Shown here: positions 1-64,000 of the stretch, one piece after another | How positions within the stretch are numbered: the first letter of the stretch is position 1 | Layout of the letters: the number at the start of each line of letters is the position of its first letter | Assembly (NCBI RefSeq): GCF_011299595.1 | Contig: NZ_CP049867.1 | Coordinates: 372,001 to 436,000 of the forward strand | Length of the DNA stretch: 64,000 nucleotides | Direction of reading: 5' to 3' | From: Nocardioides sp. HDW12B | GTDB taxonomy: Bacteria; Actinomycetota; Actinomycetes; Propionibacteriales; Nocardioidaceae | Translations under genes and position numbers: made by a program | Notes under the pieces: generated by a model | Told to the model about the DNA's origin: nothing | The model's input: the letters and a program-made list of their open reading frames with translations, nothing else | Databases searched by the model: none

Positions 1-204
1 GAGGTCGACCCGCTCGGTCACCTGCGCGACCGCGCCGAGCACCGACCAGGCGTACGGCGCGTGGCCCTGCGCCGAGAGCCACGGGAAGTAGTGGTCGCTC
101 ATCACCTCGAAGTCGAAGCCGGTCTGCTCCGCCTGGGCGGCGTCGCGCACGAGACCACGGGGGTCACGCTGCTCGGTCATGAGGGTGTAGCCGAAGCGCG
201 TCAT
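1..204 (-). CDS. LLM-class F420-dependent oxidoreductase, N-terminal 68 residues (cut by window edge)
   Basis: The start of a luciferase-like monooxygenase-fold protein is read from an ATG at 204. It begins MTRFGYTLMTEQ and continues with a region containing SDHYFPW, the pattern typical of F420-dependent oxidoreductases related to F420-dependent glucose-6-phosphate dehydrogenase. Members use reduced or oxidised coenzyme F420 for hydride transfer; the substrate cannot be told from this fragment. A Shine-Dalgarno-like GAAGGA lies about 6 nt upstream of the ATG. The C-terminal part lies beyond base 1, so completeness cannot be judged. The next gene on the same strand stops 72 nt upstream. Confidence 0.75.
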   Translation of the reverse strand, partial: MTRFGYTLMTEQRDPRGLVRDAAQAEQTGFDFEVMSDHYFPWLSAQGHAPYAWSVLGAVAQVTERVDL

Positions 205-276
205 CAGGGTCCTTCAAGTGTTGCCGAGTGGGGGCCGCCCCCACCGTGCCCATCCGGGTCCGGTCCAACCGGGGCC

Positions 277-999
277 TCAGGCGCCCTTGTTGCCCTCCAG
301 CGGCCGCATCAGGCCCTCCCAGTCGACGTCGGCGTAGCCCGACAGGTCGTCGAGGACCTGCGCGGCCCCGGCCTCGGTCAGCTCGTCCACGCCGAAGCCG
401 CCGGTGCGTACCGTGAGGCAGCGCAGACCGGCCTTGGCGGCGGACTCCACGTCGTAGGGGGTGTCGCCGACCATGACGGCGCGGTCGATCGCGAAGCCGT
501 CCAGGTCGTGCAGCTTGTCGAGAGTGGCGTGCAGCAGGTCGGACTCGGGCTTCGACTCCTCCGCGTCCTCGGACGTGGTCAGGATCGACACGTGCTCGCC
601 GACGCCGAGGGTGCTCACGGCGTTCTCGGAGAAGTGCTTCTTGCCCGACGAGGCGAGCGCCACGACGTACCCGGCCCCGACGAGGTGCTCGATCATCGCG
701 GCGGCGCCGGGCAGCGCGGGCACCTCGGACTCGACCTCGGCGTACTTCTTCTCCCACGCCTCGCGCAGCGCGTCGCCGTGCTTGTCCTCGACCTCCTCGC
801 CGGCCACCTCGGTGACGAGCTTGTCGCCGCCCATGCCGATGGTGCGGTGCAGGCGCCACAGGGCGGGGGTGCGGTCGGCGCCGACGACCTCGTGGAAGGC
901 GCGGAACCAGGCCAGGCCGTGGTGGTAGGTGGAGTCGACGAGCGTGCCGTCGATGTCGAGCAGGACGGCGGCGCGGGCGCCGGAGGGGGAGTCGCTCAT
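277..999 (-). CDS. HAD-superfamily hydrolase (phosphatase)
   Basis: A 240-residue haloacid-dehalogenase-like hydrolase. Motif I is LLDIDGTLVDS near residues 12-22, with two catalytic aspartates for aspartyl-phosphate chemistry and Mg binding. A helical cap region follows, then motif II around ALASSGKK and a motif III/IV region with VMVGDTPYDVESA. The family dephosphorylates small phosphometabolites; the substrate is unknown. I chose the ATG at 999 over an upstream in-frame ATG because a TACGGT hexamer ends exactly 6 nt before it, which suggests a leaderless transcript. It is divergent from the FAD oxidoreductase at 1074. Confidence 0.85.
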   Translation of the reverse strand: MSDSPSGARAAVLLDIDGTLVDSTYHHGLAWFRAFHEVVGADRTPALWRLHRTIGMGGDKLVTEVAGEEVEDKHGDALREAWEKKYAEVESEVPALPGAAAMIEHLVGAGYVVALASSGKKHFSENAVSTLGVGEHVSILTTSEDAEESKPESDLLHATLDKLHDLDGFAIDRAVMVGDTPYDVESAAKAGLRCLTVRTGGFGVDELTEAGAAQVLDDLSGYADVDWEGLMRPLEGNKGA

Positions 1000-1005
1000 C
1001 GCCCG

Positions 1006-1011
1006 ACCGTA
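1006..1011 (-). promoter_or_regulatory. -10 box of leaderless HAD gene
   Basis: TACGGT on the minus strand, six bases before the ATG at 999. This spacing places the transcription start on the A of the start codon. No -35 element is obvious. Confidence 0.5.
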
Positions 1012-1073
1012 GCGGTCCGCGCAGCCCGCCGACTCCTCCGAGAGGGTGGGGCCCACCTGTCAGGATGGCGGGC

Positions 1074-2324
1074 ATGGTCTCGACTCGTGTGGACGTCGTG
1101 GTGGTGGGAGCGGGGCTGGCCGGGCTGCGTTGCGCTCGTGAGCTGGCTGGTGCCGGGCTGTCGGTGAGCGTGCTCGAGGCCTCCGACGGGGTCGGCGGCC
1201 GGGTCCGGACCGACCGCGTCGACGGCTTCCTGCTCGACCGCGGCTTCCAGGTGCTCAACGACGCCTACCCCGAGGTGCGCCGCGCCCTGCGGGTGCCCGA
1301 CCTGGACCTCCAGCGCCTCGACGACGCGATCACGGTGCGCGCCGACGGCCGCCTCCAGAGCATCGCCAACCCGCTGGTCCGCCCGTCCGAGACGCTCGCG
1401 ACCGCGCGGACGGGTCTCGCGCCGCTGGGGCAGAAGCTGCGGCTGGCGGCGTACGCCGGAGCGGCCGCGACCCTGCCGCCGAGCCGGCTGCGGGCGCGTC
1501 CGGACGTGCCGGCCGTCGAGGCCTGGCGCCAGGCCGGCTTCGACCAGGCCACCGTCGACCGGGTGTTCCTGCCCTTCTTCGGCGGCGTCGTCCTCGATGA
1601 CTCGTTCACCACCTCGCGGCGCTTCCTCGACCTGATGATGCGGATGTTCGCCCGCGGCCGCTCCACGCTGCCGGCCGCGGGGATGGGCGCCATGCCCCAG
1701 CAGCTCGCCGACGACCTGCCCGCCGGCACGGTCCGGCTCGAGACCCCGGTCAGCGAGGTCCACCCCGACGGTGTCGTGACCGCGGACGGCGACGTCGCGG
1801 CCGCAACGGTCGTGGTCGCGGCCGACCCCTGGACCGCGCACCGGCTGCTGCCCGCGCTCGGCGTGCCGCCCCAGGCGCGCGGCGTCTCGACGGTCTGGCA
1901 CGCGGCGCCCGCGCGTCCCGGTCACCGGGGTCGTCTGGTGGTCGACGCCGACGGCAGCGTGGTGGCGAACTCGACCATGGTCTCCGCCTCCGCGCCGACC
2001 TACGCCCCGCCGGGTCGCACGCTCGTGGGCACCTCGGTGCTGCACGTGCGCGCCGGCCAGGTGCCGACTGACGCCGAGCTGCTGCCGCTGCTCGGCGAGC
2101 TGCACGAGGAGGACGCCTCGGGGTGGGAGCGGCTGCACGTCCACGACGTGCCCGAGGCGCTGCCGTTCATGGGGGCGCCGCACTCGTTCCGCCGCTACGT
2201 GCGGGTGCGGAGCGGGGCCGGCACGGTGTACGTCGGTGGCGACCACCGCGACACCAGCTCGATCCAGGGCGCGCTGGTCTCGGGGCGCCGCACCGCCGAG
2301 GCGGTGCTGGCCGACCGGGGCTGA
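1074..2324 (+). CDS. NAD(P)/FAD-dependent oxidoreductase (amine oxidase / phytoene desaturase-like)
   Basis: A 416-residue flavoprotein with an N-terminal Rossmann dinucleotide-binding motif (VVVVGAGLAGLRCARELA) and the GG-containing motif GVGGRVRTD that follows in FAD amine oxidases. The C-terminus has VYVGGDHRDTSSIQGAL, which closes the FAD site in this family. Related actinobacterial proteins oxidise amines or desaturate isoprenoids; the substrate is unknown. I prefer ATG 1074 to ATG 1065 because an AGGA lies 8 nt upstream and a CAGGAT hexamer ends 7 nt before it. It converges with the DUF2530 gene across a 13-bp tandem repeat. Confidence 0.8.
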   Translation: MVSTRVDVVVVGAGLAGLRCARELAGAGLSVSVLEASDGVGGRVRTDRVDGFLLDRGFQVLNDAYPEVRRALRVPDLDLQRLDDAITVRADGRLQSIANPLVRPSETLATARTGLAPLGQKLRLAAYAGAAATLPPSRLRARPDVPAVEAWRQAGFDQATVDRVFLPFFGGVVLDDSFTTSRRFLDLMMRMFARGRSTLPAAGMGAMPQQLADDLPAGTVRLETPVSEVHPDGVVTADGDVAAATVVVAADPWTAHRLLPALGVPPQARGVSTVWHAAPARPGHRGRLVVDADGSVVANSTMVSASAPTYAPPGRTLVGTSVLHVRAGQVPTDAELLPLLGELHEEDASGWERLHVHDVPEALPFMGAPHSFRRYVRVRSGAGTVYVGGDHRDTSSIQGALVSGRRTAEAVLADRG

Positions 2325-2327
2325 GCT

Positions 2328-2379
2328 GCCGGGCGGAGTCGCCGAGCGGAGTCGCCGGGCGGAGTCGCCAGGCGGGGTT
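2328..2379. repeat. Tandem repeat, four 13-bp units, at a convergent gene junction
   Basis: Four head-to-tail copies of a 13-bp unit (GCCGGGCGGAGTC; units 2 and 4 carry changes) start just after the oxidoreductase stop and run into the stop codon of the convergent DUF2530 gene. No open reading frame explains it. Confidence 0.8.
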
Positions 2380-2707
2380 AGCGGGCGGCGGATCCGCGGG
2401 CCGCGGCGTCCCGGGCGATCGCGCGGGCGCGGCGTCGGCAGTAGGCGATGCCGAACAGCCCCAGCCCGAAGCCGGCCGCGCAGGTCCACAGCCACCACAC
2501 GCGGCCGGTGTCCTCCAGCCAGTCGTAGGACGGCAGCAGCCCCAGCCCCGCTCCCAGGAACATCAGGGCGCCGAAGGCGACGGTCCGCACCCCGGTGACG
2601 TCGAGCGGCTCGACGTCGGCGACCAGGTAGGTGCGGTTGCCGATCTCGTGGACCTCGAGCACCGGCGGACCGCTCTCGGGGGCGGCGTCGGGCGGGGGGG
2701 AGTCCAC
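2378..2707 (-). CDS. DUF2530-family small membrane protein
   Basis: A 109-residue protein. A soluble N-terminal part containing DVEPLDVTGVRTVAFG is followed by two predicted membrane segments (roughly residues 43-60 and 70-88) and a basic C-terminus rich in arginine. The VEPLDV pattern and layout match the DUF2530 family of actinobacteria, which often sits beside NCS2 permeases, as it does here; function is unknown. The GTG at 2707 is the likely start because TAAGTT lies 7 nt upstream. It is divergent from the permease gene, and an accessory role for the transporter is only inferred. Confidence 0.75.
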   Translation of the reverse strand: MDSPPPDAAPESGPPVLEVHEIGNRTYLVADVEPLDVTGVRTVAFGALMFLGAGLGLLPSYDWLEDTGRVWWLWTCAAGFGLGLFGIAYCRRRARAIARDAAARGSAAR

Positions 2708-2714
2708 GGGTCAG

Positions 2715-2720
2715 AACTTA
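2715..2720 (-). promoter_or_regulatory. -10 box of leaderless DUF2530 gene
   Basis: TAAGTT on the minus strand, ending 7 nt before GTG 2707. Confidence 0.45.
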
Positions 2721-2836
2721 GCCCAGCGGTGACGGCACCGACACATCGCTCTGGCAGCATGTGCCGCGGCACGGGCTGGACCGTGCCCGCCAACCCGTCC
2801 CGTCCCGTCCCGTCACCGCCTCAGGGGGCTCCTCCG

Positions 2837-4312
2837 GTGGACCAGTTCTTCAAGATCAGTGCGCGCGGATCCACCGTGGGCCAGGAGGTGCGCGGCGGCG
2901 TCGTCACCTTCTTCACGATGGCCTACATCATCGTGCTGAACCCGCTCATCATCGGCACCCAGACCGACGGCGCCGGGAAGTTCCTCGGTGGCGGCGACGC
3001 CCCGAACATCCCGCTGGTGGCGCTGGGCACGGCCGTCGTCGCCGGCCTCATGACCATCCTCATGGGGGTGGTGGCGCGCTACCCGCTGGCGCTGGCCACG
3101 GGGCTCGGGCTCAACGCCTTCGTCACCTTCTCGATCGCCAAGGCCTACACCTGGACCGAGGCCATGACGTTCGTCTTCCTCGAGGGCGTCATCATCCTGG
3201 TGCTGGTGCTCACCGGCTTCCGGGTCGCGGTCTTCAAGGCGGTGCCGACCTCGCTCAAGACCGCGATCAGCGTCGGGATCGGCCTCTTCATCGCCCTCAT
3301 CGGCCTGGTCGACGCCGGGTTCGTGCGTCGTACGGCGGTGGGGCCGGTGCCCGTGGAGCTCGGCGTCGGCGGCGTGCTCGACGGCTGGCCGACCCTGGTC
3401 TTCGTGGTCGGCCTCGTGCTGGTCGTGGCGCTGCACGTGCGTCAGGTGAAGGGGGCCATCCTCATCGCGATCGCGGCCACCACCGCGCTGGCCATCGCGA
3501 TCGAGAGCGCCTTCGACATCGGCCCGTCCTTCGTCAGTCCCGAGGAGACGAACCCGAAGGGCTGGCAGCTCAACGTGCCCTCGGTGCCCGGCGACGTGGC
3601 GAACGTGCCCGGACTGTCGGACCTGAAGGACCTCTGGGGCCTGGCGATCTTCGACGACATCGGGGGCCTGGGCGACGCGCTCGGCTCCTACGACGCCGCG
3701 GCGTTCATCGGCATCGCGCTGCTGATCTTCACCCTGCTGCTGGCCGACTTCTTCGACACCATGGGCACGATGACGGCCATCGGCGCCGAGGCCGGCCTGC
3801 TCGACGAGCAGGGCACCCCGCCGCGGGCGCAGCAGATCCTCATCGTGGACTCCATCGCCGCTGCGGCCGGTGGCGCCGCCGGGGTCTCCTCGAACACGTC
3901 CTACATCGAGTCAGCCACCGGGGTCGGCGAGGGCGCACGCACCGGTCTGGCCTCGGTGGTGACCGGAGTGATGTTCCTGCTCGCGACCGTGTTCACCCCG
4001 CTCGTGGCGGTGATCCCCTACGAGGCGGCCACGCCCGCGCTGGTGCTGGTCGGCTTCCTGATGATGACCCAGGTCCGCCACATCGACTGGGACGACGTCG
4101 AGGTCGCGCTGCCCGCGTTCCTCACGATCGTGCTCATGCCGTTCACCTACAACATCACCGTCGGCATCGGGGCAGGCTTCATCGCCTACGTCCTGATCAA
4201 GGTGGTGCGCGGCAAGGTGGGCCAGGTCCACGCCCTCATGTGGGTGGTCTCGGCGCTGTTCGTCGTCTACTTCGCCATCGAGCCGTTGCGGCAGGCCCTG
4301 GGCGTGAGCTGA
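2837..4312 (+). CDS. NCS2-family purine/pyrimidine permease (AzgA-like)
   Basis: A 491-residue polytopic membrane protein starting VDQFFKIS from a GTG. The early stretch EVRGGVVTFFTMAYIIVLNP and the later LLADFFDTMGTM and SNTSYIESATGVGEGARTG are hallmarks of the AzgA-type branch of nucleobase:cation symporter-2. These proteins import adenine, guanine or hypoxanthine with protons across the cytoplasmic membrane. About twelve hydrophobic segments are visible and the length is slightly above the usual 430-460, mainly from inserted loops around residues 225-275. Substrate choice cannot be read from the sequence. A GC-rich hairpin follows the stop. Confidence 0.88.
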   Translation: MDQFFKISARGSTVGQEVRGGVVTFFTMAYIIVLNPLIIGTQTDGAGKFLGGGDAPNIPLVALGTAVVAGLMTILMGVVARYPLALATGLGLNAFVTFSIAKAYTWTEAMTFVFLEGVIILVLVLTGFRVAVFKAVPTSLKTAISVGIGLFIALIGLVDAGFVRRTAVGPVPVELGVGGVLDGWPTLVFVVGLVLVVALHVRQVKGAILIAIAATTALAIAIESAFDIGPSFVSPEETNPKGWQLNVPSVPGDVANVPGLSDLKDLWGLAIFDDIGGLGDALGSYDAAAFIGIALLIFTLLLADFFDTMGTMTAIGAEAGLLDEQGTPPRAQQILIVDSIAAAAGGAAGVSSNTSYIESATGVGEGARTGLASVVTGVMFLLATVFTPLVAVIPYEAATPALVLVGFLMMTQVRHIDWDDVEVALPAFLTIVLMPFTYNITVGIGAGFIAYVLIKVVRGKVGQVHALMWVVSALFVVYFAIEPLRQALGVS

Positions 4313-4316
4313 GGGA

Positions 4317-4336
4317 GGAGCGCGCCCCCGCGCTCC
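4317..4336. terminator. Possible bidirectional terminator hairpin
   Basis: A perfect 8-bp stem, GGAGCGCG / CGCGCTCC, with loop CCCC lies between the convergent permease and the small DHp-like gene. There is no T-run, so intrinsic termination is uncertain. Confidence 0.4.
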
Positions 4337-4367
4337 AGCTCGTCCACCCAGGACCTGCCACTCCGTG

Positions 4368-4565
4368 TCAGCCGATCGCCTCCCCCGTGAGATCGTCCAG
4401 CAGGCGCAGCACGTGATCGCTGCGCTGCTGGACCATCGTCGTCAGCTGACGGAGGACCTCGGGAGTTAGGCCCTCCAGTCCCTCGCTCATCTCGGCCGCG
4501 GCGGCCTTGATGACAGCTGCGGAGTTCCGCAGGTCATGGATGAGCTCTTCGTGTTGTTTACCCAT
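4368..4565 (-). CDS. Stand-alone histidine-kinase DHp-like small protein
   Basis: A 65-residue protein (start MGKQHEELIHDLRNS) made almost entirely of two predicted helices. The stretch HDLRNSAAVIKAAAAEM resembles the H-box of a sensor-kinase dimerisation/phosphoacceptor domain, with His at about residue 9. No ATPase domain, membrane segment or sensor domain is encoded. A second helix near residues 37-60 could complete a four-helix bundle on dimerisation. It might be a phosphotransfer or decoy partner; that is inference. An in-frame upstream start at 4616 adds 17 unconvincing residues. Confidence 0.55.
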   Translation of the reverse strand: MGKQHEELIHDLRNSAAVIKAAAAEMSEGLEGLTPEVLRQLTTMVQQRSDHVLRLLDDLTGEAIG

Positions 4566-4671
4566 GGTGATACCCCTATCCCCACAGACAGGATGGCCCT
4601 CTACCACCCGATCCATCCAGGTTTGTGGGGATATGTAACCGAACGGCCAGCGGTCTAGTCCGGCAGGGTGG

Positions 4672-6198
4672 TCAGGCGGGCACCGTCGTCGTCCGGGTGG
4701 ACCGCGCGGCCGTGTGGGGGATCGCCTCGAGGGTCGCGTCGAGGTCCGTGCGCAGCGTGGTGGCGGCGTCGACGACGTAGTTCTGCCGGACCCGCCACAC
4801 CCCGGAGTCGCCCTGGCGCGGGAGGTGGGGCAGCGCCCGGGTGACGTAGCCCGAGGACAGGTCCAGCAGCGGTCGCTCGGTCAGCCCCTCCTCGAGCGGG
4901 GGCACGACCGCCCCGAGGTCACGGGCGTCGAGGTGCCGGAGGATCTTGCACACCAGGCGGGAGGACAGGTCGGCCCGCAGCGTCCAGGAGGCGTTGGTGT
5001 AGCCGACGCAGATCGCGAAGTTGGGCAGACCCGTGATCATCGCCCCGCGCCACACGAACTGCTCGTTGAGCGTGACCGTCTCGCCGTCCACGCTGGGCCG
5101 CACGCCACCGAAGAGCTGCATCTGCAGACCGGTGGCGGTCACGACGACGTCGGCGGGCAGCTCGCGTCCGGACTCCAGGGTGACGGCGTCGGCGGTGAAG
5201 CCCGCGATGCGGTCGGTGACGATGTCGGCATCGCCCCGACGGATGGCCTTGAAGAGGTCGCCGCTGGGCACCAGGCACAGGCGCTGGTCCCACGGGTCGT
5301 ACGGCGCGGTGAAGTCGGCCGGGTCGAAGCGCTCCGCGCCGACCCCCTTCTCGACCCCCTGGAGGAGCAGCTTCTTCGCCTGGGCCGGGAAGCGCTGGCA
5401 GAACTGGAACAGCGCCTGGGTCACCAGCACGTTCTTGGTACGGATGAGCCGGTGGGCGAGCGGTGCGGGCAGCCGCTCGCGCATGCTGTTGGCGAGCTTG
5501 TCCACGCGCGGGGCCACCGCGATCCACGACGGGGTGCGCTGGAGCATCGTCACGTGCTCGGCCTCGCCGGCCATCGACGGCACCAGCGTGACCGCCGTGG
5601 CCCCGCTGCCGATCACCACGACGCGCTTGCCGGCGTACTCCAGGTCCTCGGGCCAGAACTGCGGGTGCACGACCTGGCCGCCGAAGTCGGCGATGCCCGG
5701 GATGGTGGCGGCGTAGGGCTCGGCGTAGTCGTAGTAGCCCGAGCAGGCGTAGAGGAACGAGCAGGTGAGCGTGCTGGTGCCCGGGCTCGCCGGGTCGGTC
5801 GACTCCACCGTGACGGTCCAGCGCTGGTCGGCCGTCGACCAGTCGGCGGCCACGACGCGGCGCTGCAGACGGATGTGGCGGTCGATGCCGTGCTTGGTCG
5901 CCGTGTGCTCGATGTAGCGGCGGATCGCGGCGCCGTCGACGATGGACTCCTTCTCCCGCCACGGCTCGAACGGGTAGGCGAGGGTGAAGATGTCGGAGTC
6001 CGAGCGGATGCCGGGGTAGCGGAAGAGGTCCCAGGTGCCGCCCAGCGCGTCGCGCGACTCGAGGATCGCGTAGGTCTTGTCGAGGCACTCGGTCTGCAGG
6101 CGGTAGCCGGCGCCCACGCCCGAGAGCCCGCCCCCGACCACCAGGACGTCGAGGTGCTCGGTGGAGGTGGCCGTCGCGGGGGCGGTGTCTGCGCTCAT
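4672..6198 (-). CDS. EthA-like FAD/NADPH Baeyer-Villiger monooxygenase
   Basis: A 508-residue class B flavin monooxygenase. It has the FAD motif GGGLSG (residues 22-27), the block GGTWDLFRYPGIRSDSD, the NADPH-site motif VVVIGSGATAVTLVPSM, and a Baeyer-Villiger fingerprint FGGQVVHPQFWP at about 172-183. It resembles mycobacterial EthA from memory along most of its length, including WDQRLCLVP and GYTNASWTL. The expected reaction inserts an oxygen atom next to a ketone or oxidises a thioether or thioamide, using O2 and NADPH. It is divergent from a MarR regulator, whereas mycobacterial ethA pairs with a TetR-type EthR. The start at 6198 is backed by a TATCCT 6 nt upstream. Confidence 0.9.
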   Translation of the reverse strand: MSADTAPATATSTEHLDVLVVGGGLSGVGAGYRLQTECLDKTYAILESRDALGGTWDLFRYPGIRSDSDIFTLAYPFEPWREKESIVDGAAIRRYIEHTATKHGIDRHIRLQRRVVAADWSTADQRWTVTVESTDPASPGTSTLTCSFLYACSGYYDYAEPYAATIPGIADFGGQVVHPQFWPEDLEYAGKRVVVIGSGATAVTLVPSMAGEAEHVTMLQRTPSWIAVAPRVDKLANSMRERLPAPLAHRLIRTKNVLVTQALFQFCQRFPAQAKKLLLQGVEKGVGAERFDPADFTAPYDPWDQRLCLVPSGDLFKAIRRGDADIVTDRIAGFTADAVTLESGRELPADVVVTATGLQMQLFGGVRPSVDGETVTLNEQFVWRGAMITGLPNFAICVGYTNASWTLRADLSSRLVCKILRHLDARDLGAVVPPLEEGLTERPLLDLSSGYVTRALPHLPRQGDSGVWRVRQNYVVDAATTLRTDLDATLEAIPHTAARSTRTTTVPA

Positions 6199-6204
6199 CG
6201 CGCC

Positions 6205-6210
6205 AGGATA
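6205..6210 (-). promoter_or_regulatory. -10 box of leaderless EthA-like gene
   Basis: TATCCT on the minus strand ends 6 nt before ATG 6198, consistent with transcription starting at the start codon. Confidence 0.55.
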
Positions 6211-6276
6211 GGGCGGCGGTCCGAGCCCGCGGGAGCGAACGTGCGCGGGGTCACGCGGGGGTCGGGACCGGGAATG

Positions 6277-6291
6277 ATTAGCAGGACTAAT
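6277..6291. promoter_or_regulatory. Palindrome ATTAG-N5-CTAAT, candidate MarR operator
   Basis: A perfect 5-bp inverted repeat with a 5-bp spacer stands out as AT-rich in the 109-bp gap between the EthA-like gene and the MarR gene. It lies immediately upstream of the presumed MarR -10 box, where a bound repressor would block the promoter. Confidence 0.5.
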
Positions 6292-6295
6292 GAGT

Positions 6296-6301
6296 TATGC
6301 T
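6296..6301 (+). promoter_or_regulatory. -10 box of leaderless marR gene
   Basis: TATGCT ends 6 nt before ATG 6308. An earlier in-frame ATG at 6290 lies upstream of this box and would not be transcribed. Confidence 0.55.
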
Positions 6302-6307
6302 ATCAAT

Positions 6308-6757
6308 ATGTCACCCACCGCAGAGAAGGTCGCCCGCACCGACGCCGGGCTCGCCTCCTCCCTCCGCTTCTCGGTGAACCGCCTGTCCCGGCGCATGCGC
6401 ACCGAGGATCTCGACGACACCGGGGTCAGTGTCGGCGGCCTCTCGGTGCTCGCCCGGCTCTTCCGCGACGGGCAGAGCAGCATCGGCCAGCTGGCGGCCG
6501 CGGAGCGCGTGCAGCCGCCCTCCATGACCCGCACGGTCTCCTGCCTGGAGGCGGAGGGGCTGGTCGAGCGGGCGCCCCACCCGACCGACGGTCGACAGGT
6601 GATCATCCGGTTGTCCGAGGCCGGCGAGGCGGTCCTGGTGGCCGAGCGCCGCCGACGCGACGCCTGGCTGATGCCCCGGCTGCGTGAGCTGACCCCCGAC
6701 GAACGTGCCCTGCTGCGGCAGGCCGCCCCGATCCTGGAGAGACTGAGCAACAGTTGA
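6308..6757 (+). CDS. MarR-family transcriptional regulator
   Basis: A 149-residue winged-helix regulator. Helices around residues 15-50 lead into GQLAAAERVQPPSMTRTVSCLE, the recognition-helix region. The wing follows at LVERAPHPTDGRQVIIRLSEAG, with the DGR signature of MarR proteins. C-terminal helices for dimerisation complete the usual length. MarR proteins repress divergent or adjacent genes and are released by small aromatic or toxic ligands. Here it overlaps the start of an MFS exporter by 4 nt and faces an EthA-like monooxygenase, so control of a detoxification module is likely. The palindrome at 6277-6291 is the obvious operator candidate. Confidence 0.88.
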   Translation: MSPTAEKVARTDAGLASSLRFSVNRLSRRMRTEDLDDTGVSVGGLSVLARLFRDGQSSIGQLAAAERVQPPSMTRTVSCLEAEGLVERAPHPTDGRQVIIRLSEAGEAVLVAERRRRDAWLMPRLRELTPDERALLRQAAPILERLSNS

Positions 6758-8058
6758 GCCCCACCTTCCGCGCCCTCGCCCACCGCAACTACCGGCTGTA
6801 CTGGTCCGGTGGCTTCGTGTCGAACATCGGCACGTGGATGCAGCGGGTGGCGCAGGACTGGCTGGTGCTGCTGCTGACCAACAACTCCGGCACGGCGCTG
6901 GGCATCACCACCGGGCTGCAGTTCCTGCCGATCCTGCTGCTCTCGCCGTGGGCCGGCGCGGTCGCCGACCGGCTGCCCAAGCAGCGCCTGCTGCAGGTCG
7001 CCCAGCTCATGATGGCCGCCCCCGCCCTCGCTCTCGGCCTCCTCGCGGTCACCGGGCTCGCCCAGCCGTGGCACGTCTACGTGATCGCGCTGCTCTTCGG
7101 CATCGGGACCGCCTTCGAGGCACCGGTCCGGCAGTCCTTCGTCTCCGAGCTGGTGAGCGCCGACGACCTGCCGAACGCGGTCGGTCTGAACTCGGTCTCC
7201 TTCAACCTCGGCCGCATCGTCGGGCCGGCGGTGGCGGGCCTCACCATCGCGCTCTTCGGCTCCGGCGTCGAGGCCACCGGCGTCGTCATCCTGATCAACG
7301 CGCTCAGCTACGGACCGGTGTTCTTCGCCCTCGGGCGCCTGCGGGACCTGCCGCACGACCCGGATGCCGACCGCAGCCGACGGCCCGGCATGGTGCTCGA
7401 CGGGATGCGCTACGTCCGCAGCCGCCCCGACCTGCTGCTGGTGCTGGCCGTGATGGGCTTCGTCGGCACCTTCGGGCTCAACTTCCAGCTCACGTCCGCG
7501 CTGATGGCCACCGAGGTCTACGCCCAGGGGGCGGGGGAGTACGGCATCCTCGGCTCCACGATGGCGCTCGGCTCCATCGTCGGGTCGCTCCTGGCCGCGC
7601 GCCGCACCAGCACCCGGCTGCGGCTGGTCGTCGGCGCGGCCCTGGCCTTCGGGGTGGCCGAGATCGTCATCGCGACCATGCCGACGTACCTCACCTTCGT
7701 CGCGCTGACGCCGCTCATCGGCATCACCGCGATGACCACCATCACCGCCGCCAACACCACCATGCAGCTGACGGTGCCCGCCGAGCTGCGCGGGCGCGTC
7801 ATGGCGCTCTACCTCATGGTCTTCATGGGCGGCACCCCGCTCGGCTCGCCGATCGTCGGCTGGGTCGGGGAGACCTTCGGGGCCCGCTGGTCGCTGGCCG
7901 GCGGTGGGGTGATGTCGATCCTCGGCACGCTGGGCTCGGTCGCGGTCTTCTGGCACTTGAGCCGCCGCCGCGAGCGGCGTACGGCGGACGCCGCCGGGGA
8001 CAACCAGCGGGTCCCCGACCCGCTGGAGGCGGATCCCGCGACCCAGCCGGTTCCGTAG
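6754..8058 (+). CDS. MFS transporter (EntS/exporter-type)
   Basis: A 434-residue twelve-helix major facilitator protein. It starts from a TTG that shares bases with the marR stop (TTGA overlap) and has GGAGAG about 10 nt upstream, so it is translationally coupled to marR. The N-terminus FRALAHRNYRLYWSGGFVSNIGTWMQRVAQDWLV is typical of the MFS_3/enterobactin-exporter-like group. Motif A-like GAVADRLPKQRLL follows helix 2. The protein probably exports a drug or a small metabolite under marR control. The C-terminal tail is charged and cytosolic. Confidence 0.88.
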   Translation: MSPTFRALAHRNYRLYWSGGFVSNIGTWMQRVAQDWLVLLLTNNSGTALGITTGLQFLPILLLSPWAGAVADRLPKQRLLQVAQLMMAAPALALGLLAVTGLAQPWHVYVIALLFGIGTAFEAPVRQSFVSELVSADDLPNAVGLNSVSFNLGRIVGPAVAGLTIALFGSGVEATGVVILINALSYGPVFFALGRLRDLPHDPDADRSRRPGMVLDGMRYVRSRPDLLLVLAVMGFVGTFGLNFQLTSALMATEVYAQGAGEYGILGSTMALGSIVGSLLAARRTSTRLRLVVGAALAFGVAEIVIATMPTYLTFVALTPLIGITAMTTITAANTTMQLTVPAELRGRVMALYLMVFMGGTPLGSPIVGWVGETFGARWSLAGGGVMSILGTLGSVAVFWHLSRRRERRTADAAGDNQRVPDPLEADPATQPVP

Positions 8059-8061
8059 ACT
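8056..8061 (+). promoter_or_regulatory. -10 box inside the MFS stop codon
   Basis: TAGACT overlaps the MFS stop codon (TAG, 8056-8058) and ends 6 nt before GTG 8068, giving the downstream micro-ORF and methyltransferase their own leaderless promoter. Confidence 0.5.
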
Positions 8062-8067
8062 CCTCGG

Positions 8068-8157
8068 GTGAACCCCCGCTACCGACGCATGGTGATCCCG
8101 GGCGCGCTGATCCTGCTCATCGTGATCGTCGTGGTCTCCTCGGTGACCCGTGGGTGA
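8068..8157 (+). CDS. 29-residue single-span membrane micro-protein
   Basis: A 30-codon frame starting GTG. A basic N-terminus (NPRYRRM) precedes one hydrophobic helix (residues about 9-26, LILLIVIVVV) and a short SVTRG tail. It overlaps the methyltransferase start by 8 nt, so the pair may be translationally coupled. The TAGACT box 6 nt upstream supports real expression. No family is recognised; it could be a leader that only serves coupling. Confidence 0.5.
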   Translation: MNPRYRRMVIPGALILLIVIVVVSSVTRG

Positions 8158-9415
8158 GACGACCAGCGACCCGGCCGGTCCGTCCGACGGCTTCGCCGAG
8201 GTCGCGGCGCTGCTCGGCGACGACGCGCTGCTCGAGCGGGCGGTGGCGGCCGGACGCCGCCGTGGTGAGCAGAACCCGTGGCGCCGCCTCGAGGTGAGGT
8301 ACGTCGACCTCAAGGGCGGGCGCCACCTCCAGGTCACCCGGCTCGACGCCACCCAGGCGTTCACCGAGAACCACCCGCTCGCGACCGTGCCGGACGTGGT
8401 GGCGGGGCTGGTCGCCGAGCCGTGGTCCAACTGGCACGTGTGGACGCCGACCGGCACCCTCCAGCTGCGCGTGACGAAGAAGGGGCGGCCCCTGCTGCAC
8501 CGCGAGCGCGTCGACCCCGCGGGCACCTCCGCGTCGTCCGACACCCCCGCGGAGCCGCGCGCCCACGACCGGGCCAAGACCCGCCTGCTGCCCGAGGACG
8601 ACCCGGTGCTGGCGGTGCTGGGCATCGCGGACGCCTTGGGGCGGGTCAAGCCCAGCCGGCAGGCGAAGTACCGCCAGGTGGAGGAGTTCCTGCGCCGTCT
8701 CGACGCCGCGCTCTCCGACGCCTTCGACGCCGGGGCCCTGTCCCGGCCGACCGCGGAGGCGCCCCTGACGGTCGTCGACCTGGGCTGCGGCAACGCCTAC
8801 CTGACGTTCGCCGCCCACCGCTACCTCAGCGCCGTACGCGGGCTGCCGGTGCGGCTGGTCGGGGTGGACGTCAAGGAGCAGTCGCTGCGCCACAACACCG
8901 CGCTGGCCCACGAGCTCGGCGTGGCCGACGAGGTCTCCTTCGTCCAGGGCGCGATCGGCGACGTCGCGCTGCCCGCGGCCACCGGTGACGTCGGGGTGGT
9001 GCTCGCGCTCCACGCGTGCGACACCGCGACCGACGACGCCCTGGCCCAGGCCCTGTCCTGGCGGGCGCCGCTCGTGCTGGCCGCACCCTGCTGCCACCAC
9101 GACGTGGCCGCGCAGCTGCGGGTGTCGTCCCGCGCCGGGTCGGTGCCGGCTACCTACGCCCCGCTCGTGCGCGACGGGATCCTGCGCGAGCGCTTCGCCG
9201 ACACCCTCACCGACGCCGTCCGGGCGGCCGAGCTGCGCCAGCGCGGCTACCGCGTGGACGTGGTGGAGTTCGTCGAGAGTCGGCACACGCCGCGCAACAC
9301 GATGATCCAGGCCGTGCGCACGGGAGCGACGGCCGACGCCGGGGCGGGCGCCGAGCTCGAGAGGCTGCGCGCCGACTGGGCGCTGCGGCCGCGGCTCTCC
9401 GAGCTGCTGGCATGA
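8150..9415 (+). CDS. Class I SAM-dependent methyltransferase (Methyltransf_32-like)
   Basis: A 421-residue protein. The first ~190 residues are a variable N-terminal region containing a charged linker. The Rossmann methyltransferase core then begins with motif I VVDLGCGNAYLTF. Motif II follows near VRLVGVDVKEQSL. The diagnostic block ALHACDTATDDAL and later AAPCCHHD match the Methyltransf_32 group, in which several members act on RNA or protein; the substrate here is unknown. GTG 8150 overlaps the preceding micro-ORF and the stop overlaps the next gene (ATGA). Confidence 0.8.
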   Translation: MGETTSDPAGPSDGFAEVAALLGDDALLERAVAAGRRRGEQNPWRRLEVRYVDLKGGRHLQVTRLDATQAFTENHPLATVPDVVAGLVAEPWSNWHVWTPTGTLQLRVTKKGRPLLHRERVDPAGTSASSDTPAEPRAHDRAKTRLLPEDDPVLAVLGIADALGRVKPSRQAKYRQVEEFLRRLDAALSDAFDAGALSRPTAEAPLTVVDLGCGNAYLTFAAHRYLSAVRGLPVRLVGVDVKEQSLRHNTALAHELGVADEVSFVQGAIGDVALPAATGDVGVVLALHACDTATDDALAQALSWRAPLVLAAPCCHHDVAAQLRVSSRAGSVPATYAPLVRDGILRERFADTLTDAVRAAELRQRGYRVDVVEFVESRHTPRNTMIQAVRTGATADAGAGAELERLRADWALRPRLSELLA

Positions 9416-10542
9416 GCCGGAGCGCTCCGAGGCGTCGGTCGACCCGCGGCCGTCGGATCTCGGGCCGGGCGACGCCAGGCCGGGCGACGCAAGGCCGGGC
9501 GACCCGGGGGCGGCGAGCCCTGGCCGTGACCGCGGCGACCGCTGCCCTCGTGGCCGGCGTCGGAGCGCTGGGTGTCACGACGCACGCGCCGCCGGCCGCT
9601 GCGTCGACCGGGGCCCGCGAGGAGCTGCGCTTCCTCGACCCGGCCATCGACGAGTCCAGCGGCCTCGTCGTCCAGGGCGACGACGTGCTCACCGTCAACG
9701 ACTCGGGCGACGGGCCCGTGGTCTACGTCGTCGACGCCGGCACCGGCGAGACCGTCGGGCGCACGACGTACACCTCCGACGAGGTCGTCGACGTCGAGGC
9801 GCTGGCGCGCGGGCGCGACGGCAGCGTGTGGGTGGGCGACATCGGCGACAACGACGCGGTGCGGCCGTTCGTCAGCCTCTACCGCCTGCCCGCGGTGACC
9901 CGCGGGGACCGCACGGTCACCGCCCAGCGCTTCGACCTCGTCCACCCCGGCGGGCCGCGCGACGCGGAGACCCTGCTGGTGCAGCCGAGCACCGGGCGCG
10001 TCTTCGTGGTGACCAAGGGCGTCTTCGGTGGTCAGGTGATGGCCGCGCCCGATCCGCTGCGCGCCGGTCAGCCCAACCGGCTGCGGCCGGTCGGACGCGT
10101 CGGCGGCCTGGTCACCGACGGCACCTTCCTGCCGGGAGGGGCGGTGGTGCTGCGCGACTACGGCGACGGCTTCGTCGTCGACCCGCGGACCTGGCGCGGG
10201 GTGGGCGCCTTCCCGATGCCCTTGCAGGAGCAGGCGGAGGCCGTCGCGCCGTGGCCCGGGGGCCGGGTCCTGGTCTCGTCGGAGGGCGACGAGCAGCCGC
10301 TGCTGTCCGTCCCGGTGCCGCAGCAGTTCCTCGACGAGGCCACCCGGGAGGGCGACGGCGCGGGCGGCTCGGAGGCTCGAGGTCAGGGGCGCGACGGGCC
10401 ATCGACGCGCACGGACGACGACGAGCCGGCGCAGTCGGTCATCCCGCTGGGTCCGGCCGTCGTGGGCGGGGGAGTCCTGGCGCTCGCCACCCTCACGGTG
10501 TTCTGGCTGCTGCGCCGCCGCGTCCGTCGTACTCCCCGCTGA
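9412..10542 (+). CDS. Membrane-anchored secreted protein, beta-propeller-like, unknown function
   Basis: A 376-residue protein coupled to the methyltransferase by a 4-nt overlap. Residues 1-30 are strongly basic and hold a GRAT tetrapeptide repeated three times. A hydrophobic segment at about 33-52 acts as a signal or anchor. The body contains motifs such as SSGLVVQGDDVLTVNDSGD, VDVEALARG and VWVGDIGDND, which recall lactonase or esterase-like beta-propellers. A second membrane helix near 350-368 (VVGGGVLALATLTVFWLL) precedes a basic tail, suggesting an extracellular domain held at both ends. Function is unknown. Confidence 0.6.
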   Translation: MSRSAPRRRSTRGRRISGRATPGRATQGRATRGRRALAVTAATAALVAGVGALGVTTHAPPAAASTGAREELRFLDPAIDESSGLVVQGDDVLTVNDSGDGPVVYVVDAGTGETVGRTTYTSDEVVDVEALARGRDGSVWVGDIGDNDAVRPFVSLYRLPAVTRGDRTVTAQRFDLVHPGGPRDAETLLVQPSTGRVFVVTKGVFGGQVMAAPDPLRAGQPNRLRPVGRVGGLVTDGTFLPGGAVVLRDYGDGFVVDPRTWRGVGAFPMPLQEQAEAVAPWPGGRVLVSSEGDEQPLLSVPVPQQFLDEATREGDGAGGSEARGQGRDGPSTRTDDDEPAQSVIPLGPAVVGGGVLALATLTVFWLLRRRVRRTPR

Positions 10543-10549
10543 GCACCGG

Positions 10550-11811
<1,262 letters not shown>

Positions 11812-11858
11812 CTATTCTGGCACCTGCCCCCACCCCCGCCCGAAACGAGGCAGCCCGC

Positions 11859-12356
11859 ATGGACACCCCCGCGTCCGTCGGCCTGGACATCGAGCGCGTG
11901 TCGTTCGGTGCGTCCGACGTCGTACGCCTGGTCGCCGACCTGCAGCAGGAGTTCGTGCTGCGCTACGGCGGCCCGGACGAGACCGTGCTCACCGTCGACA
12001 CGTTCGACGACGAGTCCGGCCAGTTCTTCCTCGGCCGCTCCGCGGGGGAGCCGGTGGTCATCGGGGGGTGGCGGATGCGGCGCGACGTCGCCGCACTCGG
12101 CGGCACCCGGGCGGCCGAGATCAAGCGCATGTACGTCGTCCCGACCGCCCAGCGCCGTGGGCACGCCCGCACGATGCTGGCCCACCTCGAGACGACCGCC
12201 CGCGAGGCCGGCGCCGACGTGCTGGTGCTCGAGACCGGTGCCGAGCAGCCCGAGGCGATCGCGCTCTACGAGTCGTCGGGCTACACCCCGGTCGAGGGGT
12301 TCGGCCTCTACAAGGACGAGCCGAGCGTGCGCTACCTCGGCAAGCGCCTGGCCTGA
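11859..12356 (+). CDS. GNAT-family N-acetyltransferase
   Basis: A 165-residue single-domain acetyltransferase. The acetyl-CoA binding motif A is visible as MYVVPTAQRRGHARTMLAHLE, followed by ALYESSGYTPVEGFG, the usual motif B. The family transfers an acetyl group from acetyl-CoA to an amine; the acceptor is unknown. A TATTCT box near 11813-11818 could be its promoter, leaving a ~40-nt leader with a weak GAGG ahead of the ATG. Confidence 0.85.
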   Translation: MDTPASVGLDIERVSFGASDVVRLVADLQQEFVLRYGGPDETVLTVDTFDDESGQFFLGRSAGEPVVIGGWRMRRDVAALGGTRAAEIKRMYVVPTAQRRGHARTMLAHLETTAREAGADVLVLETGAEQPEAIALYESSGYTPVEGFGLYKDEPSVRYLGKRLA

Positions 12357-12409
12357 CGCCGGTCCCGGCGCGAGGCCGTGAAACCTGTGCAGGTGGGTAC
12401 GGCTGGGGC

Positions 12410-12586
12410 ATGACCTCCACACCGGGCTCGAGCCCCCACACCGACGAGAACCTCGCTCCCGAGTTGTCCCGCGGCGACGACCGCGACGTACGCCCCGACC
12501 TCGACGCCGACGCCGCCGGCGAGGAGGCCGCCCAGCCCGGCGTGGACCCCGACTGGTCGCAGACCACCTCCGAGGAGGGCCGCTGA
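12410..12586 (+). CDS. Small acidic hypothetical protein
   Basis: A 58-residue frame starting ATG. It is rich in Asp, Glu, Ser and Pro, has no hydrophobic segment, and is probably disordered. It ends 2 nt before the acylphosphatase ATG, so the two are likely co-transcribed. A near-consensus TACGGC lies 6 nt upstream of the start. No family is recognised. Confidence 0.5.
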   Translation: MTSTPGSSPHTDENLAPELSRGDDRDVRPDLDADAAGEEAAQPGVDPDWSQTTSEEGR

Positions 12587-12588
12587 GC

Positions 12589-12891
12589 ATGGCCGAGGCG
12601 GGCGAGCCCGACCTCGGGCGGGGTACGACGGCCCGCCGGGTCGTCGTGCACGGGCGGGTGCAGGGCGTGTTCTACCGCGACTCGTGCCGGCAGGAGGCCG
12701 AGCGCCTCGGGGTCGCCGGGTGGGTCGTGAACGAGCCCGACGGCACGGTGCGCGTCCACGCCGAGGGCGCGCCGGACGCCGTCCGCTCGCTCGTGGAGTG
12801 GTGCCGCACCGGTCCGACCCGCGCCGTGGTGCACGGCGTGGAGGTCACCGACACGAACGCCGAGGGCCTGGGCTCCTTCGAGGTCCGGTAG
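12589..12891 (+). CDS. acyP: Acylphosphatase
   Basis: A 100-residue cytosolic enzyme hydrolysing acyl phosphates. The catalytic signature VHGRVQGVFYRDSCRQEA contains the phosphate-binding arginine, and the second signature GWVVNEPDGTVRVHAEG contains the catalytic asparagine. Nothing is missing. A short acidic gene precedes it in the same operon. Confidence 0.92.
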   Translation: MAEAGEPDLGRGTTARRVVVHGRVQGVFYRDSCRQEAERLGVAGWVVNEPDGTVRVHAEGAPDAVRSLVEWCRTGPTRAVVHGVEVTDTNAEGLGSFEVR

Positions 12892-12937
12892 CAGCGCTCC
12901 CGTTCGTGCTCCCGTCGTGCCCCGGCTCGGCCGCGCG

Positions 12938-15100
12938 TCAGCCGTAGAGCAGGCGTGAGCCGAAGAACAGCGTCGCGCCCAGCGCCAGCACCACGACGAA
13001 AGCCATCACCAGCACGGCCCCCGACCCGCCGGTGCCGCCCGCGGTGGCGTGCGACTGCGGCTCGTCGTCACTGAGGAAGGCACCCGGGAACGCGTCCAGG
13101 GCGGACCCGCCGTCGCGCCGCGGCTCACGGGACGGCGACGTCCGCTCGGAGCTGCGGTCGGCCGCGGGAGCGCCGGTGCCTGCAGGGCGCGCATCCGTGC
13201 GTGGCTCCGTGGCGGCTCGGGAGCCGCGCTCCGTCCGGGGCTGGGCCTTCGGTCGCTTGCTGCGACGGGAGCGGGTCGGTCCCGTAGACGGGGCCGCGTC
13301 GGTCCGGTCCGTCCCGTCACGCGCACCGACGCCGGTCTCGCTGCTCGGCCGGTCCTCGGGCTTGCCGGTCACGGGGGCGAGCACCTGCGTGACGTCGTCT
13401 CCCGCGTCGGGCCCGACCGCGACGGTCTCGACGGTCCGGGTGTCCTCCTCCGAGGTCGCGGACCCGGCGGACTCCGCCTCGCCCGGTCCGGTGACGATGG
13501 GTCCGGCGCCGACGGGTCCGGGCGGCGCTGGTTCCGCCGGAGACGGCTCGGGGGCGGCACCGGTCGCAGCTGCTGCTTCGGGTGCTTCGGGTGCTGCGGG
13601 TGCTGCGGGGGCGTCGCGGACGACGAGGGCGCCGGGGACGGCCGCGTCGATCCCGGCGACCGCCCTGTCGCCGTGGCGCCAGGCGGCGGCGTCGACGAGC
13701 AGCGACGCGCCCCGGTGCGGCACCAGCAGACGCTCGGACGGGGACAGGTGGTGCACCGCGACGAGGTCGTCCCACGCGACCCCGTCACGCGTCAGCGTCC
13801 GGGTGACCTCGCAGGTGTGCTCCCCGACGACCAGCACGCCGCCGCCGCGGGAGCGCGAGCGGTGGCGGCTGCGCACCTCGCCCGGGGCGCGCAGCAGCGG
13901 CTTCTGGACCAGACGCAGGGCCGCTGCCCCCGACGGTTGCACGGGTCCGGTCGCCGCGCCCGACGCCTCGTCGTCGCCCAGCACCAGCAGGCTCGGCACG
14001 GCCTCGCGGGCCTCGGCCACCACGTCGTCGAGCGAGACGTCGTCAACGGCCCGGGCCGGCGGCAGGCCGAGCAGGTCGCCGAGCCCCTCCCGCTCGGCAC
14101 GCGCCAGGGGAGCCGGGGCCGCGCTGCGGCCGAGCCGCTCCACGCACGCGGCCAGCTCGGGATCCTCCAGCTCGCCCCGCGAGATCGACCGCACCACGTC
14201 GTACACCTCGGTGGGACCGACGCCGCTGTGCTCGTGGACCCACAGCAGGCGGTCGCCGACAGGCAGGGCGCGGGTGCGGGTCCGTGGGCGGGTGGCGGCC
14301 CCGGCGGCGAGTCGCGAGCGCAGCAGCGCGGCGAGCACGCGGGTCGTGACCGGGTCGCGGGTCAGCGCGGTCAACGCGGTCAGCGGCATCGTCGGCCCCG
14401 GGCCGCCCGGAGCCCGGACCGCGCCGTCGCGCTCGGTCCACGCCGTGCGGCCGGGGAGCGGCAGGGGGAGGCCGGGCTGGTGCCGGACGGGGACGGCCGG
14501 CCCGTCGAGGAGGGTGACACCCCGCTCGGCGAGCCCGGGGTGGTCGGTGACGAGGTGGACGTTGGCCGAGGTGAGGTACGACGTCCGCCACGCGTCGAGG
14601 TCCTCGACCGTCACCTCGTGCAGCCCGACGGGCTCGAGCCCGAGCAGACCGACGCCGCGTCGACCCCAGCGGCTGAGGGAGGCGACGGCGAGCACGTCGT
14701 CGACCTCGCCGGGGTCCTCGGACCGGATCCGGTGCACGGCTCCGGGAAGGCCCGACCAGTCCGGCTCGCGGATCCAGCCCGCGAGGGCCTCGAGGGCCTC
14801 CTCGACCTCGGCCGCGGCGCCGGTGACCTCCAGCCGGGTGGTCACCGGTCCCACGACGACGTGCTGCTCGACCGGGCGCTCGCCGATCGCCTCGGCGAGC
14901 AGCTCGGCCAGGACGTGCACCTGGCCGTGGCAGCGGTAGTCGGCGTCGGCGACCCCGAGCCTCAGCAGCAGGACGCCGGTGGCGACGGCCCCCGGTCCGG
15001 GGGCCGCGTCACCGGCGGCGCCGGACGCGGTGTCCGCGACCTCTGCGACGTACGTCGGCAGCGGTGAGGCGGTCGGCGGTGCGGTCGGTGAGGGGGTCAC
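12938..15100 (-). CDS. Degenerate M16-peptidase-like protein with C-terminal membrane anchor
   Basis: A 720-residue protein. The first ~450 residues follow the M16 (insulinase/pitrilysin) layout: a helix with GQVHVLAELLAEAIG where active enzymes carry HxxEH, then ALEALAGWIREPDW, and the segment GLHEVTVEDLDAWRTSYLTSANVHLV. The zinc motif is absent, so it is probably a non-catalytic homologue. Residues about 490-690 are low-complexity (Ala, Pro, Thr, Glu, then Arg/Ser-rich) and the last ~28 residues form one hydrophobic helix, a tail anchor. It starts at a GTG 13 nt after the citrate synthase stop, implying one operon. Function is unknown. Confidence 0.6.
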   Translation of the reverse strand: MTPSPTAPPTASPLPTYVAEVADTASGAAGDAAPGPGAVATGVLLLRLGVADADYRCHGQVHVLAELLAEAIGERPVEQHVVVGPVTTRLEVTGAAAEVEEALEALAGWIREPDWSGLPGAVHRIRSEDPGEVDDVLAVASLSRWGRRGVGLLGLEPVGLHEVTVEDLDAWRTSYLTSANVHLVTDHPGLAERGVTLLDGPAVPVRHQPGLPLPLPGRTAWTERDGAVRAPGGPGPTMPLTALTALTRDPVTTRVLAALLRSRLAAGAATRPRTRTRALPVGDRLLWVHEHSGVGPTEVYDVVRSISRGELEDPELAACVERLGRSAAPAPLARAEREGLGDLLGLPPARAVDDVSLDDVVAEAREAVPSLLVLGDDEASGAATGPVQPSGAAALRLVQKPLLRAPGEVRSRHRSRSRGGGVLVVGEHTCEVTRTLTRDGVAWDDLVAVHHLSPSERLLVPHRGASLLVDAAAWRHGDRAVAGIDAAVPGALVVRDAPAAPAAPEAPEAAAATGAAPEPSPAEPAPPGPVGAGPIVTGPGEAESAGSATSEEDTRTVETVAVGPDAGDDVTQVLAPVTGKPEDRPSSETGVGARDGTDRTDAAPSTGPTRSRRSKRPKAQPRTERGSRAATEPRTDARPAGTGAPAADRSSERTSPSREPRRDGGSALDAFPGAFLSDDEPQSHATAGGTGGSGAVLVMAFVVVLALGATLFFGSRLLYG

Positions 15101-15113
15101 GGTCGCGAGTGTG

Positions 15114-16235
15114 TCAGTTCCAGGAGTCGTTCCACCCGTCGACGTCGGAGGCCTTGCGCTCCGGCGGACCGGTGTAGACGGCCGAGGGTCGGATCAGGCG
15201 CCCGGTCTTCTTCTGCTCGAGGATGTGCGCGGACCAGCCGGCCGTGCGCGCGCACGTGAACATCGAGGTGAACATCCGCGGCGGCACCTCGGCGAAGTCG
15301 AGGACGATCGCGGCCCAGAACTCCACGTTGGTCTCGAGCACACGGTCGGGGCGCCGCTCCCGCAGCTCGGCCAGCGCCGCCTTCTCCAGCTCCTCGGCGA
15401 CCTCGTAGCGGGGGGCGTTCAGCTCACGCGCCGTGCGCCGCAGCACGCGGGCGCGGGGGTCCTCGGCCCGGTAGACCCGGTGCCCGAAGCCCATGAGCCG
15501 CTCCTTGTTGTCGAGCAGCTCCTTGACGTACGCCGCCGCGTCGCCGCGCTTCTCGACCTCCTCGATCATGCCGAGGACGCGGGAGGGGGCACCGCCGTGG
15601 AGGGGACCGCTCATGGCGCCGATCGCGCCGGAGAAGGCCGCGGCCACGTCGGCGCCGGTGGAGGTGATGACGCGGGCGGTGAACGTCGAGGCGTTCATGC
15701 CGTGCTCGGCCGCCGAGCTCCAGTAGGCGTCGATGGCCTTGGCCTGGTCGGGGTCGGCCTCGCCCTTCCAGCGGATCAGGAAGCGGTCGGCGAGGGTCTC
15801 GCCCTTGTCGACCTCGCTCTGGGAGACCACGGGCTGGCCGAGGCCACGCGCGGACTGCGCGGCGTACGACAGCACCATGACCGCGACGCGGCTGAGGTCC
15901 TCGCGGGCCTGCTCGTCGGAGATGTCGTAGGTCTGCTGCATGCCGAAGGTCGGGGCCAGCATGGCCACCGCCGCCTGCACGTCGGCGCGGACCTCGCCGG
16001 TGTGGATCGGGAGGTTGAAGGGCTCGGCGGGCGGGAGGCCCGGCTCGTAGGAGCCGTCGATGAGGAGACCCCAGACCTTCTCGAACGGGACGCGGCCGAC
16101 GAGCTCCTCGATGTCGACCCCGCGGTAGCGCAGCGCGGAGCCCTCCTTGTCCGGCTCGGCGATCTGGGTCTCGAAGGCGACGACACCCTCCAGTCCGTGG
16201 TGCACCTCGGGTGTGTCCTGCTCGGACGATGACAT
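15114..16235 (-). CDS. citA: Citrate synthase (type 2, short form)
   Basis: A 373-residue citrate synthase condensing acetyl-CoA and oxaloacetate. Signature regions include GPLHGGAPSRVLGM and MGFGHRVYRAEDPRARVL with the active-site histidines, and the C-terminal FTCARTAGWSAHILEQ. The size fits the short homodimeric form of Gram-positives. ATG 16235 is preceded by a good AAGGAG. The degenerate M16-like gene follows in the same operon and pdxH is divergent. Confidence 0.93.
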   Translation of the reverse strand: MSSSEQDTPEVHHGLEGVVAFETQIAEPDKEGSALRYRGVDIEELVGRVPFEKVWGLLIDGSYEPGLPPAEPFNLPIHTGEVRADVQAAVAMLAPTFGMQQTYDISDEQAREDLSRVAVMVLSYAAQSARGLGQPVVSQSEVDKGETLADRFLIRWKGEADPDQAKAIDAYWSSAAEHGMNASTFTARVITSTGADVAAAFSGAIGAMSGPLHGGAPSRVLGMIEEVEKRGDAAAYVKELLDNKERLMGFGHRVYRAEDPRARVLRRTARELNAPRYEVAEELEKAALAELRERRPDRVLETNVEFWAAIVLDFAEVPPRMFTSMFTCARTAGWSAHILEQKKTGRLIRPSAVYTGPPERKASDVDGWNDSWN

Positions 16236-16329
16236 GCAGCCACTCCTTCGTCGGGGTTGTCTCCTCTGCCCGGGATTCTGCCCCACGTGTGGGCGCCGTG
16301 GGTCGGATGTGGCTGCCCGGTCCGCTGCC

Positions 16330-16335
16330 TACCCT
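16330..16335 (+). promoter_or_regulatory. -10 box of leaderless pdxH
   Basis: TACCCT ends 6 nt before GTG 16342. The intervening GGGGAG is also a weak ribosome-binding sequence, so a leadered alternative is possible. Confidence 0.45.
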
Positions 16336-16341
16336 GGGGAG

Positions 16342-17013
16342 GTGGACCACACGCCAGCCGGACGACCCGCCCCCGACCTCGCCGCCCTGCGCGAGGAGTA
16401 CACGCTCGGGGGACTCGCCGAGAGCGACGTGGACCCCGACCCGCTGGTGATGCTGCGCCGGTGGGTGGACGACGCGGTGGCGGCGCAGATCGCCGAGCCG
16501 ACGGCGATGGTGCTCTCCACGGTCGACGCCACGGGCCGGGTCGCGAGCCGGACGGTCCTGCTCAAGGGGCTCGACGAGCGCGGCGTGGTCTTCTTCTCCC
16601 ACTACACCTCCCGCAAGGGCGAGGAGCTGGCCGGGCAGCCGCAGTGCGCGGTGCACCTGGGGTGGTACGCCCTCGAGCGGCAGGTCCGCCTCGAGGGGCG
16701 GGCCGAGCGGCTGCCGGAGTCCGAGAGCGACGCCTACTTCGCCAGCCGGCCGCGCGGGTCGCAGCTGGGGGCCTGGGCCTCGCCGCAGTCCACCGTGGTG
16801 GAGGGTCGGGAGGCGCTGGAGGCGCGGTACGCCGAGGCGGAGGCCCGGTTCGCCGGCGGTGACGTGCCGCGCCCGCCGTACTGGGGTGGGGTGCGGGTCG
16901 TGCCCGACCGCGTCGAGCTGTGGCAGGGCCGCCCCAGCCGCATGCACGACCGGCTGCGCTACTCCTGGAGCCCGACGCAGCACGCCTGGGCCCTGGAACG
17001 CCTCGCTCCCTGA
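16342..17013 (+). CDS. pdxH: Pyridoxamine 5'-phosphate oxidase
   Basis: A 223-residue FMN enzyme oxidising pyridoxamine or pyridoxine 5'-phosphate to pyridoxal phosphate. The FMN-binding stretch SRTVLLKGLDERGVVFFSHY and the C-terminal signature VELWQGRPSRMHDRLRY are intact. GTG 16342 gives the expected N-terminus. The gene is divergent from citrate synthase. It may supply PLP for serC and rocD, but that is general metabolism and not evidence of a local pathway. Confidence 0.92.
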   Translation: MDHTPAGRPAPDLAALREEYTLGGLAESDVDPDPLVMLRRWVDDAVAAQIAEPTAMVLSTVDATGRVASRTVLLKGLDERGVVFFSHYTSRKGEELAGQPQCAVHLGWYALERQVRLEGRAERLPESESDAYFASRPRGSQLGAWASPQSTVVEGREALEARYAEAEARFAGGDVPRPPYWGGVRVVPDRVELWQGRPSRMHDRLRYSWSPTQHAWALERLAP

Positions 17014-17029
17014 CCTCGGCCGGCCGAGG
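17014..17029. terminator. Palindrome after pdxH
   Basis: A 16-bp perfect palindrome (CCTCGGCC/GGCCGAGG) begins one base after the pdxH stop. It could form a terminator-like hairpin; no T-run follows. Confidence 0.35.
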
Positions 17030-17047
17030 GCGGCGGAAAAATGCAGA

Positions 17048-17105
17048 CGCCCCGCAGGCGGTTGATGACTCTCCGTTCGGACGAGCACGGAACGCCTGCG
17101 GGGCG
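17048..17105 (-). terminator. Intrinsic terminator of the predicted small RNA
   Basis: Perfect 13-bp arms CGCCTGCGGGGCG and CGCCCCGCAGGCG (17093-17105 and 17048-17060) carry a nested TCCGT/ACGGA stem. On the minus strand the stem is followed by TCTGCATTTTT (T-run at 17041-17037). Confidence 0.55.
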
Positions 17106-17178
17106 GGTGACTGCTGTTGGATTCGCCTGCGCGCACTCGAACGAAGGTCGCTCGAAGGTTGCCGACGACGGTGCGCTG

Positions 17179-17217
17179 CTAGCGAGCAGCCACCTCACGT
17201 GTCCGCAAAGAACTCAT
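17179..17217 (-). CDS. 12-codon leader-like ORF
   Basis: ATG to TAG encodes MSSLRTREVAAR. The upstream AAAGGAGGTGGTCC is nearly a full complement of the 16S rRNA 3' end and sits about 10 nt before the ATG, far stronger than other sites in this window. The peptide resembles no family I recognise. Confidence 0.45.
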   Translation of the reverse strand: MSSLRTREVAAR

Positions 17218-17249
17218 TCTCTGGACCACCTCCTTTCCCGTGTACGACC

Positions 17250-17279
17250 ACGGTAGATCGGCGGTTCACGTCCCCACAA
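17250..17279 (-). promoter_or_regulatory. Promoter of the predicted small RNA
   Basis: TTGTGG (17279-17274) and TACCGT (17255-17250) are separated by 18 bp, a good fit to a housekeeping sigma promoter reading left. Confidence 0.45.
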
Positions 17280-17435
17280 CCGGTTTCCGCGGACCGGTCC
17301 TGCGGCCGCCCGGGTGGTCCGGACCGGACCGTCACGGTCCGAGAAGTCCGACATCTGCTCCCAAACCGCACCACGCGCCGTCGGGGCCCGGCCGACCTCT
17401 CGCCACCCGGCCCCGGCGCGGGTGAGCATGGCGCC

Positions 17436-18281
17436 ATGCGCCTGCCGAGCCGCCACCGTCCCTCCCCGAGCCGTCGCGCCGGGGCGGGGGAGCCGGTCGT
17501 GCTGCTGCACCCGCTGATGCTGTCGCACCACTCGTGGCGCCCGGTCGTCGACCGGCTCTCGCAGGGCCACGACGTGCTGGCGCCGACGCTGCCGGGCCAC
17601 TGGGGCGGCCCGCCGCTGCCGTGGCACCGCGCCGACCTCGACTCCCTGGTCGCCCACGTCGAGCGACAGATGGACGACGCCGGCTGGGCCACCGCCCACC
17701 TGGTCGGCAACTCGCTCGGAGGCTGGCTCGCCCTCGAGCTGGCCCGCCGCGGCCGGGCGCGCAGCGTCACCGCGATCGCGCCGGGCGGCGGCCACACGTT
17801 CTTCGCCCCGCGCGACCTGCTCCTCGGCCTGGGGTTCGCCGGCGCGGCCACGCTCCGCCGTGGGCTGCGGGCGGTGAACCTGCTCCCGGCGTCCGTGCCG
17901 CTGCCGCCGCTGGCCCTGGTGGCGCTGCGCACGATCGCCCCGGACCCCGCCGCGCTCGCCCCGCAGGACGTGCGGCACCTGGTCCGCGCCTCCCTGGGCG
18001 CCAGCCACCCGCTGCAGGTGATCCTGGCCTACGCCCGGGCCCGGCCCGCCCGCGGCCTGGAGGACATCGACGTCCCGGTCCACCTCGTGTTCGCCGAGCA
18101 CGACGTGGTCCTCCCGACGCCCACCCACGCGCCGTACTTCACCTCACGGCTGCCCGACGCCCACGTCACCCACCTGACCGAGCACGGGCACTGCCCCCAG
18201 CTCAGCGACCCCGACCTGGTGGTGGGGCTCGTCAAGGAGTCGATCGCGCTGAGCGGGCGCCACCTCGCGGTGGCGCGCTGA
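17436..18281 (+). CDS. Alpha/beta-fold hydrolase
   Basis: A 281-residue hydrolase. The oxyanion region VVLLHPLMLSHHSW comes first, the nucleophile elbow is GNSLGG in LVGNSLGGWLALELA, the acid is probably the Asp in FAEHDVVLPT, and the catalytic His lies in TEHGHCPQLS. A helical cap spans about residues 130-200. The family hydrolyses esters or related bonds; the substrate is unknown. The ATG at 17436 gives a basic N-terminus (RLPSRHRPSPSRR). A hairpin between this gene and the convergent photolyase gene probably ends both transcripts. Confidence 0.82.
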   Translation: MRLPSRHRPSPSRRAGAGEPVVLLHPLMLSHHSWRPVVDRLSQGHDVLAPTLPGHWGGPPLPWHRADLDSLVAHVERQMDDAGWATAHLVGNSLGGWLALELARRGRARSVTAIAPGGGHTFFAPRDLLLGLGFAGAATLRRGLRAVNLLPASVPLPPLALVALRTIAPDPAALAPQDVRHLVRASLGASHPLQVILAYARARPARGLEDIDVPVHLVFAEHDVVLPTPTHAPYFTSRLPDAHVTHLTEHGHCPQLSDPDLVVGLVKESIALSGRHLAVAR

Positions 18282-18296
18282 CGGCTCGGGGCGCCG

Positions 18297-18313
18297 CGGA
18301 CCCGCGGGGTCCG
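18297..18313. terminator. Hairpin between convergent hydrolase and photolyase genes
   Basis: Arms CGGACCC and GGGTCCG are perfect with loop GCG, located in the 33-bp gap between the two stop codons. Confidence 0.4.
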
Positions 18314-18314
18314 T

Positions 18315-19652
18315 TCAGCTCTTGTTGTTCTTGACCTTCTCGTAGCGCCGCAGCGACTCCTCGCGCTCCTCCTTGTGGTCCACGATCGGCTCGGGGTAGC
18401 CGGCCACGTCCTGCGGCTCGTGGATCTGCTTGGCCGGCACGTCGGCCAGCTCGGGCACCCAGCGCCGCACGTAGGTGCCGTCGGGGTCGAACTTCTTGCC
18501 CTGGGTGGTCGGGTTGAAGATCCGGAAGTACGGCGCCGCGTCGGTGCCCGACCCCGCCATCCACTGCCAGCCGTGCTGGTTGGAGGCCACGTCGCCGTCG
18601 GCCAGCAGGTCCATGAAGTGCCGCGCGCCGTGGCGCCACCACACGTGCAGGTCCTTGACCAGGAACGAGGCGGTGATCATCCGGACCCGGTTGTGCATGA
18701 ACCCGGTCGCGGCCAGCTGCCGCATCCCCGCGTCGACGATCGGGTAGCCGGTCTCGCCCTTGCGCCAGGCCTCGAAGCCCTCACCCGGGTCGTCGTACTC
18801 CATGGCCGAGAAGGCCTTGTTGTAGTCCTGGCGCGCGCTGTCGGGGTTGTTGAACAGCACGTCGGCGTAGAACTCGCGCCAGGCGATCTCCTTGCGGTAG
18901 GTCTCCGCGGCCGCGCTGCGCTTCCGGGCCAGGTCGGCCAGGATCGTGCGGGGGTGGATCTCGCCCCACTTGAGGTACGTCGACATCCGGCTCGAGCCCT
19001 CGCCACCGGGGATGTTGCGGGCGTCGTCGTAGTCGGCGAGCCCGTCGTCGCGGAACGTCTCCCACGTGCGGTGGGCGGCCTTCTCACCGGCCGCGACGAT
19101 CTCCATGTCGCCGGGCAGCGCCGCGTCGGGCCACCTGTGGCTGTCGAGGTCGGCCCAGGTGACGCCGGTCGGGGCGTCGACCGGCTGGCGCCAGCCGTGC
19201 TCGGCCCAGGCGCGCTGGAAGGCCGAGTAGACCTTGTACGGCGAGCCGCTGCCGTTGGTGATCCGCCCCGGCGCCACGGCGTACGGCGACCCGAGGACCG
19301 CCACCTCCACGTCGACCTCACCCAGCGCCTCGGCGACCTCCTCGTCGCGCCGGGCGCCGTAGGGGCCGTAGTCGGCGGCGTGGTGGACCGAGGTGGCGGA
19401 GACCTCGCGGGCGACCTTGGGCAGCACGGTGCGCGGGTCGCCCTGACGCACCACCAGGGCGCCGCCGAGCGACTCGTCGAGGGCGCGCAGCGAGTCCAGG
19501 AGGTAGCGCCGGCGCACCCGGCCCGACGGTTTCCACAGGGCCGGGTCGATCACGAAGAGCGGGACGACCTCGTCGGCGTCGCAGGCGGCCAGCAGGGCGG
19601 GGTTGTCGGCGAGCCTGAGATCGCGCCGGAACCACATCACGGAAGTGCTCAC
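18315..19652 (-). CDS. phr: Deoxyribodipyrimidine photolyase (class I CPD type)
   Basis: A 445-residue light-driven DNA repair flavoenzyme. The N-terminal antenna domain begins SVMWFRRDLRLADNPAL. The FAD domain has IAWREFYADVLF, GYPIVDAGMRQLAATGFMHNR and the signature NQHGWQWMAGSGTDAAPYF leading into RIFNPTTQ. These support cyclobutane pyrimidine dimer repair, though a cryptochrome-like role cannot be excluded. The likely start is GTG 19652; a CAGGGT ends 7 nt upstream. It is divergent from ideR, with 94 bp between them. Confidence 0.9.
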   Translation of the reverse strand: MSTSVMWFRRDLRLADNPALLAACDADEVVPLFVIDPALWKPSGRVRRRYLLDSLRALDESLGGALVVRQGDPRTVLPKVAREVSATSVHHAADYGPYGARRDEEVAEALGEVDVEVAVLGSPYAVAPGRITNGSGSPYKVYSAFQRAWAEHGWRQPVDAPTGVTWADLDSHRWPDAALPGDMEIVAAGEKAAHRTWETFRDDGLADYDDARNIPGGEGSSRMSTYLKWGEIHPRTILADLARKRSAAAETYRKEIAWREFYADVLFNNPDSARQDYNKAFSAMEYDDPGEGFEAWRKGETGYPIVDAGMRQLAATGFMHNRVRMITASFLVKDLHVWWRHGARHFMDLLADGDVASNQHGWQWMAGSGTDAAPYFRIFNPTTQGKKFDPDGTYVRRWVPELADVPAKQIHEPQDVAGYPEPIVDHKEEREESLRRYEKVKNNKS

Positions 19653-19746
19653 CTCGTCCACCCTGCCAGGGCGCCGGGAACCCTGACCTGGTCGGCCCGG
19701 GCGGCGGCCGGGTGGGGGTGGGCCGATCATCGGTCACAATGGGGGC

Positions 19747-20433
19747 GTGAGCGACCTCATCGACACCACCGAGATGTACCTCCGGACCATCTACGAGCTG
19801 GTCGAGGAGGGCATCACCCCGCTGCGGGCCCGGATCGCCGAGCGTCTGCACCAGAGCGGCCCGACGGTGAGCCAGACAGTCGCCCGCATGGAGCGCGACG
19901 GCCTCGTTACGGTCGAGGGCGACCGCCACCTCGAGCTGACCGACGAGGGACGCCGCCTCGCCACGCGCGTGATGCGCAAGCACCGGCTCGCCGAGCGGCT
20001 GCTGACCGACGTCATCGGGCTGCCGTGGGAGCTCGTCCACGCCGAGGCCTGCCGGTGGGAGCACGTGATGAGCGAGGACGTCGAGCGCCGGCTCATCGAG
20101 CTGCTCGACCAGCCGACCGAGTCGCCGTACGGCAACCCGATCCCGGGGCTGGCCGAGCTCGGCGGCACCGGGGGCGAGGAGTTCATGGAGGGCGTGGAGT
20201 CGCTCAGCGACGTGCTCGACGGGGACACCCCGGTGCGGGTGCGCATCCGTCGCATCAGCGAGGAGGTCCAGAAGGACGAGGTCCTCATGGCCGCGCTGCA
20301 CCGGGTGGGTGCCACCCCCGACAACGACGTGCAGGCGACGCAGGGGCCCGAGGGCGTGCTCGTCGGCTCCGGGGGCGAGACGGCCGAGATCGAGGCCGAG
20401 CTCGCCACGCACGTCTTCGTCCGCCGCCTCTGA
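19747..20433 (+). CDS. ideR: Iron-dependent repressor of the DtxR/IdeR family
   Basis: A 228-residue metal-dependent regulator. The winged helix-turn-helix includes ARIAERLHQSGPTVSQTVARME. Metal ligands are in place: Met10 (DTTEM), the HAEACRWEH segment carrying Cys, Glu and His ligands, and RKHRLAE for the ancillary site. A C-terminal SH3-like domain is present. With Fe(II) the dimer represses siderophore and iron-uptake genes. GTG 19747 is preceded by CACAAT ending 6 nt upstream, a possible leaderless promoter. Confidence 0.92.
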   Translation: MSDLIDTTEMYLRTIYELVEEGITPLRARIAERLHQSGPTVSQTVARMERDGLVTVEGDRHLELTDEGRRLATRVMRKHRLAERLLTDVIGLPWELVHAEACRWEHVMSEDVERRLIELLDQPTESPYGNPIPGLAELGGTGGEEFMEGVESLSDVLDGDTPVRVRIRRISEEVQKDEVLMAALHRVGATPDNDVQATQGPEGVLVGSGGETAEIEAELATHVFVRRL

Positions 20434-20470
20434 GCGGTGGGCCGTGGGCCCGCCGCGAGGCAGCCGGGCC

Positions 20471-20740
20471 TCAGGTGCCGTAGCGCAGCTGGGCGCGCGC
20501 CCGGGCCTTCGCCGCCTCGACCTCGCGGTCCTTGGGCGGCGCCGTGGTGGTGAGGCTGTCCAGCAGACGGCGCGTCGACTCGGCGACCTCGTGAACGGCC
20601 CGGTCGAAGGCCTCGGCGTTGGCCTGCGAGGGACGGGTGGCGCCGGCGACCTTGCGGACGTACTGCAGCGCGGCGGCCTGCACCTCCTCGCTCGTCGCGG
20701 GCGGCTCGAAGTTGTTCAGCGGTCGGATGTTGCGGCACAT
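20471..20740 (-). CDS. DUF2277-family protein
   Basis: An 89-residue cytosolic protein starting MCRNIRPLNNFEPPAT, the diagnostic opening of DUF2277, followed by AALQYVRKVAGATRPSQAN and APPKDREVEAAKARARAQLR. It is conserved in many bacteria with no known function; the early cysteine is invariant as far as I recall. The start at 20740 has TACCGT 7 nt upstream. It is convergent with ideR and divergent from the enoyl-reductase-like gene. Confidence 0.85.
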   Translation of the reverse strand: MCRNIRPLNNFEPPATSEEVQAAALQYVRKVAGATRPSQANAEAFDRAVHEVAESTRRLLDSLTTTAPPKDREVEAAKARARAQLRYGT

Positions 20741-20747
20741 GACGACC

Positions 20748-20753
20748 ACGGTA
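20748..20753 (-). promoter_or_regulatory. -10 box of leaderless DUF2277 gene
   Basis: TACCGT on the minus strand, 7 nt before ATG 20740. Confidence 0.5.
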
Positions 20754-20850
20754 GGACTCCCGGTGCCAGAATGGCGCGTCCCACCGACCAGATCCTCGGC
20801 CAGCACGACCGTGACGAGGACCGCCCGACCCGTGACCAGCAGGAGCTCTC

Positions 20851-22062
20851 GTGCCCGACGGCCAGCAGACGTCCGCCAGCAACCGGAACGACCGGACCTA
20901 CGACATCGTGCTCCTCGGCGCCACCGGGTTCACCGGCGAGCTGACCGCGGCGTACCTCGCCGAGCACGCCCCGACCGACTGCCGCTGGGCGCTCGCGGGA
21001 CGCAACCAGGCCAAGCTCGAGGCGGTCCGCGACCGGCTGGTCGCGAAGCACGCGGGCCTCGCGGAGCTGCCGCTGGTCATCGCCGACAGCGGCGACGCCG
21101 CCTCCCTGCGGTCGCTGGCCGAGTCCGCCCGCGTCGTCATCACCACCGTCGGCCCCTACCTCGCGTACGGCGAGCCGCTGGTGGCCGCCTGCGCCGCCGC
21201 CGGCACCGACTACGTCGACCTGACCGGCGAGCCGGAGTTCGTCGACCGCATGTACCTCGCCCACCACGAGACCGCGGTCCGCTCCGGCGCCCGCCTGGTC
21301 CACTGCTGCGGCTTCGACTCGATCCCGCACGACCTGGGTGCGCTCTACACGGTCAAGCAGCTGCCGTCGGACGCCCCGATCTCGGTGCGCGGCGTGGTCC
21401 GCGCCGAGGGCATGTTCTCCGGCGGCACCTTCCACTCCGCGCTCGCGCAGTTCTCCCGCGGCCGGCAGATGGGCCAGGCGGCCAAGGCCCGGCGCAGCAC
21501 CGAGCCGCGCCCCGAGGGCCGCAAGGTCCGCAGCGGCGACACCAAGCCGACCCGCGACGCCACGCTGGGCTACTGGCTCCTCCCGCTGCCCACGATCGAC
21601 CCGTTCGTGGTCAAGCGCTCGGCCGCGGCCCGCGACGACTACGGCCCCGACTTCTCTTACGCCCACTTCGCAGGCGTCAAGACCCTCCGGTACGCCGTCG
21701 GCGGGTCCGCCGGGCTGCTCGGCCTGGTCGGCGCCGCCCAGCTGCCGCCGGCGCGCAAGCTGATCCTCAAGCGGGTGCCGCAGGGGGAGGGCCCCTCGGA
21801 GGCGAAGCGGGCGCGGTCGTGGTTCACCGTCGACTTCGTCGGCACCGGCGGCGGTCGCACCGTGCGGACCCAGGTCAGCGGCGGCGACCCCGGCTACGAC
21901 GAGACGGCCAAGATGCTCGCCGAGTCAGCGCTCAGCCTGGCCTTCGACGACAACCCGACCACCAGCGGGCAGGTCACCCCGGCCACGGCCATGGGCGACC
22001 ACCTGATCGACCGCCTGTCGAAGGCCGGGATCTCCTTCCGCACGCTCGCGGACGCGTCCTAG
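20851..22062 (+). CDS. Saccharopine-dehydrogenase-like / trans-acting enoyl reductase family protein
   Basis: A 403-residue oxidoreductase. The N-terminal Rossmann motif is IVLLGATGFTGELTAAYLAE and the middle has HCCGFDSIPHDLGA, a strong marker of the group including mycobacterial trans-acting enoyl reductases (Rv2953-like). Those act with polyketide synthases on lipid intermediates; no such genes are nearby, so the substrate here is open. The GTG start at 20851 has GGAG close upstream. The C-terminus FRTLADAS is near the family end. Confidence 0.8.
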   Translation: MPDGQQTSASNRNDRTYDIVLLGATGFTGELTAAYLAEHAPTDCRWALAGRNQAKLEAVRDRLVAKHAGLAELPLVIADSGDAASLRSLAESARVVITTVGPYLAYGEPLVAACAAAGTDYVDLTGEPEFVDRMYLAHHETAVRSGARLVHCCGFDSIPHDLGALYTVKQLPSDAPISVRGVVRAEGMFSGGTFHSALAQFSRGRQMGQAAKARRSTEPRPEGRKVRSGDTKPTRDATLGYWLLPLPTIDPFVVKRSAAARDDYGPDFSYAHFAGVKTLRYAVGGSAGLLGLVGAAQLPPARKLILKRVPQGEGPSEAKRARSWFTVDFVGTGGGRTVRTQVSGGDPGYDETAKMLAESALSLAFDDNPTTSGQVTPATAMGDHLIDRLSKAGISFRTLADAS

Positions 22063-22088
22063 CACCGAGGGATGAGCGGCGCCGCCGG

Positions 22089-22574
22089 TCAGCCGTTCTG
22101 CGGCTGCTCCGGGGCGCCGGAGCTGCCGGTGGCCTCCTCGTGGAGGAAGAACGACAGCCGGCCGTTGGGCTCGAGGATGACGTGCTCGACGTCGGCGGTG
22201 TGGCGGATGCCCTGCTCGCGCATGGCCATGAGCAGGTCGGCCTCGGCGACCCGGTGCCGCTTCATGGCCTTCGCGTCGGGCTCGCTCCCGCGGATGATGA
22301 ACACCGCGCGGCCGGTGATCACCGAGCGGGACCCGGGGAAGCGCCACTGCACCCACGAGAGGCTGACGGTGGCGAGCGCGAAGGTGCCGACGGCGAGGAC
22401 GGCGCCCGTGACCGAGGTGTCCTGCTGGGTGACGGCCTGCTGGACCAGGTCGCCCATGGTGACGTAGAGCAGCAGCTCGAAGGTGCTGAGCTCGCCCAGC
22501 GTCGAGCGCCCGACCGAGCGGGTGATCATCCAGAGGAAGGCGAAGATCACCAGGGCGCGGAACACGATCTCCAT
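22089..22574 (-). CDS. DUF421 (YetF-like) membrane protein
   Basis: A 161-residue protein. Three hydrophobic segments occupy residues 1-80 (MEIVFRALVIFAFLWMITR onward), with ELSTFELLLYVTMGDLVQQ characteristic of DUF421. A soluble C-terminal part contains AVFIIRGSEPDAKAMKRHRV and VILEPNGRLSFF. YetF-like proteins are membrane proteins of poorly known function in stress or sporulation. The gene follows a membrane-anchored unknown protein with a 10-nt gap, forming a two-gene operon. Confidence 0.82.
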   Translation of the reverse strand: MEIVFRALVIFAFLWMITRSVGRSTLGELSTFELLLYVTMGDLVQQAVTQQDTSVTGAVLAVGTFALATVSLSWVQWRFPGSRSVITGRAVFIIRGSEPDAKAMKRHRVAEADLLMAMREQGIRHTADVEHVILEPNGRLSFFLHEEATGSSGAPEQPQNG

Positions 22575-22584
22575 CAGCGGGTCC

Positions 22585-23106
22585 TCACGGCAGCAGCCTG
22601 GTGCTGAACTCGACCGGCGCGACCTGGACCTCGCCGTCGAGCACCGCGACGGTCGCGGTGCTGCCGATCTGGCTGCCGGGCTGGATGTAGGCGTCGTAGG
22701 CGACCACGAACGTCTCCCCGGCGAGCGGCGGGTCGAACTCCAGGAACATCGTCGAGCCGTCGCGCATCATGGCCGACGGCTGCGGGTGGAAGGCCTGCGT
22801 CTCGTAGATGTCGAAGTAGGCGCCGTCGACGGCGAGCGTGATGGGTCCGGTGAAGCCGCCCTGGCGCTCGACGGTCACCTCCCAGGGGACGTCGAGGCCG
22901 CCGCGCGCCACCTCGGCGTACTCCAGCTCCAGCGTCCATCCCGCCTCGCTGTTGCTCGCGGTCGTCGTGTGCACGCCCAGCACCCCGACCGCGCCGGCCA
23001 CGAGCACGAGCAGGAAGAAGGACAGCACGACGCGTCGCACGACCACCGACGTGCGCGTCTGGCGCGACGACTGCTCGTCGTCGATCGTCGACTCCGGGAG
23101 CTGCAA
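22585..23106 (-). CDS. Membrane-anchored extracytoplasmic protein of unknown function
   Basis: A 173-residue protein starting from a TTG with an excellent GAGGAGG upstream. A cytosolic tail of ~25 residues is followed by one membrane helix (about 26-47) and an outside domain of ~120 residues with beta-rich sequence. No family is recognised. It precedes the DUF421 gene in an operon, so the two may form a membrane complex (inference). Confidence 0.65.
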   Translation of the reverse strand: MQLPESTIDDEQSSRQTRTSVVVRRVVLSFFLLVLVAGAVGVLGVHTTTASNSEAGWTLELEYAEVARGGLDVPWEVTVERQGGFTGPITLAVDGAYFDIYETQAFHPQPSAMMRDGSTMFLEFDPPLAGETFVVAYDAYIQPGSQIGSTATVAVLDGEVQVAPVEFSTRLLP

Positions 23107-23286
23107 GGCCGCCTCCTCGCCCGGGTTCCACAGGGACCCCCGCCTCGGATGCCGCGGTGGGCGGGGTACCGGTGGGAGGGGGGTGGCTGATCATAGACCC
23201 GCGCGGCACCCGGCCGGGAGGGTGACGGGCCGGACGAGGAGAAGGTATCGGCCACGCCGACGTCGGCGGTGCGCGACCATGGGGGC

Positions 23287-24492
23287 ATGGGGGACATGGG
23301 GACCGTGCACGCGCGCGGAGACGGACACACCGGGGTCGGCCCGGCCATCACGGTCCGGGTGGCGACCACCCGGGACGCGCTCGACGAGCACGCGGAGGCC
23401 TGGGACCGGCTCACGACGGCCTCGACCGAGAAGCTGCCCATGCTGTCCCACGCGTGGGTCTCCTCGTTCCTGGAGCACATGGTGCCGGCCGGCACCCCGT
23501 GGTGGTGCTTCTTCGCCTACGACGGACCCGAGCTGGTGGGCGTGATGCCGCTGATGCGCGCCCGCAAGTGGTTCCTCGACAGGCTCCGGGGGACCGCCGA
23601 CGGCGGGCACACCGACTTCGCGCACCCGCTGCTCGACGCGAGGCTCGCGCAGCCCGCGCTCGACGCGCTGGTCGGGGCGGCGGCCGAGCTGGCTCCCAGG
23701 CTGCGGATCCGGTGGTACCGGGTCAGGGACGGCTCGCCGGTGCTCGCGTGCCTGTCCACCCTGGAGCGCCGCATGAGGGTGCTGCGACCGATCAGCACCT
23801 GGGGGTCGCTCGTGCGGACGACAGGGGACTGGAGCGAGTTCGAGGCCGGGCTGGGACGCAACTTCGCGCGCAACCTGCGCAAGGGTGGCAACCGGGCGGA
23901 GCGCGAGCACGCGGTCTCGTTCCGGTTCGTCGGTGGCGCGGAGGCGCAGTCGCCGGCGCTCCTGCAGCAGTTCCTCGAGGTCGAGAGCTCCGGCTGGAAG
24001 GGTGCCGCGGGCACGGCGATCCAGCGTTCTCCGCAGCTCGTCGCGTTCTACGAGACGCTCACGCGCCGGCTGGCGCACCGGGGATGGCTCGAGTGGCAGA
24101 CCTTGCACATCGACGAGCGACCCGTCGCCGCCCACCTGGCCGTGCGCCTGGGGGACACGGTCGTGCTGCCGAAGATCGGGTACGACGAGGAGCACGCGCG
24201 GCTCGGGCCCGGCAACCTGCTGTTCCGCGAGCTGCTGGTGCGCTCCTTCGACGACCCGACGGTGAACGAGGTGAACTGCCTCTCCGACATGCCCTGGCAC
24301 CGCAACTGGGGGATGCGGTCCGTCGGCTACGCCGGCGTGATGGTCGGTCCACGCGGACCGCGGGCCACGGCCGCGAGCCTCGTCGAGATGTCGAAGCCGC
24401 TCGCTCGCGACTACGGTCGCCGCCACCCCGACGTCCAGCGGAAGCTCCACGAGACCGCCGAGCGGCTCCGCCAGGCGACCCGCGCGAGGTGA
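23287..24492 (+). CDS. BioF2-like (CelD/FemAB-type) acetyltransferase
   Basis: A 401-residue protein with a GNAT-like fold of the Acetyltransf_6 (CelD/BcsL) group. Diagnostic parts are the LMRARKWFLDRLRG region, NFARNLRKGGNRAERE, FLEVESSGWKGAAGTAI and the acyl-CoA region GYDEEHARLGPGNLLFRELL. Members often modify polysaccharides or cell-wall glycoconjugates. The start among closely spaced in-frame ATGs (23287, 23296) or GTG 23269 is uncertain. A tRNA-Arg lies just downstream on the other strand. Confidence 0.75.
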   Translation: MGDMGTVHARGDGHTGVGPAITVRVATTRDALDEHAEAWDRLTTASTEKLPMLSHAWVSSFLEHMVPAGTPWWCFFAYDGPELVGVMPLMRARKWFLDRLRGTADGGHTDFAHPLLDARLAQPALDALVGAAAELAPRLRIRWYRVRDGSPVLACLSTLERRMRVLRPISTWGSLVRTTGDWSEFEAGLGRNFARNLRKGGNRAEREHAVSFRFVGGAEAQSPALLQQFLEVESSGWKGAAGTAIQRSPQLVAFYETLTRRLAHRGWLEWQTLHIDERPVAAHLAVRLGDTVVLPKIGYDEEHARLGPGNLLFRELLVRSFDDPTVNEVNCLSDMPWHRNWGMRSVGYAGVMVGPRGPRATAASLVEMSKPLARDYGRRHPDVQRKLHETAERLRQATRAR

Positions 24493-24572
24493 GCCGGGTC
24501 CGGCGCGGACGTCTGCGGCTCGACGTCGCGGCGCGCGGCACTGCGTCGTGGTGGTGGTGCCGTGCGCGGTGG

Positions 24573-24645
24573 TGCCCCAGGCAAGAGTCGAACTTGCGAC
24601 CTTTCGCTTAGGAGGCGGCTGCTCTATCCACTGAGCTACTGGGGC
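24573..24645 (-). tRNA. tRNA-Arg (anticodon CCT)
   Basis: A 73-nt cloverleaf with a perfect acceptor stem GCCCCAG/CTGGGGC, D-arm AGCTCAGTGGATAGAGC, anticodon CCT within CTCCTAA, and a T-arm GTTCGACTC. Discriminator A is followed by an encoded CCA (24572-24570). It reads AGG codons. Confidence 0.96.
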
Positions 24646-24826
24646 GGGCCGCGTCGCCCAGCACGCGTGGTGCAGGGAGACCAGCGCAGTCATCTTCCCA
24701 GAGTCGTCCGGACCGCGGGGAGGGGGCCCGACGCGGCTCGTGCGCCCGGCAGGAGGCGCTGGAGGTGCAGGGGAACCGACGAGGCCCCGGGTGCGTCGGA
24801 CAGATGACCTCAGGAGGTGGGTGCTC

Positions 24827-25870
24827 GTGCGGGCTGTGGCTGTGGCTGCCTCGGTGGCTGTGTGCGGAGTGGTCCTCGCGACCACGGCCGCGTGCGTGAG
24901 CACCGACCCCGCGCCCCCCGGTGAGCCGGTCGCCGAGCCTGAGCGGACCAGCAGCCCGGGTGACCCGGGTGGCACGCCGACCGGGCCGGCGGCGACGGTC
25001 GAGGCGCCCGACGCGTGCGTGCCGTCCGCCGAGGCCCGGCGACCCACGACCGCCGGTGCGGCGCAGTGGGCCCGGTTCTGCCCCGGAGGTCGCGGGCGCA
25101 CCACTCCGGCCGAGGTCCCGTCCGACGCGCTGACCACCCACCTCGAGCTGCTGTCCGGCCTCGTCGAGCTGGCGGCCGAGCCGTCGACCGAGGCGTCTGC
25201 CGAGGCGTCTGCCGAGGCGCCGGACGACGAGACGGTCTGCCGCCCCACGTTCAGCCGCACGTACCGCCTGCAGGTGGGGTACGCGGATGGTCAGGTGGCG
25301 GAGATCCGGGGAGCCACGGGCCCCGACTGCATCGGCACCCTCGGAACCGGACCGACGCGGGTTCGCGGACCCGAGGGATGGGGTGTCTACGGCGCGGTGA
25401 TGTCCGCCTTCGGACGGCAGTACGCCGACCGACTCGCCGACCGCCTCGCCGGCACCGGGACCGCCCCGGCCGAGCCGCTCATGTGCCCCGTCGACCCCCG
25501 TGACCCCGACAGCGTGGACCTCGACGGCGCGTCGGCCGCCCTCGACACCGGGTGGCACCTGGGCAGACGCTCACCGATGGTGATGCCCCTGCGGGCCGTC
25601 CGCGGCATCGTGTGCACCTGGCCCTCCGGGGGGAGCGTGCCGGTGACCCGGGAGCTCAGCCCCGACGAGGCGGAGCGGGTGCGCATCGGTCTCCACGCCA
25701 TCTACGGCGCGATGGTCGACTGCGCAGGTAGTCGCGACCCGACGTACACGGCCGTCGTCGAGGACCCCACCGGCACGCGCCGCGCGGTGACGATTGTCGA
25801 GTCCGAGTGCCACACGGTCATCCGCAGCGACGACGGGTACGGCCTGGGCTTTCCCTGGCTCCGGCGCTGA
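24827..25870 (+). CDS. Secreted lipoprotein of unknown function
   Basis: A 347-residue protein. The start at GTG 24827 is set by AGGAGG 9 nt upstream. The N-terminus is a lipoprotein signal: a hydrophobic stretch, then a lipobox-like TTAAC near residue 23, predicting a lipid-anchored cysteine. A Pro/Thr/Gly-rich spacer contains a five-residue repeat (STEA, SAEA, SAEA). Six or more cysteines later suggest disulfides in an extracellular domain. No family is recognised. Confidence 0.65.
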   Translation: MRAVAVAASVAVCGVVLATTAACVSTDPAPPGEPVAEPERTSSPGDPGGTPTGPAATVEAPDACVPSAEARRPTTAGAAQWARFCPGGRGRTTPAEVPSDALTTHLELLSGLVELAAEPSTEASAEASAEAPDDETVCRPTFSRTYRLQVGYADGQVAEIRGATGPDCIGTLGTGPTRVRGPEGWGVYGAVMSAFGRQYADRLADRLAGTGTAPAEPLMCPVDPRDPDSVDLDGASAALDTGWHLGRRSPMVMPLRAVRGIVCTWPSGGSVPVTRELSPDEAERVRIGLHAIYGAMVDCAGSRDPTYTAVVEDPTGTRRAVTIVESECHTVIRSDDGYGLGFPWLRR

Positions 25871-26048
25871 CTGCGCGAGCCGCAGAGCCGCTGAGCCGGG
25901 AGCAGTGCGGAGGAGGACGGCCCGGACGCCGGTGGTCTCGACGCCCGGACCTGGAGCGACCCGTCGCCGACAACGAGGAGCTCCTGGTCCGGCGGTTCCC
26001 CTCCACCCACGAACCATGCGCAGCGGCCGGCGACACGTCGGTCACTGC

Positions 26049-26054
26049 TACGAT
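26049..26054 (+). promoter_or_regulatory. -10 box upstream of GAF-ANTAR gene
   Basis: TACGAT lies 66 nt before the GAF-ANTAR ATG and would give a leader of ~60 nt with a GGAAGG ribosome-binding site. Confidence 0.35.
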
Positions 26055-26119
26055 CCGCCGGTGCCATGGGCCGCTGCGCGGCCTGGGGAACGGACGGGCG
26101 GCGCCGCATCTCGGAAGGC

Positions 26120-26821
26120 ATGGACGTGACGGACATCAGTGACGCGTTGGCGGAGGCCGCGCGCGCCATGGGCAACCGCGAGTCGCTGCCCGAGACCCTC
26201 CAGGCGATCGTCGACGCGGCCCGCACCTCCCTGCCGCCGTTCGAGGTCGGTGTGTCCACCACGGCCAAGGACGGGGCGATCACGACCCGGGCGGCGACCA
26301 GCCAGACGGTCTGGGACCTCGACACCCTCCAGTACGAGCTCGGTGAGGGCCCGTGCCTCGAGGCGATCCTCGACGAGGGCGTGGTGAGCGCGCCGGCGAT
26401 CCGTCACGACCAGCGCTGGCCCCGCTACGTCCCGGTCGCCGTCCGCGACCACGGGCTGTGCTCGCAGTTCGCGGTGCGGATGTTCCTCGACGAGGAGGGC
26501 ACCGTCGGGGGGCTCAACTTCTACTCGACCTCGACCGAGAGCATCGAGGCCGAGGACGTCGAGCTGGCCAAGCTCTTCGCCGCGCACGCCGCGGTCGCCT
26601 TCGGGCAGGCCCGGGAGATCGAGAACCTCAACCGTGCCCTCGAGAGCCGGACCGTGATCGGTCAGGCCATGGGGCTCGTCATGGGGCGCTACTCGCTCGA
26701 CCAGGACGCGGCGTTCGCGTTCCTGCGGCGGGCGTCGTCGCACGCCAACATCAAGCTGCACGACGTGGCGAAGCGCATCGTGGAGGAGGCCGACCGCATC
26801 GGCGGCAGCGGCACCCCCTGA
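26120..26821 (+). CDS. GAF and ANTAR domain regulator
   Basis: A 233-residue cytosolic protein. A GAF sensor domain covers about residues 20-160 (ARTSLPPFEVGVSTTAKDG to LFAAHAAVAFGQ). A C-terminal ANTAR RNA-binding domain begins ALESRTVIGQAMGLVMGRY and ends VAKRIVEEAD. ANTAR proteins bind paired hexaloop hairpins and prevent termination. GGAAGG precedes the ATG at 26120. It converges with an alternative sigma factor, and the neighbourhood (sigma factor, LuxR-type regulator) suggests a stress-response locus. Confidence 0.88.
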   Translation: MDVTDISDALAEAARAMGNRESLPETLQAIVDAARTSLPPFEVGVSTTAKDGAITTRAATSQTVWDLDTLQYELGEGPCLEAILDEGVVSAPAIRHDQRWPRYVPVAVRDHGLCSQFAVRMFLDEEGTVGGLNFYSTSTESIEAEDVELAKLFAAHAAVAFGQAREIENLNRALESRTVIGQAMGLVMGRYSLDQDAAFAFLRRASSHANIKLHDVAKRIVEEADRIGGSGTP

Positions 26822-26842
26822 TCGTCCCCGTCCGCGTGCCCC

Positions 26843-27670
26843 TCAGCCCGTCGAGGCCAGCGAGGGATCGAGCGAGCGGTCCAGCGGGCCGATGGCGTCG
26901 CGCAGGTCGTCCAGGATCCGCGCGAGGAGTCGCGAGACCTGCATCTGCGTGATGCCCAGCTCCTCGGCGATCTCGCGCTGCGTCACCTGGGCGCAGAAGC
27001 GCAGGAACACGATCCGGCGGTCACGCGGGCTCAGCGAGTCGAGGACCGGCACCAGCAGCATCCGGGCCTCGAGCGCCGCGACGTCACCCTCGTCCTCGTC
27101 GGGCAGGAGGTCCCCGAGGGACCCGGGGGAGTCCGCCGACGTGGGCGCGTCCAGCGAGGTCGGGGCGAAGCAGCCGTTGGCCGCCATCGCCTCCAGCACC
27201 TCCTCCTCGTCCTGGCCGAGCGACGCGGCGATCTCGGACGGCCGGGCCGAGCGTCCCAGGATCTGGGAGAGGTCCTCGCCGGCGGCGGAGATGCGGGCCT
27301 GCAGGTCCTGGAGGCGGCGTGGCGGCCGCACCACCCAGGCCATGTCGCGGAAGTAGCGGCGTACCTCGCCTCGGATGGTGGGCACCGCGTAGGCCAGGAA
27401 GTCGTGACCGGCGTCGACGTCGAAGCCGCGCGCAGCCTTGACCAGACCGAGGTAGGCGACCTGCACCAGGTCGTCCTCGGCCACGCCCCGACGCCGGTAG
27501 CGGCTCGCGATGGACTCGGCCACCTCGAGGTGGAGCTCGACGACCTCGCCGAGCAGGCGCTCCCGCTTGTCGGGGGAGGACGTCTCGGCGGCGCGACGCA
27601 GCAGCTGCGACGCGTCGTCGTCGCGACGCTCGCGCGAGAGGCGGCGATCGGGAGAGAGGGTCGGGCTCAC
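26843..27670 (-). CDS. SigB/SigF/SigG-type RNA polymerase sigma factor
   Basis: A 275-residue group 3 sigma factor. Region 2 has EDDLVQVAYLGLVKAARGFDVD and FLAYAVPTIRGEVRRYFRD. Region 3 includes RPPRRLQDLQARISAAGEDL, and region 4 ends with VTQREIAEELGITQMQVSRLLARIL, a helix-turn-helix for -35 recognition. Such factors control general stress genes and are normally held by anti-sigma factors, none of which are adjacent. Start GTG 27670 has AAGGTG upstream. Confidence 0.9.
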   Translation of the reverse strand: MSPTLSPDRRLSRERRDDDASQLLRRAAETSSPDKRERLLGEVVELHLEVAESIASRYRRRGVAEDDLVQVAYLGLVKAARGFDVDAGHDFLAYAVPTIRGEVRRYFRDMAWVVRPPRRLQDLQARISAAGEDLSQILGRSARPSEIAASLGQDEEEVLEAMAANGCFAPTSLDAPTSADSPGSLGDLLPDEDEGDVAALEARMLLVPVLDSLSPRDRRIVFLRFCAQVTQREIAEELGITQMQVSRLLARILDDLRDAIGPLDRSLDPSLASTG

Positions 27671-27775
27671 GGGGCACCTTGCAGCCAGGTGTGTCCGCCG
27701 TGGGCTCGAGCGGGTCCAGAACAGGAACGGTCAGCGCCGCTCCACCGCCATTGTGGTCGGGTCGGGCCCACGAGG

Positions 27776-28336
27776 TCAAGAAACCCCGGGCGCTCCCGGG
27801 GGCGACGGCGCGAGACCGTGGGAGAAGGCCCAGGCCACGGCCTGGGCACGGGTGCGCACGCCCATCTTGCGGTAGGCGGACCGGATGTAGCTCTTGAGCG
27901 TGTTCTGCGTGAGGTAGAGCCGGACGGCGATCTCGTGGTTGGGCAGCCCGGCGGCCACCAGGGTGACGACCTGCTCCTCACGCGGGGACAGCGCGGAGGC
28001 GTGGTCGGAGCGCCGCACACCGGCCGCCCAGTCGTCAGCAGGGTCGCCCGCACGGTCGTCCGCCAGCCGCGGCCCGGACGCCTCGACCGAGGCCAGCAGT
28101 GCGAGCAGGTCCTGCGTGCTGAGGGCGAGCACCAGCTCGCTGACGTCCGCCTGGGCCGAGTGCATGACCACGGCGCGGTCGGTGTACGGCGCCAGCACGC
28201 GTCTCAGCCGCTCGCCCACCTGCTGGTGGTCGTCGCGGACGGCCACCCGGACGACCGCCTGGGGGGCGGTGTCGTGGTCCCGACGCTGCTCGGGGACCGG
28301 TGGTTCCGCGAGGGCTGTGCCGGTGCTGGGGCTCAT
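27776..28336 (-). CDS. LuxR-type regulator with shortened receiver-like domain
   Basis: A 186-residue protein. The C-terminal LuxR helix-turn-helix is clear: SPREEQVVTLVAAGLPNHEIA then NTLKSYIRSAYRKMGVRTRA. The N-terminal ~80 residues look like the start of a response-regulator receiver (VVRVAVRDDHQQVGERLRRVL) but are too short for a full domain. I see no clear phosphoacceptor aspartate. A GGAGG precedes the ATG. It is divergent from the LCP gene and may serve the same stress circuit as the sigma factor. Confidence 0.82.
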   Translation of the reverse strand: MSPSTGTALAEPPVPEQRRDHDTAPQAVVRVAVRDDHQQVGERLRRVLAPYTDRAVVMHSAQADVSELVLALSTQDLLALLASVEASGPRLADDRAGDPADDWAAGVRRSDHASALSPREEQVVTLVAAGLPNHEIAVRLYLTQNTLKSYIRSAYRKMGVRTRAQAVAWAFSHGLAPSPPGAPGVS

Positions 28337-28550
28337 GGCGACCTCCTGGGACAGACCCCTGAGGGGGTGTCGGAGCCGTGCCCGTACCCCTCGCCCGTCC
28401 GTTCATGCGGACCGTCCAGCAGGTCGGCCTACCACACGCGATTTCAGGATTCACCCGGCGTGTCGGCATCATGGACGGGACCATGGGGGGCGGTCCGTGT
28501 CCAGCAGGACACGCCGCCGACTCCCGACGTACTCCTCGCAGGACGGTTCC

Positions 28551-29681
28551 GTGGCCTACCAGGGCAAGCACCGCAACACCGGCAAGCACCCGGTCATCCG
28601 TGCCGTCGCCATCTCCACGGCCCTCGTCCTCGCCGTCCTCGCCGGCACGGTCGTGCTGACCTACCGCCACCTCGAGGGAAACATCACGGAGTCCCAGGCC
28701 TTCGACAACATCCTCAGCGAGCGTCCGGAGCAGGAGGAGGTCGAGGGCCCCAAGGAGCCGCTCAACGTCCTCGTGCTCGGCTCCGACAGCCGGCAGGGCC
28801 AGACCGACGTGCTGGGCCAGACCCCCGGGCTCTCGGACACCACGATCCTGCTGCACCTGTCGGCCGACCGCTCGCGGGCGTACGGCGTCAGCATCCCGCG
28901 CGACCTGATGGTGCCCCGCCCGGCCTGCAAGGCGCGCGCGGGCGGCACCGTCCCCGCCCAGCAGATCGTGCAGTGGAACGACGCGTTCGCCGTCGGCGGC
29001 GAGGCGTGCACGGTGGCCCAGTTCGAGAAGATGTCGGACCTGCGGGTCGACCACTTCGTCATCGTCAACTTCAACGGCTTCGAGTCGATGGTCGACGCCC
29101 TGGGGGGCGTGCCGATCTGCGTGCCCACCGACGTCAACGACCCGATCGGCAAGATCTACCTCTCGGCCGGCACCTACACGATGGACGGCAAGCAGGCGCT
29201 CGACTACGTGCGGGTGCGCCACTCCATCGGCTCGCAGGACACCGGCGACATCGGTCGCATGAAGCGGCAGCAGACCTTCATGGCGTCGATGGTGAACAAG
29301 GCGCTCTCGTCGAGCACGCTGTTCAACCCGGTGCGGCTGGGGCGCTTCCTCAACGCCGCCACCGAGTCGCTGACGACCGACCCGGGCCTGCGCAACCTGA
29401 ACTCGCTCTACTCGCTCGCGCAGGAGATGAAGGGCATCGGCCTCGACAAGGTGCAGTTCCTCAGCGTGCCGTTCGGTCCCTACGCCCCCGACCCCAACCG
29501 TCTCGGGCTGCTGCCGACCGCGGACCGGCTGTGGGACGAGATCCGCGAGGACCAGGCGCTGAGCCCCGAGTTCCTCAAGAAGGCCACCAAGGCGTCCGAG
29601 GGCAAGCCCGGCGACGGCAAGGGCGAGCCGAAGACCGAGGCGGAGAAGGAAGAGGCGGCCCTCAACGGGCTGTGCGCCTAG
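28551..29681 (+). CDS. LytR-CpsA-Psr (LCP) family cell-wall ligase
   Basis: A 376-residue membrane-anchored enzyme that transfers polymers from lipid carriers to peptidoglycan outside the cell. A short basic N-terminus precedes one helix (about residues 17-37). The LCP domain begins at LNVLVLGSDSRQG and includes RSRAYGVSIPRDLMV, FNGFESMVDALGGV and the pyrophosphate-binding DYVRVRHSI with GDIGRMKRQQ. GTG 28551 gives a normal N-terminus. The C-terminal tail is Lys/Glu-rich. Its stop codon overlaps the stop of the convergent kinase in the palindrome CTAG. Confidence 0.9.
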   Translation: MAYQGKHRNTGKHPVIRAVAISTALVLAVLAGTVVLTYRHLEGNITESQAFDNILSERPEQEEVEGPKEPLNVLVLGSDSRQGQTDVLGQTPGLSDTTILLHLSADRSRAYGVSIPRDLMVPRPACKARAGGTVPAQQIVQWNDAFAVGGEACTVAQFEKMSDLRVDHFVIVNFNGFESMVDALGGVPICVPTDVNDPIGKIYLSAGTYTMDGKQALDYVRVRHSIGSQDTGDIGRMKRQQTFMASMVNKALSSSTLFNPVRLGRFLNAATESLTTDPGLRNLNSLYSLAQEMKGIGLDKVQFLSVPFGPYAPDPNRLGLLPTADRLWDEIREDQALSPEFLKKATKASEGKPGDGKGEPKTEAEKEEAALNGLCA

Positions 29682-30646
29682 GCCCCGCGGTCGCCGGCGG
29701 GGCGGGTCGGGCTCTGCTCGGCGTACGCCGCGACGGTGGCGAGGTCGTAGTCGCCGTGGTCCGTGCCGAGGCCCTGCGCGACCTGGGCCGCCGCGGCGTT
29801 GCCCCACGCAGCCGCCGCGACGGGTGAGCGGCCGGCGAGGACCCCGGCCAGGTAGCCGGCGCTGAAGGCGTCGCCGCAACCGGTCGTGTCGACGACCGTG
29901 ACGTCGTACGCCGGGACCGCGACCGCCTCGTCGGCCGACACCACGAGCGCGCCGTCGCCGCCGGCGGTGACCGCCACCCGGCCGACCCCGCGCCCGACCA
30001 GCGCGCGCGCCGCCTCGGTGAGGTCCTCGATGCCGGTCAGGCCACGCAGCTGCTCGTCGTTGGGCAGCAGGTGGTCGACGTGGGGGAGCGCGTCGGCGAC
30101 CCAGGCCAGCATGTCGGGGTCGCCCGGCGCCAGCAGGTCCATCGACGTGACCGTGCCGTGGGCCCGGGCGTGCCCGAGCAGCCGCCCGGCCGCCTCGCCG
30201 CCGAGGAACTCGGGGCCGCCGAGGTGGAGCAGGTCGGCCGCCGCCACCAGGTCGAGATCGACGTCGTCGAGGGTGAAGGCGCCGTTGGCCCCGATGCAGT
30301 GCCAGGCCGGCCGGTCGCCGTTCGGTCGCACGGGGATGACGCTGGCGGAGGTCTGCTCGTCGCGCTCGACGAGCCCGGAGACGTCGACGCCGTGGTCGGA
30401 CAGCAGCGTCCGCAGCAGCCGGCCGGCCGGGTCCCGACCGGTGGCGCCGACGCCGGAGACCTGCAGGCCGAGCTTCGCGAGCACGACCGCGGTGCCGCCG
30501 GCCGTGCCGGCGGGGGAGAGCGAGACCTGCTCGACGAGCTGGCCCTCCGAGCCCTCGGGGAGGGTCTCGACGTGGCGGACGTGCACGTCGAGGACGTGGA
30601 CGCCGACGGCGACGACCCGGGTGGCGGCGAGGTCGCGAGCGGTCAT
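29678..30646 (-). CDS. PfkB-family carbohydrate kinase
   Basis: A 322-residue ribokinase-like enzyme. The second PfkB signature VVDTTGCGDAFSAGYLAG holds the catalytic base D259 and the anion hole. The N-terminal region LSPAGTAGGTAVVLAKLG is the sugar-binding side. It is the last gene of a TetR/aldolase/kinase operon, linked to the aldolase by a 4-nt ATGA overlap. A kinase plus a class II aldolase suggests phosphorylation and aldol cleavage of an unusual sugar; no isomerase is visible. The exact sugar is unknown. Confidence 0.85.
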   Translation of the reverse strand: MTARDLAATRVVAVGVHVLDVHVRHVETLPEGSEGQLVEQVSLSPAGTAGGTAVVLAKLGLQVSGVGATGRDPAGRLLRTLLSDHGVDVSGLVERDEQTSASVIPVRPNGDRPAWHCIGANGAFTLDDVDLDLVAAADLLHLGGPEFLGGEAAGRLLGHARAHGTVTSMDLLAPGDPDMLAWVADALPHVDHLLPNDEQLRGLTGIEDLTEAARALVGRGVGRVAVTAGGDGALVVSADEAVAVPAYDVTVVDTTGCGDAFSAGYLAGVLAGRSPVAAAAWGNAAAAQVAQGLGTDHGDYDLATVAAYAEQSPTRPAGDRGA

Positions 30647-31323
30647 CGGGACTCCTCGTCGGTCGGGCGGCGCCGCAGGGTGCCGTAGGACCGGGCGAGT
30701 GCCGCCTCGACCACGGCGCGCTGCTGGTCCTCGTCGAGCACGCGGGGAGTGCCCAGGGCGCTCGCGTCGCGGTAGATGCCGCAGAGCCACTCCAGCAGCA
30801 GGGCGTGGTCGAGGGCCTCGCCGACGGTGGCGCCCACGGCGACCGACCCGTGGTTGGACATGAGGGCCGCACGTCGGTCGGTGAGCGCCGTGCTGACGTC
30901 GGCGGCCAGCTCGGCGCTGCCGAACGTGGAGTACGGCGCCACTCGGACGTCGCCGCCGAGCGCCAGCTGCTGGTAGTGGATGACCGGCAGCGTGTCGAGG
31001 ACGGTGCCGACCGCGACGCTCAGGGGGGCGTGGACGTGCATGACGGCGTCGACCCCGGAGCCCGCCGGGCGGGCGCGGTAGATGCCCAGGTGCAGGTCGA
31101 CCTCCGAGGTGGGCTCGAGGTCGCCCTCCACGAACGCGCCGTCGAGGTCGACGACGACCACCTCGTCCTCGGTGACGCGCCCGAGGACGGCTCCGGTCGC
31201 GGTGATCGCCACCTGGCCGCCGAAGCGCTGGCTGGCGTTGCCGGCCGTCCCCACGACGAGCTTCTCGGTGGCGGCTCGGTGGCACGCCTCGACGACCGCC
31301 CGGCGCGCGGTGATCTCGTTCAC
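30643..31323 (-). CDS. Class II aldolase/adducin-family protein
   Basis: A 226-residue zinc aldolase or epimerase of the fuculose-phosphate type. It has GTAGNASQRF near the phosphate site, TSEVDLHLGIYRA with the catalytic glutamate, metal ligands in MHVHAPLSVA, and a third histidine in LMSNHGSVAVG. Its GTG overlaps the tetR stop and its stop overlaps the kinase start, so all three genes are translationally coupled. Expected chemistry is retro-aldol cleavage of a phosphorylated sugar to DHAP and an aldehyde. Confidence 0.86.
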   Translation of the reverse strand: MNEITARRAVVEACHRAATEKLVVGTAGNASQRFGGQVAITATGAVLGRVTEDEVVVVDLDGAFVEGDLEPTSEVDLHLGIYRARPAGSGVDAVMHVHAPLSVAVGTVLDTLPVIHYQQLALGGDVRVAPYSTFGSAELAADVSTALTDRRAALMSNHGSVAVGATVGEALDHALLLEWLCGIYRDASALGTPRVLDEDQQRAVVEAALARSYGTLRRRPTDEESR

Positions 31324-31985
31324 CGCTCGGCCCTCGCCCCGGTGCCGGCCGCGGTCCCGGCCCCGGACCGGTCGGCGGCGTGCACATGCAGGTAGCCGAC
31401 GACCGCCCGCCGGGCCTCGAGGAGGATCGCGTCGTCGCCGGTCAGGGAGTCCTCGAAGGCGAGCTGGAAGAGCCGGTCGCCGATCTCGACGGCGAGCTCG
31501 GCGACCCGGACCGGGGTGCCGGCGGCGAGCAGGCCGGACTCGCAGGCCAGCGCGTGCAGGCCGGCGGCGACCCGTCGGTTGTGCTCGCGGCAGAGGTCGC
31601 GCACCGACTGGTTGCCGCGACCGCGCAGCCAGATCTCCACGAACGCCGGGCGCTCGCGGTAGACCGAGACGAAGGCCTCGACGGTGGCGGACACCAGGCC
31701 CTCCAGCGTCAGGCCCTGCTCGGTGCCCTCGGCGAGGCCGGTGGCGACGCGGGCGTCCATCTCCTCGATGTCGCGCTCGACGAGGGCGAGCAGGATCTCG
31801 TCCTTGTCGGCGAAGTACTGGTAGAGCGACGCGACCGGCACCCCCGCGGCGTGGGCGATCGTGCGGGTGCCGAGGGCGTCGACGCCGTCGGTGACCACGA
31901 GCCGCGAGGCCGTGTCGAGCAGGCGGGCGACCCGGTCGCGGCTGCGCGACTGCTGGGGCACACGGCGCTTGCGGTGGTCGGTCAC
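31320..31985 (-). CDS. TetR-family repressor of the aldolase/kinase operon
   Basis: A 221-residue regulator. Its N-terminal helix-turn-helix is GTRTIAHAAGVPVASLYQYFADKDEIL, followed by a ligand domain with ETLEGL-like helices. It is first in the operon, so it probably autoregulates. GTG 31985 is chosen because TATTGT lies 6 nt upstream. A quasi-palindrome at 32012-32032 overlaps the expected -35 position and could be its operator, possibly also acting on the divergent amine oxidase gene. Confidence 0.87.
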   Translation of the reverse strand: MTDHRKRRVPQQSRSRDRVARLLDTASRLVVTDGVDALGTRTIAHAAGVPVASLYQYFADKDEILLALVERDIEEMDARVATGLAEGTEQGLTLEGLVSATVEAFVSVYRERPAFVEIWLRGRGNQSVRDLCREHNRRVAAGLHALACESGLLAAGTPVRVAELAVEIGDRLFQLAFEDSLTGDDAILLEARRAVVGYLHVHAADRSGAGTAAGTGARAER

Positions 31986-31991
31986 GAGCCG

Positions 31992-31997
31992 ACAATA
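31992..31997 (-). promoter_or_regulatory. -10 box of leaderless tetR
   Basis: TATTGT on the minus strand, 6 nt before GTG 31985. Confidence 0.5.
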
Positions 31998-32011
31998 GTC
32001 CAGCGAGCGGA

Positions 32012-32032
32012 AACCTGACACATGTTTAGGTT
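32012..32032. promoter_or_regulatory. Quasi-palindrome AACCT-N11-AGGTT, candidate TetR operator
   Basis: Arms AACCT and AGGTT flank a central ACATGT in the 88-bp divergent gap. It is one of the few AT-richer stretches nearby. Half-site spacing is slightly asymmetric. Confidence 0.4.
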
Positions 32033-32073
32033 AATCTTGAGACATTCGTTGTCCCTTGCGTCAGGATCGCCCC

Positions 32074-33639
32074 ATGACCCGTGCACCGCGCCCCGCCACC
32101 GACGTCCCCTCCCCGGCCTCCGGGGACCCGGACCCCGACCCCACCGGCGGCCCGGGCGGGGTCAGTCGTCGCACGGTGCTGGCCGGCAGCGGCCTGGGCA
32201 CGATCGGCGCGCTCGGTGCCCTGACGACCGCGGGATCCCTCAGTGCGGCCGAGGCCGCGACCACGCGCGGGTCCCTGCCCGACCGGGTCGACGTAGTGGT
32301 CGTCGGCGGTGGCCTGTCGGGCCTCGTCGCGGCGCGCAACCTCCGGCGGAGGGGTGCCTCGGTGCTCGTGGTGGAGGCCCGCAACCGGGTCGGTGGCCGC
32401 CTGCTCAACGAGGAGGTGGGCGAGGACTCCGTCATCGAGGCCGGCGGCGCGTTCGTCGGTCCCACCCAGGACCACATCCTCGACCTGGCCCGTGACCTGA
32501 GGGTGCCGACCTTCCAGAGCTACGCCACGGGCGACAACGTCTACGTCAAGGACGGCGTCGCCATCCCCTACACCGGGACGGTCCCGCCGGACCCGGCGAT
32601 CCTGCCCGACGCCGGCCAGCTCCAGGAGCGCATCAACCGGATGGCCGCGGAGATCGACGTCAGCGCGCCGTGGTCGCACCCGCAGGCCGCGGAGTGGGAC
32701 CGGCAGACCTTCGACGACTGGGTGCTGCGCAACGCCGCCAACGACGACGTCCGCGACCTGCTGCTGTGCTACTCCCAGGCCGCCTTCGGCAGCGACATGC
32801 GCGACTTCTCGCTGCTCTTCCTGGTCTGGTACATCGCCGCCTCCGGCAACGAGCAGAACGTCGGCACCTTCGAGCGCTCGTCCGGCAGCCGCGACGCCGC
32901 CCAGGACAGCCGCTTCGTCGGCGGGTCGCAGCTGGTGCCGCTGAGGCTGGCGCAGCAGCTCGGCGACCGGGTCGCGCTCAACGCCACGGTGCGGTCGGTG
33001 CGCCAGACCGCGCGGTACGTCGACGTACGCACCGATCGCGGCTCCGTGCGTGCCAAGCGGGTCGTGGTGGCCTGCCCGCCTCCGACGATCCTGGGCATCG
33101 ACTGGTTCCCGCTGCTCCCGCAGCGGCGCGCCCGCCTGCTGCAGCGCATGCCGATGGGGGCGCTGATGAAGTGCGACGCGGTCTACGAGACCCCCTTCTG
33201 GCGTGAGGACGGGCTGTCCGGCACGGGGCTGAACACCGAGGGCGCCGTGCGCACCTGCTTCGACAACTCGCCGAAGGACGCCGCGGTCGGGGTGCTGCTG
33301 TCCTTCGTCGGCGGCTCGACGTGGGAGACCTACGGCACGGTGGGCCTGGCCCAGCGCCGGCAGGCGGTGCTCGAGGGGTTCGCGAAGATCGTGGGCGAGA
33401 AGGCGCTCGACCCGATCGAGTACACCGAGCACGACTGGACGCTCGAGCGCTGGACCGGTGGTGGACCGGTCGCGCTGCAGGTGCCGGGCACGATCGTGGA
33501 GTACGGCCGCGTCATCCGCCAGCCCTTCAACCGCGTGCACTGGGCCGGCACCGAGACCTCGACGTACTGGCCCGGCTACATGGACGGCGCGGTGCGCGCC
33601 GGGGAGCGGGCGGCCCTCGAAGTGGCGGACCTGCTGTGA
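32074..33639 (+). CDS. Tat-exported flavin monoamine oxidase
   Basis: A 521-residue FAD amine oxidase. A twin-arginine signal is visible: VSRRTVLAGSGLGTIGALGA, followed by a cleavable-looking AEAAT. The Rossmann motif is VVVVGGGLSGLVAARNL with GRVGGR-type continuation, and the C-terminal FAD motif is HWAGTETSTYWPGYMDGA. It probably deaminates a primary amine outside the membrane, producing aldehyde, ammonia and H2O2. It is coupled by 4 nt to a secreted propeller-like protein. A CAGGAT ends 6 nt before the ATG. Confidence 0.85.
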   Translation: MTRAPRPATDVPSPASGDPDPDPTGGPGGVSRRTVLAGSGLGTIGALGALTTAGSLSAAEAATTRGSLPDRVDVVVVGGGLSGLVAARNLRRRGASVLVVEARNRVGGRLLNEEVGEDSVIEAGGAFVGPTQDHILDLARDLRVPTFQSYATGDNVYVKDGVAIPYTGTVPPDPAILPDAGQLQERINRMAAEIDVSAPWSHPQAAEWDRQTFDDWVLRNAANDDVRDLLLCYSQAAFGSDMRDFSLLFLVWYIAASGNEQNVGTFERSSGSRDAAQDSRFVGGSQLVPLRLAQQLGDRVALNATVRSVRQTARYVDVRTDRGSVRAKRVVVACPPPTILGIDWFPLLPQRRARLLQRMPMGALMKCDAVYETPFWREDGLSGTGLNTEGAVRTCFDNSPKDAAVGVLLSFVGGSTWETYGTVGLAQRRQAVLEGFAKIVGEKALDPIEYTEHDWTLERWTGGGPVALQVPGTIVEYGRVIRQPFNRVHWAGTETSTYWPGYMDGAVRAGERAALEVADLL

Positions 33640-34787
33640 GCGCGACGTCGACGCGCGCCCGCTCGCGCTGGGCGGGGGCGGCGCTCGCCGCGCTGGCGGG
33701 GGTGGCGGCGCTCACCACGCCCGTGGGACCCCAGGGTGCGGTCGCGGGGGAGCGCCAGGCCGCCGCGGAGCGGGAGCGCTGGGACACCCGGGTGACCACG
33801 CGGGTCCCGCGGCCCGGCTACCCGGCGTTCGCCTACGCCCACCCCAACGGCCGGCTCTACGCCGGCACCTACACCAACCCGTCCGGCGACGACGAGCGCT
33901 CGCGGATCTTCGAGTGGACGCGGTCCGGGACACTGCTGCGCTCGTGGACCGTGCCGGGGCAGGACCTCGCTGGCGACCAGGGCGCGCAGGCCGCGCTCAG
34001 CGACGCCGCCGGCCGGCTGGTCGTGCTGGAGAAGTCGACCGCGCGCGTGATGCGGCTGAACCTGGGGACGGGACGGTTCACGACGTACGCCCGGATCCCG
34101 GACCTGCCGACCTGTGCGCCGGGCGAGGAGCCTGACGGCTCCTGCTCGCCCAACGCCACCGACTCGCCGGCGATCCCGAACTACGCCGCCTGGGGACGCG
34201 GCGGCGTCCTCTACGTCACCGACTACGGCCAGGCCGTGGTGTGGCGGGTGCCGCCCGGCGGCGGACGTGCGACCGCGTGGTTCGCCGACAGCCGCCTCGA
34301 CGGCTCCGAGTTCGGCACCGCCGGTCTGCTCATGACCCCGGGCCACCGGGCGCTGCTGCTGACCCAGCAGACCTCCACGGGCACCGCGCAGACCACGCAG
34401 GGCACGCTGTTCCGGCTCGCGATCCGCGACGACGGGCGCCCGGGAGCGATGCGGGCGCTGTGGACCAGCCTCCCCGGTGACCTGCCCGACGGCTTCGGGA
34501 TCGCGCGGTCGGGGCGGATCTACCTCGCCAACGCCGGGCTCTCGAACCAGCTCGTCGTGCTGAGCGCCGCGGGCGAGGAGGTCGAGCGCTTCCCCGCCGT
34601 GCCCGGCTCCGGGGAGAACGGCTCGCCGATCCCCTTCGACACCCCGTCCAACGCGACCTTCGCGGGCCGGAGCGTCGTCGTGGCGAACCAGAGCTTCACC
34701 GGCAACCGCGACCACCACGCCCTGCTGGACGTGCACGTCGGGGAGCGCGGCGAGCCGGTCTGGATCCCCCGCCGCGCCGGACGCTGA
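33636..34787 (+). CDS. Secreted SMP-30/gluconolactonase-like beta-propeller protein
   Basis: A 383-residue protein starting at a GTG that shares bases with the upstream stop (GTGA). An N-terminal signal peptide (basic, then AGAALAALAGVAALTT) is followed by repeated strand patterns such as LYAGTYTNPSG, RLVVLEKSTARVMRLN and GVLYVTDYGQAVVWRVPPGG, typical of a six-bladed SMP-30-like propeller. Co-transcription with the amine oxidase suggests joint action on an extracellular substrate. Lactonase activity is not proven. Confidence 0.7.
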   Translation: MSATSTRARSRWAGAALAALAGVAALTTPVGPQGAVAGERQAAAERERWDTRVTTRVPRPGYPAFAYAHPNGRLYAGTYTNPSGDDERSRIFEWTRSGTLLRSWTVPGQDLAGDQGAQAALSDAAGRLVVLEKSTARVMRLNLGTGRFTTYARIPDLPTCAPGEEPDGSCSPNATDSPAIPNYAAWGRGGVLYVTDYGQAVVWRVPPGGGRATAWFADSRLDGSEFGTAGLLMTPGHRALLLTQQTSTGTAQTTQGTLFRLAIRDDGRPGAMRALWTSLPGDLPDGFGIARSGRIYLANAGLSNQLVVLSAAGEEVERFPAVPGSGENGSPIPFDTPSNATFAGRSVVVANQSFTGNRDHHALLDVHVGERGEPVWIPRRAGR

Positions 34788-34849
34788 CCCGCGGGCCCGA
34801 GGCCCGGTCGGGACCTACCCTGGGACTCCCCGCGACTCCAGGAGGTCCG

Positions 34850-36157
34850 ATGGCGCTGCACCGCTCCGACTCCGACCCGACCGGCCCCGCCGACCCGGGC
34901 GATCCCGCAGGCACCGGCACGGCTGGGGGCGCGGTCCCGCCTCGCTCGTCGGCCGACCACGTCGCGCTCACCGAGCGCTGGGCCGCGCACAACTACCACC
35001 CCCTGCCGGTGGTGCTCGCCAGCGGTGACGGGGCGTGGGTGACCGACGTCGAGGGCCGGCGCTACCTCGACTGCCTGGCCGGCTACTCCGCGCTCAACTT
35101 CGGCCACTCCCACCCGCGGCTGGTGGCTCGCGCCGCCGCGCAGCTGCCGCGGCTGACCCTGACCAGCCGGGCGTTCTTCAACGACCAGCTCGGGCCCTTC
35201 GCCGAGGCGCTGTGCGCGTTGACCGGCAAGCAGGTGATGCTGCCGATGAACTCCGGCGCCGAGGCCGTCGAGACCGCGCTCAAGGTCAGCCGACGCTGGG
35301 GCTACCAGGTCAAGGGCGTGCCCGAGGACGAGGCGGTCGTCATCGTGATGGGCGGCAACTTCCACGGCCGCACCACGACGATCGTGAGCTTCTCCGACGA
35401 CCCGGACGCGTCGACGGCGTACGGGCCGTTCACCCCCGGCTTCCGCCTCGTGCCGTACGGCGACGCCGCCGCCCTGCGCGCCGCCGTGGAGGAGCGGGCC
35501 GGCCGGGTCGTCGCGGTGCTGCTCGAGCCGATCCAGGGCGAGGGCGGCGTGGTCATCCCGCCCGAGGGCTTCCTGCGCGACGTGCGGGAGATCTGCTCCG
35601 AGCACGGCGTGCTCATGGTCGCCGACGAGATCCAGTCGGGCCTGGGGCGCGCCGGCCGCACGTTCGCCTGCGACCACGAGGGCGTGGTGCCCGACGTCTA
35701 CGTGCTCGGCAAGGCGCTGGGCGGCGGCCTCTACCCGGTCTCGGCGATCGCGGCGGACCACGACGTGCTCGACGTGATCACGCCGGGCTCGCACGGCTCG
35801 ACCTTCGGCGGCAACCCGCTCGCGGCGGCCATCGGCCACGAGGTCGTGCAGATGCTGATGACCGGCGAGCACCAGCGGCAGGCCGCGGTCCTGGGGGAGC
35901 GGCTGCGCGCGGGGCTCGCGCCGCTGGTGGCCGAGGGCCGGCTGGCGGAGGTGCGGATCCGCGGCCTGTGGGCGGGTCTCGACGTGGCGCCGGGCGGACC
36001 GACCGGGCGTGAGCTGTGCGAGCGGCTGCTCGCCGAGGGGGTGCTGGCCAAGGACACCCACGGCCACACCATCCGGCTCGCCCCGCCGCTGGTGTGCACC
36101 GAGGAGGACGTCGACGTGCTCGTCGCCGCCCTCCACACCTCCCTGCCCCGCATGTGA
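34850..36157 (+). CDS. rocD: Ornithine aminotransferase
   Basis: A 435-residue class III PLP aminotransferase converting ornithine and 2-oxoglutarate to glutamate semialdehyde and glutamate. It has LACLAGYSALNFGHSHPR-like opening residues (CLAGYSALNFGHSHPR), MNSGAEAVETALKVSRRWGY, EPIQGEGGVVIPPEGFL, VADEIQSGLGRAG and the Schiff-base lysine in VLGKALGGGLYPVSA. An Ala/Gly/Pro-rich N-terminal extension of ~35 residues is unusual. AGGAGG precedes the ATG. Confidence 0.9.
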   Translation: MALHRSDSDPTGPADPGDPAGTGTAGGAVPPRSSADHVALTERWAAHNYHPLPVVLASGDGAWVTDVEGRRYLDCLAGYSALNFGHSHPRLVARAAAQLPRLTLTSRAFFNDQLGPFAEALCALTGKQVMLPMNSGAEAVETALKVSRRWGYQVKGVPEDEAVVIVMGGNFHGRTTTIVSFSDDPDASTAYGPFTPGFRLVPYGDAAALRAAVEERAGRVVAVLLEPIQGEGGVVIPPEGFLRDVREICSEHGVLMVADEIQSGLGRAGRTFACDHEGVVPDVYVLGKALGGGLYPVSAIAADHDVLDVITPGSHGSTFGGNPLAAAIGHEVVQMLMTGEHQRQAAVLGERLRAGLAPLVAEGRLAEVRIRGLWAGLDVAPGGPTGRELCERLLAEGVLAKDTHGHTIRLAPPLVCTEEDVDVLVAALHTSLPRM

Positions 36158-36167
36158 CGCCGGGGGG

Positions 36168-36292
36168 CTCCCGCATTTAGCGCGGGGGGTTTCTCGCAGG
36201 CAACGCGTGAGGGTTCTCGCATGTAACGCGGGGTTATGGACGCCGACCAAGGCGTGCACCCCTTGGTCCCCGTCCATAACCCCGCGTTACAT
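36168..36292. repeat. Repeat cluster: three degenerate ~23-bp units and a 21-bp inverted repeat with nested hairpin
   Basis: Three related direct units begin at 36168, 36193 and 36216 (CTCGCA..., ending GGGGTT). The third continues into a perfect 21-bp arm (36221-36241) whose complement is 36272-36292. Between them lies a second perfect stem, GACCAAGG (36245-36252) and CCTTGGTC (36261-36268). The whole can fold into a long cruciform between the convergent rocD and saccharopine dehydrogenase genes. Confidence 0.85.
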
Positions 36293-36310
36293 GGGTTCCC
36301 GTGAGCCGTC

Positions 36311-37366
36311 TCAGCCCTGCTGGAGCTGGTGCATCGCCCGCTCGAAGGACCAGCCGGCGGCGGCCCACGGGCCGGTCGGCTCGTCGGGGTCGGTGAAGTT
36401 CAGCAGGTGCGTGGTGAGGTCGGCCGAGAAGGTCTCGCTCGCCTCCAACGGCAGCAGTGACGGCAGGTTGTCGATGGCGATGACGTCGAGCGGCCCGCCG
36501 GCGCCCTCGAAGCGGCGCACCGGGTCGTCCCAGCTGGTGATGGCGGTGTTCACCGGCAGCATGTTCGCGTCCGAGGTGACGTCGCAGGTGACGTCGGCGA
36601 TGAGCCGCATGCGGCGCTCGCGGTCGAGGTCCGCGGGCGTGACGAACGGCGTCTGCGGGGTCTTGATGCCGACGCAGTTGACGACGTAGTCGTGGCGGAA
36701 CAGGTCGTCCATGTCGAGACGCTCGGTCTCGAGACGGTCCCAGCGGGTCGGCTCGTGGTGGTTGACGGCCAGCGCCGCCCGGGCGCCGCGTCCCGAACGA
36801 CCGCGCGCCCCGGTGACGAGGATGTCGGCGTCGGCCACCGCGTCGTGCGCGTCGCGCAGCTGCTGGTCGAGGTCGGCCTTGGCCAGGTGGGTCAGCGGGG
36901 ACTCGAGCCGCCCGGCGAGCTGCAGCACGCCCAGCGCCGCGCCGACGTACCCGGCCCAGTAGCCGAAGGCGACCACGCGCCGCGCCTGGTCGTCGAGCAG
37001 GTACTCGACGTCGAAGAGCCGACCGCCGCCGGCCTCGAAGCGGCCCAGCGTCTCGGTGGCGTCGCTCTGGCCCTTGAAGGCGTGCGCGAAGTAGACGTGC
37101 GTGTGGCGCAGCTCCCGGGGCTCCTCGGGGAGCTCCTTGATGCCGACGACCACGACGTCGTCCGCGGCGTCGACCCAGCTGCCCGGCTCGGCGATCTCGG
37201 CACCCGCCGAGTGGTAGTCCTCGGTCGGGACGATCCGCTGCGGGGAGTCCTCGACGGTGACGCGGAAGCCCTCGTCGAGCAGTCGCAGGACGTCGGCGGG
37301 GACGACGGGGGCCCGGCGCTCGGTGGCGCGGGACTCGTGACGGATCCAGAAGTGGGTCGAGGCCAT
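36311..37366 (-). CDS. Saccharopine dehydrogenase (lysine-forming type)
   Basis: A 351-residue NAD-dependent enzyme resembling the lysine-forming (fungal Lys1-like) saccharopine dehydrogenase. It starts ASTHFWIRHESRATERRAPV, contains VVGIKELPEEPRELRHTHVYF with active-site lysine and histidines, FGYWAGYVGAALG, VTGARGRSGRGA and IADVTCDVTSDANMLPV. It interconverts saccharopine with lysine and 2-oxoglutarate, or acts on a related opine. GGAG precedes ATG 37366. Confidence 0.85.
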   Translation of the reverse strand: MASTHFWIRHESRATERRAPVVPADVLRLLDEGFRVTVEDSPQRIVPTEDYHSAGAEIAEPGSWVDAADDVVVVGIKELPEEPRELRHTHVYFAHAFKGQSDATETLGRFEAGGGRLFDVEYLLDDQARRVVAFGYWAGYVGAALGVLQLAGRLESPLTHLAKADLDQQLRDAHDAVADADILVTGARGRSGRGARAALAVNHHEPTRWDRLETERLDMDDLFRHDYVVNCVGIKTPQTPFVTPADLDRERRMRLIADVTCDVTSDANMLPVNTAITSWDDPVRRFEGAGGPLDVIAIDNLPSLLPLEASETFSADLTTHLLNFTDPDEPTGPWAAAGWSFERAMHQLQQG

Positions 37367-37442
37367 GGGCTCCATCATCCCGTACGCCGACCCGTGCTCC
37401 GGACACGCACCCGGCTCACGCGAGCGCGGGGTGAGTCCGCGA

Positions 37443-38657
37443 TCAGCTGAAGCGGTGACCCTTGCCGAGGGCGACCACACCGGTGTCGCTGACGGTGAAC
37501 CCGCGGCGGCGGTCCTCGTCGTGGTCGATGCCGATGAGAGCGCCGTCGGGGACGACCACGTTCTTGTCGATGATCGCGTTGCGCACCACCGCGCCCTTGC
37601 CGATGCGCACGTTGTCGAGCAGCACGCTGCGCTGCACCGAGGCGCTGTCGGAGACGTAGGAGTGCACGCCGATCACGGTCTCGTCGACGGTGGCACCGGA
37701 GACGATCGAGCCGGCGCAGACGATCGAGTCGCGCACCGACGCACCGTGGACGAACTTCGAGCCCGGCAGCTGGTGGTGCGAGGTGAAGATCGGCCAGGAG
37801 TCGTTGTAGAGGTTGAAGATCGGCACCGCGGAGACGAGGTCGAGGTGGGCCTCGTGGTAGTTGTCGAGCGTCCCGACGTCGCGCCAGTAGTCGCGGTCGC
37901 GCGAGGTCGAGCCGGCCACGTCGTTGCGCTTGAAGTCGTAGACCGCCGCGCGTCCCTGGCTCACCAGCATGGGGATGATGTCGCCGCCCATGTCGTGGCG
38001 CGAGCCCTCGTCCTTGGCGTCCTTCTCGAGCGCCTCCACCAGCGCGTCGGCGGTGAAGACGTAGTTGCCCATGGAGGCGAACGACTCGTCGGGGGAGTCC
38101 ACGAGGCCCGGCGGCTCGGGCGGCTTCTCGAGGAACTCCTCGATGGTCACGCCGTCCTCGGCGGTCTTGATGACGCCGAAGGCGAACGCCTCCTCGCGGG
38201 GGACGCGGATGCCGGCGACGGTGACGTCGGCGCCGGACTCGACGTGCGCGGCCACCATCTGCGAGGCGTCCATGCGGTAGACGTGGTCGGCGCCGAAGAC
38301 GACGATGTAGTCGGGCCGCTCGTCGATGATGAGGTTCATCGACTGGTAGATCGCGTCGGCGCTGCCCTGGTACCACTGCTTGCCGCGGCGCTGCTGGGCC
38401 GGGACCGGGGCGACGTACTGCCCGAGCATCGACGACAGCCGCCAGCTCTGCGAGATGTGGCGGTCGAGGCTGTGCGACTTGTACTGCGTCAGCACCGCGA
38501 TCTTCGTGTAGCCGGCGTTGACGAGATTCGACAGTGCGAAGTCGATCAGCCGGTAGGAGCCGCCGAACGGCACCGCAGGTTTCGCCCGGTCGACCGTGAG
38601 CGGCATCAGCCGCTTCCCCTCGCCGCCGGCCAGGACAATGCTCAGGACCCGTGCCAT
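37443..38657 (-). CDS. glgC: Glucose-1-phosphate adenylyltransferase
   Basis: A 404-residue ADP-glucose pyrophosphorylase making ADP-glucose from ATP and glucose-1-phosphate. The nucleotide site is [35 protein letters not shown] follows, and a C-terminal left-handed beta-helix domain begins near residue 290. Start 38657 has TAGGGT 6 nt upstream. It is divergent from glgM and feeds it ADP-glucose. Confidence 0.94.
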
Positions 38658-38663
38658 GGGGTG

Positions 38664-38669
38664 ACCCTA
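38664..38669 (-). promoter_or_regulatory. -10 box of leaderless glgC
   Basis: TAGGGT on the minus strand ends 6 nt before ATG 38657. Confidence 0.5.
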
Positions 38670-38710
38670 GTCGGATTAGTTGCGCAGGTCACACCGCGGC
38701 CCCGGAGGGC

Positions 38711-38716
38711 TAGATT
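38711..38716 (+). promoter_or_regulatory. -10 box of leaderless glgM
   Basis: TAGATT ends 6 nt before ATG 38723. Together with the glgC box it leaves a compact 65-bp divergent promoter region. Confidence 0.55.
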
Positions 38717-38722
38717 CAGCGC

Positions 38723-39877
38723 ATGCGCGTCTCCGTCCTCACCCGCGAGTACCCACCCTTCGTCTACGGCGGGGCGGGGGTGCACGTCGACTTCCTCGTC
38801 CGCGAGCTCCGACGCCTCGTCGACGTCGACGTCCTCTGCCTCGGCGAGGAGCGTGAGGGCGCGACGTCGTACGCCGAGAAGGACCCGCGACTGGGCTCGG
38901 CGAACTCGACGCTGCACCTGCTCTCGGCCGACGTGGCGATGGCCGCCGGCGCCGAGGGCTCCGACGTCGTGCACTCGCACACCTGGTACGCCAACATGGC
39001 CGGGCACTTCGCCAAGCTCCTGTACGACGTGCCGCACGTCGTGACGGCGCACTCGCTGGAGCCGCAGCGGCCGTGGAAGGCCGAGCAGCTCGGTGGCGGC
39101 TACCGCGTGTCGTCGTGGGCCGAGCGCACGGCGTACGAGGCCGCCGACGCCGTGGTGGCCGTCAGCGCCGGCATGCGCGCCGACATCCTCGAGGCCTACC
39201 CGTCGGTCGACCCGGCCAAGGTGCACGTGATCTACAACGGCATCGACACCGAGCTCTACGCCCCGGACGAGAACACCGACGTGCTGGAGCGGATCGGCGT
39301 CGACCTGACCCGGCCCTACGTCGCCTTCGTCGGGCGCATCACGCGGCAGAAGGGGGTGCCACACCTGCTGCGGGCCGGGCTCCAGCTCGACCCCGCCGTG
39401 CAGCTGGTGCTGCTCGCCGGCGCCGCCGACACCCCGGAGCTGGCGGCCGAGACCGACGCGCTGATCGCGGAGCTTCGGCGGTCGCGCGACGGCGTCTTCG
39501 TGGTCTCGGAGATGCTGCCTCGCCCCGACGTGCGTCAGGTCCTGACCCACGCGATGGCGTTCTGCTGCCCGTCGGTCTACGAGCCGCTGGGGATCGTGAA
39601 CCTCGAGGCGATGGCGTGCGACACCGCCGTCGTGGCCAGCCGCGTCGGGGGCATCCCCGAGGTCGTGAACCACGAGGAGACCGGGATCCTGGTCGACCTC
39701 AGTCCGGACGACCCGGCGGACTTCGAGCGGCGCTTCGCCGAGGCGGTCAACCGGCTCGCGGCCGACCCGGACTTGGCGCGGCGGATGGGGGAGGCCGGTC
39801 GTCGACGGGCCGTCGAGTCGTTCGGCTGGGACGCGGTCGCGCGGGAGACCGTGGAGCTGTACCGCTCGCTGCGCTGA
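38723..39877 (+). CDS. glgM: GT4 glycosyltransferase, GlgM-type (maltose-1-phosphate / glycogen synthase)
   Basis: A 384-residue GT-B enzyme. It opens MRVSVLTREYPPFVYGGAGVH, has SHTWYANMAGHFAK, VIYNGIDTELYAP, the donor-site FVGRITRQKGVPHLL and the EX7E region PSVYEPLGIVNLEAMA. In actinobacteria the glgC-linked enzyme of this family was shown to make alpha-maltose-1-phosphate from ADP-glucose and glucose-1-phosphate for the GlgE pathway; older annotation calls it glycogen synthase. Confidence 0.9.
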   Translation: MRVSVLTREYPPFVYGGAGVHVDFLVRELRRLVDVDVLCLGEEREGATSYAEKDPRLGSANSTLHLLSADVAMAAGAEGSDVVHSHTWYANMAGHFAKLLYDVPHVVTAHSLEPQRPWKAEQLGGGYRVSSWAERTAYEAADAVVAVSAGMRADILEAYPSVDPAKVHVIYNGIDTELYAPDENTDVLERIGVDLTRPYVAFVGRITRQKGVPHLLRAGLQLDPAVQLVLLAGAADTPELAAETDALIAELRRSRDGVFVVSEMLPRPDVRQVLTHAMAFCCPSVYEPLGIVNLEAMACDTAVVASRVGGIPEVVNHEETGILVDLSPDDPADFERRFAEAVNRLAADPDLARRMGEAGRRRAVESFGWDAVARETVELYRSLR

Positions 39878-40088
39878 GGCGCCGGCTGCCCCGGCGGTCG
39901 GTGCCGAGGTCCGTCGGCAGCGGGGGGCGTGACGACTCGATCCGTTGTTCATGCCCCGTTGGGATGACGGCAACCGCGGCGGAACTTGCCGTTATCGGGT
40001 TGTTACCCCAGACTGTCGGCGGACACGGGCTCTCGGGGAGACCAACGCCCGTTTCACTGACCGCATCAGTCGGGAAGGGGCATCAGGC

Positions 40089-40934
40089 GTGCGAGTGGCC
40101 GTGGCCGGAGTGGCGTCGGGCGTGCGACGCAGCATCGTCGATCTCCTCGTCGCCGAGGGGCACGACGTCGTCACCGCTCCCCGGGGCAGTCAGCGCCCTG
40201 CGCTCGACGGCTGCCGGGCTCTCGTCCACGTCCCGGACCAGCTCCCGCACACGCTCGGCGCCCGCTGGGCCCAGCGCTGGCCGGCCCACGACCACCTCCA
40301 CGCCCACGGCGTGCACCGGCTGGTCGACCAGGCCTGCGCGGCCGGCGTGCGCCGCATCGTCCACCTCAGCGGCTCCTGGCTGTACGCCGACCAGGGTGAC
40401 GACTGGGTGAGCGAGGAGTCCCCGATCTGCGTGACGGCCGCGACCGAGCCGCTCGCGGTCGGCGAGATGGCCGTGCAGGACGCCGCCGACTGCGTGCGCA
40501 CGAGCGTGGTGCTGAGGCTCGGCCAGGTCGTGGGTGACACCCCGCTGACCCGGTGGACGCTGCGCGCTGCCGCGGCGGGACGGCCCTACGGCGTCGGCGA
40601 CCCCGACGGCTTCGCCCACCTCGTGCACAGCGACGACGTGGCCACGGCCGTGCTCGCCTCCCTCGAGGCGCCCTCGGGGATCTACAACGTCGGCGCCGCC
40701 CCCGTCCGACGGGCCGACGTCGTCTCGGCGTACGCCGCCGCGGTGGACCGCGGCACCGGACACTTCCTGGGGCCCGTCACCCGTCGGCTGGCCGGCTCGC
40801 GGATCGAGCCGTTCGAGCGGTCGCTGCGCGTGAGCTCCGACCGGTTCGCGGCGGCGACCGGCTGGTCGCCGCGCCACGCGACGTTCTCCCGCTCCTGGTT
40901 CGAGGCCGCGGAGAACCTGCTGGTCCTCAGGTGA
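40089..40934 (+). CDS. NAD-dependent epimerase/dehydratase-like protein
   Basis: A 281-residue short-chain dehydrogenase-like protein. The Rossmann start is VRVAVAGVASGVRRSIVDLL, lacking a classic GxxGxxG. Later segments include VHLSGSWLYA, the place of the catalytic Ser/Tyr region, then FAHLVHSDDVATAVLASLE and GIYNVGAAPVRRADVV, typical of extended SDRs. The altered glycine motif leaves cofactor binding uncertain. GTG 40089 is chosen for its AAGGGG upstream. A 4-nt GTGA overlap couples it to the next gene. Confidence 0.7.
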   Translation: MRVAVAGVASGVRRSIVDLLVAEGHDVVTAPRGSQRPALDGCRALVHVPDQLPHTLGARWAQRWPAHDHLHAHGVHRLVDQACAAGVRRIVHLSGSWLYADQGDDWVSEESPICVTAATEPLAVGEMAVQDAADCVRTSVVLRLGQVVGDTPLTRWTLRAAAAGRPYGVGDPDGFAHLVHSDDVATAVLASLEAPSGIYNVGAAPVRRADVVSAYAAAVDRGTGHFLGPVTRRLAGSRIEPFERSLRVSSDRFAAATGWSPRHATFSRSWFEAAENLLVLR

Positions 40935-41221
40935 CCGAGCCGGCCCAGTCCGACCCGGCCCAGTCCGACCCGGCCCAGCCCGACCCGGAGCTGACCGGTG
41001 CTGGCCGGCAGAGCGCGGACGAGCCCGGTGCGACCGGGTCCGACCCGGCGTCCGATCGCGCGGCGCGAGCCCAGGAGGCCGAGCGCCGCCGACGCCGCGA
41101 CCGTGTCTTCGGAGCAGTGCTCGCCGACACCACGGCCGACGAGCGCGGCCACGGCTCCTCAGCGGGCGACCGCTCCCGCGACGACGAGCTGCGCCGCAAC
41201 GTCCCGCCCCACCACGGCTGA
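40931..41221 (+). CDS. Small conserved charged protein
   Basis: A 96-residue soluble protein coupled to the SDR gene. An N-terminal AQSDP/AQPDP repeat (three units) is followed by a charged helix (AQEAERRRRRDRVFGAVL) and a C-terminal ADTTADERGHGSS...LRRNVPPHHG pattern that I recognise from small actinobacterial proteins of unknown function. The C-terminal PPHHG is the most conserved part as far as I recall. Confidence 0.65.
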   Translation: MTEPAQSDPAQSDPAQPDPELTGAGRQSADEPGATGSDPASDRAARAQEAERRRRRDRVFGAVLADTTADERGHGSSAGDRSRDDELRRNVPPHHG

Positions 41222-41232
41222 CCCTCCCTTCC

Positions 41233-41342
41233 CCCACGAAACGTCAGTCGTGCACGCGCGAAGCGTCGGTTGTGCACGCGCGAAGCGTCGGTTGTGCACG
41301 CGCGAAGCGTCAGTTGTGCACGCGCGACACGTCAGTTGTGCA
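41233..41342. repeat. Tandem repeat, five 22-bp units
   Basis: Units at 41233, 41255, 41277, 41299 and 41321; the central ones read CGCGCGAAGCGTC then a G/A change and TTGTGCA. The 22-bp period is not a multiple of three, so it is not coding. Two central copies are identical. Confidence 0.9.
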
Positions 41343-41470
41343 GGGGCCCTCGACGAGTCGGTAGGGCGATCCGCTCGTTCGATCAGCCAGGGGTCGCCGT
41401 ACTCCACGAAGGTGACGACTGCGCAGAATCGGCAGCCCCTCCATCACGCCGGACGGGTGCGCGCGTCCCG

Positions 41471-41550
41471 AGTGACGCTTCGCGCGTACATCAGCGACGT
41501 TTCGCGCGTACAACTGACGCTTCGCGCGTGCATGAGCGACGTTTCGCGCG
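41471..41550. repeat. Inverted counterpart of the 22-bp repeat, about four units
   Basis: Reverse-orientation units (core GACGCTTCGCGCG or GACGTTTCGCGCG) end at about 41486, 41508, 41528 and 41550. With the left array they form a large inverted repeat around a 128-bp spacer (41343-41470), between a plus-strand gene and convergent mscL. The spacer holds no gene I can support. Confidence 0.85.
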
Positions 41551-41622
41551 GCAGAACTGGCGTCCCGGCAAGCCGACGCCCGGCTCGCGCGGGTGGCGCG
41601 AGCCGGGCTCAGGCGGTGCGGG

Positions 41623-42069
41623 TCAGGCGGTGGGGGGCGGGGTGGTGCCGGTGCCGGTGCTGCCGTAGCCGCCGGCGGAGCCGGCGTTGCGGGACACGAG
41701 GGCGTCGCGGATCTCGGTCAGCAGGGCGATGTCCTCGGGGGTGCCGGCGGGCTCCTCGGAGGGGGAGGGGAAGAACTTCTCCTTGGCCCTCGTGTAGGGC
41801 GTCACCACGAAGAAGTAGACGACCGCGGCCAGGATGACGAAGGCGATGAGCGCCGTGAGGAACGCACCGACGGGGATGCCGACCCCGGTCTCGTCCTTCC
41901 AGATCGTGAAGGAGTCGAAGTTGGGGCTGCCGCCGAAGATCCGGGACACGAAGCCCATGATCACCGCGGTGAAGGTCGTGACGACGGTCGCGAACGACGC
42001 GCCGATGATGAAGGCGACGGCCAGCTCGACCAGGTTGCCGCGCAGGATGAAGGCCTTGAATCCACTCAT
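41623..42069 (-). CDS. mscL: Large-conductance mechanosensitive channel
   Basis: A 148-residue two-helix channel that opens at high membrane tension to release solutes. The N-terminal helix and first span are FKAFILRGNLVELAVAFIIG, the second span is AFLTALIAFVILAAVVYFFV, and the cytosolic C-terminal helix contains EDIALLTEIRDALVSR. A Gly/Thr/Pro tail follows. It is the last of two minus-strand genes after a SAF-domain protein. Confidence 0.93.
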   Translation of the reverse strand: MSGFKAFILRGNLVELAVAFIIGASFATVVTTFTAVIMGFVSRIFGGSPNFDSFTIWKDETGVGIPVGAFLTALIAFVILAAVVYFFVVTPYTRAKEKFFPSPSEEPAGTPEDIALLTEIRDALVSRNAGSAGGYGSTGTGTTPPPTA

Positions 42070-42113
42070 GTTGATCGTGTCCCTCGTTCGTCCAGAAGAT
42101 TCCGGTCCGCACG

Positions 42114-42989
42114 TTACACGCCGATGAGCAGGCTGAGGAGGTCCGTGGCCGCCCGACCCGCCAGGGTCACGGCGGTGCTCCGCGGCACGGCGAGCACGAC
42201 CAGCGCGCCGCCGCTGAGTCCGGCGGTGTCCGGGTCGGAGCGGGTGCCGCGCGGCAGGGCCACCACGGGTACGTCGACCGCGGCCACCTCGGCCCGCCCG
42301 TTCGCGGGGTCGGTGGCGACCACGTCCACCCGGTCGCCGACGCGCAGGAGCCGCACCGAGCCCGGGTCGGTGATCCGCAGCGGCACCGCGACCCGCGCGG
42401 GGTAGCCGGCGAGCAGTCCCTCGGCCACCACCCTGACGTCGGTGACCGGCTCGCCCTGCCGCAGCGGTGCGGCCAGCGTGCGACCGACGAGGTCCGCGGC
42501 CTCCGTGGTCGAGCCGTCGGGCACGCTCTCGGGCGGCAGCGCACGGGCGACGAGGTCGCTGTCGGTCAGCGCGGTCCCTCCGGGCAGGTCGCGCGAGGCC
42601 ACCAGCACCGAGGTCGTCGGCAGCGGTGGGGCGCTCGCCGCCCGGATGCCCGCCAGCACGGCCACCACCACGAGCACCACGGCGAGGGGGCGACGGCGCA
42701 GCAGCACCGCCCGCCGTACGCCGCGCAGCGTGCGTCCCAGCCCGCCGGGACCCGAGCGCCCGCGCACCTGCCCGCGCACCCGCCCGTCAGCTCGACCCCG
42801 CCCGGACGCCTGAGCACGACCCGTCGCCCGACCCCTCCCGGCCGCCTGGTCACGACCTGACGCCGGCCCCCTCCCGACGGTGTGGTCCCGCCCCGGTGCG
42901 CGACCCGGACCGCGGAGTCGGCCGGGGCCCGGGGCGCGGGAGGAGGCCCCGGCGTCGGGGCGGACGGCGAGCGGTGAGGGCGGGCGCAT
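42114..42989 (-). CDS. SAF-domain (CpaB/RcpC-like) membrane protein
   Basis: A 291-residue protein. Residues 1-~90 are an Arg/Gly-rich repetitive cytosolic region (GRDQAAGRGRATGRAQASGR and similar). One membrane helix follows (VVLVVVAVLAGIRAAS), then an outside SAF domain starting SVLVASRDLPGGTALTDSDL. CpaB-like proteins help assemble Flp pili or bind cell-wall sugars, but no pilus genes are nearby. TAGCGT 6 nt upstream supports the ATG at 42989 and therefore the repetitive N-terminus. Confidence 0.75.
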   Translation of the reverse strand: MRPPSPLAVRPDAGASSRAPGPGRLRGPGRAPGRDHTVGRGPASGRDQAAGRGRATGRAQASGRGRADGRVRGQVRGRSGPGGLGRTLRGVRRAVLLRRRPLAVVLVVVAVLAGIRAASAPPLPTTSVLVASRDLPGGTALTDSDLVARALPPESVPDGSTTEAADLVGRTLAAPLRQGEPVTDVRVVAEGLLAGYPARVAVPLRITDPGSVRLLRVGDRVDVVATDPANGRAEVAAVDVPVVALPRGTRSDPDTAGLSGGALVVLAVPRSTAVTLAGRAATDLLSLLIGV

Positions 42990-42995
42990 ACCGCG

Positions 42996-43001
42996 ACGCT
43001 A
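42996..43001 (-). promoter_or_regulatory. -10 box of leaderless SAF-domain gene
   Basis: TAGCGT on the minus strand, 6 nt before ATG 42989. Confidence 0.5.
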
Positions 43002-43150
43002 GGCACCTCGACGACCGCCCCGCGAGGGGCCGGACGCGGGACACCGGGATCTGTGGAGAACCGGGAAGTTAACGGATTCCGCCGGAGTTTGGAATGATTG
43101 GCAGTCGAGGGGCGCGAGTGCCAGCCCCGACGTCGTACCAAGGAGAGCGC

Positions 43151-43609
43151 GTGCCGACCTATCAGTACTCCTGCACCGAGTGCGGTCACTTCTTCGAGCA
43201 GGTCCAGACCTTCAGCGACGCGTCGCTGACCGAGTGCCCGGCCTGCGAGGGACGTCTCCGCAAGGTCTTCAACGCCGTGGGCGTGGTCTTCAAGGGCTCC
43301 GGCTTCTACCGGACCGACAGCCGCAGCGAGAACGGCTCGCGCGGCTCGGGCTCCTCCGACGGCAAGGGCAGCTCGGGCAAGGACGGCACGGACAGCAAGG
43401 GCGGCCAGGGCGGCAAGCACGGCACGGGCAGCACGGGCAGCACGGAGTCCTCCGGCGCCGGCACGTCGAAGGACGGCTCCTCGGGCAAGGGCAACGGCTC
43501 CAGCACGGGATCGGGCGGCTCCGGCAGCGCGGCCGGTGGCAGCAAGAGCGCCACGAGCTCCTCGTCGGGAAGCTCCGGCGGCTCCTCGACGAGTGGGAGC
43601 GCCGCCTGA
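43151..43609 (+). CDS. FmdB-family zinc-ribbon protein with long Ser/Gly/Lys-rich tail
   Basis: A 152-residue protein. Residues 1-~60 form the FmdB zinc ribbon, with CxxC pairs in YSCTECGHFF and TECPACEGRL, then VVFKGSGFYRTDSR. The remaining ~90 residues are low complexity (Gly, Ser, Lys, Thr), longer than I usually expect. FmdB ribbons occur near many different genes and their role is unclear. AGGAGAG precedes the GTG at 43151. Confidence 0.82.
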   Translation: MPTYQYSCTECGHFFEQVQTFSDASLTECPACEGRLRKVFNAVGVVFKGSGFYRTDSRSENGSRGSGSSDGKGSSGKDGTDSKGGQGGKHGTGSTGSTESSGAGTSKDGSSGKGNGSSTGSGGSGSAAGGSKSATSSSSGSSGGSSTSGSAA

Positions 43610-43628
43610 GGCCTCGGCGGTTGGCACA

Positions 43629-46262
43629 ATGACCGTCGTGCCCGACACGACCGCCGCCGACGCGCGCGCCCCCCGACGGTGGTTCCCCCGATCCCGTGTG
43701 GGTCGGACGTTCGCCTACTCCGGGCTCGCGCTGACGCTGATCCTGGTCGGGCTGGTGGTGGCCGGCGTGAGCGCGGTGCGCGCGCCGTTCCCGCAGACCG
43801 ACGGCGAGCTCACGGTCCCGGGCCTGCGCGCCGAGGTCCGCGTGGTGCGTGACGAGCTCGGCGTCCCGCAGGTCTACGCCGACAACGCGCGTGACCTCTT
43901 CTTCGCCCAGGGGTTCGTCCAGGCCCAGGACCGGTTCTTCGAGATGGACGTCCGCCGCCACATCACCGCCGGCCGGCTGGCCGAGCTGTTCGGCCCGGAC
44001 GCGCTCGAGACCGACAAGGTCGTGCGGACGCTGGGCTGGCGGCGGGTGGCCGAGCAGGAGGTCGCCGAGCTGGACCCCGAGGCGATCACCTACCTGGAGT
44101 CCTTCAGCGCCGGCGTCAATGCCTACCTGGCCGACACCTCGCCGGACGACCTCTCCCTGGAGTACGCCGTGCTCGGGCTGGACGGGCTCGACTACCAGGT
44201 CGAGGACTGGACCCCGGTGGACTCGGTGGCCTGGCTCAAGGCGATGGCGTGGGACCTGCGCGGCAACATGCAGGACGAGATCGACCGGGCGATGGCCTCG
44301 ACGCGTCTCAGCGCCGAGCAGATCGCCGAGCTCTACCCGCCGTACCCCTTCACGCGCAACGCGCCCGTCGTGGGCGGCGGCACCGTCGTGCGCGGCGACT
44401 TCGACAGCGGCTCCGGCGAGGAGCCGGCGGTGCGCCCGGTCCGTCGGGTGCCGCCCGGCCCGGACCTGGAGCAGCTGCTGACCGGGGTCTCCGAGGCGAT
44501 CGACGCGGTGCCGACCACGGTCGGGACCGGCGACGGCGTGGGCAGCAACGCGTGGGTGGTCGACGGCGAGCACTCGAAGACCGGGATGCCGATCCTGGCC
44601 AACGACCCGCACCTGGCCCCGACGCTGCCGGGCGTCTGGTACCAGATGGGCCTGCACTGCACCGAGGTCACCGCCGAGTGCCCCTTCGACGTCTCGGGGT
44701 TCACCTTCGCGGGCTTCCCGGGCGTGATCATCGGTCACAACCAGCAGGTGTCGTGGGGCATGACGAACCTCGGCCCCGACGTCAGCGACCTCTACCTCGA
44801 GGCCGTCGAGGACGAGCGCTACCTGCGCGGCAAGCGCTGGAAGCCGTTCGACCGCCGCACCGAGACGATCCAGATCGCCGGCGAGGAGCCGTTCACCTTC
44901 ACCGTCCGCAGCACGGTCCACGGCCCGCTGATCTCCGACGTCGACGCGGTCACGTCCTCGGTGGGCGCGAACGCGCCGCTCCCTCCGGGCGTCGGCAGTC
45001 CCGAGCGGGGCAGCGGGTACGCCGTCGCGCTGGCGTGGACGGCGCTCGAGCCTTCGCGGACCGCGCAGGCCGTGTTCGGCTTCAACCGCGCGCAGAGCTG
45101 GGAGGAGTTCCGCGCCGCCGCCCGCGACTTCGCCGTCCCCGGCCAGAACCTCGTGTACGCCGACGTCGACGGCCACATCGGCTACCAAGCGGCCGGCGAG
45201 ATCCCCGTCCGCGCGCCCGAGCACTCCGGTGACGAGCCCGTCCCCGGCTGGGACCGTCGCTACGACTGGACCGGGGAGACCGTCCCGTTCCGCGCGCTGC
45301 CCACGGTGCTCGACCCGCCGGAGGGCTTCATCGTCAGCGCCAACCAGGCGGTGACCGAGGCGAGCTACCGCTACGACCTGAACGGCGACATCGACTACGG
45401 CCAGCGGGCGCAACGGATCCGCGACGAGCTCGAGCAGCGCGGCGTGCTGTCGGTCGAGGACATGAGCGCGCTGCAGCTCGACACCGCCGACCCGTTCGCG
45501 GCCGAGCTCGTGCCGTACCTGCTCGACGTCGACGCCGGCTCCCGCTACTACGCCGGTGGCCAGGAGCTGCTCAAGGAGTGGGACTTCACCCACGACGCCG
45601 ACTCGGCGGCGGCGTCGTACTACAACGCGGTCTGGGCGCGGCTGCTGGAGTACACCTTCGCCGACCAGCTGCCGCCCTCGGTGCGGGTGGAGGGCGGCAA
45701 CCGGTGGTTCGAGGTCGTTCGCACGATCCTCGACGACCCCACCGACGAGTGGTGGGACGACGTCGACACCGAGGTGCGCGAGGCGCGTGACGACATCGTG
45801 CGGCAGGCGGTCCGGCAGGCCCGCGACGACCTGGTCCGGCTGCAGTCGCGGCGCACCGACGGGTGGAACTGGGGCCACCAGCACACGCTGGACCTCGAGA
45901 ACCAGACGCTGGGCCAGAGCGACGTGCGGGTGGTCGAGGCGCTGTTCAACCGCGGCCCCTGGGAGGTCTCCGGCTCGTCCGCGGTGGTCAACGCGACCGG
46001 CTGGCTGGCCGACGAGGGCTTCGAGGTGACCTGGGTGCCGTCGATGCGGATGGTGGTGTCGGTGGGCGACTTCGACGACTCGACCTGGGTGAACCTCACC
46101 GGCGCGAGCGGGCACGCCTTCCACGAGCACTACACCGACCAGACCGACCTGTGGGCCGACGGCGAGACCCGGCGCTGGGAGTTCAGTCCCGAGGCGGTCG
46201 AGGAGCAGGGCAAGGACGTCCTGGTGCTGGAGCCGGTCGGGGCCGACGCGCCCGGTCGCTGA
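43629..46262 (+). CDS. Penicillin-acylase-family N-terminal nucleophile hydrolase
   Basis: An 877-residue enzyme, possibly starting instead at GTG 43638, which has CACAAT 7 nt upstream. A membrane anchor lies at about residues 25-50. The alpha-chain region has VVRDELGVPQVYADNARDLF and GFVQAQDRFFEMD. The autocatalytic junction is GVGSNAWVV, where cleavage exposes the serine nucleophile, followed by ILANDPHLAPTLPGVWYQ. The family hydrolyses amides such as N-acyl homoserine lactones or beta-lactam side chains; the substrate here is unknown. It lies between FmdB and cyclo-ligase genes that are often near each other. Confidence 0.88.
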   Translation: MTVVPDTTAADARAPRRWFPRSRVGRTFAYSGLALTLILVGLVVAGVSAVRAPFPQTDGELTVPGLRAEVRVVRDELGVPQVYADNARDLFFAQGFVQAQDRFFEMDVRRHITAGRLAELFGPDALETDKVVRTLGWRRVAEQEVAELDPEAITYLESFSAGVNAYLADTSPDDLSLEYAVLGLDGLDYQVEDWTPVDSVAWLKAMAWDLRGNMQDEIDRAMASTRLSAEQIAELYPPYPFTRNAPVVGGGTVVRGDFDSGSGEEPAVRPVRRVPPGPDLEQLLTGVSEAIDAVPTTVGTGDGVGSNAWVVDGEHSKTGMPILANDPHLAPTLPGVWYQMGLHCTEVTAECPFDVSGFTFAGFPGVIIGHNQQVSWGMTNLGPDVSDLYLEAVEDERYLRGKRWKPFDRRTETIQIAGEEPFTFTVRSTVHGPLISDVDAVTSSVGANAPLPPGVGSPERGSGYAVALAWTALEPSRTAQAVFGFNRAQSWEEFRAAARDFAVPGQNLVYADVDGHIGYQAAGEIPVRAPEHSGDEPVPGWDRRYDWTGETVPFRALPTVLDPPEGFIVSANQAVTEASYRYDLNGDIDYGQRAQRIRDELEQRGVLSVEDMSALQLDTADPFAAELVPYLLDVDAGSRYYAGGQELLKEWDFTHDADSAAASYYNAVWARLLEYTFADQLPPSVRVEGGNRWFEVVRTILDDPTDEWWDDVDTEVREARDDIVRQAVRQARDDLVRLQSRRTDGWNWGHQHTLDLENQTLGQSDVRVVEALFNRGPWEVSGSSAVVNATGWLADEGFEVTWVPSMRMVVSVGDFDDSTWVNLTGASGHAFHEHYTDQTDLWADGETRRWEFSPEAVEEQGKDVLVLEPVGADAPGR

Positions 46263-46264
46263 CA

Positions 46265-46446
46265 GCCGGCCTCACGTCGTTACCGACGTCAGGCCGGCTC
46301 GGGCCCCGGGCCTCACGTCGTTACCGACGTCAGGCCGGTCGTCCCACGTCGTTACCGACGGGTGGCCCCTTCTCGAGCCGTTCCGGCAGGCCTCACGTCG
46401 TTACCGACGTCAGGCCGACCGCCGCAGGTCGTTTCCGACGCCAGGC
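46265..46446. repeat. Array of five palindromic ~28-bp units
   Basis: Three near-identical units (46268-46295, 46309-46336, 46389-46416) consist of GGCCTcACGTCG, loop TTAC, and CGACGTcAGGCC, a 12-bp stem with one C-C mismatch. Two degenerate copies are near 46345-46360 and 46425-46446. The first unit is extended by AGCC/GGCT. The array fills the convergent gap between the acylase and cyclo-ligase genes and could terminate transcription from both sides. Confidence 0.88.
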
Positions 46447-46476
46447 GCCCCCGGGGCCTCCCGACCTCAGGGCTGC

Positions 46477-47127
46477 TCAGGAGCGGAGCACCCGCAGCCC
46501 GGAGGGGAGCGCGACCGCGGTGACCGGCCGGTCGTGCGGCTCGGTCGGCACCTCCTCGAGCAGCTCGCCCTCGTGCAGGAGCGCGCAGACCGGGGTGCCG
46601 ACGGGGACCCGCCCGAGCGCCCGGTCGTAGGAGCCGCCGCCGCGACCGAGGCGCAGCCCGCGCCGATCGACGGCCAGCGCCGGCACCAGCACGACGTCGG
46701 CCGTCGCGACCGCGTCGGGCCCGAGCCGGGGGCCGGTCGGCTCGAGGAGCCCGCGGCCGGCCGACACCAGCGTGCCGTCGTAGCGGGCCCAGTCGAGGTC
46801 GCCGTCGGGCAGCAGCACCGGCAGCAGCACGTGGCGCCCGCGCGTCGCCAGCGCCTCCAGCAGCGGCCCGGTGCCCGGCTCGCCGGGGATCGAGACGTAC
46901 GCCGCCACGGTGGCGGCCCGGCGCAGCGGCTCCCACGCCAGCAGGTGCTCGGTCAGCGCGCGGGCGTCGGCCTGGAGCTCCAGCAGGCTCCGTCGCCGGC
47001 GGGTCGTGAGGAGCCGGTCGCGCACCGCCACCTTGGCCGCGGAGCCGTCCGAGCGGCCTCCGGGCGGGCCGCTGCTCCCGGCACCGCCGATGTCGCCGCG
47101 CCCCGGGTCGCCGTCGGTGTCGTCCAC
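46477..47127 (-). CDS. 5-formyltetrahydrofolate cyclo-ligase
   Basis: A 216-residue ATP-dependent enzyme turning 5-formyl-THF into 5,10-methenyl-THF. A disordered Gly/Ser/Asp N-terminus of ~30 residues precedes VAVRDRLLTTRRRR, the substrate segment TVAAYVSIPGEPGTGPLL, and the ATP-site motif LRLGRGGGSYDRAL. GTG 47127 has TAGGTT 6 nt upstream. It is divergent from the UGPase gene with only 41 bp between them. Confidence 0.88.
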   Translation of the reverse strand: MDDTDGDPGRGDIGGAGSSGPPGGRSDGSAAKVAVRDRLLTTRRRRSLLELQADARALTEHLLAWEPLRRAATVAAYVSIPGEPGTGPLLEALATRGRHVLLPVLLPDGDLDWARYDGTLVSAGRGLLEPTGPRLGPDAVATADVVLVPALAVDRRGLRLGRGGGSYDRALGRVPVGTPVCALLHEGELLEEVPTEPHDRPVTAVALPSGLRVLRS

Positions 47128-47133
47128 CGGGCC

Positions 47134-47139
47134 AACCTA
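47134..47139 (-). promoter_or_regulatory. -10 box of leaderless cyclo-ligase gene
   Basis: TAGGTT on the minus strand, 6 nt before GTG 47127. It occupies the position expected for the -35 of the opposite promoter. Confidence 0.5.
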
Positions 47140-47155
47140 GCCCCGCCCGGGCCCC

Positions 47156-47161
47156 TACGAT
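47156..47161 (+). promoter_or_regulatory. -10 box of leaderless UGPase gene
   Basis: TACGAT ends 7 nt before ATG 47169 and lies where the -35 of the cyclo-ligase promoter would be. Confidence 0.5.
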
Positions 47162-47168
47162 CGGACCC

Positions 47169-48542
47169 ATGAGCGACGAGGGCCTGCAGCAGGCACGCGA
47201 CAAGATGGCCGACGCCGGGGTCGACGCCACGGCGATCGAGGTGTTCTCGCACTACTACCGCCTGGTGGAGAGCGGCGAGAGCGGCATGATCCGCGAGTCC
47301 GACATCGAGCCCCTCGACATGGACGCCCTCGCCGACGTCGACGTCCCCGACGACGACGCGGTCGCCGCGCTGGGCGGCACCGTCGTGGTCAAGCTCAACG
47401 GCGGGCTCGGCACCTCCATGGGGCTGGCCGCGGCCAAGACCCTGCTCGAGGTCCGCGACGGGCTGACCTTCCTCGACGTCATCGCCCGGCAGGTGCTCGC
47501 GCTGCGTGAGCGGCACGACGTACGCCTGCCGCTGCTGTTCATGAACAGCTTCCGCACCCGCGACGACACCCTCGAGGCGCTGGCGGGCTACGCCGACCTG
47601 CCCGACGCCGACCTGCCGCTGGACTTCCTGCAGAACAAGGAGCCCAAGCTGCTGGCCGAGGACCTCACCCCCGTCAGCTGGCCCGACGACCCGAGCCTGG
47701 AGTGGTGCCCGCCCGGCCACGGCGACCTCTACACCGCGCTGCGCGGCACCGGGCTGCTCGACGCCATGATCGACGCCGGCTTCACCCAGGTCTTCGTGTC
47801 CAACTCCGACAACCTCGGCGCGGTGCCGGACCCCCGGGTCGCGGGCTGGTTCGCCGCCAGCGGTGCGCCCTTCGCCATCGAGGCCGTACGCCGCACGCCC
47901 AGCGACCGCAAGGGCGGGCACTTCGCCCGACGCACGAGCGACGACCGCATCGTGCTGCGCGAGACCGCCCAGACGGCCGAGGAGGACAAGGAGGCGCTGG
48001 CCGACCTGGACCGCCACCGCTTCACCTCCACCAACAACCTGTGGTTCGACCTCGCCGCGATGAAGCAGGCGCTCGACGAGCGCGACGGCATCCTCGGCCT
48101 GGCGATGATCCGCAACACCAAGACGGTCGACCCCTCCGACTCCAGCACCCCGGAGGTCATCCAGATCGAGACCGCGATGGGGGCCGCCATCGAGGTCTTC
48201 GAGGGCGCCACCACCATCGAGGTCGGACGCGACCGCTTCGTGCCGGTGAAGACCACCGACGACCTGCTGGTGCTGCGCAGCGACTGCTACCGCCTCGACG
48301 ACGACGCGGTGCTGGAGCAGGTGGTCGAGGAGATCCCGTTCGTGGCCCTCGGCCCGGCCTACAAGCTGGTCGGCGGCTTCGAGGAGCGCTTCTCCCGCGG
48401 CGTCCCGAGCCTGCGGGGAGCCACCCGCTTCGAGGTCCCCGGCGACTGGACCTTCGGTGCCGACGTGACCGCGACCGGCGAGGTCGTCGTCGGCGACGAG
48501 GACTCCTCCGGCGAGATCGCCGACGGCACACGGCTCGACTGA
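47169..48542 (+). CDS. UTP-glucose-1-phosphate uridylyltransferase, UDPGP (eukaryotic-type) family
   Basis: A 457-residue UGPase making UDP-glucose. It belongs to the UDPGP family and not the short bacterial GalU family: motifs are VVKLNGGLGTSMGLAAAK, PLLFMNSFRTRDDT, FLQNKEPKL, WCPPGHGDLYTAL and VFVSNSDNLGAVPD. These place the uridine and sugar-phosphate contacts. The C-terminal part carries a short beta-helix-like end. It is followed by the glp gene after 35 nt. Confidence 0.87.
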   Translation: MSDEGLQQARDKMADAGVDATAIEVFSHYYRLVESGESGMIRESDIEPLDMDALADVDVPDDDAVAALGGTVVVKLNGGLGTSMGLAAAKTLLEVRDGLTFLDVIARQVLALRERHDVRLPLLFMNSFRTRDDTLEALAGYADLPDADLPLDFLQNKEPKLLAEDLTPVSWPDDPSLEWCPPGHGDLYTALRGTGLLDAMIDAGFTQVFVSNSDNLGAVPDPRVAGWFAASGAPFAIEAVRRTPSDRKGGHFARRTSDDRIVLRETAQTAEEDKEALADLDRHRFTSTNNLWFDLAAMKQALDERDGILGLAMIRNTKTVDPSDSSTPEVIQIETAMGAAIEVFEGATTIEVGRDRFVPVKTTDDLLVLRSDCYRLDDDAVLEQVVEEIPFVALGPAYKLVGGFEERFSRGVPSLRGATRFEVPGDWTFGADVTATGEVVVGDEDSSGEIADGTRLD

Positions 48543-48564
48543 CACGGGAGTGGGGAGCGCCGGT

Positions 48565-48570
48565 TAGGGT
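48565..48570 (+). promoter_or_regulatory. -10 box of leaderless glp/moeA
   Basis: TAGGGT ends 7 nt before ATG 48578, so glp may have a promoter independent of the UGPase gene. Confidence 0.45.
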
Positions 48571-48577
48571 CCTCCCC

Positions 48578-49828
48578 ATGGCCTTCGTCCCCAGCTCCGA
48601 CCAGCCGTCGGTCAGCGTGGAGGAGCACCTCGAGCGGGTCCTGTCCGCGCTCGAGCCGCTGCCCACCTCGGAGCAGAGCCTGCTGGACTCGCTGGGCCTG
48701 CCGCTGACCGAGGCGGTCACGTCGCCGATGGACCTCCCCGCCTTCGACAACAGCGGCATGGACGGCTACGCCGTGGTGCACACCGACCTCGACGGCGCCT
48801 CCGAGGAGTCGCCGGTGACGCTGCCGGTGGTGGGGGAGTCGGCGGCCGGACGTGCCACGCTGGTGGCGATGTCGCCCGGCACGGCGGTGAAGATCATGAC
48901 CGGGGCGCCCGTCCCGCACGGTGCCACCGCCATCGTCCCGGTGGAGTGGACCGACGCCGGCGCAGCCACCGTCCGCATCACCCGGGCACCGCAGCCCGGC
49001 CAGCACGTGCGGCCGCAGGGCGAGGACGTCGCCACCGGCGACCTGCTGCTGGAGGCCGGCACGCTGCTCGGTCCGCGCCAGGTCGGTCTGCTGGCCGGCG
49101 TGGGTCTGGCCCAGGTCAGCGCCCGGCCGCGACCGCGGGTCGTGGTGATGTCGACCGGCGCGGAGCTCCGCGAGCCCGGCGCCCGGCTCTCGCACGACGC
49201 GATCTACGACGCCAACTCCTTCATGCTCGCCGCCGCCGTCCGCCAGGCCGGCGCCATCGCCTACCGCGTCGGCATCACCTCCGACGACCCCGCCGACTTC
49301 GCCGACGCGCTGTCGGACCAGCTCGTGCGCGCCGACCTCGTCGTCACCAGCGGCGGCGTCAGCAAGGGCGAGTACGACGTGGTCAAGGAGGTGCTCTCGA
49401 CGCACGGCACGGTGTGGTTCGGCGAGGTGCGCATGCAGCCGGGCAAGCCGCAGGGCTTCGGCCGGGTGGGGGAGGACGGCACCCCGATCTTCGCGCTGCC
49501 GGGCAACCCGGTCTCCTCCTACGTCTCCTACCAGATGTTCGTGCTGCCGGCCCTGCGCAAGCTGATGGGGCGCACGCCGTACACGCGGCTGCCGACCCGC
49601 GCCCGCCTCACGACGCCGATGCGCTCGGCGCCCGGCAAGACGCAGCTCGCGCGAGCGGTGCACGCCTTCGACGACCACGGTGCGCACGTCACGCCGGTCG
49701 GCGGCCACGGCTCGCACCTGCTCGGCGACCTGGCGACCGCCAACGCGCTCGTGGTCCTGCCCGAGGACGTCGAGCACGCCGAGCAGGGCTCGCAGGTCGA
49801 CGTGCTGCTGCTCGACCGGGACTACTGA
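48578..49828 (+). CDS. glp: Gephyrin-like molybdopterin molybdotransferase (Glp/MoeA)
   Basis: A 416-residue MoeA-fold protein. It has [34 protein letters not shown], the substrate loop [12 protein letters not shown] and [11 protein letters not shown]. MoeA inserts molybdate into adenylylated molybdopterin. In corynebacteria a paralogue of this type (Glp) instead binds FtsZ and the membrane protein GlpR. Because a SepX/GlpR gene lies four genes downstream, this copy is probably that Glp; moaC and mog nearby keep a cofactor role possible. Confidence 0.85.
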
Positions 49829-49845
49829 GGAGAGCGCGGAGCGAG

Positions 49846-50330
<485 letters not shown>

Positions 50331-50334
<4 letters not shown>

Positions 50335-50834
50335 CCGACAAGACGGGCCCCGGGCCCGCCCGCTACCCGGCCACCGTCGTGGTGGCCTCGAACCGGGCCG
50401 CGGCCGGGGTCTACGAGGACACCACCGGGCCGCTCATCGTGGCCGCGCTGACCGAGGCCGGCTTCGAGGTCACCGGGCCGGTGGTGCGACCCGACGGCGA
50501 GCCGGTCGCCGAGGCGATCCGTGAGGCGGTCGCCGCCGGGGCCCGCGCCGTGCTCACCACCGGCGGCACCGGGGTCACCCCCACCGACCGCACCCCGGAG
50601 GTCACCCGCTCGCTGCTCGACTACGAGGTGCCCGGCGTCGCCGAGGCGGTGCGCGCCCACGGCGTGGCCAAGGGCGTCGCGACCGCGGCGCTGTCGCGCG
50701 GCGTGGCCGGCGTCGTCGGGTCGGCCTTCGTGGTGAACCTGCCCGGCTCGCGCGGCGGGGTGAAGGACGGGCTGGAGGTCGTCGTGCCGCTGCTGCGGCA
50801 CGCGGTGGAGCAGATCGTGGGGAGCGACCACTGA
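50331..50834 (+). CDS. mog: MogA/MoaB-family molybdopterin adenylyltransferase
   Basis: A 167-residue protein adenylylating molybdopterin before metal insertion. The MPT-binding loop is [17 protein letters not shown], preceded by [19 protein letters not shown]. The C-terminus has [18 protein letters not shown]. It overlaps moaC by 4 nt and the next ATG by 1 nt (TGATG). Confidence 0.9.
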
Positions 50835-51448
50835 TGGCGCTGCGGTCTCCGAGCGTGCCCTGGCACGCGGTCGAGCTCACGCACGGACCGGTCACGCTCC
50901 GGGCGATCCGGGGCTCCGACGGCCGGGAGTGGACGCGGGTGCGCTCGCGCAACGCCGACTGGCTGCGGCAGTGGGACGCCACCCGCCCCCCGGAGGACGC
51001 CGGTCGGCCGGTGACGTTCCGCACCATGGTCCGCGACCTCCGCCGCCAGGCGCGGGAGGGGCGCTGCCTGCCCTTCGCCGTGCTCGTCGACGGCGCCTTC
51101 GCCGGACAGCTGACGGTCAGCAACATCGTGGGGGGCTCGGCGCAGTTCGCCAACGTGGGCTACTGGATCGACCGGGCGCACGCGGGGCGCGGGTACATGC
51201 CGTTGGCCGTGGCGATGGCCAGCGACTACTGCTGGTTCGAGCTCGGCCTCCACCGCATCGAGGTCGCCATCCGCCCGGAGAACGCCGCGTCGTTGCGGGT
51301 GGTGGAGAAGCTCGGCTTCACCGAGGTCGGCTACGCCCCTCGCTACCTGCACATCAACGGCGCCTGGCGCGACCACCGGATCTTCGCCCTGACGGTCGAG
51401 GACGTGCCGGGCGGGCTGGTCCGTCGGGTCGTCCGGGGACGCGTCTAG
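50834..51448 (+). CDS. RimJ/RimL-type GNAT acetyltransferase
   Basis: A 204-residue acetyltransferase of the ribosomal-protein N-acetyltransferase group. It has VGYWIDRAHAGRGYMPLAVA for CoA binding, LHRIEVAIRPENAASLRVVE and KLGFTEVGYAPRYLHINGAW. The acceptor could be a protein alpha-amine. It is co-translated with mog (1-nt overlap) and sits just before sepX. Confidence 0.87.
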   Translation: MALRSPSVPWHAVELTHGPVTLRAIRGSDGREWTRVRSRNADWLRQWDATRPPEDAGRPVTFRTMVRDLRRQAREGRCLPFAVLVDGAFAGQLTVSNIVGGSAQFANVGYWIDRAHAGRGYMPLAVAMASDYCWFELGLHRIEVAIRPENAASLRVVEKLGFTEVGYAPRYLHINGAWRDHRIFALTVEDVPGGLVRRVVRGRV

Positions 51449-51570
51449 GGTCCGGCTCGGGCCGTCGACGTGACGTCCGGAGGGCCGCTGAAGCACGCGA
51501 TTCACACGAGTCACAGGAGTTGTCTCCCGACACACCGCACCTCATCCGCCCCGGGAGAGGTCAGTCCTCT

Positions 51571-51576
51571 TACCGT
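51571..51576 (+). promoter_or_regulatory. -10 box of leaderless sepX/glpR
   Basis: TACCGT ends 6 nt before GTG 51583. The 134-bp upstream gap has no Shine-Dalgarno near either possible start. Confidence 0.5.
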
Positions 51577-51582
51577 TGTCCC

Positions 51583-52599
51583 GTGGACATGTCTGGCCTG
51601 ATCTTCGTCGCCCTGGCCGCCGTCTGGGCGGTCGTTCTCATCCCGATGGCCCTGCGTCACCACGACGAGGCGGCGAGAACACGTGCCGTCGACAATTTCT
51701 CCGACGACCTCCGCGTGGTCGCCCGCCGCGAGGCCGTCAACACCCGTGAGTCGCGCCTCGTCGTGCCGTCCCGGCTGCGACGTACGCCGTCGACCGAGGC
51801 GTCCGCGACCACGACGGCAACCGACGCCGCGCCGTCACCCTCCGCCGCCGGCGCCGCCGGCGCCACCGGCGCGACCACGGACCGTCCGGTCGCCGGCCAG
51901 CCCAGCGTCCCGGCCCCGCGCCGCACCGGCCCGCGCGACGGCCGTCCGGCCGTCCCCGTCCGCGCCATCCCGGCCCAGAGACGCGCCTCCGCCCGCCGCG
52001 CCCACCGCGCCGCGGCGCGGGCCGCGGCCAAGCGCCGGCGCGTCGTGCTCGGGCTGCTGCTGCTCGTGACCCTGGGGGTCTCCGTCGGCTCGCTCACCGG
52101 TGTGCTCCTGCCGTGGGCCCCGGCCGTCCCGGCCGCGGTCGTCGTCGGCTTCCTGGCGCTGGCCCGCGTGCTGGCCCGGCGCGAGCTGCGGGCGTGGCAG
52201 GCCGTCGTCGGTGCCGAGGAGGAGACTGCGGCCCCCCAGGCCCCTGCCGCCCCGCTGGTCGTGGCCGACCTGCCCCGCTTCTCTCCCGCCATCACGGTCC
52301 CGGTCGTGCCGCCGGTCTCGGTGGTCAGCGGGCTCGACGACACCGCCGGCGTCCCCGTCGGTCTCGCCGCGGCCGCTCCCAGCACGCCGGTCGAGGGCCT
52401 GTGGGACCCGCTCCCCGTCACGCTGCCGACGTACGTCACCAAGCCGCGCGCCCACCGCTCGGTGCGCACCATCGACCTGCTGGAGCCGGGCGTCGTGAGC
52501 TCGGGACGCAACGCCGCCGACAGCGCCCTGGTCGCCGAGGCCGCCACCGCGCGGCCGGCGCAGGCCGAGCAGCACCGCGACCGCGCCGTCGGCAGCTGA
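51583..52599 (+). CDS. sepX: Divisome membrane protein SepX/GlpR
   Basis: A 338-residue actinobacterial division protein. The start SGLIFVALAAVWAVVLIPMAL is a membrane helix followed at once by RHHDEAARTRAVDNFSDDLRVV, the conserved cytosolic part. A Pro/Ala-rich linker and two more helices near residues 150-190 follow (VVLGLLLLVTLGVSVGSLTG). SepX is needed for septation in Streptomyces, and GlpR binds gephyrin-like Glp in corynebacteria. An ATG at 51589 is the alternative start. Confidence 0.82.
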   Translation: MDMSGLIFVALAAVWAVVLIPMALRHHDEAARTRAVDNFSDDLRVVARREAVNTRESRLVVPSRLRRTPSTEASATTTATDAAPSPSAAGAAGATGATTDRPVAGQPSVPAPRRTGPRDGRPAVPVRAIPAQRRASARRAHRAAARAAAKRRRVVLGLLLLVTLGVSVGSLTGVLLPWAPAVPAAVVVGFLALARVLARRELRAWQAVVGAEEETAAPQAPAAPLVVADLPRFSPAITVPVVPPVSVVSGLDDTAGVPVGLAAAAPSTPVEGLWDPLPVTLPTYVTKPRAHRSVRTIDLLEPGVVSSGRNAADSALVAEAATARPAQAEQHRDRAVGS

Positions 52600-52607
52600 C
52601 GTCCCGC

Positions 52608-52682
52608 GGTCGAGCCGGTCGAGGCCCGCTCGTCGGTCGGGCTCGTCGAGACCTCCGCACGGTGGTCGAGCCCGTCGAGACC
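52608..52682. repeat. Three copies of a 19-bp palindromic intergenic repeat
   Basis: Copies at 52608-52626, 52635-52653 and 52664-52682 follow GGTCGAGCCCGTCGAGACC with few changes. I have seen this kind of TCGAG-rich repeat in intergenic DNA of other high-GC actinobacteria. It lies between sepX and the tRNA. Confidence 0.7.
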
Positions 52683-52766
52683 CGGTCCCCGATTCGGAGA
52701 GCCCCCGATCCGACTGGTATCTTCGACCCGCGCCCGGTCCTCCGGGCGCCCTGGTCTCCGGACCAC

Positions 52767-52843
<77 letters not shown>

Positions 52844-52998
52844 ACCCGCTGGTCAGAGGCCTGCACGGATCCTGAAATCAGGAGCAGGCAGTGGCAAGTC
52901 AGCAGAAACTCAGCACAAAGTCGATCAGATCGCAGGGACCCTCGGTCCGTCTGGGCCGGTCTCGGCCGGCCGCGGCACGGCTCGAACACCTGGTCTGC

Positions 52999-53232
52999 AT
53001 GACGACCACAACATCCTCCGAGACGGCGCTGGGCCCCGTCCTCACCCTGTCCCAGCTGGCCGCCCAGCTCGGCGTCACCGTCCAGACCCTCTACGACCTC
53101 CGAAGTCAGGGGCGCGGGCCGCGCGGGTTCCGCGTCGGCCGTGAGCTCCGGTTCCGGGTCAGCGAGGTCGACGCCTGGCTCGCCAAGCTGGAGGCCGACG
53201 ACGCCAAGCGGCACCCCCGCCAGGCCGGCTGA
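52999..53232 (+). CDS. xis: Excisionase-like helix-turn-helix protein
   Basis: A 77-residue MerR/excisionase-type winged helix protein. It contains LTLSQLAAQLGVTVQTLYDL, then GPRGFRVGRELRFRVSEVDAWL, the usual wing and final helix. It probably steers the integrase toward excision. The stop overlaps the integrase ATG by one base (TGATG). The longer in-frame start at 52891 adds no conserved sequence. Confidence 0.8.
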   Translation: MTTTTSSETALGPVLTLSQLAAQLGVTVQTLYDLRSQGRGPRGFRVGRELRFRVSEVDAWLAKLEADDAKRHPRQAG

Positions 53233-54509
53233 TGCGCACCGGACGACCCCGTACGCCGATCGGCACCCACGGGGCGATCAACACCCGCCGGGAAGGCGGC
53301 AGCGTGGTGGCGGAGACCCGCGTCCGGGACCTGGATGGTCGGCTCCGCCAGGTCAGAGCCTCGGGGCCGACCGCGGCCGCCGCGCGCAGCCGGCTGATGG
53401 AAAGCATCCGGGAGCGACCGTCTCTCCCGAGCTCCGGAGTGTTGCGGCCCACGAGCTCGTTCGCCGACCTCGCGGACCTTTGGCTGGCTGACCTCGAGCT
53501 GCGCGACCTGGCCGGCAACACCAAGGAGAACTACCGCACCTGCCTGCGGCTCCACGTCCGACCGGCGTTCGAGCACTACACCCTGACCGAGGTGACCACC
53601 GGCCGGGTCGAGTGGTTCCTGGCGAGGCAGGCGAAAGTGTCGCCGTCGCAGGCCAAGCAGACCCGCACGATGCTCAACATGCTCTTCGCCTACGCGTTGC
53701 GTCATGACGCGATCGCTCGCAACCCGGTCGAGGGTACGTCGCAACTGCGACGGGTCAAGACGACACCTCAGGCGCTCACGCTCGACCAGATCGCCGCGAT
53801 CAGGAAGGCGGCTGCCCAGTGGCGAAGTGAACCCGGTCTCCCCGGCCCCAAACCCGACGGCCAGGTCCGCGACATCATCGAGGTCCTGCTCGGGACAGCG
53901 ATGCGTCCCGGGGAGGTGCTCGCGCTCCGTCCCTGCGACATCGAGGACCTGCCGACCGGGATGGTCGCCAGCGTCAACGGCACCGTTGTGCAGCGCAAGG
54001 GGAGCGGAGCTGAGCGCCAGCCTCGGCCCAAGACCGACGCGTCCATCAGGCGCATTCCCGTGCCCGAGTTCGCGGCCGACGTGCTGCGGCGCCGGATCAC
54101 CGGCATGCCTCTCATTGCATCGTCTCGGACCATCTTCGCCAGCCGCAACGGGGGTCCTCTCAGCCCGTACAACGTCCGCCGCACCTTTCGCGACTTCCTC
54201 CAGCTCGCTGACCTGGGCGGCAGCGGAATCAGTCTTCGCTGGTATCGGCGGACCGGGGCAACCGTGATCGCACGCGGCATCGGGACCGACGCTGCCGCCG
54301 TCTACCTCGGACACACCTCCACCGTGATCACCGAGGGCCACTACATCGAGCCGGATCGTGCCGTGGATCCGACTCCTGCCGCGCACCTGGAACGTGCATT
54401 GCGACCGGACAAGCCAGACGGTTCGCTGCTGGCAATCCGTCCGGCCGACCGCGAAGCGGAGTTGCTCGACGCGGTTGACCGCGAGGGCGGGGATGACGCC
54501 GTGGCGTAG
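53232..54509 (+). CDS. int: Tyrosine recombinase (integrase)
   Basis: A 425-residue phage-type integrase. The core-binding domain spans about 75-165 (FADLADLWLADLELRDLAGN). The catalytic domain has R225 in GTAMRPGEVLALR, the block LRWYRRTGATVIARG, YLGHTSTVITEG and the probable nucleophile tyrosine in HYIEP. In the second block the usual HxxR histidine is replaced by arginine (RWYR). It recombines the element with the tRNA-Ala gene. The pair xis-int is translationally coupled. Confidence 0.9.
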   Translation: MRTGRPRTPIGTHGAINTRREGGSVVAETRVRDLDGRLRQVRASGPTAAAARSRLMESIRERPSLPSSGVLRPTSSFADLADLWLADLELRDLAGNTKENYRTCLRLHVRPAFEHYTLTEVTTGRVEWFLARQAKVSPSQAKQTRTMLNMLFAYALRHDAIARNPVEGTSQLRRVKTTPQALTLDQIAAIRKAAAQWRSEPGLPGPKPDGQVRDIIEVLLGTAMRPGEVLALRPCDIEDLPTGMVASVNGTVVQRKGSGAERQPRPKTDASIRRIPVPEFAADVLRRRITGMPLIASSRTIFASRNGGPLSPYNVRRTFRDFLQLADLGGSGISLRWYRRTGATVIARGIGTDAAAVYLGHTSTVITEGHYIEPDRAVDPTPAAHLERALRPDKPDGSLLAIRPADREAELLDAVDREGGDDAVA

Positions 54510-54698
54510 GCAGGTCGCGGCTCACGAACGTCGGATGGCGTCGTGGTTGCCCGGCGAGAAGTGTTCTCCGGAACATGTTGGGGGTCATGTGATCGAGCCC
54601 GGCCTCACCGATACGGGCGCCGGCGTGACGCCCGAGATCCTCGAAGCGCTGGCTCCGCGCGTGGGAGAGGACCACACCCCGCCGTGGGCAGCATCGGC

Positions 54699-56042
54699 TC
54701 ACATCGAGCGCGAGGGACCGGTCGTTCCGCTGCCGGGTTGGTGCACGATCGCGGAGTGCAGTTCGGCTCGGCTCCGGGCCGCGCCCGGCGACGCAGTCGG
54801 CGGCTCTGACTGTGGGCGGAGTCGGTCGCGTACGAGCCCGATGATGGCGGTGTGGTCACCTTCGGTCAGGGGGAGGTAGCGGTGCCGGGGCGGGGCGACC
54901 AGCTGGCCGCTGTTCTCCACGATGCGCGGCATGGTGACGCGGGTGAAGTAGCCGTTGCGTTTGACGCCGGCCTCGATGACGTCGGCGATCCGGGCATCGA
55001 GCCTGGCGAAGAGGGCGGTGAAGGCGTGCAGGGCGCGGGGGTCGAGGTCGGCGTCGGGGCGGATGGTCTTGAGTCGGCCGATGGCGTTGGCGGCTTCGGT
55101 GATCGCGAGTCCGCCGGTTCCGACGCGGCCGCCGATGTTGCGCAACTGGTGTTGGAGGTCGAGGTAGGTCTGCGCGCGGGCGAGCCAGGCCTGTTCTAGG
55201 TCCCCGTCGGTCTTGGCGGCCAGCGGCGCGAGCCCTGCGGAGAGGAGCCGTTGGGAGTCGACCACGAGCCGCAGGTTCATCGCGCTGGGGAAGGACTTCA
55301 TCCGGATGACGAGGTTGTGCTCGGCTTGGAGCACCCCGAGCAGTCCGGGTTTGGCGGGTCCGGTGATGACCTTGGCCTTGGGGCGCCAGCCGTGGGCGTC
55401 GAGGGCATAGTCGGGTGGTTCGAGGCTGGCGTCCAGGGCGCAGGCCAGCGCTGCCCAGCCGAGCCGTTCACCGCGGTGGAGCTTCTCCCAGCCGGGGATG
55501 TTGGAGTAGCGCTGGTCGAGCACCACCAGAGCGCGGACGGCGGCCGCGATGTCGCCGATCAGGGTGTGGGTCTGCCGGGCGTCCAGGCTGTCTCGGCGGA
55601 GTCCGGCGTCGAAGTCGTGCTCACCGAGGGCGGCGGCGCGGGCGACTTGGCGCCAGTGCTCGACCATCGGCAGGTCCTGGGGGGTGGTCAGCTCCTCCAG
55701 GGTGGGGAGCCGGGCGCTGGCTGCGTCGATGGCCTGGTCGAGTGCCAAGGCCAACGCGCCCAGGGCGCCGTGGTGGAGGCTGGGCAGCCGGAACGGGTTG
55801 GGCTGCCTGGGGTTCAGGTTGCTGGCCGTGTGTGGGGCGACGGCTCGGGTCGCCTGTCGGCACCACAGCAGTGCGGCGTGCCGGTAGCTGCCGATCTGGT
55901 CCCCGATCTGGCGGCGTTCGGCGTCGGTGGACGTGATCGGGACGCTGTGGGTGCCGTCGCCTCCGATGCGGAGTTGGACGCGGTGCTGGGTGAGCAGCGA
56001 GGCCAGCTCTGCTCGTAGGAGGGCGCCGTTCTCGCCGTACAT
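54699..56042 (-). CDS. Large hypothetical protein of the mobile element
   Basis: A 447-residue soluble, alpha-helical protein of no recognised family. It starts MYGENGALLRAELASLL, has a conserved-looking core (PGWEKLHRGERLGWAALACALD) and a basic C-terminal tail. It is the last gene of the minus-strand block and overlaps the upstream small gene by one base. The 190 nt between it and the convergent integrase stop contain no gene I can support. Confidence 0.65.
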   Translation of the reverse strand: MYGENGALLRAELASLLTQHRVQLRIGGDGTHSVPITSTDAERRQIGDQIGSYRHAALLWCRQATRAVAPHTASNLNPRQPNPFRLPSLHHGALGALALALDQAIDAASARLPTLEELTTPQDLPMVEHWRQVARAAALGEHDFDAGLRRDSLDARQTHTLIGDIAAAVRALVVLDQRYSNIPGWEKLHRGERLGWAALACALDASLEPPDYALDAHGWRPKAKVITGPAKPGLLGVLQAEHNLVIRMKSFPSAMNLRLVVDSQRLLSAGLAPLAAKTDGDLEQAWLARAQTYLDLQHQLRNIGGRVGTGGLAITEAANAIGRLKTIRPDADLDPRALHAFTALFARLDARIADVIEAGVKRNGYFTRVTMPRIVENSGQLVAPPRHRYLPLTEGDHTAIIGLVRDRLRPQSEPPTASPGAARSRAELHSAIVHQPGSGTTGPSRSM

Positions 56043-56341
56043 CAGGGCTCATCCAGCGCGTGGGCGTCGGCGAGGGAGGCGAGGACCAACTCGATGTGGA
56101 GGGCATCGACGCCGTAGTCGGCGAGCTGCTGCACTGCGCACACGGCGAGACCCATCACGATGTCGCAGTCGCGGGTGATGCCGGCGGTGTCCAGGGCGGG
56201 CGTGTCGTCGCCGTGGACCCAGTCCAGCTCAATGAGGGCCCGTTCGTAGGCCGAGGACGCCTCGACGCTCCGGGCGTGATCGGCTAAAGCGGCGAGGTAG
56301 GAGCGGGCCTCGGCGAGGGTGGCCGCATGGGCGAGCAACAT
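56042..56341 (-). CDS. Small helical hypothetical protein
   Basis: A 99-residue Ala-rich helical protein starting MLLAHAATLAEARSYLAALA. No family is recognised. Its stop overlaps the start of the 447-residue protein, so the two are translated together and may interact. The ATG is preceded by GGA-rich sequence. Confidence 0.6.
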   Translation of the reverse strand: MLLAHAATLAEARSYLAALADHARSVEASSAYERALIELDWVHGDDTPALDTAGITRDCDIVMGLAVCAVQQLADYGVDALHIELVLASLADAHALDEP

Positions 56342-56458
56342 GATGAGTCCTTCCGTTCGGGGGTGGCATCCCGTTCACCGTCATCCCGGGGTCCGGGAAG
56401 CGCCGGCTGGGTTGCTCTGGCTGTGGAGACCCCTTGAGAATCAGGCTGTTGTGCAGCG

Positions 56459-57034
56459 CTACGAGGCGCTGCGGACCTGGTCCTCGATCCGTCGGCGGGC
56501 GGCGACGTCGTCGGCCACGAACTGGTGGAAGTCGGCGTTCCGGTCCGCGATCGGGACTTCCGGACCGGTCTCGATCGGCGTTTCCCCCGGCCAGGTGGTC
56601 TGCCTGGTCGGCCGGTCCCGGTCGAGGCGGCAGCCGGCGGTCGAGACCCATTCCCGGAGCCGGTTGCGGGCCTCGGCGAAGTCGCGGTGCCACCCGATCG
56701 GCCCGGATGGTGTGCCCTCGGTGTCGTAGGCGTTGAGCCAGTGGGTGTGGAGCGCGGAGAGTTCCCACACCAGTTCGTCGTGGCGATGCCAGTACGGCGG
56801 GACCACGGTCGGCGGGAGCCCGTAGGACAGCCGTAGCCAGGTGACCCAGCCGTTGAGGTCCAGCCACTCGACCAGGGCCTCGTCGGCGCTCAGCAGGTTC
56901 CAGTTGATCGGCCGCAGCGGCCGGTCGTCGTCCAAGTCGGCGGTCCCGAACTGCTCGGGATCGCCGTACTTTGACCTGCCGTCGTCGTCCGGGTCGAGGA
57001 GCGGCTGCTGCCCGGGGTCGACGTGAGTCGTCAT
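56459..57034 (-). CDS. DUF4913-like protein
   Basis: A 191-residue protein. The central segment LNGWVTWLRLSYGLPPTVVPPYW followed by RHDELVWELSALHTHWLNAY and GWHRDFAEARNRLREWV matches the DUF4913 pattern found on actinobacterial plasmids and integrative elements; function is unknown. An acidic N-terminus precedes it. ATG 57034 (or the adjacent GTG 57037) has AAGG upstream. Confidence 0.75.
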   Translation of the reverse strand: MTTHVDPGQQPLLDPDDDGRSKYGDPEQFGTADLDDDRPLRPINWNLLSADEALVEWLDLNGWVTWLRLSYGLPPTVVPPYWHRHDELVWELSALHTHWLNAYDTEGTPSGPIGWHRDFAEARNRLREWVSTAGCRLDRDRPTRQTTWPGETPIETGPEVPIADRNADFHQFVADDVAARRRIEDQVRSAS

Positions 57035-57046
57035 CACTGGCCTTGC

Positions 57047-57478
57047 TCAGATGCTGGCAGCTCGTGCGGGCTCGTTGACCACCGTGAGCTCGTTGGTCGG
57101 CGGGTCGGGCTGCTGGGCCGGGGTGCGGTCGACGACGTAGCGGGTCCGGGCGCAGTCGTGCCCGATGCGGCGGGCGACGAACTGCTCACGGATCTCGCTG
57201 CGGCCGCCGGGGCGGTCCTGTTCGTACTCGTGGATGTAGCCCGAGGCGACGATCTGGTCGCCGGGCTTGAACCTTGGGTAGGCGCGCTCGGCCGACCGGT
57301 CGAACATCACCAGGTCGCAGTAGACCGGGTCGAGTTTGGTGAAGGACCCGTCGACCTCCTTGCGGTGCTGCTCGATGCCGACCCGGCTGTAGAACCGCGG
57401 GTGGCCCTTGCCGGTGAAGGTGAGTTCGGGCGCGGTAGCGATGAACCCCTGGAGGCTCATTTGGGTGGGAATCGACAT
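57047..57478 (-). CDS. Single-stranded DNA-binding protein (element-encoded)
   Basis: A 143-residue OB-fold protein, close to SSB: SLQGFIATAPELTFTGKGHPR, FYSRVGIEQHRKE, DLVMFDRSAERAYPRFKPGDQIVASGYIHEYE. The C-terminus lacks the acidic DDDIPF-like tail of housekeeping SSB. It likely protects transferred or replicating single strands of the element. The DUF4913 gene follows after 12 nt. Confidence 0.85.
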   Translation of the reverse strand: MSIPTQMSLQGFIATAPELTFTGKGHPRFYSRVGIEQHRKEVDGSFTKLDPVYCDLVMFDRSAERAYPRFKPGDQIVASGYIHEYEQDRPGGRSEIREQFVARRIGHDCARTRYVVDRTPAQQPDPPTNELTVVNEPARAASI

Positions 57479-57545
57479 TGGCTGACTCCTGGACTCGCGC
57501 GGCGCCTCGACTGGCGACCGCTCTCAGGAGTCAGGTGTGTGCTGG

Positions 57546-57947
57546 CTACTCCGTCGGCTTGTCCGCGTCGATGACGCGACGCCAGTCGTCGTGGAAGTCC
57601 TCCAACGGTTCGGGGGCAGTGCCCTCCCACCGGCGCGGGATGTCCTGCATTGAGTCCGGCATGAAGGGAGCGCTCTTGCGCCACTCGCTGAAGTACGTGT
57701 GCGCCATCGTCAACTGGTAACTCGGGCCCCGGTCACCGAAGGTGATGAGCAGATGGTCGAGCGTGGCACCGTCGTTGATGGTCGCGACGGCAACGGCGGT
57801 CACCGTCTCCGAGCTGAGGTCGGGGTAGAGCTTGGCCGTGTCCTCGGGCGGCTCACCGTTGGCCATGAAGTAGTTCTGACGCCAGAGATCGAACGGGCCG
57901 CCAATCGGGCATCCGTACTTCGCATGCTCAACCCAGTACTTGCTCAC
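57546..57947 (-). CDS. Hypothetical protein between SSB and coupling ATPase genes
   Basis: A 133-residue soluble protein starting MSKYWVEHAKYGCPIGGPFD. Aromatic-rich segments (YFSEWRKSAPFMPDSMQDI) are visible but no family is recognised. It begins 39 nt after the TraD-like stop, behind a short palindrome (AGAAGCGCTTCT, 57975-57986). An immunity or accessory role is possible but unsupported. Confidence 0.6.
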   Translation of the reverse strand: MSKYWVEHAKYGCPIGGPFDLWRQNYFMANGEPPEDTAKLYPDLSSETVTAVAVATINDGATLDHLLITFGDRGPSYQLTMAHTYFSEWRKSAPFMPDSMQDIPRRWEGTAPEPLEDFHDDWRRVIDADKPTE

Positions 57948-57986
57948 AGAACCTGTCTACGGGTCGCGTCCGACAGAAGCGCTTCT

Positions 57987-59750
57987 TCAGCGTCGTTGCA
58001 GGGCTTTCTCGATGGCAGTGCGCTCAGTGCGGAGTTGCTCGACCTCCTTGCGGGCCGTCCAGGGGCGCAGGTCGGTGACCAGGGGTGGGGAGCTGCGGAG
58101 CAGGACCAGGGCGAGGCCGAACGGGAGGGTGCGGATCGTCTCGGGTGGCATGACCGGGACGCGGCGGGTGGAGCGTTGGAGGGATCGGGAGCCGTAGTCG
58201 CCGATGGAGATGGTGTCGGTGCGTTCGTCGCGTTCGCCGATCAGCGCTGAGAGGTCTTGCAGGTCCCGGGCCGACGAGGCGCCGCCGAGGATGACCTTGA
58301 CGATGCTCGCGTCCCAGATCGCGCCGGCGGCGTGGTCTCCCCACTTGTCGCGTGCCTGGGAGAGCGACTGGAGCACCGGCATGGTGGTGATACCGGTGCC
58401 GCCCCCTTCGGCCATAAGCACCGGCAGGGACGGCAAGGGGGAGAGGTTCCCGATCTCGTCGAGCGCCAGGAGCAGTGGTGGGTCGAGTCGGGCGCCCGGT
58501 GAAGCGGCGGCGAGGTGGCGGGCGGTCTCCACGAGGTCCTCGATGAACGCCGCGACGAGTGACCAGGAGGCGCCGGCTCCGGCTCCGGTGGCGAGCAGGT
58601 AGAGGGTGCCATTGCCGGTGAGGAACTCGACGGGGTCGAAGTGCTCGCCGGGGGGTGGCGAGACGGCGTCGAGGACACGGGGGTCGGCCAGGCACGAAAG
58701 GGCGAGGGAGACGCCCATCCAGATGGAGTCGCGGGTGCGGGGGTCGGCGTGGATCATCGACTCCAGCGAGTCTGCCCAGCCGGGGGCCGCGTTCGAGTTG
58801 CTGGCCAAGACCGCCACGGCGTCAGCGGCGGCGGAGGGTGAGAGCGTCCAGTTGAACAGCTCGCGCGGGGTCCTGTTGTCGAGCGCGGCGGCATGGAGGA
58901 GGGCTTGGAGAGCGGTGCGTGTCTTGCCCTCCCAGAACCCTCCGGACTCGACCCCGCCGGTGGAGAGGCCGGTGGCCGAGGCGAGGCCGGTGGCTCGGAT
59001 CATCGCGGTGAGCGGGTCCTCGCAACCGCGTACGGGGGACCAGCGCAGCCCGGCGGGCAGTCCTTCGGCGAGGCGTTGGGGGTCGAAGACCGCGACGGGT
59101 CCTCGGCGTTGCCGTGAGGTGAGGGTGGCGGCGATGTTGTCGGGTCGGGTGGCGGTGGTGATCACGGCGCCGGGTGCGTCCAGGATCGCGTTGATGACGA
59201 TGTGGAGGCCCTTGCCGGATCGCGGTGGGCCGAGCAGCAGGACCGAGTCCTCGACCGACGCCCACACGCTCTGGCTCCGGGAGCGGCCGAGCAGATAGCC
59301 GACATCCGAGGGTTCGGGCTGGTCGAGGGATGGCCTCAGGGTGCGCCCGCGTGCGAGCAGCGCCTTCTGCGAGGCCACAGTTCGTACGTCGCGGCCGGTA
59401 GCGACTCCAGCGAGCCGGCGCGGGTCGTGGGTTGTCCTGTGTCTGATCGTGCCGATGCGTCGCCACAGCACGAGCGCGGCCGCGATGACTCCGCCCATCA
59501 TGAGGGCCAGGACGAGCCAGTAGACCCACGCGGCCATTCCGTCGGAGCCGAGCGCGGCGCCCGGGTCGCCTGGTCGGCTGAGTAGACGGAACCCTGCCTC
59601 CCATCCTTCGGTCGGCTGCCCGGTGCCTGAGAGCCAGGCTGCGACGGTTCCCGCCAGTCGCAGGATCGCGGCGATGACGCCGACGGCTGCGATCAGTCCG
59701 AGGCCGAGGTTGACCAGCTCGTCGTCGACGCCCTGGCCACGAGGGTTCAC
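57987..59750 (-). CDS. TraD/TraG/VirD4-like type IV coupling ATPase
   Basis: A 587-residue DNA-transfer ATPase. Two membrane helices lie at about residues 12-40 and 72-96. Walker A is GPPRSGKG (174-181) and Walker B is LLLALDEIGN (about 425-434), followed by MPVLQSLSQARDKWG. It couples the DNA substrate to a secretion channel during conjugation. GTG 59750 overlaps the upstream stop by 4 nt. It is the clearest evidence that the element is or was transmissible. Confidence 0.88.
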   Translation of the reverse strand: MNPRGQGVDDELVNLGLGLIAAVGVIAAILRLAGTVAAWLSGTGQPTEGWEAGFRLLSRPGDPGAALGSDGMAAWVYWLVLALMMGGVIAAALVLWRRIGTIRHRTTHDPRRLAGVATGRDVRTVASQKALLARGRTLRPSLDQPEPSDVGYLLGRSRSQSVWASVEDSVLLLGPPRSGKGLHIVINAILDAPGAVITTATRPDNIAATLTSRQRRGPVAVFDPQRLAEGLPAGLRWSPVRGCEDPLTAMIRATGLASATGLSTGGVESGGFWEGKTRTALQALLHAAALDNRTPRELFNWTLSPSAAADAVAVLASNSNAAPGWADSLESMIHADPRTRDSIWMGVSLALSCLADPRVLDAVSPPPGEHFDPVEFLTGNGTLYLLATGAGAGASWSLVAAFIEDLVETARHLAAASPGARLDPPLLLALDEIGNLSPLPSLPVLMAEGGGTGITTMPVLQSLSQARDKWGDHAAGAIWDASIVKVILGGASSARDLQDLSALIGERDERTDTISIGDYGSRSLQRSTRRVPVMPPETIRTLPFGLALVLLRSSPPLVTDLRPWTARKEVEQLRTERTAIEKALQRR

Positions 59751-60265
59751 GCGGCACCGCCAATGACCATGACGGTCCCGGACTCCCTGCCCATGAGCAC
59801 CAGGAGTCCCGGGTGGGCTTCGAGCAAGGCCGGTGGCAACCGGAGTCGAGTGGTGCCCTCAGTGCTCGCGGTTTGGTGCGCGACCACCACCGCGACGGCC
59901 ACGTCCTCGTTCGGGAGGAACCCCTCCCCGGATAACTCCCCGACCGTGACACGCGGCTGCTTAACGGGCTCAACGACGTGCAGTCGGGGGCGGCCAGGGG
60001 TCACGATGTCGGTGAACGTCGAGTCGTCTGCCTCGTGCACTTCGACCCGCACGGGTGTGCCCAAGTCGGCGGCGATGTCGTCGAGCACCCGTCGGAGGTC
60101 CTCGCGCTGCAGGGCGCCGTCTGCGGAGTAGGGCTCGCGGTCGAGCGACACGGTCAGGTGGCCCGTCTTGTCGACGGTGACCTCGACTAGCGGCATCACC
60201 ACGGGCACCCGCATCGCGGCGTGGTCGTCGCGTCGGTAGGAGCCTGCTGCGCTGGTCATGCTCAT
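59747..60265 (-). CDS. Conserved-context hypothetical protein upstream of coupling ATPase
   Basis: A 172-residue soluble protein with beta-rich pattern (VTVDKTGHLTVSLDREPY, VRVEVHEADDSTFTDIV). It overlaps both the ArdC-like stop and the TraD-like start by 4 nt, so it is made in step with them. No family is recognised; a transfer accessory factor is inferred from position only. Confidence 0.6.
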   Translation of the reverse strand: MSMTSAAGSYRRDDHAAMRVPVVMPLVEVTVDKTGHLTVSLDREPYSADGALQREDLRRVLDDIAADLGTPVRVEVHEADDSTFTDIVTPGRPRLHVVEPVKQPRVTVGELSGEGFLPNEDVAVAVVVAHQTASTEGTTRLRLPPALLEAHPGLLVLMGRESGTVMVIGGAA

Positions 60266-61317
60266 AGCCCCAGCACCCCCACTTGCCGCTGCGCTACCTG
60301 CTGCACGGGCTTGACGCCCTGCCGGGCTGCGAGTGCCTCACGGTCCAGGCCCGGCGGGTTGCCGTCACCGACCTGCGGGGTGTCGAGCAGGTCGAGGATC
60401 GTCACCGCGGCACCACGTACGCGCTCTGCGGTCGACTGCACCACCTCGACGGGTGACTTGCCCGGCACGCTGGAAGCCCACGAGGCGACGTAGGGGATCG
60501 TGTAGTCACCGGTGGCCAGCCCGTGCGCTGCGCCGAGCATGAGAGCCACCGATTCGGCCTCGACCTCGGCGATGCCGCGGTGCAGGGCGGCGTCGGCGTT
60601 GTCGGGGCCGTGGAGCATGACATGGCCCAGTTCGTGCGCGAGGGTCTTGACCTGGGCGGCCTCGTCCATGTCCATCCGCACCGACACCTCGCGGGTCAGG
60701 TAGTCGGTCAGACCGTTCGCGCCACCGATCAACTTCGCGTCGGAGACCAGCCGCAGCTGGAAACCATGGGCAGTGATCTGGTCGGCCAGCCCGTCCCACA
60801 GCCACTCGGGCGCCTGTCCTCGCAGCAGGGTGGGGCGGGGTGTCTCGGGGATCGGTTCGCCGTCGGTCTGGGAGATGTCCCACACGTGTGCCGGCTTGAG
60901 GCCGATCAATCTGGACCGGACGGCCTCGCCGAGGCCGGGCTTCTCGCCGCGACCGAGGCGGCGCCACGAGTCGGGGTCGGCCGGGTTCGAGGACGCGAAC
61001 CGTGCGGTGACGGGGGCGAGGATCGCGTACCCGGCCTGGCCCTTCATGACATGCCGGTTCAAGCTGAGCCACTGCTTGAAGCCTGCGACGTAGGTCGGCA
61101 TCGGCTCCGGCACCCGGCCCTGCTGAAAGGCTGCGTAATGCTGGACGTAGATCAGCATCGTGTTGTTGAACGAGCGCGAGCGGAACCTGGCCGCGAACTC
61201 CAACGCGCGCTTCCAGTCCTCACCAGTAACCAGCGCCTCGACCGATGCGGTGAGCTGCTGCTGGAGCGCATCGAGCTTCGCTTCACGCGCCGCGAGGTCG
61301 CGCGTCTGAAGTCTCAT
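60262..61317 (-). CDS. ArdC-like zincin antirestriction protein
   Basis: A 351-residue protein. The N-terminal ArdC-type ssDNA-binding domain has FRSRSFNNTMLIYVQ and GRHVMKGQAGYAILAP-like residues (RHVMKGQAGYAILAP). The C-terminal metallopeptidase-like domain carries HELGH at 228-232. ArdC proteins bind single-stranded DNA and protect incoming plasmid DNA. Start ATG 61317 has GGAGG about 10 nt upstream; an upstream start at 61368 is less likely. Confidence 0.82.
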   Translation of the reverse strand: MRLQTRDLAAREAKLDALQQQLTASVEALVTGEDWKRALEFAARFRSRSFNNTMLIYVQHYAAFQQGRVPEPMPTYVAGFKQWLSLNRHVMKGQAGYAILAPVTARFASSNPADPDSWRRLGRGEKPGLGEAVRSRLIGLKPAHVWDISQTDGEPIPETPRPTLLRGQAPEWLWDGLADQITAHGFQLRLVSDAKLIGGANGLTDYLTREVSVRMDMDEAAQVKTLAHELGHVMLHGPDNADAALHRGIAEVEAESVALMLGAAHGLATGDYTIPYVASWASSVPGKSPVEVVQSTAERVRGAAVTILDLLDTPQVGDGNPPGLDREALAARQGVKPVQQVAQRQVGVLGL

Positions 61318-61784
61318 CGGGGACCGCCTCCTGATGCCGGGTCTCAGACGGCAGGTGTGCAAGAACAACCGCTACTGTCTGGGGCGGTCGATGCGCCAGT
61401 CGACGTCTCTGGGTCGTGGGTCGCGGCCGTGACGATTCGTTCTCGCGCAGGCTCCCAGCCTGCCGCCGAGAACCCACTGCCCGGACATCAGGCCAACTCA
61501 GCTGAGGGATCCCCCTTGGGGACGGAATGGAACAGAGCGTCGAGCGCAGGACGGGACCGCGCTTGACAGTCATACGCGGCGGAAAGACGTCGAACGGTTG
61601 GCAACGCCGATTCAGGCAGAGTTCGCGCCTCGCTCGAGTTCCCACAATCCAGCCACGCAGCAGGCAGCCTGGCGAGAGCACAACAACCGTGTGGCTGCGA
61701 GACATCCCGGCGACTGTTTCGCACGACCGGGAAGCGAACCTCTCCCTGGAGTCCGACTCGTCCCGGACCCGCCCGCGCGAGGTC
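61318..61784. other. 467-bp stretch without a supported gene
   Basis: Between the ArdC-like start and the ribbon-helix-helix stop. Third-position GC of the open frames here is clearly lower than in the window's real genes. The stretch probably contains the promoter of the ArdC-to-447-residue-protein block; no convincing hexamer pair was identified. Confidence 0.5.
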
Positions 61785-61994
61785 TCAGATGGAGGCTGGG
61801 CCGACGGTTGGTGCCGATTGGAGAGACTCACTGAGCAGGGCTCGTCGCAGCACCTCGGCAGGGGAGACGCCGTAGCGCTCCGCGAGGCCCTGCAGCTTCT
61901 CCAGTTCCTCGGGAAGCAACCGAACACCGACTTGGTGTTGGCGCCGCCGAACGTCAGTGCCTCGGCGGCTTCGCTTGTTGCTCGACTCAGCCAT
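61785..61994 (-). CDS. Ribbon-helix-helix DNA-binding protein
   Basis: A 69-residue protein. A basic N-terminus (NKRSRRGTDVRRRQ) precedes VGVRLLPEELEKLQGLAERYG then VSPAEVLRRALLSES, the strand-helix-helix pattern of Arc/MetJ-type regulators. The ATG at 61994 lies 27 bp from the first of three palindromes (62021-62110), and the DyP gene is divergent. It may be an autorepressor that also controls the peroxidase, or a relaxosome accessory factor. Confidence 0.65.
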   Translation of the reverse strand: MAESSNKRSRRGTDVRRRQHQVGVRLLPEELEKLQGLAERYGVSPAEVLRRALLSESLQSAPTVGPASI

Positions 61995-62020
61995 GCCGAG
62001 AGCATGTCGTCAGCTGCTCG

Positions 62021-62110
62021 CGCGGGTAGCCGCGACACGCCGAGGGGACGCGGTTAGCCGCGCACCGCCCTGGCCGATGCGACTCTGGAACAGCCGCGCG
62101 GCTAACCGCG
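62021..62110. promoter_or_regulatory. Three palindromes CGCGG-N4-CCGCG in the divergent gap
   Basis: Sites at 62021-62034 (CGCGGGTAGCCGCG), 62049-62062 (CGCGGTTAGCCGCG) and 62097-62110 (CGCGGCTAACCGCG). The second and third are exact inverse complements within a 15-bp inverted repeat (62049-62063 and 62096-62110). They lie between the RHH and DyP starts, as expected for operators. Confidence 0.6.
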
Positions 62111-62148
62111 GCGCTGAGCAGATACGAATCCGACAGGAACGAGGCGTC

Positions 62149-63603
62149 ATGGCACAGGCGAAGGGGGTCCTCCCTAGTAAGGAAGATGACCGGGAGGTCT
62201 TGTACAAGAACCCTCGAACCTGCGGCTATTTCATCCCGATTCGAATGCGGCCAGACGTCACCTTGGAGCAGCTCCAGACTTGGTTGTCGTCTCTGGACCA
62301 GGCGGTAGACGCACTAGTGGCCCGCGCCGAGCCGACCGGTGGGGAGGAGAAGGGCGAGAAGCTCGCGTCCGTTGCGGTGGGTCTCGCACCTACCTTCTTC
62401 GATCGACTCGCAAGCGTTGGCATTCCACTTGAACGCCCCGCGGGCTTCACGCCCGAGGCGGCCCCGCCTTCCCCCAGGTTCGGCCCGGCCGCCGAGCTGC
62501 CAGCGGACATGCTCTTCTACGTTGCGTCCGTGATGGAGTTCCGCGTCGAGCAGTTCCTCCGGTACCTGATGTCCTCACCAGTCATCGAAGTCCTGGGGCT
62601 GGAGCGCGGGTACCAGCGTGTAGATGAGTCCGAGCCCTTCGGCTATCGCGACGGGGTGCGCAACGTGAAGTCCTCGAAGCGCACCGGGGTGGTTTACGTG
62701 CACCGCGACGGCGAACAGCCTGACGAGCCGACGTGGGCCGACGGTGGTACGTACATGGTGACAATGAAGATCCAACAGAAGACGGCAGCATTTGCGAGCC
62801 TGGTCGACGACGCGGCCCGCGACGCAGTGATCGGACGCACGAAGGACGGGACGCGGCTGGACCTGCCGTCCGGATCCGACCCCCACCAGGAGTCCGGCGA
62901 CGTCCCTGAGTCCCTTCCGCCTGGTTCCCACGTTCGAAAGGCCGGCCCGCGCGGGCACCACGACGACAACGAGATCTTTCGACGCGGCATGCCATACGTC
63001 GAGTTCGTTAACGGGATGGTGCAGGTGGGCCTGCACTTCTGCTCCTTCCAGTCGACGCCGAACCAGTTCGATGCCGTCTTCAACGACTGGATGCTCAACC
63101 AGCAGTTCCCCGCGCGCAGCGACGGGAGCGTCGCCGGACCGGACGCTCTGATGAGCGGCCAGTCGCCCCTCGGGCCCCTGGTCGAGGCGAAGCACGGCGG
63201 GATCTTCTTCGTGCCGCCCCATAACCCAGAGGGCATCGCGGCCACGCTGACACCGACCAAGCCGCACAAGCCCAAGACGGGCCGGCTGGCCATCAACAAG
63301 GTGGTCCGCGACCCGAACGATCCGAGCCGCCGCTTCGAGCGCGCTGGCTTCACGTTCGAGGTCCGCGACGTGTCGGGGGAGGTGATCGAAGGATCGCAGT
63401 TCGCCACCGGGTCCAACGGACGTGGGGTCTGCCCAGCTGAATTGCCGGTGGGGCACACCTACACGCTCGTTGAAACATCGTCACCTCAGGCAAACGTCTC
63501 TCTCGTGCAGCAGCAGTTCACGTTGGAGAAACCGAACCTCTTGCTGCGCGTGGAGAACGTCTTCCAAGCGCCTCCACCTCCGGGCGCCTACGGCGGAATC
63601 TAG
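62149..63603 (+). CDS. DyP-type heme peroxidase fused to a SpaA-like domain
   Basis: A 484-residue fusion. Residues ~15-350 are a dye-decolorising peroxidase: distal motif GYRDG with D168, probable proximal heme ligand H261 in SHVRKAGP, arginines in IFRRGMPY (278-279) and GLHFCSFQSTPNQFD. Residues ~378-475 form a prealbumin-like beta-sandwich of the SpaA/CnaB type (GRLAINKVVRDPND, GFTFEVRD, GHTYTLVETSSP). No signal peptide is present. DyPs oxidise bulky phenols and dyes with H2O2. AGGA lies upstream of the ATG. Confidence 0.82.
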   Translation: MAQAKGVLPSKEDDREVLYKNPRTCGYFIPIRMRPDVTLEQLQTWLSSLDQAVDALVARAEPTGGEEKGEKLASVAVGLAPTFFDRLASVGIPLERPAGFTPEAAPPSPRFGPAAELPADMLFYVASVMEFRVEQFLRYLMSSPVIEVLGLERGYQRVDESEPFGYRDGVRNVKSSKRTGVVYVHRDGEQPDEPTWADGGTYMVTMKIQQKTAAFASLVDDAARDAVIGRTKDGTRLDLPSGSDPHQESGDVPESLPPGSHVRKAGPRGHHDDNEIFRRGMPYVEFVNGMVQVGLHFCSFQSTPNQFDAVFNDWMLNQQFPARSDGSVAGPDALMSGQSPLGPLVEAKHGGIFFVPPHNPEGIAATLTPTKPHKPKTGRLAINKVVRDPNDPSRRFERAGFTFEVRDVSGEVIEGSQFATGSNGRGVCPAELPVGHTYTLVETSSPQANVSLVQQQFTLEKPNLLLRVENVFQAPPPPGAYGGI

Positions 63604-63679
63604 AAGCGACCGCGAATCGCAAGTGAGCGCTTCGCGTGACTCAGGACAACATGCTCAATGTCGAGAGGAGGTAGACGGC

Positions 63680-63796
63680 ATGGCGAAGAGCAAGCCGACT
63701 AAAGCAGCACTGTCCAAGGCGGGAAAGACCCTGGCATCCGGTGGTTCGTCGAAGGGCGCCAAGTCCAAGGCGGGCAGCACGCTGGGTAAGGGTTGA
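63680..63796 (+). CDS. 38-residue basic Ser/Gly/Lys protein
   Basis: A 39-codon frame with a perfect GAGAGGAGG about 7 nt before the ATG. It contains a repeated pattern, SKAGKTLAS and SKAGSTLGK, and about ten lysines. It follows the DyP stop by 76 nt on the same strand and may be co-transcribed. No family is firmly recognised. Confidence 0.55.
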   Translation: MAKSKPTKAALSKAGKTLASGGSSKGAKSKAGSTLGKG

Positions 63797-63862
63797 TGGC
63801 CTGGACGCGTCTGAGCGGGCCGAGTTGAGCAGCGACCCTCGGCTCGGCCGCTTGGGATGTCC

Positions 63863-63927
63863 GGTAGGCGGCGGAATGGCCCATCCTGATGTCGCAGGCC
63901 AAGTACCGCGATCGAGATCCGCCTACC
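63863..63927. repeat. Inverted repeat in the gene-free right end
   Basis: Perfect 9-bp arms GGTAGGCGG (63863-63871) and CCGCCTACC (63919-63927). The last 204 bases of the window hold no gene I can support. Confidence 0.5.
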
Positions 63928-64000
63928 AGTCGTGATGACTCGACATTGCGGAGGACCTCCGACAGTTGAGTCAGTCCATAGTCTTGGGAACCGGCAACCA

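What the first reader, a model, noticed from the sequence alone, without database searches (positions are those of the whole stretch)
17036..17279. Unannotated structured minus-strand RNA with an extreme ribosome-binding site and a 12-codon ORF
A complete transcription unit is visible without any protein gene: promoter TTGTGG-N18-TACCGT, a ribosome-binding site almost fully complementary to 16S rRNA, MSSLRTREVAAR, a mid-RNA hairpin, and a 13-bp terminator stem with a T-run. The architecture is that of an attenuator leader, yet no downstream gene exists on that strand. It may be a trans-acting RNA, a ribosome-sensing RNA, or a relic of a lost operon.
Basis: partly seen in the sequence, partly recalled or inferred. 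Interest (0 to 1): 0.62.

Follow-up and report, generated by a model that had tools for sequence, protein, structure and literature searches.

The report
Ribosome-binding RNA with conserved mini-ORF
This is a genuine small RNA of a known but unexplained bacterial family; it can pair with the tail of ribosomal RNA over an unusual length and keeps a tiny reading frame whose peptide does not seem to matter, which suggests that it works by being translated rather than by making a protein.

Summary
In detail: a free-standing, structured minus-strand RNA (about 17244-17037) with promoter, very long ribosome-binding site, 12-codon ORF and terminator. As an element it is known: Rfam RF02471 (Ms_IGR-5, "Actinobacteria sRNA"; 116.6 bits, cut-off 45). 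Relatives are reported as transcribed in Streptomyces and ribosome-protected in mycobacteria. I found no function in the papers searched.

New here, from 245 distinct relatives: (1) an ORF of 10-19 codons, starting just after the SD and stopping at a fixed place, is kept in 239 of 245. The peptide is not: codons 2-4 vary at all positions, and one lineage reads the conserved RNA in another frame. (2) The SD can form 18 contiguous pairs with this genome's 16S tail. (3) A compensated helix (H1) and a compensated pseudoknot, joining ORF codons to a 3' hairpin loop, lie in the coding strand, so a translating ribosome must open them. (4) Ten copies lie in contigs labelled Acidobacteria, Deltaproteobacteria, Zixibacteria or Sumerlaeota.

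It was not detected in 245 of 396 phylum genomes. No downstream gene is conserved, so an attenuator leader is not supported. Best reading: a ribosome-capturing RNA remodelled by translation; its target is unknown.

The parts
17274..17279 (-). -35 element TTGTGG
   Evidence: TTG and TANNNT at fixed distances in 66 of 81 class relatives, 0 of 324 control windows
17250..17255 (-). -10 element TACCGT (18-nt spacer)
17037..17244 (-). Ms_IGR-5 family RNA (RF02471); the 5' end is inferred from the promoter and the conserved ACAC
   Evidence: cmscan 17042-17243, 116.6 bits, cut-off 45; single match in the genome
17239..17242 (-). H1 5' arm CACG, pairs with 17196-17199
   Evidence: 97.1% of H1 cells with letters pair over 98 sequences; covariation score of H1 plus H2 0.344, shuffled mean 0.113, 0/500
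17221..17238 (-). Extended SD GGAAAGGAGGTGGTCCAG, complementary (18 pairs, 2 of them G-U) to the 16S 3' region of this genome
17179..17217 (-). 12-codon ORF, ATG to TAG (MSSLRTREVAAR)
   Evidence: ORF of the same design in 239 of 245 distinct relatives; shuffled-loop controls
17201..17204 (-). Pseudoknot 5' strand GGAC (codons 5-6); CGGAC can pair with GUCCG
   Evidence: Compensatory changes in relatives
17196..17199 (-). H1 3' arm CGTG
17191..17196 (-). Internal SD-like motif GAGGTG; the stop codon starts 15 nt after its first base
   Evidence: Stop at +14 or +15 in 238 of the 239 ORFs
17185..17194 (-). H3 5' arm GGTGGCTGCT
17119..17123 (-). AATCC motif, unpaired in the fold, upstream of the H3 3' arm
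   Evidence: Fold; A[AG]T[CAT]C within 14 nt upstream of the arm in 153 of 226 loci, 4 of 226 in a control stretch
17106..17115 (-). H3 3' arm AGCAGTCACC
17079..17082 (-). Pseudoknot 3' strand GTCC, in the apical loop of the terminal hairpin by the Rfam alignment (the minimum-energy fold puts UCC in a small stem instead)
17093..17105 (-). Terminator stem 5' arm CGCCCCGCAGGCG
17048..17060 (-). Terminator stem 3' arm CGCCTGCGGGGCG
17037..17041 (-). T run

Best explanation
A free-standing small RNA that captures ribosomes and is remodelled by being translated. Shown by sequence: it can pair over 18 contiguous positions with the 3' region of 16S rRNA; a short ORF starts 7-13 nt after the SD core and ends at a fixed place; the second half of the ORF lies in a pseudoknot, H1, H3 and the next helix; the peptide is not conserved. 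Inferred: a 30S subunit binds the SD, initiates (most often on UUG), translates 10-15 codons in nearly all copies and thereby melts pseudoknot, H1 and H3, then terminates where the internal GAGGUG can meet the anti-SD once more. The RNA would then exist in a folded, untranslated form and an opened, ribosome-occupied form, and its activity or lifetime would report how many initiation-competent ribosomes are free. What the opened or closed form does (sequester 30S subunits, expose a pairing region, or trigger decay) is not known.
For: ORF kept in 118 of 121 distinct Rfam-found copies (100 with ATG/GTG/TTG; shuffled loops mean 14.6, maximum 28 in 1000 trials); canonical starts in the frame of the stop in 100 copies, in the two other frames in 6 and 7. 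In copies found afterwards with my own model, 55 of 56 (51 canonical; shuffles mean 6.9, maximum 15). In copies found with a pattern that fixes neither start nor stop, 78 of 80. Start-to-GAGGTG distances are 21, 24, 27 or 30 nt; in the frame-shifted copies 16 or 22 nt with the stop at +14. Codons 2-4 vary at all positions while third positions of GAG GTG are invariant in 78 of 78. H1: 0 of 500 shuffles reach the covariation score. Pseudoknot: outer pair Watson-Crick in 134 of 143 (shuffled mean 102, maximum 113), other outer pair Watson-Crick in 95 and G-U in 5 of 143 (shuffled mean 53, maximum 69, G-U counted). 18 pairs with the own 16S. Codons 2-4 are 68% A+T against 28% in the upstream flanks, as at translated starts. 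MS_IGR-5 homologues show ribosome-protected reads in M. abscessus and M. smegmatis (PMC4974804, passages).
Against: No experiment shows translation of this ORF or an effect in trans. The M. abscessus paper notes that the large majority of characterised E. coli ncRNAs also display a footprint, and that many ribosome-protected RNAs lack clear evidence of translation. The RNA was not detected in 245 of 396 phylum genomes even with my model, nor in 145 of 394 class genomes with the Rfam model, so it is not universal. H2 (SD-adjacent GGTCC with GGAC) shows compensation in one sequence only, so a simple two-state SD switch is not shown. Six of 245 copies lack the ORF under my criteria (L031, L053, L134, L171, L234, L294). 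Of 80 pattern-found copies, 12 have fewer than 3 of 4 H1 pairs in the fixed register and 6 still do when a shift by one base is allowed (L223, L235, L237, L274, L286, L291). Of 163 loci with a located H3, 17 had no loop motif at the expected place and 3 no ORF motif; in L056, L061, L062 and L065 no pseudoknot partner was recognised. The middle variable pair of the pseudoknot hardly varies (135 of 143, shuffled mean 131, maximum 134).
Confidence: 0.5

Rival explanations
1. 30S trap: the RNA mainly sequesters small subunits (or slows initiation) by long pairing with the 16S tail next to a pseudoknot, as in entrapment at rpsO; the ORF only lets a trapped ribosome leave.
For: Complementarity reaches well beyond what helps initiation: in E. 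[quoted passage not shown] The SD-adjacent letters stay GGTCC in 55, GATCC in 4 and GGTCG in 1 of 60 loci although the ORF letters they could pair with change, as expected if 16S is the partner. Duplex energy -25.7 to -29.9 kcal/mol in 11 loci against one 16S tail.
Against: A pure trap needs neither an open frame nor a stop at a fixed place, both strongly kept. Abundance in the cell is unknown.
Confidence: 0.25
2. Antisense guide or chaperone of 16S 3'-end maturation: the RNA pairs with the tail of 16S or its precursor.
For: The paired stretch runs from CUGGAUCACC to the ...CCUUUCU end of the 16S gene.
Against: Does not explain start codon, frame and stop conservation. Pairing stops at the U that by convention (recalled) ends mature 16S: the next precursor base, A, faces G in the RNA.
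Confidence: 0.08
3. Gene for a functional 12-residue peptide.
For: xTxEVAA[RSG] recurs in many copies; ORF kept.
Against: The recurrent part is conserved at the RNA level: third positions of GAG GTG invariant, codons 2-4 free at all positions. In 12 of 239 copies the ORF ends at +14, that is in another frame relative to GAGGTG; those listed encode other peptides, such as MIETSGGGCS.
Confidence: 0.05
4. Transcription attenuator leader or relic of one.
For: Leader-peptide-plus-terminator anatomy; citrate synthase lies further downstream on the same strand in this genome.
Against: Downstream neighbours differ between lineages, and 8 of 9 checked (7 of 8 in relatives, and pdxH in the window) lie on the opposite strand, L016 being the exception (I chose the 8 relatives from 13 loci listed). 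A rough orientation tally is mixed: 47 same strand, 64 opposite, 10 not assigned, of 121.
Confidence: 0.05
5. Trans-acting antisense sRNA with a conventional mRNA seed, the ORF being secondary.
For: Free-standing unit; conserved AATCC-like motif, unpaired in the window's fold.
Against: No target was sought here. The strongly conserved SD matches 16S, and the strength of ORF conservation is left unexplained.
Confidence: 0.07

Closest known systems
Rfam RF02471 Ms_IGR-5 (actinobacterial sRNA)
   Same: Same family: full-length match well over the curated cut-off.
   Different: The consensus structure printed has neither H1, H3 nor the pseudoknot; instead it pairs the SD (model 14-19) with model 55-60, a helix that shows no covariation on my alignment (0 cells with both sides changed). 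Its name limits it to Actinobacteria. My 5'-domain model finds 151 of 396 phylum genomes against 70 of 396 with the Rfam model.
rpsO-type 30S entrapment pseudoknots (recalled; PMC8470358 seen only as a search listing)
   Same: SD and start codon beside a pseudoknot that a ribosome must open.
   Different: No ribosomal protein gene follows in this window; the RNA is free-standing and the frame is 10-19 codons.
Leader-peptide attenuators (trp and the like; recalled)
   Same: Short ORF overlapping one arm of helices, terminator downstream.
   Different: No conserved downstream gene; peptide sequence free.
Rfam RF01867 CC2171 (Caulobacter sRNA)
   Same: Its consensus has GAAAGGAGGUGAUCCAG near the 5' end, complementary to the 16S tail.
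   Different: 17.2 bits against a cut-off of 75; no evidence of homology.
Dual-function (coding) sRNAs such as SgrS or SR1 (recalled)
   Same: sRNA with a short ORF.
   Different: There the protein has a function; here the frame is kept and the peptide is not.

Membership tests
RF02471 Ms_IGR-5 | Score over the curated gathering threshold, full model length | tested here: met
   116.6 bits, cut-off 45, model 1-184 of 184
RF02471 Ms_IGR-5 | Expressed small RNA | not testable with these tools
   Relatives: transcribed in S. lividans (PMC8079986), a transcription unit in S. avermitilis (PMC8780764), ncMSMEG15794c overlaps IGR-5 in M. smegmatis (PMC10454040); passages only
Transcription attenuator leader | Co-directional regulated gene directly downstream, conserved with the leader | tested here: not met
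   (gene calling was rough)
Small-protein gene | Amino-acid sequence under selection | tested here: not met
   frame-shifted copies; codons 2-4 vary at all positions; RNA-level invariance of third positions
Small-protein gene | Start, frame and stop conserved | tested here: met
30S entrapment element | Pseudoknot next to SD and start codon | tested here: met
   (comparative evidence only)
30S entrapment element | Regulator protein that holds the 30S in place, and a regulated gene | not testable with these tools
   No such gene follows in the loci checked; ligand unknown
RF01867 CC2171 | Score over gathering threshold | tested here: not met
   17.2 bits, cut-off 75

The most novel reading that the evidence does not exclude
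A previously unrecognised class of ribosome-programmed RNA, older than the Actinomycetota: it pairs with the whole free tail of 16S rRNA and carries a reading frame kept only so that a ribosome travels a set distance, opens a pseudoknot and parks at a stop codon beside a second SD. The act of translation, not its product, is the signal, and the RNA measures or buffers free ribosomes.
Probability: 0.35. Interest if true: 0.9.

Novelty: new variant of a known kind. Interest (0 to 1): 0.68.

Why it matters
An RNA found in 102 of 237 sampled genera of a large phylum, usually once per genome, and in contigs labelled as other phyla, whose main conserved features face the ribosome, suggests a role in translation. 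Conservation of a reading frame without conservation of its peptide is unusual and makes 'regulation by the act of translation' directly testable in M. smegmatis or Streptomyces laboratory strains. It would also extend the Rfam entry: taxonomic range, two helices, a pseudoknot and an ORF.

Tried and rejected
Phage origin: 20 IMG/VR pattern matches. 0 of 20 has a stop at the fixed place; 4 of 20 could form 3 or 4 H1 pairs when two registers are allowed, and one (L104) has an A-rich extended SD, but none combines these; read as chance. H2, the SD-adjacent GGTCC paired with the ORF's GGAC: 89.5% of cells paired, both sides changed in one sequence only; pairing within a locus is hardly better than between loci (mean run 4.32 against 4.22); dropped in favour of the pseudoknot. 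The same between-loci test for the pseudoknot gave 5.14 against 4.49, and the ORF 4-mer had its exact complement in the expected stretch in 100 of 106 loci. Rfam's SD helix: no covariation. Synteny with citrate synthase: a cluster of 22 loci may reflect it, but only the window's own ORF was checked by family; it is not general. Strict promoter scan: none found; the comparative test was used instead. CC2171 homology: below threshold; the CC2171 model hit only Caulobacter among the 14 control genomes and not this genome. Searches for an earlier account: Ms_IGR-5, IGR-5, RF02471, scr4389, anti-SD sRNAs, sRNA plus small ORF plus pseudoknot in actinobacteria. Passages of PMC4109619, PMC4046766 and PMC5521070 do not name the RNA. 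Li et al. 2013 (PMC3527728), the discovery paper cited by others, is not held and was not read.

Rows dropped before counts: L141 and L146 did not match my motif expression and are left out of the ORF and pairing counts; the 20 viral loci are left out; identical 5' domains were counted once (126 to 121; 60 to 56; 245 distinct of 121+60+80). Alignment A1 holds 98 of the 121. Of the 81 genomes newly hit, 60 loci were fetched, mostly the better-scoring ones. Pseudoknot counts use 143 of 163 loci with a located H3, out of 177; the inner letters of the motif are fixed by the search, so only the outer and y pairs are tests. H3 arms were located by complementarity, so their covariation is biased upward. 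The Rfam and R1 models contain the stop-codon columns, so stop conservation in those sets is partly by selection; the pattern set is free of that.

Full report
What is there. The minus strand at 17279-17037 holds promoter, SD, 12-codon ORF, structured middle and terminator as described. It folds better than 200 of 200 shuffles (z -3.8; 17192-17037 alone z -5.1). Rfam identifies it as RF02471, Ms_IGR-5, 116.6 bits against a cut-off of 45, once in the 4.19-Mb genome. The promoter is kept: TTG and TANNNT at fixed distances in 66 of 81 class relatives, 0 of 324 control windows.

Distribution. The Rfam model matches 70 of 396 genomes sampled from the phylum, 35 of them over the cut-off, and 0 of 14 named control genomes; in the class 249 of 394. 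A model of the 5' domain built here (R1) matches 151 of the 396 (102 of 237 genera). So 245 of 396 give no match, either true absence or divergence. All 10 have the ORF; 3 of 10 pass the Rfam cut-off. The labels are those of metagenome bins and may be wrong for single contigs. L242, with 75% GC flanks and, by eye, a sequence like that of Solirubrobacterales copies, is doubtful. The four Bryobacterales/Terriglobia copies resemble each other, and the Zixibacteria copy lies in 49% GC DNA, which speaks against contamination by high-GC actinobacteria.

The ORF. Among 121 distinct copies found through Rfam, 119 have a stop at one place (TAG 102, TGA 12, TAA 5) and 118 have an in-frame start 8-13 nt after GGAGG: TTG 52, ATG 38, GTG 10, CTG 9, ATC 5, ATT 3, ATA 1. 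Shuffling only the loop letters gives 14.6 copies with canonical starts on average, at most 28 in 1000 trials, against 100 observed. Canonical starts in the other two frames occur in 6 and 7 copies. SD-to-start spacing varies base by base, whereas start-to-GAGGTG distance is 21, 24, 27 or 30 nt. Four copies (L056, L061, L062, L065) read the conserved RNA in another frame, at 16 or 22 nt, and their stop lies at +14 instead of +15, so that the frame still closes. In 56 distinct copies found later with R1, 55 carry the ORF (51 canonical; shuffles mean 6.9, maximum 15). In the pattern-found set 78 of 80 do. Overall 239 of 245, with the stop 14 or 15 nt after the first base of GAGGTG in 238. The six without are L031, L053 (ATA only), L134, L171, L234 and L294.

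The peptide. In 78 copies with 12 codons, codons 2-4 vary at all three positions and codon 5 at its first (entropy 1.1-1.8 bits), while the third positions of codons 8 and 9 (GAG GTG) never vary. That is the reverse of a peptide-coding pattern. Codons 2-4 hold 68% A+T against 28% in the upstream flanks, as expected of an open translation start.

Structure. H1 (CACG:CGTG here) encloses SD and start codon; 97.1% of cells with letters pair over 98 sequences, with AU, CG, GC and UA forms, and the covariation score exceeds all 500 shuffles (the score includes H2, which has one doubly changed cell). In the pattern set 68 of 80 have at least 3 of 4 H1 pairs in the fixed register, 74 of 80 when a one-base shift is allowed. 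A pseudoknot joins ORF codons (CGGAC here) to the loop of the 3' hairpin (GTCCG). Pairs seen include GGACC/GGTCC, GGACG/CGTCC, GGACA/TGTCC, GGACT/AGTCC, GGATG/CATCC, CGACC/GGTCG, TGACC/GGTCA and AGACC/GGTCT. The loop motif was chosen by position, not by complementarity to the ORF, and pairing exceeds shuffles (134 of 143 against at most 113; 100 of 143 with G-U against at most 69). Not all loci comply: 20 of 163 lacked one of the two motifs at the expected place. The minimum-energy fold of the window places UCC of this loop in a small stem instead. H3 pairs GGTGGCTGCT with AGCAGTCACC; its arms were located by complementarity. Pseudoknot, H1, H3 and the following helix use one continuous strand, which is the second half of the ORF with the stop codon. 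The Rfam consensus has a different 5' helix, which does not covary.

The 16S tail. The genome's two 16S genes end in CUGGAUCACCUCCUUUCU (that the mature RNA ends there is recalled). The RNA can form 18 contiguous pairs with it, two of them G-U. Ten other copies form 16-18 against a tail whose outermost upstream base was from recall; the 16S of those genomes was not looked at. The 12-mer core occurs elsewhere in the genome only as the antisense of the two 16S genes and at 10800. A SD of 6 nt was better than shorter or longer ones in E. coli (PMC2176067, abstract), so this length is not explained by initiation alone.

Setting. Immediate downstream neighbours differ: pdxH here and in L018, nitrobindin-like in L071 and L084, LigA in L059, luciferase-like in L046, NlpC/P60 in L129, metallo-beta-lactamase-like in L016, ABC transporter in L115 (8 relatives of 13 loci listed). 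The one in L016 lies on the strand of the RNA, the other eight do not. A rough orientation tally over 121 loci is mixed. An attenuator leader is therefore not supported.

Literature, all seen as passages unless said. Relatives are transcribed in S. lividans (PMC8079986), form a transcription unit in S. avermitilis (PMC8780764), overlap ncMSMEG15794c of M. smegmatis (PMC10454040), and have ribosome-protected reads in M. abscessus and M. smegmatis (PMC4974804). The Streptomyces copy may be scr4389 (named in PMC8388888); that is my inference from map position. No function was found.

Reading. Shown: conserved promoter, long 16S complementarity, conserved frame without conserved peptide, H1 and pseudoknot by compensation, no conserved downstream gene in the loci checked. 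Inferred: 30S capture, translation, melting of the pseudoknot, and a pause at the stop beside GAGGUG. Unknown: the output. I put 0.5 on a translation-remodelled ribosome-capturing RNA, 0.25 on a plain 30S trap, the rest on the other rivals.

Noticed in passing
L117, L123, L130, L131, L142 (loci fetched through): ORF GGAC has become GGAT; in the four where the loop was located (not L142) the partner is ATCC: a recent, clean compensatory pair for testing the pseudoknot.
   Followed up: yes
RF01867 CC2171 against window 17245-17170: An alphaproteobacterial sRNA family carries the same 16S-complementary stretch near its 5' end (GAAAGGAGGUGAUCCAG). It may be an independent or very distant counterpart.
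   Followed up: partly
Genus g2 of the window's family: 11 of the 12 genomes of this genus shown have no RF02471 match while the family's other genera shown do: a possible loss.
   Followed up: no
Genomes G057 and G224, G466 and G700: Two matches in one genome, against one in the other listed hits; duplication or bin contamination.
   Followed up: no
L237, L274, L286, L291: In these Acidobacteria-labelled copies the 5' arm (CACTG-like) does not pair at the H1 place but seems able to pair with CAGT further downstream: another topology, by eye only.
   Followed up: no
L131 and L134: The two copies of the Rfam-found set with a moved stop: one codon later in L131, five codons later in L134 (TGG in place of TAG).
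   Followed up: partly
window 24570-24645 (-) and 52767-52842 (+): tRNA-Arg (CCT) and tRNA-Ala (CGC) genes; ordinary.
   Followed up: no
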